From Deltaproteobacteria bacterium (GTDB lineage: Bacteria > Lernaellota > Lernaellaia > JACKCT01): DNA of 37,159 nt. The translations under genes were made by a program, and so were the position numbers. The stretch covers positions 1-37,159 of the forward strand of contig JADLEX010000105.1 in assembly GCA_020845895.1 (NCBI GenBank). The letters are read 5' to 3'. The notes beneath the pieces are model-generated. The model saw nothing but the letters and a program-made list of their open reading frames with translations, was not told the DNA's origin and ran no database searches. Below, one piece after another: positions 1 through 37,159 of this stretch. Position 1 is the first letter of the stretch. Every line of letters begins with the position of its first letter.

Positions 1-69
1 GATTCTTCCAGTAAAACATGAAATGGCAACGGATAAACCGTTGAAACGACTGGTCTTTTTGGACGGGAA

Positions 70-97
70 GATCCTTCGCTTCGCTCAGGATGACAGA
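70..97. repeat. dispersed intergenic repeat (CTTCGCTTCGCTCAGGATGA type)
   Basis: A short element containing a tandem CTTCG/CTTCG core with flanking ATCC and GGAT arms that can pair. From memory, near-identical strings recur in intergenic regions of many bacterial genomes and metagenome bins. In this window only one copy is seen, so the dispersed nature is background knowledge and not shown here. It encodes nothing. Confidence 0.45.
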
Positions 98-400
98 CCG
101 CGAGCAATCGGAATGACTGGTGGCGCGGCACCGATCGGCTCTCGAAATAAAAATTCAATTGGCGCGGAACTGTTTCAACGTCGCAACACTCGGCGGACTC
201 TGTCGTCGACTCGGCGTCCGGGCTCTCTCGCCGGAGTGATCGTGCGAATCCAACGACATATGGTTTTCGCGTGCGCGGCGACCGCAAGGCATTGACGCTC
301 TGACCGGTGTGGCAGGAGTGTCGCGTCCTGGGGGAGTTTCGGGGAAATCATCCCGAGCCCCTGCCGTTTCCATCGCGGGAAACGGTGTCACTCGCAACAG

Positions 401-475
401 CCCGCGCGCTGTCGCTTGCGGCACGGACATCGCAACGTCGCATCGCTACGCGCCGGCGCTTGCGGCACGGACGTC
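401..475. repeat. 75-bp direct repeat, copy 1
   Basis: The 75 bases match 564-638 with only two visible differences, both near the left end (GTCGCTT against ACCGCTT). Inside each copy the 14-mer CTTGCGGCACGGAC occurs twice, 44 bases apart (415-428 and 459-472 here). A degenerate inverted version lies around 492-510. The pattern suggests a composite dispersed intergenic repeat, not a gene. Confidence 0.8.
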
Positions 476-563
476 TCATGGCCCGCGCGTTGTCCGTCAG
501 TGCCGCAAACGGAGTCCCGAAGCCATGCGAGGGACGAAGCGCGCGGGCGATTTCCCGGCGCGA

Positions 564-638
564 CCCGCGCGCTACCGCTTGCGGCACGGACATCGCAACG
601 TCGCATCGCTACGCGCCGGCGCTTGCGGCACGGACGTC
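564..638. repeat. 75-bp direct repeat, copy 2
   Basis: This is the second copy of the element at 401-475, with the 14-mer CTTGCGGCACGGAC at 578-591 and 622-635, again 44 bases apart. The 88 bases between the two copies are unique except for the inverted partial unit near 492-510. Confidence 0.8.
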
Positions 639-658
639 GCGGGGCGGCGTTTCGGACC

Positions 659-680
659 GCACAGCCGGGGGCGGCTGTGC
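659..680. repeat. hairpin, 9-bp perfect stem
   Basis: GCACAGCCG (659-667) pairs perfectly with CGGCTGTGC (672-680) around a GGGG loop. No T-run follows on either strand, so it is not an obvious intrinsic terminator. It abuts the second 75-bp repeat and may be part of the same repetitive element. Confidence 0.6.
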
Positions 681-738
681 CACATGACGCACCATGCACC
701 GGGGAGCGGCATCTCTGCGCGGCGCATGTCCCCGTCGA

Positions 739-766
739 TGGACAAAGTCCCGCCCCGGCCTATACT
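739..766 (+). promoter_or_regulatory. sigma-70-type promoter for the HDOD gene
   Basis: TGGACA (739-744) matches five of six bases of the -35 consensus and TATACT (761-766) matches five of six of the -10, separated by 16 bases. Transcription would start near 773, giving a leader of about 30 bases before the ATG at 803. This is the best consensus promoter noticed in the window. Confidence 0.65.
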
Positions 767-802
767 GGCGCGAGTACGCCCATCCCCTAAAATCGGTCCG
801 AG

Positions 803-1684
803 ATGAACGCACCCGACGAAATTCTGGGCATTCTGGGAAAGGTCAAGGACCTCCCCTCGCTTCCGCAGGTGGTCAACCACGTGCTCGACGTGATGGACGA
901 CGCGCGCTCGAGCGTGAAGGACGTCGCGCACGCGATGGAAGAGGACCCGGCGCTGACCGCCAAGGTGCTGCGCGTGGCCAATTCCGCCTACTACGCGCCC
1001 CGGTCGGAGATCACCTCGGTTTCGTACGCGATCGCGCGGATGGGTCTCGGCGAGGTGCGCAACCTCATCATCACCACCGGCGTCGTTTCGAGCATGAAGG
1101 GGCGCGTTCTCGGCAATCTGAACTACGAGGACTACTGGAAACACTGTCTGAGCGTGGCGATCGTCGCTCGCGTCGTGAACGACCACGCGCCGCTCGCGCC
1201 CAAATACCTGAAGGCGACCGAAAATCCGTATTTCGTCGCCGGGCTCCTGCACGACATCGGCATCCTGATCCTCGACCAGAACGTTTCCTCCGTGTACTCC
1301 GAAGTGCTCAACCACGCCATGGAATCCGGGCGACCCCTCGCGGAGATCGAGCAGGGAATCCTCGGCTCCGATCACCAGGAAGTCGGCGGATTCATCTGCA
1401 ACAAGTGGCATTTGCCGCAGCTCGTCGGCCTGACCGCGCGTTACCATCATCAGCCCGAGCGGGCCGCCGCCGAGGATCAGGTCTTCGTCAGCGTCATTCA
1501 GATCGCCGACGCGGTGTGCGTGAGAAGCGGTGCGGGGAGATTCCTCGGCCACGCGGCGGAGGAAGCCCATCCCTTCGCCATGACCGCGCTCGGGCTCACG
1601 CCGGACGATCTCGACAAGATCACGGCGGGCGTCGATGCCGCGCTGGAGAAGTCCGACATGCTCCGGCTCGTTTTGCAGGATTGA
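803..1684 (+). CDS. HDOD domain protein
   Basis: A 293-residue cytoplasmic protein almost entirely made of an HDOD domain. Seen: the family's N-terminal block with LPSLPQVV (residues 18-25), the DPALTAKVLRVANSAYY block (48-64), SYAIARMGLGEVRNLI (74-89), an HD dyad in LLHDIGIL (H150-D151), and further histidines at H191 and H215-H216. HDOD domains are relatives of HD phosphohydrolases and generally act as non-catalytic signalling modules in chemotaxis, c-di-GMP or stress pathways; the true substrate, if any, is unknown. No extra output domain is present. The start at 803 lies about 30 bases after a good promoter. A hybrid kinase gene follows after a 94-base gap on the same strand, so the two may be co-transcribed and functionally linked. 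Confidence 0.92.
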   Translation: MNAPDEILGILGKVKDLPSLPQVVNHVLDVMDDARSSVKDVAHAMEEDPALTAKVLRVANSAYYAPRSEITSVSYAIARMGLGEVRNLIITTGVVSSMKGRVLGNLNYEDYWKHCLSVAIVARVVNDHAPLAPKYLKATENPYFVAGLLHDIGILILDQNVSSVYSEVLNHAMESGRPLAEIEQGILGSDHQEVGGFICNKWHLPQLVGLTARYHHQPERAAAEDQVFVSVIQIADAVCVRSGAGRFLGHAAEEAHPFAMTALGLTPDDLDKITAGVDAALEKSDMLRLVLQD

Positions 1685-1686
1685 GG

Positions 1687-1725
1687 CGGTTGGTTTCTGG
1701 TTATTGGTTGTTGGTTGTTGGTTGT
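1687..1725. repeat. T/G-rich short tandem repeat
   Basis: Three perfect consecutive copies of TTGGTTG occupy 1704-1724, preceded by related GGTT-rich sequence from 1687. The composition contrasts sharply with the GC-rich neighbours. It sits in the 94-base gap between the HDOD gene and the kinase gene, with no coding role. It looks like a dispersed or slippage-prone intergenic element. Confidence 0.7.
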
Positions 1726-1778
1726 ATGTCGCGGGCCGGCGGACCTGACGACCCTCATCCGGGAGCCCGGCCGTCCAC

Positions 1779-3614
1779 ATGACTCATGACCGCCCCGCAC
1801 TGTTCGACGATCCCCTGCTCGATGAGCGCCTGGCGTTCTGGGCCGGGATCCTGATCCGCGAGACCGATTTCGCCCAGGCGGCGCAGATGGTGCTGCGCGA
1901 CGCCGCCTCGGTTTTCGGACTCGTCGAGGTCGAATCCACGCAGGTCGGCGCCACGGACGACGGGACGCTCGTGGGTGTCCCGGTCTGGGAATGGTGCGAC
2001 CGCCGGGATCTCGTGGATCACGCCGTCGATATCGACAACCCCATCGACGTCGCCGCCGCGAAGCCGATCGGCGAGGAGATCGCGGTCTTCGCCCGGCGCG
2101 GCGATCCGTTCGCTCCAACGGGCCCGGAAACCAATCCCCACGCCGAGTTGATCGTGCCGATCGCTCCGCATGGGGCGCTGGAACATCTGACACGCTTCCG
2201 GCTCGGAGCGAGCCTGCAGGATTGCGCGGTGACCACCGAGGCGCTCCGACGTCTTGGGCACTGGTTTTTCGACGCCTACACGCGAAGTGTCGAGATCCGG
2301 CGATGGCAGGCGGTCAAGGCGCTGGAACTCGAAATCTCACGGCGCAGCATTCTCACCAGTCTCAATCAGACCATGGAGCACCGTGAGAACCTGCGCCGGG
2401 CGAACGAACTGCTGGAACGACAGAACCGGGAACTGGTGGACGCGAATCGTTTGGCGCAGGAATCGAATCGGCTCAAGAGCGAGTTCCTCGCCACGACCTC
2501 GCACGAACTGCGCACGCCGCTGAACGCGATTCTGGGTTTTCTGAGCTTTTACATCGCCAATCCGGAAGCCGGCGAGGCCGAGCGGTTGGAGTGCGTGCAG
2601 ACGGCGCACGGCAGCGCGCAGCAACTGCTCGAGACCATCAACAAGGTGCTCGAAATCGCGAATATCGAGTCGGGGCGCACCTCGGCCGCGCCGATGGAGT
2701 TCCCCGTCATCTATCTCTTCCAGGAGATCGATCGCGTTTTCGGACCGAAGGTCAGAGCGAAGAACCTTGAGTGGCGTCTGGAGATGCCGGACGACATCGA
2801 CCTGTCCGCCTTCGCCAACCTTCCCAAGCTGCGCGAATCCGTGATGAACGTGCTGGCGAACGCGCTCAAATTCACGGCGGAGGGATTCGTCTCGCTGCGC
2901 GCCGAGGCCGAGCCGAACGGCTTCACGCGGATCGAAGTGCGCGACAGCGGCATCGGTTTCACCGAGGACGTCGCGCGGCGCCTGTTCACGCCGTTTTCGC
3001 AAGCCGACGCGGGCCTCGCACGCAAGTTCGGCGGCACGGGGCTCGGTCTCGCCATTGCGAAGAAGCTCCTCGAACTCATGGGCGGTTCGATCGACGTCCA
3101 CTCCGACGGGCCGGGCCTGGGAGCGCGCGTGGCGATCCGCGTTCCGAGCGGGCCGTCCGTCGACGTGGCACCGGCGTCCGTCGTCCCGATTTCCGAATCG
3201 CCCGAAGCGAAGAGAATCTCGGAGTCCGAGCGTGTGCGTGTGCTGCTGTGCGGGCTGTCGGCCGATCGGGCGGACGACCTGGCGAAACGCGCGGACGAGG
3301 CGGAGTTCGCGTTCGACATCGCAGCCGATTCGGCGGATGCGCGGGGACGAATCGAAAGCGGAGACGTCGACGCCCTCGTCTGCTTTCTCGACAACGACGA
3401 AAACGCCGCGTGGTGCCGGGACGTGCCCGTGGCGGGCGGCGTACCGACGGTCGTCGTCACCTCGTTCGACGAGCGAAAGATCCAGGACCACATGGAGTGG
3501 CTGTCGAGCCCGGCCGTGCTGATCGTCGTTCAGCTCGACCGGGTGGAACGCGACGGGGGCCCCGTGCTGCGCGCGCTAAGCAAGCTGCGCCGGCGGATGC
3601 TCGGCGGACGGTAG
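1779..3614 (+). CDS. soluble hybrid histidine kinase with degenerate receiver
   Basis: A 611-residue protein without membrane segments. Residues about 25-195 resemble a GAF-type sensory region with no confident match; about 195-235 are predicted coiled coil. HisKA follows with phospho-acceptor H242 in TTSHELRTPLNAIL. The ATPase domain shows the N box (VMNVLANALKF), G1 box (VRDSGIGF) and G2 box (GGTGLGLAIAKKLLE). The last about 130 residues fold like a receiver (VRVLLCGLSADRAD at its start, PTVVVTS and VLIVVQLD later), but the acidic pair of a true receiver is replaced (CG where DD is expected) and no Asp stands at the usual phosphorylation site (LVCFLDN). It is therefore probably a pseudo-receiver. 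ATG at 1779 gives the full N-terminus. It may act with the HDOD protein just upstream. Its 3' end is 16 bases from the convergent GMC gene. Confidence 0.88.
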   Translation: MTHDRPALFDDPLLDERLAFWAGILIRETDFAQAAQMVLRDAASVFGLVEVESTQVGATDDGTLVGVPVWEWCDRRDLVDHAVDIDNPIDVAAAKPIGEEIAVFARRGDPFAPTGPETNPHAELIVPIAPHGALEHLTRFRLGASLQDCAVTTEALRRLGHWFFDAYTRSVEIRRWQAVKALELEISRRSILTSLNQTMEHRENLRRANELLERQNRELVDANRLAQESNRLKSEFLATTSHELRTPLNAILGFLSFYIANPEAGEAERLECVQTAHGSAQQLLETINKVLEIANIESGRTSAAPMEFPVIYLFQEIDRVFGPKVRAKNLEWRLEMPDDIDLSAFANLPKLRESVMNVLANALKFTAEGFVSLRAEAEPNGFTRIEVRDSGIGFTEDVARRLFTPFSQADAGLARKFGGTGLGLAIAKKLLELMGGSIDVHSDGPGLGARVAIRVPSGPSVDVAPASVVPISESPEAKRISESERVRVLLCGLSADRADDLAKRADEAEFAFDIAADSADARGRIESGDVDALVCFLDNDENAAWCRDVPVAGGVPTVVVTSFDERKIQDHMEWLSSPAVLIVVQLDRVERDGGPVLRALSKLRRRMLGGR

Positions 3615-3630
3615 CCGACGACTCGCCCGA

Positions 3631-5130
3631 TCAGGCCAATTGGGATTGGATGTAATCCGCCGTGCGCGCCGCGAGCGCCTGCGTGGTGATCTGCGGCGGC
3701 ACGCCGACCGAGGTCGGAAACACCGACATGTCGGCGACGAACAGGCCGCGCACCTCGTGAGACTCTCCGTAAGAATCGACCGCGCAGCGCGTGCGGTCCT
3801 CGCCCATCGGCACGGACGACTGCGGATGAACCGCCGCGATGTTCACCTTGTGCGGCGCGAAGTCGATCTCGTCAAAAAGCCCGAGATCCTTCGTGGACTT
3901 CACCGAGGCGGGCTCGGATGTGGGCAGAAAGACCTCGCGCGCCCCCGACGTTAGATACGCCTCGGCGCATCGCTTCGCGCCCTCGACGAGTTCGCGCCGG
4001 TCGCGCTCATCGGGCCAGTAGTCGATCGCCCATTTGCCGTTTCGTTCCACCGAGATGACGCCATTGGTCTCGTCGTGGATCATCGCGCTGCCCGCGGCGA
4101 TGCGATTGTATTCGCGCATCGCGCGCGTGAGCGCCCCTCCGATGCCGGGCACCAGCGTCGCCGTCATGCCCGGCGTCGCCGACTGCGCCATGAGGAGATA
4201 GCCGCCGTAGCCATCGCCGTAGAAGCGCGCGAATTCGTCACAGACCCACGTCTGGGGTGTGCCGCGATATGCGTCGATGAACCGGTCGTAGAGTGCGCCG
4301 ACCGGCAGCGCCGGGTGGATATGCAGCGTGCGTCCGGCGGTCGCTTCGGCGATGCCGTTTTGCAGCAGGAGGGCGGCCGACGCCACGCCCCCCGCGCTCA
4401 CCACGACGCGTTTCGCCGCGACGCGGATGCGGCCCGCCGGTTCGCCGCGTTCATCGAGCTTCGTCCCCTCGACGCCCCGCACACCGCCGGCGTCGCGCAC
4501 GATCGTCTCGACGCGCACGCGGGAAAGGATCCGCGCGCCGCGCGAGATCGCCTTGGGGATGGCGGTGATGAGCATGCTCTGCTTGCGGTTGTACGCGCAG
4601 CCGAGCGTGCAGTAGCCGCACCCCACGCATTCGATGCGGTTGTGGCGCGGAACATGGCCCTTCCAACCCAGGGCGTTCGTGCCGCGGCGCAACATGTCGT
4701 TGTTGGCGTTGACCATGTGCTCGGGGATCTGATTGACGCCGATATTGCGCTCGACGCGATCGACGTAGGGCCGCAAATCCGCGGGCGACAGGTCGCGCAC
4801 GCCGAATTCCTTCGCCCAGCGGGTGAGGATGGCGTCGGGCGGCGGGTAGCACAGGCAGCCGTTGTGCACCGTCGATCCGCCAACCCCCTGCCCCATCATG
4901 ACGATGACGGACAAGTCCCGATTGCCCGTCGCACCCGCGCGCTGAAACAGGCGCGGCATGCACGTGTCCTCGCGCTGCGTGAATTCGGCCGGTTTGTGAT
5001 GCGCGCCCATTTCGAGCACCACCACGTCCACGCCTTTCTCGGCGAGTTCCTTCGCGACGGTCGCCCCGCCCGCGCCGGAGCCGACGACGCACACGGTCGC
5101 GGAGATTTCGGTGTCGTCCGACGGAGACAT
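3631..5130 (-). CDS. GMC-family FAD oxidoreductase
   Basis: A 499-residue flavoprotein of the glucose-methanol-choline family. The N-terminal Rossmann motif is GSGAGG (17-22) and E40 ends the second strand as expected for FAD ribose binding. GQGVGGSTVHNG (81-92) is the family's second signature. A cysteine cluster C168-x2-C171-x2-C174-x3-C178 matches the spacing of a ferredoxin-type cluster site, and is known in alcohol-oxidase-like bacterial members. The C-terminal domain has the catalytic histidine in AAVHPQSSVPMG; in the final motif (TSVGVPPQIT) the Asn often found before Pro is Pro. It probably oxidises an alcohol or sugar; the substrate is unknown. The ATG at 5130 shares its A with the TGA of the upstream Tat-signal gene (TGATG) and follows a GGAGG, so the pair is translationally coupled. 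The enzyme itself has no signal peptide and may be co-exported with its partner. Confidence 0.9.
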   Translation of the reverse strand: MSPSDDTEISATVCVVGSGAGGATVAKELAEKGVDVVVLEMGAHHKPAEFTQREDTCMPRLFQRAGATGNRDLSVIVMMGQGVGGSTVHNGCLCYPPPDAILTRWAKEFGVRDLSPADLRPYVDRVERNIGVNQIPEHMVNANNDMLRRGTNALGWKGHVPRHNRIECVGCGYCTLGCAYNRKQSMLITAIPKAISRGARILSRVRVETIVRDAGGVRGVEGTKLDERGEPAGRIRVAAKRVVVSAGGVASAALLLQNGIAEATAGRTLHIHPALPVGALYDRFIDAYRGTPQTWVCDEFARFYGDGYGGYLLMAQSATPGMTATLVPGIGGALTRAMREYNRIAAGSAMIHDETNGVISVERNGKWAIDYWPDERDRRELVEGAKRCAEAYLTSGAREVFLPTSEPASVKSTKDLGLFDEIDFAPHKVNIAAVHPQSSVPMGEDRTRCAVDSYGESHEVRGLFVADMSVFPTSVGVPPQITTQALAARTADYIQSQLA

Positions 5131-5720
5131 CAGGGTTTTCCTCCGGGCGGCACATCCGAGTAGAACGACAAGGGCGGCGGATCGAGCACGGCGATCTCGG
5201 TCTGATCGACCCACGGGCCGTCGTATCCCACCGCCGCCCACGTCTTGTCCGCGGCGAAATACACCATGCACGCGGTCATCTTGAGCGCCGTGAACGCCTG
5301 CCGCCGCAGTGTGAGCGAGCTGTGCGCCCAGGACGTTAGCGCCTCGACGCGGGCCTCGACAGACAGGTTCGTGAAACGCGAGCGGTGCGTCAGGGCGGTC
5401 GAGTATTGAAGCAGCGTCAGCAGACGCAGGAACTGATCGCGGTCGAACGCCGCCATTTGGCCGAGCAGGTTCTCGAAGTACGGCCGCAGGGAGAGTTCGC
5501 GCGCCGGGGGAAACGCCGGATCGCCGCTGACGACCGCCTCGACGACCGACTCCAGCACGGCGAAGTCGCCGTCGTCCACCGGATGCGGATTGGCCACGCG
5601 CTCTGAGGGTGCGGGCGGCGCGATCGGGCCGACGTACACGGCGGTCGCCGCGCCCAGAAAACCCTCCAGGAGCGTTCGCCGGCCAAGCCGGATGCTTCCG
5701 AGTTTCGCGTCGTATTTCAT
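5130..5720 (-). CDS. Tat-signal small subunit for the GMC oxidoreductase
   Basis: A 196-residue protein beginning with a basic region, twin arginines R14-R15 (LGRRTLLEGF) and a hydrophobic stretch to about residue 31, ending in an Ala/Pro-rich segment: a twin-arginine export signal. The rest is helical, with no metal or haem motif that I can see. Small Tat-exported proteins encoded directly before GMC dehydrogenases often act as the escort or small subunit, like gluconate 2-dehydrogenase subunit 3, and the one-base stop/start overlap with the downstream GMC gene supports that role here. Assignment to that family is by context plus general features, not by a recognised motif. The start at 5720 is the one that leaves a complete Tat signal. 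Confidence 0.8.
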   Translation of the reverse strand: MKYDAKLGSIRLGRRTLLEGFLGAATAVYVGPIAPPAPSERVANPHPVDDGDFAVLESVVEAVVSGDPAFPPARELSLRPYFENLLGQMAAFDRDQFLRLLTLLQYSTALTHRSRFTNLSVEARVEALTSWAHSSLTLRRQAFTALKMTACMVYFAADKTWAAVGYDGPWVDQTEIAVLDPPPLSFYSDVPPGGKP

Positions 5721-5837
5721 GATTCCTCGACCTGAGGATTATCGGCCGGAACCCATCCCGAATTCCAGAGGGCGCTTTCACGGTCGAGACAAACATGCCG
5801 AATGACCGCGAAATTCGACAAACGTGTGACGGAAACC

Positions 5838-5866
5838 TTGGTTTTTCGTGACAATTTCATTAAGAT
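5838..5866 (+). promoter_or_regulatory. possible promoter for the PHP lipoprotein gene
   Basis: TTGGTT (5838-5843) and TAAGAT (5861-5866) are 17 bases apart within the most AT-rich part of the 198-base divergent gap. Agreement with the -35 and -10 consensus is only moderate. The promoter for the opposite GMC operon was not identified. Confidence 0.3.
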
Positions 5867-5918
5867 TTTGCGACATTCACGCGGCGAACGCGTAACGGCA
5901 TTCCGTTTCGGAGCGATC

Positions 5919-8603
5919 ATGAACTTTCAGCGGCTGGTGGCGGGTTGGGTGTGGCTGCTTCTTCTGGCGTTTTTCGCGGTCGGGTGCGGCTGCGGAGATG
6001 ACGACGACGACAACGATTCCGCCTCGCCGTCCGATGACGACACGGACGACGATACGTCCGATGACGACACCGACGACGACACCGGCGACGACGACACGTG
6101 GCCGCCGCTGCCGGACGACGACGCGGACGACGACACCGAGGAACCGTGGGATAACCTCTCCGACGAACTCAGTCCCGGTGAAATCCGCGCGGGCTTCATC
6201 GCGGACGAGGACGAACTGATCGGCGGGCCGCGCGCGCGCGGCGAGATCGGCGATCTCAAGCTCTACAACAGCGAAATCGAGGTCATCATCCGCTCGCCCG
6301 AGCATCCGGGCGTGGGCTGGACAAAGGCTACCGGCCTCATCGCAGATGCCGATATCGCGCGGCCCGCGAGTGAGCCGGGACAGGACGCCGTTTGGTCGCT
6401 CGAGCAACTTGTCGGTTTCCTTCGCGCATTCTCGGCGTCCGAGGTCGAGATTCTCGAGAACGGCCGCAACGGCCGCGTCGTGATTCGCGCAACCGGCAAA
6501 GACATCGGCATCGACATCGTGGACCTCGTCGCCCCGACGTGGAGCCACGATCTCGAAATCCAGAACGACTACATCCTCGAACCCGACACCGACGTGCTGC
6601 GCATCGTCACCACCGTGACAAGCCTGAACGACAACGAGCGGACGGTCTTCATCGCCGACGCGCCGATGTGGGGCGACTACTGCCCGGTGTTCGCGCCGCG
6701 TGCGGGCTTCGAGACGGGTGAGTTCGATCCGCTCGCCGCGGTGCGCTGGGTCGGCGGCATCTGCGACCCGTCGATGAACGTGTCCTACGCGCTGATGACC
6801 ACGAACTCGGAACGCAAGTTCTTCGCTCCGTATCTGGACGACGAAGTCCTTCCGCTCATTCAGGGCGGCCAGGGATTCGGACCGAACGTGCACACGCACA
6901 CCTACGAGCGTCGTTTCGTCATCGGCAAGGGCGGCAGCGAAGCATTCGAGGCCGAGCTCGCCGCGCAGGACGGCGAGGAGACCTTCGGCACGTTGCAGGG
7001 AACGCTCGACTCGGCGAAGGCCGACGGCGAATTCGCGGACGTGCAGATCATCGTGCAGGACGAGGGGCCCGACGGCACGAACTTCCGGTCGATCATCAAG
7101 CCCGACAGCACGGGCGCTTTTTCGATCATGCTGCCCGGAGGCGACTACTCACTGACCTTGCAGGGCGACGGACGCGTCACGGCCGCCCCGGTGGACGTCG
7201 AGGTGGACGCCGGCGAAACCACGACGCAGGACCTGGACGCGAACCTGCCCGGAAAGCTCGAATTCACCGTCACCGACGGCGACGATGATCCGGTCCCATG
7301 CAAGCTGACATTCCAGCCGGGCCACGACGCCCCGGTGGGCGCGGGCGTGGCGCACCGCGTGTTCTCCATCAGCGGCACGGGCACGGCCAACGTGCTGCCG
7401 GGCGACTACACCGTGACGATCTCGCGCGGCTACGAATACGAAATCGACGTTCACAACGTCACGATCGAGGCGGGTGATACGGCGGTGCTCGAGGGCCAGA
7501 TCGAGCGCGTGGTCGATTCGACGGGGTGGATGGCGGGAGACTTCCACATCCACACCGAGTACTCGATCGACTCTCAGGCCCCGGCGGCGGTTCGCGTGCA
7601 CGAGTTCGCGTCGGAGTGCCTCGAAATGCCCGTCGTGACCGATCACGACTATCGCCCCGACTACGCGCCGATCGTCACCGCGCTGAATGCCGGAGCGTTT
7701 ACGCAACCCATTCGCGGCTCCGAGGTGAGTCCGGTTTACGGCCACTTCAATACGTGGCCGCTCGATGCTCGCCCCGACAAGCCGGATTACTACGGCGTGC
7801 CGATGGTGGAATACGCCGATGGCGTGATCGTGCAGCGCTATCAGTTCCCCGACATGTGGGATATCGCGCGCGCGGACTTCGGCGCGGAGATCGTGCAGAT
7901 CAATCACCCGCGCGACGGAAGCGGCTGGTTTACCTGGATCGGTTACGACAACACCATCGGCGTATCGTCAGCGCATCCCAATCGGTGGCGCGACGACTTT
8001 CAGGCCATCGAGGTGTTCAATTCGGGTCAGACCGATCATGGAACGCTCGACGACTGGTTCAGTTTCCTCGATCAGGGTTACGCGTACACCATGACCGGCA
8101 ACTCCGACACGCACGGCGTCGGCGACACGCCGGGCAACCCGCGCAACGTCTTCGCCATGCCCGACGACGATCCGGCGACCGCCGATCCCGAGGACATGGT
8201 CGATTCCATCCAGTCGCAGAAGAGCTTCGTGAGCAACGGACCTTTCGTCACGTTTGAGATCTCGGGCATGGGCCTCGGCGAACTCTTGACCGATCAGGAT
8301 GGAACGGTCGATCTGGAGATCATCGTTCAGGCGCCGTCGTGGGTGCGCGTCAACTATCTGCGTGTCTATTCGAATCACCAGTCCATCGTGCACGAGGAAG
8401 CGATCGCGGAGACGACCGACGTTGTCCGTTTCAATGACATCGTCTCGCTGCCGTGCACCGAAGACGCCTATTTCGTCGTCGAGGTGGGCCACGACTCCGC
8501 GACGCTGCGCCCCGTCGTCAGCGACACGGTCTTCGCGATTACGAATCCGATCTACGTGGACGAGGACGGCAACAGCGAGTTCGACCCGCCGGGATTGCTC
8601 TGA
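5919..8603 (+). CDS. CehA/McbA-family PHP metallohydrolase, lipoprotein
   Basis: The start at 5919 gives an 894-residue protein; an in-frame upstream start at 5802 would put a charged tail before the signal peptide and is less likely, while GGAG stands five bases before this ATG. The signal peptide ends in AVGC (C23), followed at once by GCG and an Asp/Thr-rich spacer to about residue 75. A beta-rich region of about 450 residues follows, with carboxypeptidase-regulatory-like segments about 370-530. The C-terminal third is a PHP-type domain: H543-x-H545 (DFHIHTEYS), D575-H576-D577 (VTDHDY), H663 (INHPRD) and H732 (GNSDTHG), the usual metal ligands. The CehA/McbA group includes carbaryl hydrolase and other phosphoesterase- or esterase-like enzymes; the substrate here is unknown. 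It probably sits on the outer membrane surface or in the periplasm. Its 3' end overlaps the convergent membrane-protein gene by 52 bases. Confidence 0.88.
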   Translation: MNFQRLVAGWVWLLLLAFFAVGCGCGDDDDDNDSASPSDDDTDDDTSDDDTDDDTGDDDTWPPLPDDDADDDTEEPWDNLSDELSPGEIRAGFIADEDELIGGPRARGEIGDLKLYNSEIEVIIRSPEHPGVGWTKATGLIADADIARPASEPGQDAVWSLEQLVGFLRAFSASEVEILENGRNGRVVIRATGKDIGIDIVDLVAPTWSHDLEIQNDYILEPDTDVLRIVTTVTSLNDNERTVFIADAPMWGDYCPVFAPRAGFETGEFDPLAAVRWVGGICDPSMNVSYALMTTNSERKFFAPYLDDEVLPLIQGGQGFGPNVHTHTYERRFVIGKGGSEAFEAELAAQDGEETFGTLQGTLDSAKADGEFADVQIIVQDEGPDGTNFRSIIKPDSTGAFSIMLPGGDYSLTLQGDGRVTAAPVDVEVDAGETTTQDLDANLPGKLEFTVTDGDDDPVPCKLTFQPGHDAPVGAGVAHRVFSISGTGTANVLPGDYTVTISRGYEYEIDVHNVTIEAGDTAVLEGQIERVVDSTGWMAGDFHIHTEYSIDSQAPAAVRVHEFASECLEMPVVTDHDYRPDYAPIVTALNAGAFTQPIRGSEVSPVYGHFNTWPLDARPDKPDYYGVPMVEYADGVIVQRYQFPDMWDIARADFGAEIVQINHPRDGSGWFTWIGYDNTIGVSSAHPNRWRDDFQAIEVFNSGQTDHGTLDDWFSFLDQGYAYTMTGNSDTHGVGDTPGNPRNVFAMPDDDPATADPEDMVDSIQSQKSFVSNGPFVTFEISGMGLGELLTDQDGTVDLEIIVQAPSWVRVNYLRVYSNHQSIVHEEAIAETTDVVRFNDIVSLPCTEDAYFVVEVGHDSATLRPVVSDTVFAITNPIYVDEDGNSEFDPPGLL

Positions 8604-10399
8604 ATTGGCACCGCGGGCGGTTTCGGCCGCCCGCGGTTCGCGAAGCCCGCGTAGAGAGCCCCCGCGACCAGCGCGACGATGGCGTACAGCGACACCCGGT
8701 TCGCGGAGTCACGCAGCGGCGTAGAGCCGAACGCGATTTCGACCTCGTGCCGTCCCTCGGGAACGGGCACAATGATCGCGCCGTGACGGTTGTCGATGAG
8801 CGTGTCCGCATCTTCGCCGTCGATCCGCGCCTCCCACCCCGGAAACGAAAACTGGTTGAAGAGCAAATGGGCCGGTGACGAAGTCGAAACGTCGAATCGG
8901 AACCGATTCGGTCCTACGCGCGTGATGGTTGGTTCTTCGCCCGTTTCGAGTACCCAAGCGAGCGCGTCCGTCGTTTCGATCGGCTTCTCATTCACCGTTC
9001 GGGGCAGATAGTCGTCGCGGCTCGTGCCTGTGTCCCCAGATGTCACGACGTGCGCCAGTGTCAGGCGGGTCCGCATGTCCCCGTACACGCTTGCGTCGAG
9101 AGTTCGGATGTCCGCGATCTTGACGGGCGTAACGTGGCGCGACTCATGGTGCCACATCGCCGCGCGCGGACGAGCCCAGGAGCCGTACGCAACCGCGCAC
9201 GCGCCAATCACGGCCAACGTCGCAAACCACGCCCAACGCGGCGCGCGCCACGGAATCGCGTCGATCGCGTAGGCCGCGACGAGACTCGACCCGAACGCGG
9301 CGAGCGTCAGAAACCGCCACGGGAACTGCACGAACGAAAGCAGCGAGATGTTGTGCCAGACGTGGACCGAGGCGGGCGTCGTCATGAACGCCGCGCCGGC
9401 GAAGACGGCGACGGCCGCAAGCGACGGCCAAGCCGGGTGAGAACGATCGGCACGCCAGCGTTTGCGCGTGACATAAAGCAGCGTCAGTGTTGCGAGGACC
9501 CCAGCCCAGTGCACGAGACCGATCTGAAACGACATGCGATCGTCGGCGATGCCGGGCCGGCTGCCGCCGAATCCCCACGGTGACCAGAACAACTGCGTTG
9601 CGTGGACGAAATGATGACCGAACTGGAAGAACTCCTCGGTCAGGCTCTCGCGCGCAAAGACGAGGTCTTTTTCGACAAACGCGGGAAGCCAAAAAAAGGC
9701 GGAAACCGCAAGTCCCGACGCCACGGACAGCGCCGCGAGGGCCAGCTTTCCGACGGACCGCGCGCGATACGCATCGAAGGCGCACCAGGCGCAGATCACG
9801 GGCAGCGAAATCATCGCCGTGATGTTGTGCGTGAGCGGGAGCGCCGCGATAGCGAGCGCGCCGACCGCGAAGCGCGCCGCGCCGGGCCGTTTGATTCCGC
9901 CCGCGCAACCCCAGATCGCGAGCGGAATCCAGATAAACGCGACGTGTTCCCCCAGCGCGTGGCGCACGTTCAGATCCACGAGGTGATACGGCGCGAGCAG
10001 ATAGAGCACGCCCGCCGCGACCGACGCGGGGCGCGAGAGAAAATCGCGTGCGAGCAGGAACATGGCGAGCGCGGCCGCGAGCCATGTCGCGAAAAGCGTG
10101 CATTGCAACGCGCGGGCGGCGTCGGCCCCGGCGAGCACAAACGCCTCGGCGACGTAATACGGCAGCGGCCCGTAGAAGTGAAAGATCGGTGAGCCGTAAC
10201 CGAAATAGTAGTGCGGCACCCAACGAGGAAAGAGATCGCCCGTTCGGATCGCGGCGTCGAAGACGAGGAGCCGGTACGCATCGATGTCCGCGGAGTGTCC
10301 GTAGATCAGGTACGGACCGAACATGGGCGCGCCCAGCGCCACGGCCACCGCGACGACGATCAGCCAAGACCATCGATCGATGTGCGACAGGGAAGTCAA
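8552..10399 (-). CDS. polytopic membrane protein, PTPS-related family (GT-C-like)
   Basis: A 615-residue integral membrane protein with about ten hydrophobic segments, then a soluble beta-rich C-terminal region (about 430-570) and a last membrane segment near 580-600. The N-terminal half carries the block typical of the 6-pyruvoyl-tetrahydropterin-synthase-related membrane family: HSADIDAY, a G-D-L-F-P-R-W segment and GYGSPIFHFYGPLPYY (67-82). Despite the name, that family resembles GT-C glycosyltransferases and no pterin activity is implied. It probably transfers sugars from a lipid carrier across the inner membrane. The start is read as TTG at 10399, because GGAG lies five bases upstream and the first membrane segment would otherwise be clipped; the next ATG is residue 26. 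The 3' end runs 52 bases into the convergent PHP gene. Confidence 0.82.
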   Translation of the reverse strand: MTSLSHIDRWSWLIVVAVAVALGAPMFGPYLIYGHSADIDAYRLLVFDAAIRTGDLFPRWVPHYYFGYGSPIFHFYGPLPYYVAEAFVLAGADAARALQCTLFATWLAAALAMFLLARDFLSRPASVAAGVLYLLAPYHLVDLNVRHALGEHVAFIWIPLAIWGCAGGIKRPGAARFAVGALAIAALPLTHNITAMISLPVICAWCAFDAYRARSVGKLALAALSVASGLAVSAFFWLPAFVEKDLVFARESLTEEFFQFGHHFVHATQLFWSPWGFGGSRPGIADDRMSFQIGLVHWAGVLATLTLLYVTRKRWRADRSHPAWPSLAAVAVFAGAAFMTTPASVHVWHNISLLSFVQFPWRFLTLAAFGSSLVAAYAIDAIPWRAPRWAWFATLAVIGACAVAYGSWARPRAAMWHHESRHVTPVKIADIRTLDASVYGDMRTRLTLAHVVTSGDTGTSRDDYLPRTVNEKPIETTDALAWVLETGEEPTITRVGPNRFRFDVSTSSPAHLLFNQFSFPGWEARIDGEDADTLIDNRHGAIIVPVPEGRHEVEIAFGSTPLRDSANRVSLYAIVALVAGALYAGFANRGRPKPPAVPIQSNPGGSNSLLPSSST

Positions 10400-10474
10400 G
10401 TCGGCTCCGACCCAAACGGGGAAACGCCCGACATCATATCGGGAGGCGCGCGGACGCGTCCACCGGGCGTCACC

Positions 10475-10529
10475 GTTTCGTCACGCGGCTTGACGAGGAT
10501 GCCGCGAAGTGAAATCACCGTGACGAAAC
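10475..10529. promoter_or_regulatory. inverted repeat pair upstream of the PhoR-like kinase
   Basis: GTTTCGTCACG (10475-10485) and its exact reverse complement CGTGACGAAAC (10519-10529) flank a TTGACG hexamer (10490-10495) in the 160-base divergent gap. The spacing (centre to centre 44 bases) would suit looping or two sites for one regulator more than a local hairpin. No convincing -10 was found, so the promoter part is tentative. Confidence 0.35.
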
Positions 10530-10559
10530 ACGGCGCGACCATCGCGCCCGGGTGGGTCC

Positions 10560-12323
10560 ATGAAGCTGGGCATTCGCGGCAAACTCTTCGTCGTCTCACT
10601 CACGCTCATGATCGTCGTCGGCACGGCCAGCGCGTGGATTCTCGAAGTGAACCTGCGCGGCGCGCTGATCGGTCAGATCGGGATTCAACTGACGCACCTC
10701 GCGCGCACGTGCGTGTACGCGGTCGAGTCCATGAACGGCCCCGTCGACATGGCGACCGCGGATGTGCTGGCCGATCGTCTGGGGGAGACGACCGGAGCGC
10801 GCGTGACGTTCATCGACGGGCAGGGCGTCGTGCTCGGCGATTCGTCGGTGGAACTCGCGGCCATTCCCGGCGTGGAAAATCACGCGACGCGACCCGAGGT
10901 CCACGAAGCCCTCGCGGGCCACTCGGGCACGTCACGGCGCTACAGCACGACCGTGAAAGAGCCGTTTTTGTACGTGGCTCTCCCGTGGAAGGCTGCCGAT
11001 CAAACCGGGGCCGTGCGTCTTGCTCTTCCCCTCACGCAGGTCGAGTCGGAGATCGCGTCGTTTCGCCAACTCATCGTGGCGGCGGCGTTCATCGGACTCC
11101 TTGTGGCGATCGTCATGAGCGGCCTCGCTTCGCACTGGCTGTCGCGATCCCTGCGCGATCTGGCCCGGCTCGTCGCCGCGCGCTCGACGGGGCAATCGAC
11201 GCACAGGATCGACATCGCGGCCGACGACGAGGTCGGTCGTCTCGCGGCGAGCTTCAACGACCTGATCGGTCGATATGAGCAAACCACGCTCGAGCAGGTG
11301 CACGAGCGCGAGCGGATCGAGTCGATTCTGGAGAGCATGACCGAGGCCGTGTTGGCGCTCGACGATCAGAAGCGCGTGACACTGGCGAACCGCGCCGCGC
11401 TCGCGCTGCTCGGCCTCGATGCCGCGCCGGTCGGCCGCGCGCTGGCCGAGGTCGTACGCGTGCCGGCGCTGCTGGATCTGGTCAACGCGGGCCGACCGGA
11501 GGTCCTTGAAGCCGAGTTCCAGCTCCATGCCGCGTCGCCCCGGCGCCTGCTCGCCCATGTGTCGCGTCTCAAGTCGGGGACCGGCACCGTGATCGTGCTT
11601 CACGACGTGACCGAGTTGCGCCGACTCGAACAGATCCGCATGGACTTCATCTCGAATCTGTCCCACGAGCTGCGCACGCCGCTGGGCGTCATCAAGGCCA
11701 ATGCCGAAACGCTGGCTGATGGCGCGCTCGAGGACACGACGCATGCGCGGGTCTTCGTCGAGGCGATTGCGCGTCAAGCCGACCGGCTGCACGCGCTCGT
11801 GCGCGACGTGCTCGAACTCGCGCGCATGGAGGAGCTCTCGACGAGTCTCGAAATCGCGCCGGTGAGGATTCAGAGCTGCGTCAACAATGTGATCGAGCAA
11901 CTCGGAGATGCCGCCCGCGCGCGAGGCCTCGAGCTGGTCGCCGCCGTTGGGCCGGGACTCTTCGTTCGCGGAAACGCCCGGACGCTGGAGCAGGCGCTGT
12001 TCAACCTCGTGGAAAACGCCATCAAGTACGGCGACGCGGGCGGCCATATCCATATCCGCGCGGCGAACGCGGGGGATTTCGCGCGGATCGAGGTCGAGGA
12101 CGATGGCCCGGGGATCGAAACGCGCCACCACGAACGAATCTTCGAGCGATTCTACCGGGTCGATACCGGTCGCTCGCGCGATCTGGGCGGCACGGGACTG
12201 GGGCTCGCGGTGGTGAAAAGCGCGGTCGAGGCGATGCGCGGACGCCTCGGCGTCAAGAATGTCGAACCACGCGGGTCGCTGTTCTGGATCGAGATTCCGG
12301 CTTCAGATCCCGAGCGCGTTTAA
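10560..12323 (+). CDS. membrane sensor histidine kinase, PhoR-like
   Basis: A 587-residue inner-membrane kinase. Two membrane segments (about 9-27 and 171-190) bracket a periplasmic sensor region of about 140 residues. A HAMP linker follows (about 191-245, with DDEVGRLAASFNDLI), then a PAS domain (about 255-355) and HisKA with H369 in SNLSHELRTPLGVIK. The ATPase domain has an N box (LFNLVENAIKY), G1 box (VEDDGPGI), F box (IFERFYRVD) and G2 box (GGTGLGLAVVKSAVE), all intact. This order is the PhoR-type plan, and the gene faces a PiT/DUF47 phosphate pair, its 3' end overlapping the pit gene by 21 bases. No response regulator gene is adjacent, so PhoB is either elsewhere or the partner is another regulator. 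Phosphate sensing is inferred from context only. Confidence 0.88.
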   Translation: MKLGIRGKLFVVSLTLMIVVGTASAWILEVNLRGALIGQIGIQLTHLARTCVYAVESMNGPVDMATADVLADRLGETTGARVTFIDGQGVVLGDSSVELAAIPGVENHATRPEVHEALAGHSGTSRRYSTTVKEPFLYVALPWKAADQTGAVRLALPLTQVESEIASFRQLIVAAAFIGLLVAIVMSGLASHWLSRSLRDLARLVAARSTGQSTHRIDIAADDEVGRLAASFNDLIGRYEQTTLEQVHERERIESILESMTEAVLALDDQKRVTLANRAALALLGLDAAPVGRALAEVVRVPALLDLVNAGRPEVLEAEFQLHAASPRRLLAHVSRLKSGTGTVIVLHDVTELRRLEQIRMDFISNLSHELRTPLGVIKANAETLADGALEDTTHARVFVEAIARQADRLHALVRDVLELARMEELSTSLEIAPVRIQSCVNNVIEQLGDAARARGLELVAAVGPGLFVRGNARTLEQALFNLVENAIKYGDAGGHIHIRAANAGDFARIEVEDDGPGIETRHHERIFERFYRVDTGRSRDLGGTGLGLAVVKSAVEAMRGRLGVKNVEPRGSLFWIEIPASDPERV

Positions 12324-13295
12324 CAACCAGTAGGTCGCAGCGCCGACCGCCGCGGAGACGGGAATCGTCAGCACCCACGCCCACACGATGTGGGTGAACA
12401 CTCCCCAACGCACCGCGCCGACGTTGGACACCGCGCCCACGCCCGCGATGGCGCCGGTGATCGTATGCGTCGTACTCACGGGAATGCCGAGCAACGAGGC
12501 GGAGATGATCGTCAATCCGCCCGCCGTTTCCGCGGCGAATCCTCCCACGGGCCGCAACTTGGTCAGCTTGGTGCCCATCGTCTGAATCACGCGCCAACCG
12601 CCCGCCAATGTACCCAGGGCGATCGTCGCGTGACACAGTAAAATGATTGACCACGGCACGTGAAACGTATCGCCCAACAATCCCTGCGAGAACAACAGGA
12701 CCGCGATGATCCCCATGGTCTTCTGCGCGTCGTTGGCCCCGTGGCTGAGCGAAAAAACCGCGGCCGAGAAAAGCTGGGCGCGTCCGAAGATCTTCTCGAC
12801 CTTGGCTTTCGAATACGAACGCAGCAGCCAGTGCATTCCGATCATCAACAAGATGCCCAACGCGAGTCCGAGCAGCGGCGAGAGGACGATGAAGATCCCG
12901 ACCTTGATAATGCCCTTCATGATGAGCACGTCGGTGCCGCCACGCATGACGGCCGCGCCGGCCAACCCGCCGATGAGCGAGTGGGAAACGCTGATCGGCA
13001 GGCCGAAGTGCGTGCAAAGGAAAGCCCAGCCGCTCGCCCCGATCAGCGCACCCAGGATGAGCGTCGGCGTGATGATGGCCGGATCGACGACGCCCTTGCC
13101 GATCGTGGTGGCGACGTGCACGCCAAAGAAGAACGCCGCGAGGAAGTTGAAGAGCGCGGCCCACGCCACGGCGAGACCCGGCGGCAAAACGCGCGTGGAA
13201 ACGACCGTGGCGATCGAGTTTGCCGCATCGTTCATGCCGTTCACAAAGTCGAACAGCAGCGCGATCGCGATGGTCGTGAGAATCATCGGGGTCAT
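12303..13295 (-). CDS. pit: PiT-family inorganic phosphate transporter
   Basis: A 330-residue integral membrane protein with about ten hydrophobic segments and both inverted PiT signature repeats: GMNDAANSIATVVSTR near the N-terminus and SHGANDAQKTMG in the middle. This is the short form of the family, about 330 residues, typically found next to a DUF47 gene; E. coli PitA is longer. It should carry out cation-coupled, low-affinity uptake of phosphate or metal phosphate across the inner membrane. The DUF47 gene ends seven bases upstream, so the two form an operon transcribed leftward. The last 21 bases overlap the end of the convergent PhoR-like kinase gene. Confidence 0.95.
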   Translation of the reverse strand: MTPMILTTIAIALLFDFVNGMNDAANSIATVVSTRVLPPGLAVAWAALFNFLAAFFFGVHVATTIGKGVVDPAIITPTLILGALIGASGWAFLCTHFGLPISVSHSLIGGLAGAAVMRGGTDVLIMKGIIKVGIFIVLSPLLGLALGILLMIGMHWLLRSYSKAKVEKIFGRAQLFSAAVFSLSHGANDAQKTMGIIAVLLFSQGLLGDTFHVPWSIILLCHATIALGTLAGGWRVIQTMGTKLTKLRPVGGFAAETAGGLTIISASLLGIPVSTTHTITGAIAGVGAVSNVGAVRWGVFTHIVWAWVLTIPVSAAVGAATYWLLNALGI

Positions 13296-13302
13296 GGCCG
13301 AC

Positions 13303-13932
13303 TCACGACTCGTGTTCGATGATGATGCCTTCGACGACCTGCGCCACGTCTTCGCAGCAGTCGATGGCCGTCTCCAAAATCTCGTAGAGATCTTTGAGCT
13401 TCATCACCGTGAGCGGATCGCCGCCGTTTTCGAAAAGCGCCGCGATGCCCTTGCGGTGCAGCTTGTCGCCTTCGTTTTCGAGCCGGTTGATCTCTTTCAC
13501 GTGGTCGTGCATTTCCTGATTTTTTTTCATCGTCCGCAGCATCTTCACCATGTCGACCACCTGTTCCTGCGTGCGGATCAGGACGCTCGCCAGCTCCACC
13601 ACCTCCGGCGGCACTTCGAGAATGCGAAACAGCGTCAACCGATGCGCCGCGGACTCGATGTAATCGACGATGTCGTCGAGCCGCGAGATCAGCCTGCGGA
13701 TTTCCTCGCGGTCGAACGGCGTGATGAACGAACTGCGCAGCAGATCGACCGTGTCGTGCGTGATCTTGTCGCACGCGTGCTCGGCCCGCTCGACGCGCGC
13801 GATCGCCTCGGCGTTGTCATGCAGATTCGTGAGTGCGTCGCGAATGGCCAGCCCGGCCAGAAGAGCGGTCGTCGTGTGCTGATCGAAGAGGGCGAAAAAT
13901 TCGTCTTTGCGGGGAAGCCATGCGCGAAACAC
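13303..13932 (-). CDS. DUF47 (PhoU-like) protein, PiT partner
   Basis: A 209-residue all-helical cytoplasmic protein of the DUF47 family, structurally related to PhoU. Seen: the FFALFDQHTTTALLAG start, an ERAEHACDKITHDTVDLLRSSFITPFDREEI segment with its acidic metal-ligand-like residues, and the RLDDIVDYIESAAHRL helix, all conserved in the family. Such proteins are encoded before pit genes and are thought to regulate or gate the transporter. The start is GTG at 13932, chosen because GGAGG stands six bases upstream (plus-strand 13938-13942) and no better ATG fits the family's N-terminus. The pit gene follows after seven bases. Confidence 0.92.
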   Translation of the reverse strand: MFRAWLPRKDEFFALFDQHTTTALLAGLAIRDALTNLHDNAEAIARVERAEHACDKITHDTVDLLRSSFITPFDREEIRRLISRLDDIVDYIESAAHRLTLFRILEVPPEVVELASVLIRTQEQVVDMVKMLRTMKKNQEMHDHVKEINRLENEGDKLHRKGIAALFENGGDPLTVMKLKDLYEILETAIDCCEDVAQVVEGIIIEHES

Positions 13933-13978
13933 GAAACACCTCCGGATGCGGGCGTCGATACCCCGGGCGGCACATTGA

Positions 13979-13997
13979 TCCCGAAGCTTGTTCGGGA
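13979..13997. repeat. inverted repeat, 7-bp perfect stem
   Basis: TCCCGAA and TTCGGGA pair around a five-base loop in the leader region of the DUF47-pit operon. No T-run follows on either strand. It could be a regulatory hairpin or an operator half-site pair; function unknown. Confidence 0.4.
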
Positions 13998-14114
13998 CTT
14001 CAGCCGGCGAAACGGCGAACCGCGACGACTCCGACGTTCGTCAGCGTGTGGACGTTCCGGCCTTGGAGATCCCCTCGGTGTCGAGAATTGCGGTGCGCCG
14101 CCAATGAGCAATCG

Positions 14115-14137
14115 CGGGGCGTATTTACCACGCCCCG
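14115..14137. repeat. inverted repeat downstream of the radical SAM genes
   Basis: CGGGGCGT (14115-14122) pairs with ACGCCCCG (14130-14137) around a seven-base loop. It lies about 105 bases past the stop of the leftward radical SAM gene and could help end its transcript, but the T-run of an intrinsic terminator is missing. The rest of the 310-base gap (13933-14242) holds no gene that I can support. Confidence 0.35.
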
Positions 14138-14242
14138 GCATCGAATCCAAGCCCCAAAGACACGCCCGCGTCACGCCAATTTCACGATTTCGTCGCGCGG
14201 GACGAACGGAAATCAAACAAAATGTCTAGAAATTTCAGGCGC

Positions 14243-15619
14243 TTAGCCGGCGCGTTGGAAGCGGAACTGGCTCCAGCGCTGGTTGGCCATGCGCAGGATC
14301 TCTTCGAGTTGATCGCCGGTCAGCGCGTCGGTACGCACCACGGCCGAGCGGAACCCGTCGTACTTCGAAAAGTCGCGCGTGCGCAGCTTGCCTTCGCTCG
14401 TGATCTCGTTCCAGTACTTGGACCCCGGGAATGGCGTCGCGACCGTGAACTGCACCGATTCGGGCGCGAAGGCGATGGCCATGTCGATGGTCTTCATCGC
14501 CGAGTCCCAGGTCTCGCCGGGCAGGCCGAACATGAAGGTCAGGTGCATCTTGATGCCGAGCTCGTGCGTGAACGCGACCGCGCGTTTGACCTTTTCGAGG
14601 TCGAGGCCCTTGTCGCAGGCGTCCACGATCTCCTGCGTGGCCGATTCGACCCCGTACTTGAGACCCCACAGCCCGGCTTCCTTCAGCTCGGTCAGGATCT
14701 CGCGGTCCATCAGGTCGGCGCGGGCCATGATGCCGAAGGGCAGATCCATGTTGCGCGATTTGACCTCGCGCGCGAACGCGAGCATGCGCTTCTTGCCGAT
14801 GTTGAACGTGTCGTCGTCGAAATACGCGCTCGCGAAGTTGTACTCGCGGGCGAGCCACTCCATCTCGTCCACCACGTCCTCGACGGAACGCACGCGGTAC
14901 TTGGGCGACGCGTACATGATCTGCGGCCATGCGCAGAACGTACACCCGTAAGGGCAACCCCGACTCGCCCACATCTGCACCGACGGGCGCGGAATGTTTC
15001 CCGGCTCGTCACGATAGGCATACATCGGCAGATAGTGGCGCGCCGGCCACGGAAAGACCGAGAGATCGGGCTCCAGCGGTCGGCGTCCGCCGTCGAAGAC
15101 GTCGCCGTCGGCGTCGCGCCAGAGCAGTCCCACGGTGCCCACGGGCGACACGCCCGCTTCGAGTCGCTGCGCGAATTCGAGCAGCGCCATCTCGTATTCG
15201 CCGACGAGCACCGCGTTGACCTCGGTGTGCTCTCGAAGCCATGGCGTCTTGAACATCTCGTCGTGCAGCCCGGCCAGAATGATGAGCTTGTCCGGGTTCT
15301 CCTCGCGAATGCGCGCGACATGGTACATGTCCTTGTCGTACGAGTTCGTCGAGATCTCGAGCACGATCACGTCGGGTTGGAAGTCGCGGATGCGCGTGAG
15401 GAACGCCTCATCCGTGATGCCCTCGGCGATGCCGTCCACGAGCAGCACGGGAAAGCCGTCCCGCTCCAGCACCGCCGTGGCGTATGCCAAAAAGAACGGG
15501 AACGGCATGTACTCCATGGACTGTTCCTCGAAATGCGGCCAGCGACTGCCGGCGCGCACGCCGTAGAACCCGTCCTTTTTCCAGGGGGCGTTGCCGAAGA
15601 AGACGCGCGTACGCTTCAT
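14243..15619 (-). CDS. radical SAM protein with B12-binding-type N-domain (second of pair)
   Basis: A 458-residue protein with a Rossmann-like N-terminal domain (about 1-170) of the cobalamin-binding type, followed by a radical SAM barrel. The cluster motif CxxxCxxC is in SRGCPYGCTFCAW. Later barrel elements are visible: FDDDTFNIGKKRM, the GLKYGVESATQEI strand and FMFGLPGETWDSAMKT. No His-on DxHxxG motif is seen (LLVDGIAEGI stands there), as in many class members that bind cobalamin base-off or not at all. The radical reaction and substrate cannot be told; known relatives do methylations and rearrangements in lipid, cofactor and natural product synthesis. It begins 16 bases after the end of the preceding radical SAM gene, so the two are almost surely one operon. 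Confidence 0.9.
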   Translation of the reverse strand: MKRTRVFFGNAPWKKDGFYGVRAGSRWPHFEEQSMEYMPFPFFLAYATAVLERDGFPVLLVDGIAEGITDEAFLTRIRDFQPDVIVLEISTNSYDKDMYHVARIREENPDKLIILAGLHDEMFKTPWLREHTEVNAVLVGEYEMALLEFAQRLEAGVSPVGTVGLLWRDADGDVFDGGRRPLEPDLSVFPWPARHYLPMYAYRDEPGNIPRPSVQMWASRGCPYGCTFCAWPQIMYASPKYRVRSVEDVVDEMEWLAREYNFASAYFDDDTFNIGKKRMLAFAREVKSRNMDLPFGIMARADLMDREILTELKEAGLWGLKYGVESATQEIVDACDKGLDLEKVKRAVAFTHELGIKMHLTFMFGLPGETWDSAMKTIDMAIAFAPESVQFTVATPFPGSKYWNEITSEGKLRTRDFSKYDGFRSAVVRTDALTGDQLEEILRMANQRWSQFRFQRAG

Positions 15620-15635
15620 GTCCGCGCCCGCGCGG

Positions 15636-17114
15636 TCACGCCGAAACGGCGGCGCGTCGGCCGCGGATCTGCGTGATGATCGACCGCTGTTCCCAGAGCA
15701 TGGCGAAGGCGGTGTAGGCCGAGCGCGCCAGCTCTTCCCAGCTCTTGATGCGCAGCAGCGCGCGCAGCACGTAGCGCGGTCGGAAGTAAAACTTCATGTA
15801 CGCCTTGCGTGCCCAGTTCTGGACCTCTTCCTCGGTCATGTCGCAGCCGGGCCGCGGGATGAACAGCTCGTCGACCGGGTTGGCGATGAAATCGCGCCAG
15901 TAATCGTGCCCGCCGTTTTCCTTCATCAGCATCTGATACATCTCGGTGGCGGGCATGGGCGTGACCTTCGAGAACTGCGCGTAGTCGAGGTCGAGTTCCT
16001 TCGCCAGCGTGATCGTCTGCTTCACGGTGTCCACGGTCTCGCCCGGGCTGCCGACCATGAAGTAGCCGAAGGTGTCGATGCCGATCTTGTTGGTGGCGTG
16101 GACGATCTCCTTGATGCGCTTCACGGTCGTCTTTTTCTTGAGCGTCTTGAGGATCGCCTCGTTGCCCGACTCGATGCCGAAGTAGATGCGCTTGCAGCCC
16201 GCTTCCTTGAGGTACTTGAGCATCTCCTCGTTGATGAGGTCCACACGGCTGCGCAGCGCCCACGCGAATTTCTGCTTGCGGTTGATGATCTCCTCGCAAA
16301 TGCGGATCACGCGGCGCTTGTCGGTGGTGAAGCTCGAGTCGAAGAAGTCGAATTCGCGGATCGAGTAAGCGTCCAGGCACTCCTGGATCTCGTCGCACAG
16401 GTTTTCGGGCGAGCGCGGCCGGAATTTCAACCCGCCCTGCTCGCAGAAGATGCAGTGGAACGGGCAGCCGCGGCTCGTGATGAGCGGCGTGAAGTTCCGG
16501 AACTGGCTGATGAACGAGTAGTAGAGATGGTTGGGCAGGTGGTGGCGCGCCGGAAACGGGGCGCTATCCACATCGGCGTAAAGCGGCGCGTAGGGATTCA
16601 CCACCGCCTCGCCGTCGTCCGTGCGCCAGATCAGGCCCTTCACCGCGGACAGGTCGCCGCCCGCGTTGTACGCCGTCAGAAATTCCGGCAGCGTTTCCTC
16701 GGCCTCGCCCGTGATGCCGAAATCGAGGCACCCGTGGACCATCGTCTCCTTGGGGTAAATCCCCATGTGGACGCCGCCCACCATCGACGGAACGCCCGTG
16801 GCCTCACGGATGTCGCGGAACCAGTCGAGGTTTTGGTGGAAGAGATTGGTCGTCGTCGTGTAAGCGACGAGGTCGGGGCGGAACGAATTCAGGCGCTTGA
16901 TCGTCTGCGGCTTGGACAGGCCCAGCGCGTGCGCGTCGATGAACTGGATCTTCGCGCCGGCCTTCTCGGCCACCGCCGCCACATACGCCAGCGACAGGCT
17001 CGGGAAAACTCCGTAGTTGTCCTTGACGACCTTGATTCCGGGTTCGTTTTTGATGGACCCGTAGGGCGTGTAGACGAAGCTGATTCGTTCGATCGGTCGG
17101 TTACCGCGGGCCAT
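15636..17114 (-). CDS. radical SAM protein with B12-binding-type N-domain (first of pair)
   Basis: A 492-residue protein of the same architecture as its downstream neighbour but clearly divergent in sequence, so not a recent duplicate. The cobalamin-type domain spans about 1-170 and includes IDAHALGLS, which fits DxHxxG by letter although it lies at a position where relatives usually have no ligand; GGVHMGIYP follows. The radical SAM motif is SRGCPFHCIFCEQ. FFDSSFTTDKRRV, IYFGIESGNEAIL and GYFMVGSPGETVDTV mark later barrel strands, and about 80 helical residues close the protein. An AAAGGA precedes the ATG at 17114. It is the first gene of the pair; the 144-base gap upstream carries no clear promoter. 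Substrate unknown. Confidence 0.9.
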   Translation of the reverse strand: MARGNRPIERISFVYTPYGSIKNEPGIKVVKDNYGVFPSLSLAYVAAVAEKAGAKIQFIDAHALGLSKPQTIKRLNSFRPDLVAYTTTTNLFHQNLDWFRDIREATGVPSMVGGVHMGIYPKETMVHGCLDFGITGEAEETLPEFLTAYNAGGDLSAVKGLIWRTDDGEAVVNPYAPLYADVDSAPFPARHHLPNHLYYSFISQFRNFTPLITSRGCPFHCIFCEQGGLKFRPRSPENLCDEIQECLDAYSIREFDFFDSSFTTDKRRVIRICEEIINRKQKFAWALRSRVDLINEEMLKYLKEAGCKRIYFGIESGNEAILKTLKKKTTVKRIKEIVHATNKIGIDTFGYFMVGSPGETVDTVKQTITLAKELDLDYAQFSKVTPMPATEMYQMLMKENGGHDYWRDFIANPVDELFIPRPGCDMTEEEVQNWARKAYMKFYFRPRYVLRALLRIKSWEELARSAYTAFAMLWEQRSIITQIRGRRAAVSA

Positions 17115-17258
17115 TTCGTCCTTTCGCCGGTCGCGCGTCCGGCACGGTCGGTCCGGTCTGCACAGGGGCTTACCCTACCGAAACCGCACCATGTTCCATG
17201 ATGACGCAGATCACGCTTCGGGTCCATCGGCGCGAAAAATCGGTCGTTTTGTCGGGGT

Positions 17259-17891
17259 TCATTCCAAAAGCTGCTCGATGACGCCCTGGTACACCGCCTT
17301 GTCGTAACCGTGGCGACTGGACCGGGGCACCATCGCGCGGTCGAGGAAGAGCGTGAAGGGCAGCGAGCCCTCGGTGAAGTACGGCATCAGCGTCCACGCC
17401 GGATCGGCGCAGATCGTGTACGTGAGCCCGTATTCGTCGCGCCACCCTTGCAGGAATTCCTGGCTCGGCGGGTTGTTTTCGTTGTCCTCGACGAGCAGCT
17501 CGATGATCTCGAATCCCTCGTCGCGATACTCCTGATACAAATCCGATTCCAACAGCGGCGCTTCCTCGCGGCATGGCACGCACCACCCCGCGCCGGCGTT
17601 CAGCATGACCACGCTGCCCATGAAGTCGTAGAGCTCGACCGTGTCGCCCTCGTCGTTCACCCACGACCAGTTGGGAACCGGCGTGCCACCGTCGTCGTCG
17701 TCGCCCGTGTCGTCGTCGTCATCGTCGTCCAGCGCCTGGATCGGCGGCAGGTCGTCGTCGCCCGCCGCGGCATCTCCCGAGCCGTCGTCGTATTCCTCGC
17801 CGTCCCACTGCTTCTCGTAGTGGCCGCAGGCGACCGCCATCGCGGCAAGAGCCCCGATGACGAACCACAAATGAAGGCGACAAGTGCGCAT
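17259..17891 (-). CDS. thioredoxin-fold (TlpA/ResA-like) lipoprotein with Asp-rich spacer
   Basis: A 210-residue exported protein. The signal peptide ends in MAVAC (C22), a lipobox, so it should be membrane-anchored. Residues about 38-70 are an acidic spacer with runs of Asp. The rest is a TlpA-like domain: VVMLNAGAGWCVPCREEAP carries the C104-x2-C107 redox pair (Cys-Val-Pro-Cys), and SLPFTLFLD provides the cis-Pro loop. It probably handles disulphide exchange in the periplasm, perhaps in cytochrome or envelope protein maturation; no partner is adjacent. The ATG at 17891 is preferred to a TTG seven codons earlier because GGAG stands nine bases before it and the signal peptide is then of normal length. 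The spacer links it with the PHP lipoprotein and the carboxypeptidase. Confidence 0.88.
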   Translation of the reverse strand: MRTCRLHLWFVIGALAAMAVACGHYEKQWDGEEYDDGSGDAAAGDDDLPPIQALDDDDDDDTGDDDDGGTPVPNWSWVNDEGDTVELYDFMGSVVMLNAGAGWCVPCREEAPLLESDLYQEYRDEGFEIIELLVEDNENNPPSQEFLQGWRDEYGLTYTICADPAWTLMPYFTEGSLPFTLFLDRAMVPRSSRHGYDKAVYQGVIEQLLE

Positions 17892-17910
17892 CCAACACCA
17901 CTCCAAACCC

Positions 17911-17932
17911 AAAAAGCACGGTACTTCCGTGC
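17911..17932 (-). terminator. intrinsic terminator after the MDR oxidoreductase gene
   Basis: On the minus strand GCACGG and CCGTGC (plus 17916-17921 and 17927-17932) form a six-base stem with a five-base loop, followed by five T. It sits about 60 bases past the MDR stop codon and just before the thioredoxin-fold gene, which would therefore need its own promoter. Confidence 0.65.
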
Positions 17933-17990
17933 GCTTTGGGCGTCAACGATGAGACCCTGGGAGCACTCCCCGTACGCCGAGTACCCGCGT

Positions 17991-18986
17991 TCAACCCATC
18001 GTCACGACAACGTTGCCGCGTTTGCGTCCCGTATCGACATACGCGTGCGCCTCGGTGATGCGTTCGAGCGGGTATGTTCGGTCGATCGGCGGCGCGTAAC
18101 GCCCCGCCTCGGCCAGCGAGACGAGCAGGGCCAGATCCGCCGGGCGCTCGGGTGCGCCGCCCGCCAACACGCGGTGCGTCGTCCCGATCGTGCGCACGAG
18201 CGAACCGAGAATTTGCGGCACGCTGCCGGCGCACAGGATGAGCCGACCGCCGTTCGCGAGACCGGCCCGGCACTCGGCGTACGCATGGACGCCGACCGCT
18301 TCGAAGATGACGTCGTAGGCGTCGCCGGCGCCGAACAGCGGCTCCCGCGCGTAATCGACGACGCGGTCCGCGCCGAGACCGCGCACGAGTTCGACGTTGG
18401 CGGTGCTCGTCACGCCCGTGACCGACGCGCCGAAGTGCTTCGCGAGCTGCACCGCGGCGGCGCCGACCGCGCCGGACGCGCCGATCACGAGCACGCGTTC
18501 GCCCGATTGCAGCTTCGCGGCGTCGCGCAGGAAGTGGAGCGCGGCCGTTCCGCCGAACGCGAGCGCCGCGCCCTGCTCGAACGAGATCGAGTCCGGCAAG
18601 CGCGCGATGTTGCCCTTCACGGGCATGGTCCGGTATTCGGCGTGGCAGCCGAGCGCGACGCCCGGATACGCCGCGACGCGCTCGCCCAAGGCGTAATCGG
18701 TGACGCCGTCGCCCAAGGCCACGACCTCGCCCGCGAGTTCGGTGCCGAGCACCGGCTTGCGCGGCCCGAAGAAACCCAGAGCCGCCCGCGACAGCAGGCC
18801 GAATCCCGTCGGCACACGCAGGCTGCGCACGCGCGCGTCGCCCGACGACACCGTGCTCGCGTGCACGCGCAACAGCACCTCGCCGGGCCCGGGGCGCGGG
18901 CGCGGCACAATTTCGACGCTGACCACCTCGGGTCCGCCGTAGCGCCGATACACAGCGGCGCGCATGGTTTCGGACGACGGCGTCAT
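17991..18986 (-). CDS. MDR-superfamily NAD(P)-dependent quinone/alcohol oxidoreductase
   Basis: A 331-residue zinc-independent medium-chain dehydrogenase/reductase. The N-terminal GroES-like domain has RPRPGPGEVLLRVHASTVSSGD and GTELAGEVVALGDGV; the nucleotide-binding domain has VLVIGASGAVGAAAVQLAKHFGA, close to the AxGxxG NADPH motif, with VTSTAN after the second strand. Structural zinc cysteines are absent, which fits quinone oxidoreductase or enone reductase relatives. Substrate not predictable. The ATG at 18986 is preferred over longer options because GGAGG lies just upstream and the protein then begins where relatives do. It starts 32 bases after the USP-PLD gene and is the last gene before a terminator, so it is probably the distal gene of a four-gene operon. 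Confidence 0.9.
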   Translation of the reverse strand: MTPSSETMRAAVYRRYGGPEVVSVEIVPRPRPGPGEVLLRVHASTVSSGDARVRSLRVPTGFGLLSRAALGFFGPRKPVLGTELAGEVVALGDGVTDYALGERVAAYPGVALGCHAEYRTMPVKGNIARLPDSISFEQGAALAFGGTAALHFLRDAAKLQSGERVLVIGASGAVGAAAVQLAKHFGASVTGVTSTANVELVRGLGADRVVDYAREPLFGAGDAYDVIFEAVGVHAYAECRAGLANGGRLILCAGSVPQILGSLVRTIGTTHRVLAGGAPERPADLALLVSLAEAGRYAPPIDRTYPLERITEAHAYVDTGRKRGNVVVTMG

Positions 18987-19018
18987 GGCATCCTCCCAAG
19001 GCCCGCGATGCGGATCAA

Positions 19019-21844
19019 TTACCCCAGCAGGCTCGGCCAGTTCTTCGACAGCCACGCGCGCTCCTCGGCCCGCTCGCGCCACCTGGGGTCGTCGCGGTCG
19101 ATGGGGATCGACGCGGCGAGGATCGACTCGAAGCGCGCCTCGACATCCGTCGCGAACGCGGCATCCTCGACGACGAGCAGCGCCTCGCTCTCCCAGTAGC
19201 CCGCGGTGATGTCCAGATTCGCGCTGCCGATCGCGCACCACCGGCCGTCGGCGCAGATCATTTTTGCATGGACGTGCGCGCGCACGGCGCCCAGATCGCA
19301 TCCCCACGCCGGCCCGGGCGGGGCGACGTATTCGTACGCCTCGGCGCCGGCCTCGACCAGCTCGTCGATGCGACCGTGCACGACCTGCGTGGCGAGCTCG
19401 CGGATCGCTCCGCCGGGAAAGTACACACCCTCGGCATCCCGATCACTCCACATCGGCCGCACGTGGCCGACCAACACCCGCACACGCACGCCACGACCCA
19501 CGGCGTTTCGGAGCGCGCGCAGGATTTCGAACTGCATGGGGAAGGTGTTGACGACGAGCAGGTCGCGCGTCGCGGCATCGATGAGCGCGAGATACGCCTC
19601 GAGCGTGTACGCGTCGCGCAGGCCGCGATGCACGACGAACCGCGCGGCGACGGACCCCACCGGCGGCGGCGCGACGACGTCGAACGGCTCGCGCCCCGCG
19701 GCGACCCACGCGCCGAGAAATGACGTCTCGACCTGCTCCACGATCGGGCCTTCGACGCACGCACCCGCGTCGAACCAAGGAATCTGTGCGCCGGGCGTCT
19801 CGTGCGTCAGTGCGATTTCGTCAAAGCCCCGATAGTAGGTGTCGGCGAGGTTGCGCCCGGTCACAATCGCCCGGCAACCGTCCACGATCACCAACTTGCG
19901 GTGGTCGCGACGTTTGAGATCGTTAATCGACGGCATGCCCTCGATCGGCCGATTCGCCGCGACCTCGATGCCCGCAACCGGCGCCAGCCGCTCCATGAAC
20001 GGGTTCTTGATCCCCATCGTCTCGTGAAGGCTGTAGAGCGCGTCGACCAGAAAACGCACCTTCACGCCGCGTTGCGCCGCGCGCACTAACGCCGCGGCGA
20101 TCTCGCGCGAGGATTCCTCGTCGTGCACGATATACGTCTGGATGTGCAAACGCTCGTGCGCTTCGTCGATCAGCGCGACGAGCGTGCGTCGCGCCTCCGC
20201 GTTGTCGAGCACGATGCCCACGCGGTTTCCGCCGATGCGCCGAGAGGCCGTGGTCGCGTCGAGCCGTTGACCGATCGACGCGTCTTCGGGGTTGACCGCC
20301 GTGCGCGCCTCGAAGATCCGCGCCGACAGTGCCTCCGGCTCCAGCGCGTCGAGGTCGGCGCTCGTGAACGTCGCAAACCCCCTCGCGTCCACGCCCTGCG
20401 CGGACCCGTGCGCGATGGCGACCACATCGACGCCGCGCGAACGTAGACGCGCGGCCGCGCGCGCGAGCAGCACGGCCTCGAAGCCCCCCGGCACATCGGA
20501 AAGGCGCCCCGATCCCAAAATCTGCCCCGCCTCGAAAACGCGCGGCGACGCGAAACCCGCGGCGAGGAAACGCTCCTTGGCCTCGTCGAGCCGCGTGTTG
20601 AGCGCGAGTTTCACGCCGAAGATGTCGATGCCGCTCTCGTTTTCGTGCAACGTGTGCAGCCGCGCGAGCGACTCCGCGCGAAACTCGGCATCGACGAGCA
20701 GCACCGGCCGCGCGGGGCGCACGATCGCCGCCTTCGTCTCTAGAGATGCCACCGGATCGCGCCACCGCCCGTCCGACACGCGACCGAGTCCCAGGAAATC
20801 CGCCGAGCGCGCGATGGAGAATTCATCCTCGCGGATCGTCAGATAGCCGTTGTGGGCGTACGCGACGGCGCGCAATTCGCCGCGATCGATGATGGCGACG
20901 TGCGTCTGATTCAGCGGCTGCGGCATGCCGAGCACGTTGACACGCTCGACGTACAGGGTGAGTGGCGATTCGCCGACGAAGACGTCCGCGGCGCACAGCG
21001 TCTCGGGATCGAGATAGAGCGAAAGTCCATGTGTTTCGGTGGGGACCAGGGCCACGGGAATGCGCAGCTCGCGAAGCGCCCAGACGACGAACACACCGCC
21101 GAGCCAATGCGTGACCCCCCATTCCGCATCGAGCAGCACGCACAGCATCTGGGATCGCCACTCGGCGATGCGCGACGGGATCGCCGCGCGTAGCTCGAGC
21201 AGCTTCGCGTCGCTTTGCGCGAAGCGAACCGTGCACGAGAGTCCGGCCACGCGGGCGTTCGCGTCGATGTCCTCCGGCGCGAGGGCCTTGACGGGACGCA
21301 GCGCGAAGAATCCGAGTTCGTGGTCCGGCCCCGTGCGTTCGCGCGCAAATCCCGCAAAGGCCGCGGCGCTCTGCGGCTTGCCGTCGAAGGGAAAAAGCAG
21401 GCGGCGGATCGGCGCATCGTCGCCTTCGTCCCCGGCCGTCGCCACCACGACCGGGATGCGGACGGACTGCACCGTGAGCGCAACCATGTCCACGAGATCG
21501 GTCGGCAGTCGCGACGCGATGGGTCCGACGACGATGACGTCCGCGCCGCAGCCTTTCGCCGACGCGCGCAGGTCTTCGTCGCGCAGTTCCAGCGCGGGTT
21601 CCGACGTGACGTCCGCGCACCAGACCGTGAGTTCGGCGCGCAGCCGGGCGAGTTGCGCGTCCGCCCGATTGAGCACGTCGAGCAGATCGTCCCACGGGTC
21701 GTTCTGGAATTTCAGAAACGGTGAAACGGGCGAGAGTCCCACCAGATGAACGCGCTCAGGATGTGTCGCGAGTCGTCGCGCGGTTTCGATCGCCCGCCCC
21801 GCCCCTTCGGGGATTTCCGCGATGACGAGAACCCGGCGAAACAT
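19019..21844 (-). CDS. universal-stress-protein / phospholipase D fusion
   Basis: A 941-residue cytoplasmic protein with an order I do not recognise from known families. Residues about 1-145 and 148-300 look like two degenerate universal-stress-protein (UspA) domains: RRVLVIAEIPEGAGRAIETA then CGADVIVVGP and IPVVVATAG; and IRRLLFPFDGKPQSAAAFA then IPVALVPTET. About 300-520 is unassigned. About 535-925 is a phospholipase D-like region with both HKD motifs intact: HRKLVIVDG (H648) followed by TGRN, and HAKMICADG (H859) followed by GSANLD, as in cardiolipin-synthase-type enzymes. It should cleave or transfer a phosphodiester, perhaps a phospholipid, under control of the N-terminal domains. No signal or membrane segment is visible. 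ATG at 21844 (GGAG six bases before) is preferred to the GTG one codon earlier. It lies between the hydrolase and MDR genes in one likely operon. Confidence 0.85.
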   Translation of the reverse strand: MFRRVLVIAEIPEGAGRAIETARRLATHPERVHLVGLSPVSPFLKFQNDPWDDLLDVLNRADAQLARLRAELTVWCADVTSEPALELRDEDLRASAKGCGADVIVVGPIASRLPTDLVDMVALTVQSVRIPVVVATAGDEGDDAPIRRLLFPFDGKPQSAAAFAGFARERTGPDHELGFFALRPVKALAPEDIDANARVAGLSCTVRFAQSDAKLLELRAAIPSRIAEWRSQMLCVLLDAEWGVTHWLGGVFVVWALRELRIPVALVPTETHGLSLYLDPETLCAADVFVGESPLTLYVERVNVLGMPQPLNQTHVAIIDRGELRAVAYAHNGYLTIREDEFSIARSADFLGLGRVSDGRWRDPVASLETKAAIVRPARPVLLVDAEFRAESLARLHTLHENESGIDIFGVKLALNTRLDEAKERFLAAGFASPRVFEAGQILGSGRLSDVPGGFEAVLLARAAARLRSRGVDVVAIAHGSAQGVDARGFATFTSADLDALEPEALSARIFEARTAVNPEDASIGQRLDATTASRRIGGNRVGIVLDNAEARRTLVALIDEAHERLHIQTYIVHDEESSREIAAALVRAAQRGVKVRFLVDALYSLHETMGIKNPFMERLAPVAGIEVAANRPIEGMPSINDLKRRDHRKLVIVDGCRAIVTGRNLADTYYRGFDEIALTHETPGAQIPWFDAGACVEGPIVEQVETSFLGAWVAAGREPFDVVAPPPVGSVAARFVVHRGLRDAYTLEAYLALIDAATRDLLVVNTFPMQFEILRALRNAVGRGVRVRVLVGHVRPMWSDRDAEGVYFPGGAIRELATQVVHGRIDELVEAGAEAYEYVAPPGPAWGCDLGAVRAHVHAKMICADGRWCAIGSANLDITAGYWESEALLVVEDAAFATDVEARFESILAASIPIDRDDPRWRERAEERAWLSKNWPSLLG

Positions 21845-21873
21845 CACCTACTCCATCCGCGACGCGAAAGCCC

Positions 21874-21919
21874 GGCGTCCTCGACCTTCAGGCCGCGGCG
21901 TCCTCGACGATCAGGCCGC
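21874..21919. repeat. 23-bp tandem duplication at a stop codon
   Basis: Two back-to-back copies (21874-21896 and 21897-21919) of GGCGTCCTCGAC..TCAGGCCGC differ at two adjacent bases. The right copy contains the last codons and stop of the leftward alpha/beta hydrolase gene; the left copy repeats that stop sequence in the gap. It looks like a recent local duplication that did not change the gene end. Confidence 0.85.
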
Positions 21920-22840
21920 TCCGACGCCCCGCTCTCCGCCGGGCGCATCCCACGTGGCGGAAAATACGCGACGCCGGAAGAAGTGTTCGAGGCGCAAATT
22001 GACGATCTCGGGGTATTCGAGCGTCGCGTAGTGCGTTCCGTTGGGAATCAGAAACAGTTCGCTGCCGGCGATATCCGCGTGCATCTCCTCGGACACCCGA
22101 GCCGGCGTCATCTTGTCCGCAGTTCCGGCCGTGATGAGGGTCGGCACGCGCACCGTGGTGAGAATCGGCCGCGACGAATGTTCGTCGAGTCGCTTGATCA
22201 TCAGGAAGTACGTCGGGAAGTCGAGATCCTTGAAGTCGGTCGCGACCTCGGCGAAGAAATTTTCGTTCGCGCTCACCAGACGCAGCGACTTGATGAGGTT
22301 CATCGACCACGGCTGCGTGAGCAGCCATCCGGGAAGGTCGGCGAGAAGCGGGCCGGCGCGGTAGAGCCCCTGCGCGAGCGCGCGGAAGAACACGTCGGCC
22401 TTGGGCAGGCCGAACGCGGTCTTGAGCACGTGCTCGAACGCGCCGTTGATGAGCACGAGGGCGATCACATTGCGCGGCAGATGATGGTAAATCTCTAGAC
22501 CGAGCTCGACGCCCATGCTCCAGCCGCCGGTGACGAACCGCTCGCGATCCCACCCCGCGCCGCGCACGACCTCCAGCGCATCCTCGACGTGATCGTCCAC
22601 GGCGAGGCGCGAGATGTCGCGCGGCTTCTCGGATCGGTAACACCCGCGCGGCTCCCACGTCACGATCGTCATTTTCTCGCAAAAGAACTCGAAGAGATAT
22701 TTCCAGCACGACAGCGGCGTGCCCATTCCGGGCGGCAACAGCCATTTGTGCGGTCCCGCGCCGCAACGATACGCCTGAATCCGCGTGCCGTCGGCGCTCG
22801 TGACGGTGAATTCCTCAATGGGGACATCGATCGAGATCAT
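21911..22840 (-). CDS. alpha/beta hydrolase
   Basis: A 309-residue soluble alpha/beta-hydrolase fold protein with the full catalytic triad: nucleophile S108 in GGWSMGVE, D242 in AGTADKMTP, and H270 in NGTHYATLEYP. The oxyanion loop region reads LLPPGMGTPLSCW, and WEPRGCYRS matches the D/E-x-R-G-x-G-x-S strand of haloperoxidase and esterase relatives. No signal peptide is present, so it is cytoplasmic. The substrate could be an ester, lipid or thioester; nothing in the sequence decides it. It lies 41 bases after the M3 oligopeptidase gene and 66 before the USP-PLD gene, all leftward, so an operon is likely. Confidence 0.92.
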   Translation of the reverse strand: MISIDVPIEEFTVTSADGTRIQAYRCGAGPHKWLLPPGMGTPLSCWKYLFEFFCEKMTIVTWEPRGCYRSEKPRDISRLAVDDHVEDALEVVRGAGWDRERFVTGGWSMGVELGLEIYHHLPRNVIALVLINGAFEHVLKTAFGLPKADVFFRALAQGLYRAGPLLADLPGWLLTQPWSMNLIKSLRLVSANENFFAEVATDFKDLDFPTYFLMIKRLDEHSSRPILTTVRVPTLITAGTADKMTPARVSEEMHADIAGSELFLIPNGTHYATLEYPEIVNLRLEHFFRRRVFSATWDAPGGERGVGAA

Positions 22841-22881
22841 CGGTCCGATTCTCCTTGATCATCAAAATCCAAATTGGCCCG

Positions 22882-24618
22882 TCAGACAGACGCCGCGCCC
22901 TCGAGCGAATCCATCGCCTGTTCCACCAGATTCACCGCCGCGCCCAGCGTCCGCGCGTCGAACGCGAACTTCACGTCAGCCGCGGCGAAGAGCTCGGGCA
23001 GCGTGCCCGCCCCGATCGCCAGCGCCCGCTTGTAGCCCGCCAGCGCGCGCGTGGGATCGGCGAGCGAATTGCCGAACACCTGCACCGCCCCAAGCTGCGC
23101 GAGCCCGTACTCCACGTAATAGAACGGATACAGGTGAATGTGCAGCTTGCGGTGCCAGCCCGTCGCCGCTTCGGTTTCCAGATCCGTCCAGTCCACGCCG
23201 TCCATGAACCGCGCCCACAGTCCGGCCCACATTGCGTCGCAACGCCGCGCATCCCGCGCATCGGCGGGGTGCTCGTATACCCAGTGCTGAAACGCATCGA
23301 CGACCGCCATGTACGGCCAGAAGAGCACGATCTCCTCGAGATGTTCGATGCGCGCCCGGGCCGCATCGGCGTCGGAGTAAAATGCCCCCGGCGCGGAAAG
23401 GCACGGCGCGGCGAGCAGCTCCATGCTCATCGACGCGACCTCGCAAAACTCCATCGGCGCGGCCCAGCGCTGGTGGTGCGGCAGGCGGTAGACCTCAAAT
23501 GCGTGAAACGCGTGCCCCGCCTCGTGCAACATGGTCTGCACGTCGTTGTGGATGCCCACCGCGTTCATGAGGATGAACGGGCGGCGGCGCTGATCGAAGC
23601 CGGTGCAAAAACCGCCCGGCGCTTTCCCCTCGCGGTTTTCGAGATCGAGCAATCCCTCGGCGCGCATGGCCCCGAAGTATCCGCCGAGCACCGGATCGAG
23701 CCGTTCGAAGATCGTCGCGGCTCGCTCCTCCAACTGGGTACCGTTCGCAAACGGCCGCAGCGGTTCACTCCCGCGAATTTCCACATTCAGATCCCACGGG
23801 CGCAGCCGATCGACGCCGAGCCGCGCACGGCGCTTCGCGTAGATGCGCCGCGCCGCAGGGACGACCGTCTGTTCGATCGCGTCGCGAAACGCGGCGCAGT
23901 CCGCCGGGGAATAATCGAATCGACCCATCACCTTCCACGCGTAGTCGCGGTAGTTCGCGAATCCCGCGTTGGCCGCCATCGGCAGACGCACGTCCAAGAA
24001 CTCGGCCCACAACGCGTCGATGGCGTCGCGATCCTGCAGCCACCGCGTCATCTGGGCGCGCCACGCGGCTTCGCGCCGCGCGCGGTCCGTCTCCTGCAGC
24101 ACCGGGCCGAGCTGCGCCACGGTCTTTCGTTCGCCGTCCCATTCCACCATCTGCGCGCCGGTGATCTTGCGATAGCGCTGGCGCAGTTCGTGCTCCTTCA
24201 CCTTCAGCGGCTGGTTCGCCTCGCGAAAGATCTCGATATCGGCCCGCATCTGGCGCAATGGAACCGTGAAACCCTCGGGCGCGAGACCGCTTTCGACGAG
24301 CTTTCTCTTGAGCGCGTCAGCCTCGGCCTGCGCGGGCAATTGAATGCGCTCGACGTATTGTTGATAGCGCTTCTCTTTTTCGGTGTTCTCGGTGTCGCAG
24401 GCGGCGGCGACGGCCAGGACGTTGTAAGTCTCGTCGATCAGGGCGTGCAGGCGCGTCCAATCGTCGAGCCACGCGCTCAACGTCGATGCGTCGAGCTTGG
24501 CCGCGGCGAGGGCACGAAACGCACCCTGCACGGGTTCCCACGGCGAGGTTGCGAATATTTCGGGATCGGTGGGCAGATTCGGAACTTCGCCGCGCGCGAT
24601 CGTGTCGCTAGATGTCAT
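22882..24618 (-). CDS. M3-family oligoendopeptidase
   Basis: A 578-residue cytoplasmic zinc metallopeptidase. The zinc site is H365-E366-x2-H369 in MLHEAGHAFHAF, and a downstream acidic helix (PMEFCEVASMSMELL) should give the third ligand. The C-terminal HLYPFYYVEYGLAQLG segment is the conserved substrate-binding tyrosine region of M3 oligopeptidases. The N-terminal 200 residues are helical, with a likely coiled coil around 90-150. It should degrade short peptides, as thimet/PepF-type enzymes do. The ATG at 24618 has AAGGAA about eight bases upstream and sets the usual family N-terminus; a longer frame to 25674 only extends antisense to the sigma-factor region and shows no homology. It is the first gene of the probable leftward operon, with tandem repeats in its upstream gap. 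Confidence 0.92.
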   Translation of the reverse strand: MTSSDTIARGEVPNLPTDPEIFATSPWEPVQGAFRALAAAKLDASTLSAWLDDWTRLHALIDETYNVLAVAAACDTENTEKEKRYQQYVERIQLPAQAEADALKRKLVESGLAPEGFTVPLRQMRADIEIFREANQPLKVKEHELRQRYRKITGAQMVEWDGERKTVAQLGPVLQETDRARREAAWRAQMTRWLQDRDAIDALWAEFLDVRLPMAANAGFANYRDYAWKVMGRFDYSPADCAAFRDAIEQTVVPAARRIYAKRRARLGVDRLRPWDLNVEIRGSEPLRPFANGTQLEERAATIFERLDPVLGGYFGAMRAEGLLDLENREGKAPGGFCTGFDQRRRPFILMNAVGIHNDVQTMLHEAGHAFHAFEVYRLPHHQRWAAPMEFCEVASMSMELLAAPCLSAPGAFYSDADAARARIEHLEEIVLFWPYMAVVDAFQHWVYEHPADARDARRCDAMWAGLWARFMDGVDWTDLETEAATGWHRKLHIHLYPFYYVEYGLAQLGAVQVFGNSLADPTRALAGYKRALAIGAGTLPELFAAADVKFAFDARTLGAAVNLVEQAMDSLEGAASV

Positions 24619-24668
24619 GTCCGTGTTTCCTTCATCAAGTGATCCGCGTTCCCGGGCGGGAGAGCCCG

Positions 24669-24718
24669 AAAAAAATGCGGGATGCCCCGGGCCAAAAAAA
24701 TACGGGATGCCCCCGGCC
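24669..24718. repeat. two tandem 25-bp repeats, A7 plus palindromic CGGGATGCCCCG
   Basis: Copies at 24669-24693 and 24694-24718 are adjacent and differ at two positions. Each begins with seven A and contains a small CGGG/CCCG stem. Read leftward, each is a stem followed by seven T, like a weak terminator or attenuator in the leader of the M3 gene. The four-base stem is too short to be convincing alone. Confidence 0.75.
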
Positions 24719-24761
24719 AATGCAATCAGACGGACGCCTCGCTCGTATTCGTGATGAGGCC

Positions 24762-24818
24762 CGAACACGTACGCAGACCCCAAACACGTACGCGGGCTCC
24801 GAACACGTACGCGGGAGT
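24762..24818. repeat. three tandem 19-bp repeats before the ECF sigma gene
   Basis: Units begin at 24762, 24781 and 24800, each with the core AACACGTACGC and a CGTACG palindrome. The third copy contains the GGGAG ribosome-binding site of the sigma factor gene. Same-face spacing of about two helical turns suits cooperative binding of a regulator, but function is inferred. The first and third copies contain GAAC, which resembles an ECF -35 element. Confidence 0.8.
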
Positions 24819-24822
24819 TGAA

Positions 24823-25329
24823 GTGCCCGAACCGGTTTCCGACGCCGACGACCGAGATGTGCGCGACCTGGCGCGGCGGGGATTTCGCTACGCCCTCGCC
24901 CTTTGCCACGAACCGAGCGCGGCCGAGGATCTTCTGCAGGAAGGCTGGATGCGGCTCCTGCGCGCCGGGTCGCCGGTCGAGCCCGGACCGCTGTTTGTCA
25001 CGATTCGCCGCATCTTCATCGACGAGCGACGCAGGTCCAGCGTCGCGCCCTTCGCTCTGTGGGACGAGTCGGTCGTCGAGCGCATCGCCGGTGTCGATCC
25101 CGGCAACGAAACCGTGCTGGCGACCTCGGCTCAGATCGAGGCGGCGCTGGGCGGCCTTCGGCCCGACGAACGCGAAGCGGTTTATCTGCAATGCGTCGAA
25201 GGACACACCGCGGCCGAGATCGCCAAGCTCACGGGCCGCACGCGCGGGACGGTCCTGTCCCTGATTTTTCGGGCGAAACAAAAACTCTCCGCCATGTGCC
25301 ACGGCGAGCCACGGGAGGCGGCGCAATGA
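24823..25329 (+). CDS. ECF-type sigma-70 family RNA polymerase sigma factor
   Basis: A 168-residue sigma factor. Region 2 shows RDLARRGFRYALALCHEPSAAEDLLQEGWMRLLRAG (the DLLQE helix is the core-binding and -10 part). Region 4 shows ALGGLRPDEREAVYLQCVEG followed by the helix-turn-helix HTAAEIAKLTGRTRGTVLSLIFRAKQKL. The start is GTG at 24823: GGGAG is five bases upstream, and the longer in-frame ATG starts (24682, 24754) would only translate the tandem repeats. Its TGA overlaps the ATG of the VWA gene (ATGA), so the two are translationally coupled, as sigma and anti-sigma genes often are. It should direct polymerase to a small regulon, probably including its own operon. Confidence 0.88.
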   Translation: MPEPVSDADDRDVRDLARRGFRYALALCHEPSAAEDLLQEGWMRLLRAGSPVEPGPLFVTIRRIFIDERRRSSVAPFALWDESVVERIAGVDPGNETVLATSAQIEAALGGLRPDEREAVYLQCVEGHTAAEIAKLTGRTRGTVLSLIFRAKQKLSAMCHGEPREAAQ

Positions 25330-27539
25330 CCCCCTTCGAACCCCACGAAAAACCCATCGACGACCACGTACGCGACCACTACGCGTCCCGTGAACCGCGC
25401 GCCGAGCTGCTCGATTCGCTCGCCAAGGCCGCGTTGGCCGAACCTCGGGAGCGATCAACGCGATGGTCCACGTGGCGGCGGGGGTTCGCCGCGGCGGCCG
25501 TCGCCGTTTTTGCGGTGGCGTTCGTCTGGAAGTTCGCCGAGATCGGACCGACGGGGCAGGAAGCCGAGATCGTCGTTCCGAGCGCCGGCGGCCAATCTCC
25601 GACCGTGGCGGACGACGGATCGCGCGAAATCGATCGGGATTTCTACAAGGCGATCGTCCCACGAAAAAACGCATCGGTGATTGTCGACTCGGATTTGGCA
25701 GTTGTGCCGAGCAAGCCGGTCGAAGAAAGCGCGGGGGCGAAGTCGGTCAAGGTCGTCACGCCGCTCGCGGACAACTTCGACTCCCGCACCAGTTCCCGCC
25801 TTGAAGGCGCCGCGCCCCGTGGCGAAGCCGATCGCGCGAACGACGCGTTGGTCGGCGGCTTCGGCGGAGAAAAGAAGGACTCGTCCGCAAGCCTCGGCAA
25901 GATCGGGACCGTCGCCGAATCCGGGCCGTCGGAACCCTCCGCCGGTGCTTGGAGCGTCTCGGATGCCTCGCCGAAAGCCGGCGACGATGTTTCGAATCAC
26001 TTGCGGACCGCACGCCAAGCGCATGGCGGCGGCGGTGGGTTGGGATACGGCACCCTGGGTCACGGACGTTCTGGCGGTGTTGCGGCTCGCGAACAGGAGT
26101 ACGCCGAGGGGCCGCTCCTCGTCCGCCCCGATCGCAACGAGTTCGGATTCCGGTTCGACGCGGGTTTCGAACGCGTCGCCGAACGCCCCCTGTCCACGTT
26201 CGGCGTCGATGTCGACACCGCGTCCTATTCGGTTGTGAAGAAATACCTGTCCGAAGGCCGCCGGCCGCCCGTCGATGCGGTACGCATCGAGGAACTCATC
26301 AACGCATTCCGATACGACATCCCCGCGCCCGGGCGCGGCCAAGACTTCACGGTGCTCGCCGAGGCCGCGGCCGCCCCCTGGAACGCCAATCATCGCCTCG
26401 CGCGCATTGCGCTGGCCACGCGGCCAATCACGCCCGCCGAGTGGCCCGCGCTCAATCTCGTGCTGCTCATCGACGTGTCGGGGTCGATGAAGGGGCCGAA
26501 CAAACTGCCGCTCGCAATCGAATCGTTCTCGCGGCTCGTGAACCAGATGCGTTGGAAGGACCGCATCGCCATCGTCACCTATGCGGGCGAAAGCGGCGTC
26601 GCCCTGCCCTCCACCTCCGGCAACAACCGCGACGCGATTCTTCGCGCGCTGCAAAACCTGCGCGCGTCGGGCAACACGCACGGCTCGGCGGGGCTCGAAC
26701 TCGCCTATTCCCTCGCGTGGCACAACCACATTCCCGGCGGCGTGAACCGCGTGATGCTGGCGACGGACGGCGATTTCAACGTCGGCGTGACCGACACGGG
26801 GTCGCTCATCGAGATGGTCCGCGCCAACGCGGCCAAGGGCGTCGATCTGACCGTGCTGGGATTCGGCTCGGACAACCTCAAGGATGCCCGGCTCGAGGCG
26901 ATCGCGGACCGCTCCGACGGCAACTATGCGTTCATCGGGTCACGCACCGACGCCGAACGCGTGCTGGTGCAGGCCGCGGGGGCGACGCTCATTACCGCCG
27001 CGCACGATGTGAAGGTGCAGGTGGAGTTCAATCCCGCCATGGTCGAGGCGTATCGCCTGATCGGTTACGAAAACCGCGCGCTGGCCTCGCGGGATTTCGC
27101 CGACGACCGCAAGGATGCCGGCGATGTCGGTTACGGTCACACGGTCACGGCGCTGTACGAACTCGTGCCGCGCGGCGGCACGATCGGTGCGCCGCCCGAG
27201 CTGCGTTACCGGTCGCCCACACCGTCGCCGGATCGGGCTATCGAGTCCGCGAGCCCGGAGTCGTTCTACGTGAAGGTGCGATATCAGCCCTCGAACGGCG
27301 ACGGCGCGCGGGAGTTCGCCGTGCCCTTCGTCGACGACGGCCGCCCGCTCGCCGAATCGACCGACGACATGCGCTGGGTCGCCGCGGTGGCGGCTTACGG
27401 CATGTGGTTGCGCGACCCGAATTCCGTCGGATCGTGGACGGACACCCAATCGCGAAACCTTGCAGCCGGTGCGATCGGAGATGTCGACGACGAAGCCCGA
27501 TACGAATTCGTCGACCTGATCGGTCGTTGGTGGCGCTAG
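25326..27539 (+). CDS. membrane-anchored VWA (YfbK-type) protein, possible anti-sigma
   Basis: A 737-residue protein. A short cytoplasmic N-terminal region (1-50, HVRDHYASREPRAELLDSLAKAAL) is followed by one membrane segment (about 52-69), a low-complexity Gly/Ser-rich region to about residue 260, and a YfbK-type block (about 280-345, with PLSTFGVDVDTASYS). The von Willebrand A domain has the metal-binding site D383-x-S385-x-S387 (LIDVSGSM) with MLATDGDFNVG later. The C-terminal about 170 residues match the DUF3520 part of YfbK relatives. Four-base overlap with the sigma gene suggests the N-terminal tail is the sigma-binding part, with the periplasmic VWA domain as ligand or protein sensor; no classical zinc anti-sigma motif is seen, so this role is inference. 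A strong terminator follows. Confidence 0.85.
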   Translation: MTPFEPHEKPIDDHVRDHYASREPRAELLDSLAKAALAEPRERSTRWSTWRRGFAAAAVAVFAVAFVWKFAEIGPTGQEAEIVVPSAGGQSPTVADDGSREIDRDFYKAIVPRKNASVIVDSDLAVVPSKPVEESAGAKSVKVVTPLADNFDSRTSSRLEGAAPRGEADRANDALVGGFGGEKKDSSASLGKIGTVAESGPSEPSAGAWSVSDASPKAGDDVSNHLRTARQAHGGGGGLGYGTLGHGRSGGVAAREQEYAEGPLLVRPDRNEFGFRFDAGFERVAERPLSTFGVDVDTASYSVVKKYLSEGRRPPVDAVRIEELINAFRYDIPAPGRGQDFTVLAEAAAAPWNANHRLARIALATRPITPAEWPALNLVLLIDVSGSMKGPNKLPLAIESFSRLVNQMRWKDRIAIVTYAGESGVALPSTSGNNRDAILRALQNLRASGNTHGSAGLELAYSLAWHNHIPGGVNRVMLATDGDFNVGVTDTGSLIEMVRANAAKGVDLTVLGFGSDNLKDARLEAIADRSDGNYAFIGSRTDAERVLVQAAGATLITAAHDVKVQVEFNPAMVEAYRLIGYENRALASRDFADDRKDAGDVGYGHTVTALYELVPRGGTIGAPPELRYRSPTPSPDRAIESASPESFYVKVRYQPSNGDGAREFAVPFVDDGRPLAESTDDMRWVAAVAAYGMWLRDPNSVGSWTDTQSRNLAAGAIGDVDDEARYEFVDLIGRWWR

Positions 27540-27562
27540 ACGCCGAAAATCCGGGGTCCGCA

Positions 27563-27593
27563 GGGCCTGACGCACTGCGTCGGGCCCATTTTT
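27563..27593 (+). terminator. strong intrinsic terminator of the sigma/VWA operon
   Basis: GGGCCTGAC (27563-27571) pairs with GTCGGGCCC (27579-27587), with one G-T pair, around GCACTGC; inner bases GCA/TGC can also stack. A run of five T follows, then a second T-rich stretch. It lies 24 bases after the VWA stop codon and isolates the operon from the kinase gene. Confidence 0.9.
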
Positions 27594-27668
27594 CACTTTT
27601 TTCTTTTCACTCGTCGTGAATATGTTGTAGCGTGGGCGCATATCCCCAACACTCCGGAAAGGTCGGTC

Positions 27669-30600
27669 ATGACCGATGGCCAACACGACCTGTTTCGGCG
27701 ACTCGTCGAGTCGTTCCCGCATGGCGTGGTGTTGCTCGAGGCGCGCGGCGATGACCCGGGTGACTTGAAGCTCATCCACGCAAACCGCGAGGCCCTCCAA
27801 CGCTCACCGTTCGATCTGGCTTCCGCCGTCGGAAAACCGTTGCTCTCGGCGGTGGGCGGCGAACCTAGCGACGCGTTGCGCGATCTCCTCGCGCGGCTGT
27901 GGACCGCGGGCGTGAACGGGGAGGCGATCGAAGTTCCGTTGTTTTCGTTCGATCCGGAGTCCGCGCTCCCGGGGTGGTACAAGCTGGACACCGTCCCTCT
28001 CGGAGACCGCCTTCTCGCCGTCGTCATCGCCGATATCCGGGAGGATCTGGAAGCCGCCGAGAAGCTGCGTCGCAGCGAAGAGCGCTACCGACGCTTCGTC
28101 GAGCACACCGAGGATCTCGTGATCGCGGTCGGGGGCGAAGGCGTCATCAGCTACGTCAACGACAGCGCCAACCGATTCCTGGGGGTCGACCCCGCCGAAT
28201 GCGTCGGCCGCCACATCTTCGACTTCGTGCATCCCGACGATCGCCCCCGATCCGGAGACGATTTTCGGGACCTCGTGGCCCGGGGCCAGCGGGGGCGGTC
28301 CTATGAGAACCGCGTCGTTCACGCCGACGGACGCGCGTTCGACATTCTCTGGACCCTCACCGTCGACTATCGCGCAGGCGGAGAGGTCGAGGCCGTTCAT
28401 GCGGTCGGCCGCGACATCACCGACCGCAAGGCGGTGGAAGAGGCGCTTCGATCGACCAACCGTTTTCTCGATTCGGTCGTCGAAAACATCCCGGACATGA
28501 TCTTCGTGAAGGACGCGGCCGAGCTTCGCTTCGTGCGCTTCAACAAGGCCGGCGAGGATCTGCTGGGGTTCGCGCGCACGGACCTGATGGGAAAAAACGA
28601 CTACGACTTCGTCCCGCGCGACGAGGCGGATTTTTTCACCGCCAAGGACCGCGAGGTGCTCGACAACGGCGTGCTGGTGGACATTGCCGAGGAGCCGATT
28701 CACACGAGGGCGCGCGGCACGCGCACGCTCCACACCAAAAAGATCCCCATCACCGACGATCAGGGTCATCCGACCTACCTGCTCGGCATTTCGGAGGACA
28801 TCACCGAGCGAAAGCAGGCCCGAGAGGAACTCGACCAGTTCTTCGCCCTCGCCATCGACATGCCATGCATCGCGGATTTCACCGGGTATTTCCGCCGTCT
28901 CAGCCCTTCATGGACCGCGAGTCTGGGTTGGACCGCCGACGAACTCATGTCGCGACCGTTCCTCGATCGCGTGCATCCCGACGATGTCGAGTCGACAAAG
29001 GAGGCCATGGCGGGACTCGCCCGCGGCGAGGTCGTGATCGGCTTCGACAATCGCTACCTCGCCAAAGACGGCTCGATCCGATGGTTGTCGTGGAATTCGG
29101 TCGGAGATCCGAAGCGCGAACTCATCTTCGCCACCGCGCGCGACATCACGAGACGACGGGAAGCCGAGGAGCTGATCCGCCAGGCCAAGGAGGCGGCGGA
29201 GACGGCGAATCGCACGAAGAGCGAATTTCTCGCCAACATGAGCCACGAGCTGCGAACGCCGCTCAACGCCATCATCGGTTTTTCACAGATTCTGGAGAAT
29301 CGCACCTTCGGCGATCTCACCGAGAAGCAGACGCGCTACCTCCAGGGCATCGAACAGTCCGGTTGGCACCTGCTCCAGCTCATCAATGACATCCTCGACC
29401 TGTCCAAGGTCGAAGCCGGCAAGATGAGTCTCGACCTCGAATCCACGGACGTCGCGCGGATCGTCGAATCGAGCCTGCTCATCGTCCGAGAGAAGGCACA
29501 GGTTCACGGAGTTCGTCTTGACCTGCGCGTCGATGAATCGATTCGCGACCTGCGCATGATGGTCGACGAACGCAAGATCAAGCAGATCATGTACAACCTG
29601 CTGTCGAACGCCGTGAAGTTCACGCCGGACGGCGGCACGGTCGCCGTCGAGGTGGATCGGAGTCGCGCGGACTTTCGCGTCCGGGTGAGCGATTCGGGAG
29701 TCGGAATCGAGGCGGCCGATCTGGAACGAGTCTGGGGGGCGTTCGAACAGATCGACGGTTCCCGCGCACGCGAACGCGAAGGCACCGGGCTCGGCCTCGC
29801 GCTGACGAAGAAGCTCGTCGAACTCCACGGCGGACGCATCGAGGTGACGAGCCCGGGGCGCGGTCGCGGCGCGACGTTCGAATTCGCCATCCCCATCGTC
29901 GAATCGGCCCTGCCCATGGTGACGTCGTCGCGAAACGACCGCCACGTCCGAGCGCACCGGCGTGATAAAACGCCCCTTGTGCTGATTGTCGAGGATGATC
30001 CCAACGCGCGCGAACTGCTCACGCAGTACATCACGACGGGCGGGTATCGCGTGGCCGTCGCGCGCGACGGCGAGGAAGCTCTGCGCCTGGCCCGCGAACT
30101 GAATCCCGATGCCGTGACGCTCGACATGATGCTGCCGCGGATCGACGGGATGGGCGTGCTCGCCAGCCTGAAAGCCGACCCCGCGACGTCGGACATTCCC
30201 ATCGTCGTGGTTTCGGTGACGGAAAAAAATCAGCTCGCGTTTACGCTGGGCGTCGCCGAGTGGTTCGTGAAACCGGTGGACGAGAAGAGACTGCTCGACA
30301 CGCTTCGCCGGCTCTGCGTCGCGAACGGACGCGAAACGCTGCGCGTGCTGGTGACGGACGACGATCCCGCCACGGTCGAATGCCTGACGGCGCTGTTCAC
30401 CGGCGAGGGATACGAAGTGGAAGGCGTGAACGGCGGCGCGCAGTGCCTCGATTCGGCGCGGCGCGCCCCCCCCGACGTCATCATTCTCGATCTGATGATG
30501 CCGGGCATGAGCGGCTTCGACGTGGTGGACCGACTTCAGGCCGATCCCCGCATGAAGGACGTGCCGGTCGTCGTTTACACGGCGATGACCCTTTCGGCGG

Positions 30601-30719
30601 ACGACCGGGCGCGACTGGGCCGTCGCGTCCAGGCCGTGACGCCGAAGCCGAGGCAAACCGATCTTCTGGAGGAGCTGGCGAAGGCGCGGAGCCTGAAGCG
30701 ACAAAATCCGGAAACCTGA
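27669..30719 (+). CDS. multi-PAS hybrid histidine kinase with two receivers
   Basis: A 1016-residue cytoplasmic kinase. PAS domains occupy about 10-120 (weak), 138-255, 265-385 and 390-495, with DITDRKAVEEAL and DITERKQAREEL PAC ends. HisKA has phospho-acceptor H526 (LANMSHELRTPLNAI). The ATPase domain has YNLLSNAVKF, VSDSGVGI and GTGLGLALTKKLVE. Two receivers follow: REC1 with D819 (VTLDMMLPRIDG) and K in WFVKPVD, REC2 with D941 (IILDLMMPGMSG) and K in VTPKPRQ. No membrane segment; it senses internal signals. Phosphoryl groups should pass to the two internal receivers and to the two receiver proteins encoded immediately downstream. The ATG at 27669 is preceded by GGAAAGG. Family role is clear, the input signal is not. 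Confidence 0.94.
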   Translation: MTDGQHDLFRRLVESFPHGVVLLEARGDDPGDLKLIHANREALQRSPFDLASAVGKPLLSAVGGEPSDALRDLLARLWTAGVNGEAIEVPLFSFDPESALPGWYKLDTVPLGDRLLAVVIADIREDLEAAEKLRRSEERYRRFVEHTEDLVIAVGGEGVISYVNDSANRFLGVDPAECVGRHIFDFVHPDDRPRSGDDFRDLVARGQRGRSYENRVVHADGRAFDILWTLTVDYRAGGEVEAVHAVGRDITDRKAVEEALRSTNRFLDSVVENIPDMIFVKDAAELRFVRFNKAGEDLLGFARTDLMGKNDYDFVPRDEADFFTAKDREVLDNGVLVDIAEEPIHTRARGTRTLHTKKIPITDDQGHPTYLLGISEDITERKQAREELDQFFALAIDMPCIADFTGYFRRLSPSWTASLGWTADELMSRPFLDRVHPDDVESTKEAMAGLARGEVVIGFDNRYLAKDGSIRWLSWNSVGDPKRELIFATARDITRRREAEELIRQAKEAAETANRTKSEFLANMSHELRTPLNAIIGFSQILENRTFGDLTEKQTRYLQGIEQSGWHLLQLINDILDLSKVEAGKMSLDLESTDVARIVESSLLIVREKAQVHGVRLDLRVDESIRDLRMMVDERKIKQIMYNLLSNAVKFTPDGGTVAVEVDRSRADFRVRVSDSGVGIEAADLERVWGAFEQIDGSRAREREGTGLGLALTKKLVELHGGRIEVTSPGRGRGATFEFAIPIVESALPMVTSSRNDRHVRAHRRDKTPLVLIVEDDPNARELLTQYITTGGYRVAVARDGEEALRLARELNPDAVTLDMMLPRIDGMGVLASLKADPATSDIPIVVVSVTEKNQLAFTLGVAEWFVKPVDEKRLLDTLRRLCVANGRETLRVLVTDDDPATVECLTALFTGEGYEVEGVNGGAQCLDSARRAPPDVIILDLMMPGMSGFDVVDRLQADPRMKDVPVVVYTAMTLSADDRARLGRRVQAVTPKPRQTDLLEELAKARSLKRQNPET

Positions 30720-30749
30720 AACGGCGCGAAGCGGAGACGTGAGGCGACG

Positions 30750-31130
30750 ATGACGCGCGCGACGATCCTCGTCATCGAGGACAACGACCTGAACATGATG
30801 CTGACGACCGACTTGCTCGAGATCGCCGGCTACGCGGTCGTTCAGGCGATCGATGCGGAAACCGGCATCGAAATGGCGCGCGAAAAACGCCCCGATCTCA
30901 TCCTCATGGATCTCGCCCTGCCGCGCATTGACGGGTTGACGGCCGTTCGTCTGCTCAAAGAAGACCCTCGCACGCGCGACATCCCCGTCGTCGCCCTCAC
31001 CGCCCACGCCATGCTCGGCGACGAACGCAAGGCGCTCGACGCGGGCTGCGCGGGGTATATCGCCAAGCCGATTGACGCCAACCGCTTTCCCGCGAAAATC
31101 GCAGAGTACCTGAAACGCGGGACGTCATGA
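30750..31130 (+). CDS. single-domain response regulator (CheY/DivK-like)
   Basis: A 126-residue receiver without output domain. The acidic pocket is E10-D11, phospho-acceptor D54 lies in ILMDLALPRIDG, T84 in VALTAHAM and K106 in YIAKPID, all intact. It should relay or buffer phosphoryl groups from the hybrid kinase 30 bases upstream. Its TGA overlaps the ATG of the HD-GYP gene (ATGA), so it is translationally coupled to that output protein. The closest plan is DivK-type relay receivers. Confidence 0.94.
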   Translation: MTRATILVIEDNDLNMMLTTDLLEIAGYAVVQAIDAETGIEMAREKRPDLILMDLALPRIDGLTAVRLLKEDPRTRDIPVVALTAHAMLGDERKALDAGCAGYIAKPIDANRFPAKIAEYLKRGTS

Positions 31131-32233
31131 CGGAAAATGCCCGACAACGCATTCTGGTCGTCGACGACGAAGAGGTGAATCGGGAAATCTTCGAGGCGAT
31201 GCTTTCGCCGTTCGGGTACGACGTGACAACCGCGCGCGACGGAGCCGAAGCGCTGGAGCGCGTCGCCGACCTTCGCTCCGATCTCATTTTGCTCGACATC
31301 ATGATGCCCCGCATGGACGGCTTTCGCGTCCTGCGCCGCCTCAAGGAGAGCGAAGAGACGCGCGGGATTCCCGTGGTGGTGGTGACGGCGCTCGGCGGCA
31401 CGCAGGACCGCGTCGAGGCGTACAACCTCGGGGCCGATGACTTCCTGGGCAAACCGGTCGATCAGCTCGAACTGCGTGCGCGGGTGCGTTCGCTGCTCAA
31501 GGTCAAGGCGTACAACGACCACATGAAAGCGTACCAGCGGGAGCTCGAGGTCGCCGTCGAGCGGCGCACGCGCGAACTGGAGAAGGCGCTGTCGACCGTG
31601 AAGACCGCGTCGCTCGACACGATCCTGCGCCTGTCCCGCGCAGCGGAGTACAAGGACGGGGAGACATTCACGCACGTGCTTCGCGTCAGCCACTACTCGC
31701 GGGCGATCGCGCGGCTGCTCGGACTCGACGAAGCCACCTGCGAGGCGATCCTCTACTCGTCGCCGATGCACGACATCGGCAAGATCGGCATCCCCGATCA
31801 CATCCTGCTCAAACCCGGCGATCTCACGGATGAAGAGGAACAGATCATGCGCCGCCACACGATGATCGGCGGCAAGATCCTCGAAAAATCCAGCGTCGAT
31901 CTCATCCGCTACGCCGAGGTCATCGCGCGCGCGCACCATGAACGGTGGGACGGGTCCGGCTATCCCGTCGGGCTCGCCGGCGAGGACATTCCGCTCGCGG
32001 CGCGCATCACCGCGCTCGCCGACGTGTTCGACGCCCTGAGCACCGAGCGCAGCTACAAGCGCGCGTACGAGATCGACGAGTGCGTGGCGTATGTGCGCGA
32101 CGAGCGGGGCCGACACTTCGACCCGCGCATCGTGGACGCGTTTCTGGATGGGCTCGACATCATCCGCGACATCCACGGGCGCTATTCGACCACGCGGGCC
32201 GACCTTTTCGACGAGTGGCGTCAGGGAACGTGA
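31127..32233 (+). CDS. receiver-HD-GYP c-di-GMP phosphodiesterase response regulator
   Basis: A 368-residue two-domain regulator. The receiver has D57 (LILLDIMMPRMDG) and K109 (FLGKPVD). A helical linker (about 125-165, RRTRELEKALSTVKTAS) leads to an HD-GYP domain with H215-D216 (HDIGKIGIP), H270-H271 (AHHERWDGSGYP) and G278-Y279-P280, so both metal-binding and GYP motifs are intact. Active family members hydrolyse cyclic di-GMP. It is the likely output of the kinase/CheY pair upstream, linking the sensed signal to second-messenger level and hence motility, adhesion or development. It begins within the stop codon of the preceding receiver gene. Confidence 0.95.
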   Translation: MTENARQRILVVDDEEVNREIFEAMLSPFGYDVTTARDGAEALERVADLRSDLILLDIMMPRMDGFRVLRRLKESEETRGIPVVVVTALGGTQDRVEAYNLGADDFLGKPVDQLELRARVRSLLKVKAYNDHMKAYQRELEVAVERRTRELEKALSTVKTASLDTILRLSRAAEYKDGETFTHVLRVSHYSRAIARLLGLDEATCEAILYSSPMHDIGKIGIPDHILLKPGDLTDEEEQIMRRHTMIGGKILEKSSVDLIRYAEVIARAHHERWDGSGYPVGLAGEDIPLAARITALADVFDALSTERSYKRAYEIDECVAYVRDERGRHFDPRIVDAFLDGLDIIRDIHGRYSTTRADLFDEWRQGT

Positions 32234-32261
32234 TGCGCGGGCGCCAAGCGGCGCGTTTCCC

Positions 32262-32290
32262 TTGCGAAATGCCGGGCGCAAGCCTAGGCT
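32262..32290 (+). promoter_or_regulatory. possible promoter for the carboxypeptidase gene
   Basis: TTGCGA (32262-32267) and TAGGCT (32285-32290) are 17 bases apart, resembling GC-rich promoters of deltaproteobacterial type. Just upstream, GCGCC/GGCGC (32241-32254) forms a small stem after the HD-GYP stop codon, with only a short T-run, so read-through from that operon is also possible. Confidence 0.35.
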
Positions 32291-32333
32291 GAGCGGCGAT
32301 TTACCCGGATCTCCTCCGGTTCGCGGGAAGGCC

Positions 32334-34115
32334 ATGCCCCGAATTTTCATCGCGGTATTCATGTCGATGGCGGCGATTTCGATTGCGTCCGCCGACTCCG
32401 CTCCCCAGCTTTTTCATGTCGATGTCCACGCCCCGAGCCGTGCCGAACGTGGCGAGATCGCGCGCATGGGATTCGATCTCGAGGGCGTCGATCTCGCGAA
32501 CGGGATCGCGAAGCTGGTGGCGACGATCGACGACGTGCGTCTGTTGCAGTCGATGGGCTACGCGGTCGATTACACGCAGGTCGACTTCCCCGCGAACATG
32601 GTCGATTACCACGACGGCGAGGAGACCGATGATCTCATCGACGGCTGGGCCGCGGATTATCCCGACATCCTTCACGTCTTTTCGCTGGGCGATTCCGTCG
32701 AGGGGCGTCCGATCCGTGTGTTGAAGATCAGCGACAACGCCGACACCGACGAGGATGAGCCGGGGTTCGTGCTTCTGGCGCGCCATCACGCGCGCGAGCC
32801 GCTCTCGTCCGAACTCGCGCTCGAAACCATCGGGCGGCTGCTGGAGAGCTACGAGACCGACCCCTATACCGAGTGGCTCGTGAACGAGCGCGAAATCTTC
32901 GTCATCCCGCGCCACAACCCGGACGGCGCGGCCTACGACGAGGCGCAGGATCTTGTGTACTGGCGCAAGAATCGCCGACAGAACGCCGGCGAGCCCGCGG
33001 AGTGCTGGGGCGTCGACACCAATCGCAACTACGGCTACCAATGGGGCCTCGACCAGGGATCGTCGGGCGACCCATGCTCCGAGGTCTATCGCGGCCCGTC
33101 GGCTTTTTCGGAGCCGGAGACGTCGCTGACGAAAGCGTTCCTCGAAGCGCACACCAACATCACCACGCTCATCTCGCTGCACACGTTCGGCAACATGATC
33201 CTGTACCCGTGGGGCTACACCGCGACGCCGATCGGCGACGCGACGGATCTGTCGATCTTTCAGGCGATGGCCGCGCGCTTCCGCGACTCCAACGGTTACA
33301 CCACGGGCCCGGGCAGCAGCCTCTACCCCATCTCCGGCGACACGGTGGATTGGGCCTACGGCGCGCTCGGGCTCTTCGCGTTCACCTTCGAGGTCTCGAA
33401 CACCGACTACGGGTTCTATCCCCCGGACGACATCTTCGACATCACGTACTTCCTCAACTTCCCCGCGATGGAGATGGCGGCCGGGCTCGCCGGCGATCCG
33501 TCGATGGCGCTCAACTGCGGCCTGTGGCTCTTCGAAGGCGAGTCTCTGGGAGACGCCGCCAAGGTTGTCTGGGCGCCGATCGTGGAAACGAACGGCGCGG
33601 GATACGAGGTGCTGCGCTCCGACGCCGAGGACGGCACGTACATCTCGATGACGTCGGGGCTCATCGCAACGGGAGCGGACGGCTACGAGCTTCAGGACGG
33701 CCCAGCGACCGCGGCGAATGATGCCTCCAGCGCGACCTACACCTATTGGTACAAGGTCAAGTTCACGTCGAACAACCCGTCGCTGCACCGCGAGTTCGGT
33801 CCGATCTCCGTCACCGTGGATGCCCCGTTGCCGACCGGACCCACGACCTCGACGACCACCACATCGACAACAACCACCACCGCGCCGACCACCACCACGG
33901 TCCCGACGACGACGACCACCACCACGGTTCCGTCCGATGACGACACCGACGACGATGCAGACGACGATGCGGACGACGACGACACGTGGTTTCCCGATGA
34001 CGACGCCGACGACGATGATGATACGACTCCGGATACATCCGACGACGATACCGACGACATTCCGGAATCCGCGGCGGGAGAAACGAACGACAGCGGCTCG
34101 GGGTGCGGCTGCTGA
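32334..34115 (+). CDS. secreted M14 carboxypeptidase with Thr- and Asp-rich C-terminal tail
   Basis: A 593-residue exported zinc carboxypeptidase. Residues 1-20 are a signal peptide (ending ASA). The M14 site is complete: H152 and E155 (HHAREP), N230-R231 (DTNRNYGY), H283 (SLHTFG) and catalytic E353 (FTFEVSN); WRKNRR lies between. About residues 390-500 form a fibronectin-III-like or other beta domain. Then comes a Thr-rich stretch (about 504-535), an Asp-rich stretch (about 536-577) and a tail ending in GSGCGC. It probably trims peptides outside the cell. The C-terminal cysteines may be an anchor or sorting signal, mirroring the N-terminal GCGC in the PHP lipoprotein; that is inference. ATG at 32334 (GGAAG four bases before) starts a proper signal peptide; longer in-frame starts would overlap the HD-GYP gene. 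Confidence 0.9.
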   Translation: MPRIFIAVFMSMAAISIASADSAPQLFHVDVHAPSRAERGEIARMGFDLEGVDLANGIAKLVATIDDVRLLQSMGYAVDYTQVDFPANMVDYHDGEETDDLIDGWAADYPDILHVFSLGDSVEGRPIRVLKISDNADTDEDEPGFVLLARHHAREPLSSELALETIGRLLESYETDPYTEWLVNEREIFVIPRHNPDGAAYDEAQDLVYWRKNRRQNAGEPAECWGVDTNRNYGYQWGLDQGSSGDPCSEVYRGPSAFSEPETSLTKAFLEAHTNITTLISLHTFGNMILYPWGYTATPIGDATDLSIFQAMAARFRDSNGYTTGPGSSLYPISGDTVDWAYGALGLFAFTFEVSNTDYGFYPPDDIFDITYFLNFPAMEMAAGLAGDPSMALNCGLWLFEGESLGDAAKVVWAPIVETNGAGYEVLRSDAEDGTYISMTSGLIATGADGYELQDGPATAANDASSATYTYWYKVKFTSNNPSLHREFGPISVTVDAPLPTGPTTSTTTTSTTTTTAPTTTTVPTTTTTTTVPSDDDTDDDADDDADDDDTWFPDDDADDDDDTTPDTSDDDTDDIPESAAGETNDSGSGCGC

Positions 34116-34125
34116 CGCCGCCATG

Positions 34126-34153
34126 AAAATCCCGCCGACGCGCGGTCGGCGGG
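34126..34153. terminator. bidirectional intrinsic terminator
   Basis: CCCGCCGAC (34131-34139) and GTCGGCGGG (34145-34153) form a nine-base perfect stem with a five-base loop between convergent genes. Leftward, the stem is followed by A and four T, fitting the Spy-like gene; rightward the T-run is only two bases, so termination of the carboxypeptidase transcript is less certain. Confidence 0.65.
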
Positions 34154-34178
34154 GTTCATCGAAACTCGAGTTCGTGAA

Positions 34179-34721
34179 TCAGTCGAACAGCGGATCGTCG
34201 TCGGGGCCCGCGTTCGGCCCCGGGCCACGGCCCTGTCCACGCTCCTGTCCCCGGCCGCGCGGCGGCGCCATTTCGCGCACCTTCGCCATCTGCTCCGCAG
34301 TCAGGATCTTCGCGATTTCCACATGATGCGTGATGACCATGTCCAGGCGCTCGGCCTGCGCGTCGGTCAGGTCCTTCGCGGCGGCGCGCAATGACGCCTC
34401 GTCGGCCTTGCCGCTCTCCATCAACTCGCGGAAGTCGTCGCGGGCGTCGCAGGTCTTGGTGGCCAGCGCCTTCATCTCCTCCCGGTGTTTGGGCAGCAGC
34501 TCCTTGAGTTTCGCGATCTGCTCGCTCGAAATGCCCGCGGCCTTGGCGGCATCGGGGTCCTGAATCAGGCGGTACAGTCCCGCGCCGGGGCCGAAGTCGC
34601 CACCGCGCGCGCCCGGCGCGCCCGGCCCGCCCTGATGTTTGCCGAATTGCCCCGCGCCGGCGGCGACGGCGAGCGAAAGCGCGGCGATGAAAACGATGAA
34701 GGTCAGCGTGCGGTTTCTCAT
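34179..34721 (-). CDS. Spy/CpxP-like periplasmic protein (LTxxQ-type)
   Basis: A 180-residue exported helical protein. Residues 1-22 are a signal peptide (hydrophobic to AAGA). A Gly-rich stretch (about 24-48) leads to a helical core with LTDAQAERLDMV and LTAEQMAKVREM, two LTxxQ motifs at helix starts as in Spy, CpxP and heavy-metal-resistance relatives. The C-terminal tail is basic and Gly/Pro-rich, then acidic (DDDPLFD). It probably acts as a periplasmic chaperone or metal/stress sensor; no kinase or resistance operon is adjacent. AAAGGAG precedes the ATG. It diverges from the tandem SDR gene. Confidence 0.88.
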   Translation of the reverse strand: MRNRTLTFIVFIAALSLAVAAGAGQFGKHQGGPGAPGARGGDFGPGAGLYRLIQDPDAAKAAGISSEQIAKLKELLPKHREEMKALATKTCDARDDFRELMESGKADEASLRAAAKDLTDAQAERLDMVITHHVEIAKILTAEQMAKVREMAPPRGRGQERGQGRGPGPNAGPDDDPLFD

Positions 34722-34814
34722 GTCGATCTCCTTTGATGTTCGGGCCGATTGCCCGTTCGCATCTTGGACACCGGGCGAAGAGTGAGGTTAAAACGAACCG
34801 GTCGTATATGGCGG

Positions 34815-34843
34815 TTGACGCGTTTGGGGTGCGTCGATACGGT
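34815..34843 (+). promoter_or_regulatory. possible promoter for the tandem SDR gene
   Basis: TTGACG (34815-34820) is a good -35, and TACGGT (34838-34843) is a weak -10 at 17-base spacing; a strong GGAGG (34855-34859) then serves the ATG at 34865. The leader would be very short (about 15 bases), so this is tentative. Confidence 0.3.
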
Positions 34844-34864
34844 TTTTCGAGTCCGGAGGAAATC

Positions 34865-36427
34865 ATGTCGGGCAAAATCGGAACCGCCCTCGTGACGGGC
34901 GCGTCGTCGGGGATCGGCCGCGAAACGGCGATGGCGCTCGCGAAACGCGGCGCGGTCGTCGGCCTCGTCGCCCGGCGGCGCGAGGAACTCGACGCCGTCG
35001 CCGCACGGATCTCGGAATCAGGCGGACGCGCGATCGTGCTCCCCGCCGACGTCACCGACTTCGACGCCATCCGCGACGCGGCGGCGAAATTCGCGGCTGA
35101 GGCGGGCGGCATCGACGTGGTTATCGCGGCGGCGGGAATCGGCGTCGCCACCCCCGCGTGGGCGTTCGACGGCGATCTCGCCCAGCGCATGATCGACGTG
35201 AACGTCACGGGGTTGATGAACAGCGTCGCGGCGGTCGTGCCGCACATGCTGGAGCGAAAGCGCGGTCGGATCGTCGGGCTCGCGAGCCTCGCGGGGTTTC
35301 GCGGTCTACCCGGCAACGCGGCCTACTGCGCGGGCAAGTCGGCGGTGATCGCGTTCCTCGAAGGTATCCGCATCGATCTCGCGCCGAAGGGCATCGGCGT
35401 CACGACGATCTGCCCGGGCTGGGTGAATACGCCGATGAGCGATCCCAACCCCGCTCCCAAACCGCTCATGCTCGAAGTCGGAGAGGTCGCCGACTCGATC
35501 GTCCGCGCGATCGAGCGCGGCGCGACATGGGTCGCCGTGCCACGTTCCGTCGCCGCGTCGATCCGATTCGGGCAGGCGACGCCGAACGCGCTCTACGATC
35601 TCGTGATGAAAGATCGCCTCTGGCCCTTCGGTGTAAACGAGCCCGCGCCCAAACCCGCGCGACGCACGCCGCCGGCCGGCGCGCCCGTCGCCCTTGTCAC
35701 CGGAGCGTCCACCGGCATCGGCCTCGCCCTCGCGAAGCGGCTCGGCCGCGAAGGGTATGGCGTCGCGATAATGGCGCGGCGCACCGACGTGCTCGCCGCC
35801 GCGGCGGACGAGGTGCGTTCGACGGGCGCGCAGGTGGACACGTTCGAACTCGACGTGACCAACGCGGGTGCGTTCGACGCTGCGCTGCGGGTCCTCAAGG
35901 CCAAGCGCGGGCGGCTCGATCTGTTCGTCGCCAACGCGGGCACGGCGGGGCCGACGCCCGGCTACGCGCTCGACGCAAAGCACATCCACCGCATCGTCGA
36001 CCTCAACGTCGGCGCGTTCACGCACAACGTCGCGGCGGTCGCGCGATTCATGCTCGATCAGGGATTCGGCCATATTGTCGGCGTGGCGAGCCTCGCGGGG
36101 TATCGTGGCCTGCCCAAGAGCGCCGTGTATTCCGCCAGCAAAGCCTACGTGCGTTCGTTCTGCGAAAGTTTCCGCGTCGATCTCGCGCCGTACGGCATCG
36201 CCGTCACGACGGTGTGTCCCGGCTTCGTGAAAACGCCGCTCAACGAGGGGAATCGCGCACCGATGCCGTTTCTGATGACGGCGGACTCGGCGGCGAGCGA
36301 AATCGCGTCCGCCATACGGCGCAAGGCAGCGCACCACGCGTTCCCCTGGCAACTCAACGCGATCATGCGCGCCGGGCAGATGATGCCGAACTTCGTTTTC
36401 GACCGTGCGATGGGCGGCAAACACTGA
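34865..36427 (+). CDS. tandem short-chain dehydrogenase/reductase fusion
   Basis: A 520-residue protein made of two SDR domains in one chain. Domain 1 (about 1-258) has TGASSGIG (11-18), NAAAG-type segment (VIAAAG) and the triad S141, Y154, K158 (YCAGK). Domain 2 (about 273-520) has TGASTGIG (279-286), VANAG, and S409, Y422, K426 (YSASK). Both active sites look intact. The halves share the segment SLAGFRGLP/SLAGYRGLP and similar ends (CPGWVNTP, CPGFVKTP), pointing to internal duplication. A Pro/Ala-rich linker (about 259-273) joins them. Both probably use NADP or NAD and act on hydroxy or keto groups; substrates unknown. GGAGG five bases upstream supports the ATG at 34865; the longer in-frame start at 34733 has none. 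The downstream transhydrogenase is convergent. Confidence 0.92.
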   Translation: MSGKIGTALVTGASSGIGRETAMALAKRGAVVGLVARRREELDAVAARISESGGRAIVLPADVTDFDAIRDAAAKFAAEAGGIDVVIAAAGIGVATPAWAFDGDLAQRMIDVNVTGLMNSVAAVVPHMLERKRGRIVGLASLAGFRGLPGNAAYCAGKSAVIAFLEGIRIDLAPKGIGVTTICPGWVNTPMSDPNPAPKPLMLEVGEVADSIVRAIERGATWVAVPRSVAASIRFGQATPNALYDLVMKDRLWPFGVNEPAPKPARRTPPAGAPVALVTGASTGIGLALAKRLGREGYGVAIMARRTDVLAAAADEVRSTGAQVDTFELDVTNAGAFDAALRVLKAKRGRLDLFVANAGTAGPTPGYALDAKHIHRIVDLNVGAFTHNVAAVARFMLDQGFGHIVGVASLAGYRGLPKSAVYSASKAYVRSFCESFRVDLAPYGIAVTTVCPGFVKTPLNEGNRAPMPFLMTADSAASEIASAIRRKAAHHAFPWQLNAIMRAGQMMPNFVFDRAMGGKH

Positions 36428-36430
36428 CCG

Positions 36431-36460
36431 AAAAACGGAAGGGCGACCCGAAGGCCGCCC
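36431..36460 (-). terminator. possible terminator of the transhydrogenase gene
   Basis: GGGCGACC (36441-36448) and GGCCGCCC (36453-36460) form an eight-base stem with one mismatch and a CGAA loop. Leftward it is followed, after five bases, by five T (36435-36431). It lies between convergent genes and may serve pntB. Confidence 0.4.
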
Positions 36461-36490
36461 GATCCGATACACTCACCCGGCAAATCGGCG

Positions 36491-37159
36491 TCAGGACGCC
36501 TTGAGTTCCTCGACGATTCCCATCAGCACCTTCTTGGCGTCGCCGAAGAGCATCATCGTGTTCTCCCCTTCGAACAGGTCGTTGCGGATTCCCGCAAAAC
36601 CCGAGGCGAGCGAACGCTTGATGACAAAAACCGTCCGCGCCTCGTGCACGTTCAGGATCGGCATGCCGAAGATGGGGCTCTTGGGGTCGTTGAGCGCGGC
36701 GGGGTTCACCACGTCGTTCGCGCCGAGCACGATGACCACATCCGTGTTCTTGAACTCGGGATTGACCTGATCCATTTCGAGCAGCTTGTCGTACGGGATA
36801 TTCGCTTCGGCGAGCAGCACGTTCATGTGCCCGGGCATGCGCCCCGCGACCGGATGGATCGCGTACGTGACCTCGACGCCTTTCTTGGCGAGCAGGTCGG
36901 CCATTTCGCGCACGGCGTGCTGCGCCTGCGCCACCGCCATGCCGTAACCCGGCGCCACCACCACGCGCGCGGCGGATTCGAGAATCATCGCCGCCTCTTC
37001 CGGGCCGGTGGAGCGGACATTCTTGTACTCTCCGCCGCCGCCGCTCGTGTCGCCCGCCGTGGCGCCGAAGCCGCCGAACAGCACGTTGGCGAGCGAGCGG
37101 TTCATCGCCTTGCACATGATCTGCGTGAGGATGATGCCCGACGAGCCGACGAGCGATCC
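36491..37159 (-). CDS. pntB: NAD(P) transhydrogenase subunit beta, 5'-truncated
   Basis: The last 222 residues of PntB; the gene runs off the right edge of the window, so the N-terminal membrane part is missing. The visible sequence begins GSLVGSSGIILTQIMCKAMNRS, the conserved end of the membrane domain, and continues with the NADP-binding domain III: APGYGMAVAQAQHAV, IHPVAGRMPGHMNVLLAEA, VLGANDVVNPAA and the RSLASGFAGIRNDLF block. PntB couples proton flow across the inner membrane to hydride transfer from NADH to NADP, supplying NADPH. An ATG inside the frame at 37117 is internal, not the start. The subunit alpha gene, usually upstream, would lie beyond the edge. A possible terminator follows. 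Confidence 0.95.
   Translation of the reverse strand, partial: GSLVGSSGIILTQIMCKAMNRSLANVLFGGFGATAGDTSGGGGEYKNVRSTGPEEAAMILESAARVVVAPGYGMAVAQAQHAVREMADLLAKKGVEVTYAIHPVAGRMPGHMNVLLAEANIPYDKLLEMDQVNPEFKNTDVVIVLGANDVVNPAALNDPKSPIFGMPILNVHEARTVFVIKRSLASGFAGIRNDLFEGENTMMLFGDAKKVLMGIVEELKAS

Follow-up and report, generated by a model that had tools for sequence, protein, structure and literature searches.

Tandem universal stress proteins (USPs) such as UspE, PMI1202 and TTHA0350 contain two USP domains that form an intramolecular pair. UspE and its Proteus homolog PMI1202 hold a ligand resembling an acylated lipid A intermediate (PMC4750201), and T. thermophilus TTHA0350 binds ATP despite a degenerate motif in one of its domains (PMC3673472). 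The fusion partners named for USP domains are kinases, antiporters, permeases and channels; phospholipase D (PLD) is not among them (PMC6560075). Two-HKD PLD regions are found in the cardiolipin synthases ClsA and ClsB, and phosphatidic acid is a common phospholipase D product. The LNS2 domain of the animal Nir proteins, composed of an immunoglobulin domain and a lipin-like unit, binds the phosphatidic acid made by PLD and is without catalysis, the catalytic Asp of its DxDxT motif having been lost (PMC12419160).

The window analyzed here, a stretch of 37,159 nucleotides (contig JADLEX010000105.1, positions 1–37,159) from a Deltaproteobacteria bacterium, encodes a 941-residue protein that appears to join these domain kinds in the order USP–USP–LNS2-like–PLD. 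The architecture is new and is built of known kinds of domain. The first-pass annotation of this DNA had not recognized the domain order from described families, and none was found in papers or family libraries. We found no description of a USP–PLD or LNS2–PLD fusion in the literature, and no curated family covers residues 1–520. The protein brings to the PLD superfamily a phylogenetically stable architecture that has not been described, and it places a candidate bacterial relative of LNS2 on one chain with an enzyme of a type that produces phosphatidic acid.

Like the tandem USPs, the protein contains two USP domains as a predicted intramolecular pair; what sets it apart is the missing nucleotide motif and the attachment of the pair to LNS2-like and PLD domains. 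It shares a two-HKD PLD region with the cardiolipin synthases (ClsA/ClsB, TIGR04265 and NF008427), which give the best curated sequence similarity, but it has three extra N-terminal domains, belongs to a separate clade and scores far under the equivalog cut-offs. The predicted immunoglobulin-like β-sandwich and HAD-like unit of its middle region resemble the LNS2 (PILS) domains of Nir1 and Nir2 (PITPNM) and the lipin/Pah phosphatases, and the catalytic DxDxT motif is degraded as in Nir LNS2. Unlike LNS2 and lipin, however, this region has no Pfam-level match, is bacterial and apparently cytosolic, and is covalently joined to a PLD. Models of the PLD-like nucleases DrmC (of the DISARM system) and NucT match the HKD stretches, but the DrmC models are mostly short (about 90–380 positions) and lack a USP or LNS2-like part.

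Domain organization of the 941-residue protein

The complete coding sequence lies on the minus strand (19019..21844), beginning with an ATG at 21844 and closing with a TAA whose last base is at 19019. A GGAG precedes the start codon, the N-terminal MFRR is kept in relatives, and the GC content of the three codon positions (73/48/84%) has the pattern of a coding frame. Full-length relatives are 33–41% identical, the best (about 40% identity, E 7e-169) aligning with residues 1–941, so the open reading frame is not a chance one. The gene is present in one copy in a 4.98 Mb genome. An AlphaFold model of the full protein has a pLDDT of 89.3 and a pTM of 0.87. The 941-residue protein contains no convincing transmembrane segment, its most hydrophobic stretch lying inside a predicted USP helix, and it is therefore probably soluble, in line with the first-pass annotation. 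The sequence by itself retrieved nothing useful from the PDB, and an Rfam scan of the window detected no RNA families.

Profile comparisons and the predicted model indicate that two degenerate USP domains stand in tandem at the N-terminus, where two UspA-like domains had been proposed. Domain 1 spans residues 1–142 (21419..21844, minus strand) and domain 2 residues 145–272 (21029..21412, minus strand). Pfam Usp does not match the window protein by itself at E≤1, so the domains are easily missed and the window copy is a degenerate member; the same model matches 8 of the 33 family members, with a best E of 5e-5. At the family level the five-stranded USP α/β fold is detectable by profile: when a profile of residues 1–278 was compared with all PDB sequences, the top nine matches were universal stress proteins (best E 2.1e-8), and domain 2 has PDB profile matches to 4wny and 1wjg. 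Aligned by hhalign with a profile of 21 ordinary USPs, domain 1 gave P=3.4e-8 (40 permuted controls reached at best 2.6e-3) and domain 2 gave P=3.7e-7, beating all 40 permuted controls; the LNS2-like middle and PLD regions gave nothing in the same profile–profile comparison. Profile comparison also finds similarity between the two halves (prob 90), and the AlphaFold model contains two five-strand β–α units (residues 4–134 and 148–268) with the strand and helix order of USPs.

Neither domain retains the ATP-binding glycine motif. The UspFG-type nucleotide motif G-x2-G-x9-G[S/T/N] is absent from 31 of 33 family members, the text matches in the other two lying off the motif position, and is present in 11 of the 21 ordinary USPs of the comparison set. 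Conservation is lowest in the USP part, where identity to the window protein averages 18–23%, versus 47–51% in the PLD region, and where the family alignment has no invariant residue.

The middle region had been described as an unassigned segment of about 220 residues, and indeed no Pfam family matches residues 279–520 of the window copy at E≤10. Modeled separately, these residues (pLDDT 92, pTM 0.90) form a β-sandwich (residues 279–378; 20711..21010, minus strand) followed by a HAD-type α/β unit (residues 379–515; 20300..20710, minus strand). A Foldseek search of 350,542 PDB chains returned one match at E≤1e-3, the C-terminal (LNS2) domain of Nir2 with phosphatidic acid (9jtz; E 7.5e-5, probability 1.00, 238 columns), with a moderate TM-score of 0.45. 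The remaining fold matches are weak and are to ordinary Rossmann-type proteins. The HAD reading of the α/β unit rests on its strand order and on the 9jtz match, and the predicted structure as a whole has an immunoglobulin-like plus HAD-like fold similar to Nir2 and lipin. The first-pass annotation missed this resemblance to a phosphatidic-acid-binding domain.

At the sequence level, Pfam LNS2 matches none of the 33 family members, and a middle-region profile searched against PDB sequences did not find LNS2, so the link to LNS2 is made through the fold and an intermediate clade. Curated LNS2 proteins (PF24694) occur above the Pfam cut-off in 24 of 189 Myxococcota genomes, and 20 such Myxococcota proteins were used to build a comparison profile. 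The middle region of a USP-less sister clade matches this profile over 203 columns (score 44.2, P 3e-5); the direct match of the window family is weaker (score 26.6, P 0.006). Scores of 40 permuted controls reached at most 22.6 for the sister clade and 20.2 for the window family, and reversed versions scored lower. The middle regions of the window family and the sister clade match one another with P 1e-9. Because the fold match and the sister-clade profile tie the middle region to LNS2, we read the domain order as USP–USP–LNS2-like–PLD; the assignment of a degenerate LNS2-like domain is moderately supported by these sequence profiles and models.

Neither the catalytic DxDxT of lipins nor the partial DxDGS-type motif of Nir proteins is found in the alignment, where a single Asp (D385) is retained. 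Seven residues of the region (D385, R412, R423, D438, D450, R459 and R462) are nearly invariant, in several cases at or near strand ends. As expected from HAD proteins, in which strand ends bind phosphate, this set of Asp and Arg residues would fit a phosphate pocket without catalysis in the model. The window copy departs from the conserved pocket at four positions (R412K, R423K, D438E and R459L).

The C-terminal two-HKD PLD catalytic region (residues 535–941; 19022..20242, minus strand) is matched by both Pfam PLDc_2 (E 2.5e-33) and PLDc, as well as by Foldseek, and is the most conserved part of the protein among the 33 members. Both HKD motifs noted in the first-pass annotation are intact, and all 33 members keep them unchanged: H648-x-K-x4-D655...G663xN665 (19850..19903, minus strand) and H859-x-K-x4-D866...G873SxN876 (19217..19270, minus strand). 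Ranked by E-value, the closest folds in Foldseek are human PLD1 and PLD2, followed by Streptomyces PLD, PssA and PLD3/4. The closest curated sequence families are the cardiolipin synthases NF008427 (ClsB, E 1e-29) and TIGR04265 (E 3e-24), whose equivalog cut-offs are not reached (103.7 versus 281 bits and 85.9 versus 290 bits, respectively). DrmC likewise scores 77.9 versus a curated cut-off of 133 bits, and the matches to nuclease models of this kind, NucT included, fall below the cut-off wherever a curated one exists. In a fold search against viral structures, the only matches were PLD-like, among them PLD envelope proteins.

Distribution, history and gene neighborhoods

Sequence comparisons indicate that the USP–USP–LNS2-like–PLD order is conserved as one clade, mostly in myxobacteria. 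A pattern scan of 84,980 species, which was steered by two PLD motifs and is therefore not exhaustive, yielded 44 loci, the majority from myxobacteria (Myxococcus, Pyxidicoccus, Archangium, Anaeromyxobacter and Polyangia MAGs) and others from some MAGs labeled Acidobacteriota, Burkholderiales and Planctomycetota. Matches at about E 1e-45 or better occur in 35 of 195 Myxococcota genomes, one of them to the USP-less form. Viral contigs contained no relative of the 941-residue protein; plasmids gave generic PLD/Cls matches to its C-terminal half only, with none to the N-terminal 514 residues at E≤1.

A tree of the PLD core, made by a quick method with SH-aLRT rather than bootstrap support, places the USP-bearing proteins in one clade (98) and the USP-less proteins as its sister (96), with the change of architecture occurring once. 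Generic Cls-like proteins are split from the family with full support. The USP-less sister proteins (L053, L059, L094 and L096–L101) have the LNS2-like region and the same PLD subfamily in open frames of 715–829 residues. The window protein falls inside the USP clade without a close relative, its highest PLD-core identity being 55%. No full-length copy was found in other genomes of its own family or class, nor was synteny found with same-class genomes, and horizontal acquisition or multiple loss of the gene is likely. Misassembly of the contig is not indicated, and contamination was considered and is unlikely: the adjoining M3 peptidase (56% identity) and α/β hydrolase (45%) genes have close homologs in the class, and of three Myxococcota genomes checked for the peptidase, two lacked a match and the third had a weak one.

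The window gene is flanked upstream by an α/β hydrolase (21911..22840, minus strand; Abhydrolase_1 E 6e-13), which has own-class homologs, and downstream by a zinc-type alcohol dehydrogenase/quinone oxidoreductase (17991..18986, minus strand; ADH_zinc_N_2 E 4e-20) whose start codon was read from the sequence. The intervening distances are about 66 and 32 bp. Gaps and some small genes in the neighborhood comparison are rough, since its open reading frames were called by a simple composition-based heuristic. These flanking genes and the M3 peptidase are not clearly lipid genes. In Myxococcus and Pyxidicoccus, mlaE, an ABC ATPase and mlaD lie directly upstream with a gap down to 15 bp, an arrangement limited to this one genus group. 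A class-3 lipase adjoins the gene in five loci. A calcineurin-like phosphoesterase gene runs 4 bp into the start of the gene in several MAG lineages as well as in Anaeromyxobacter and Myxococcaceae (L042, L044, L052, L066, L075 and L077; the L066 copy consists of two overlapping frames). The lipid-related neighbors are associations and not proof of function.

No defense genes were recognized beside the family loci. The Pfam-scanned genes of the window include neither drmA nor drmB; the DISARM models were run on part of the neighbors only. A second calcineurin-like phosphoesterase family, apparently unrelated to the overlapping one, lies just downstream of the gene in Myxococcus and Pyxidicoccus (L043:7072–7917). 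Elsewhere in the window are a tandem pair of radical SAM genes with B12-binding domains (14243–17114, minus strand), a TlpA/thioredoxin-like lipoprotein (17259–17912) with long Asp-rich runs visible by eye past its signal peptide, and a hybrid histidine kinase (27669–30719) that carries two receiver domains along with several PAS domains.

Proposed function and alternative explanations

We tentatively favor the view, drawn from sequence and predicted structure, that the protein is a cytosolic, membrane-peripheral PLD-superfamily enzyme that acts on phospholipids and is regulated via lipid binding. We infer that the PLD region acts on phospholipid through the covalent phosphohistidine mechanism standard for two-HKD enzymes; the lipid may be hydrolyzed to phosphatidic acid or, in the manner of the cardiolipin synthases, undergo transphosphatidylation. 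The LNS2-like domain, with the phosphatase nucleophile/acid pair lost, would bind phosphatidic acid or another anionic lipid, and in doing so could dock the enzyme on the membrane and sense its own product or substrate pool. The USP pair, lacking the nucleotide motif, may form a UspE-type intramolecular dimer and, after UspE and PMI1202, either bind an acylated ligand or serve as a dimerizing or regulatory head. This proposal follows from the invariant HKD residues, the predominance of phospholipid PLDs among the closest folds, the LNS2-like middle region, and the position of relatives beside mlaE/mlaD, a class-3 lipase or the overlapping phosphoesterase. Counting against it, two-HKD PLDs include nucleases (PLD3/4, NucT and DrmC) with sequence or fold matches here; the window copy carries the four pocket substitutions; the mla link is confined to one genus group and the window neighbors are not clearly lipid-related; and the LNS2 assignment combines one moderate-TM fold match with a profile link through an intermediate.

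The last point bears on whether the middle region is instead a generic pairing of an immunoglobulin-like domain with a Rossmann/HAD unit unrelated to LNS2 lipid binding. The modest TM-score, the weak direct profile match and the Rossmann-type character of the other fold hits all fit that explanation, which we consider doubtful since the 9jtz match covers both subdomains in order and the sister clade has a clear, permutation-controlled match to the LNS2 profile. If the LNS2 relationship holds, control by lipid rather than by nucleotide is pointed to. The first-pass annotation was right about the USP tandem, the two-HKD PLD, the probable solubility and the unfamiliar domain order, but its proposal that a stress-linked nucleotide gates the enzyme gained no positive support. 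A stress-operated switch, with the PLD turned on or off by ATP or another adenine nucleotide bound to the USP pair, could draw on the presence of real USP domains, and on the retention of ATP by certain USPs with degenerate motifs (PMC3673472). The glycine motif is nevertheless missing from almost the whole family with no aligned match, no USP residue is invariant, and the low identity of the USP part argues against a strict ligand site; we regard such a switch as the least probable of the alternatives.

The identity of the substrate can be questioned in two further ways. A stress-induced variant of cardiolipin synthase, joining two PG molecules or, as in ClsC, PG and PE, with the extra domains serving only for localization, would account for the ClsB and bacterial cardiolipin synthase models being the best NCBIfam matches. 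To our knowledge ClsB-like enzymes have no obvious N-terminal membrane anchor, which would also suit this explanation. It appears rather unlikely given bit scores of 104 versus 281 and 86 versus 290 and the separate clustering of generic Cls-like proteins. Alternatively, the PLD region could be a nuclease of the NucT, DrmC or PLD3/4 type, engaged in defense or DNA turnover with the N-terminal domains as adaptors. The DrmC and NucT model matches, the fold similarity to PLD3/4 structures and a weak anti-phage model match to the adjoining phosphoesterase speak for it. The shortfall of every such match that has a curated cut-off, the ranking of lipid PLDs as top folds, the placement of a conserved Myxococcaceae gene beside mla or lipase genes rather than recognizable defense genes, and the LNS2-like domain all favor lipid and make a nuclease improbable.

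Should lipid binding be confirmed, the phospholipid-enzyme proposal offers a testable link between the USP module, whose functions have long been puzzling, and remodeling of membrane phospholipids in myxobacteria, where the gene is often beside the mla phospholipid-transport genes. More speculatively, and with a correspondingly small chance of being right, the protein could be a single-chain phosphatidic acid circuit in which a PLD that makes phosphatidic acid is joined to a lipin/Nir-like sensor of it and topped by a tandem USP head responsive to an acylated precursor of the envelope. Such a circuit would tie phospholipid turnover to envelope stress and constitute a prokaryotic counterpart of the eukaryotic pathway from PLD to Nir2-LNS2. 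As a separate observation, the putatively secreted LNS2_PITM1-3 proteins of Myxococcota (L142–L161), which score well above the Pfam cut-off, are possibly bacterial lipin-type phosphatases; most have an intact DxDGT motif together with what looks like a signal peptide or a lipoprotein start.
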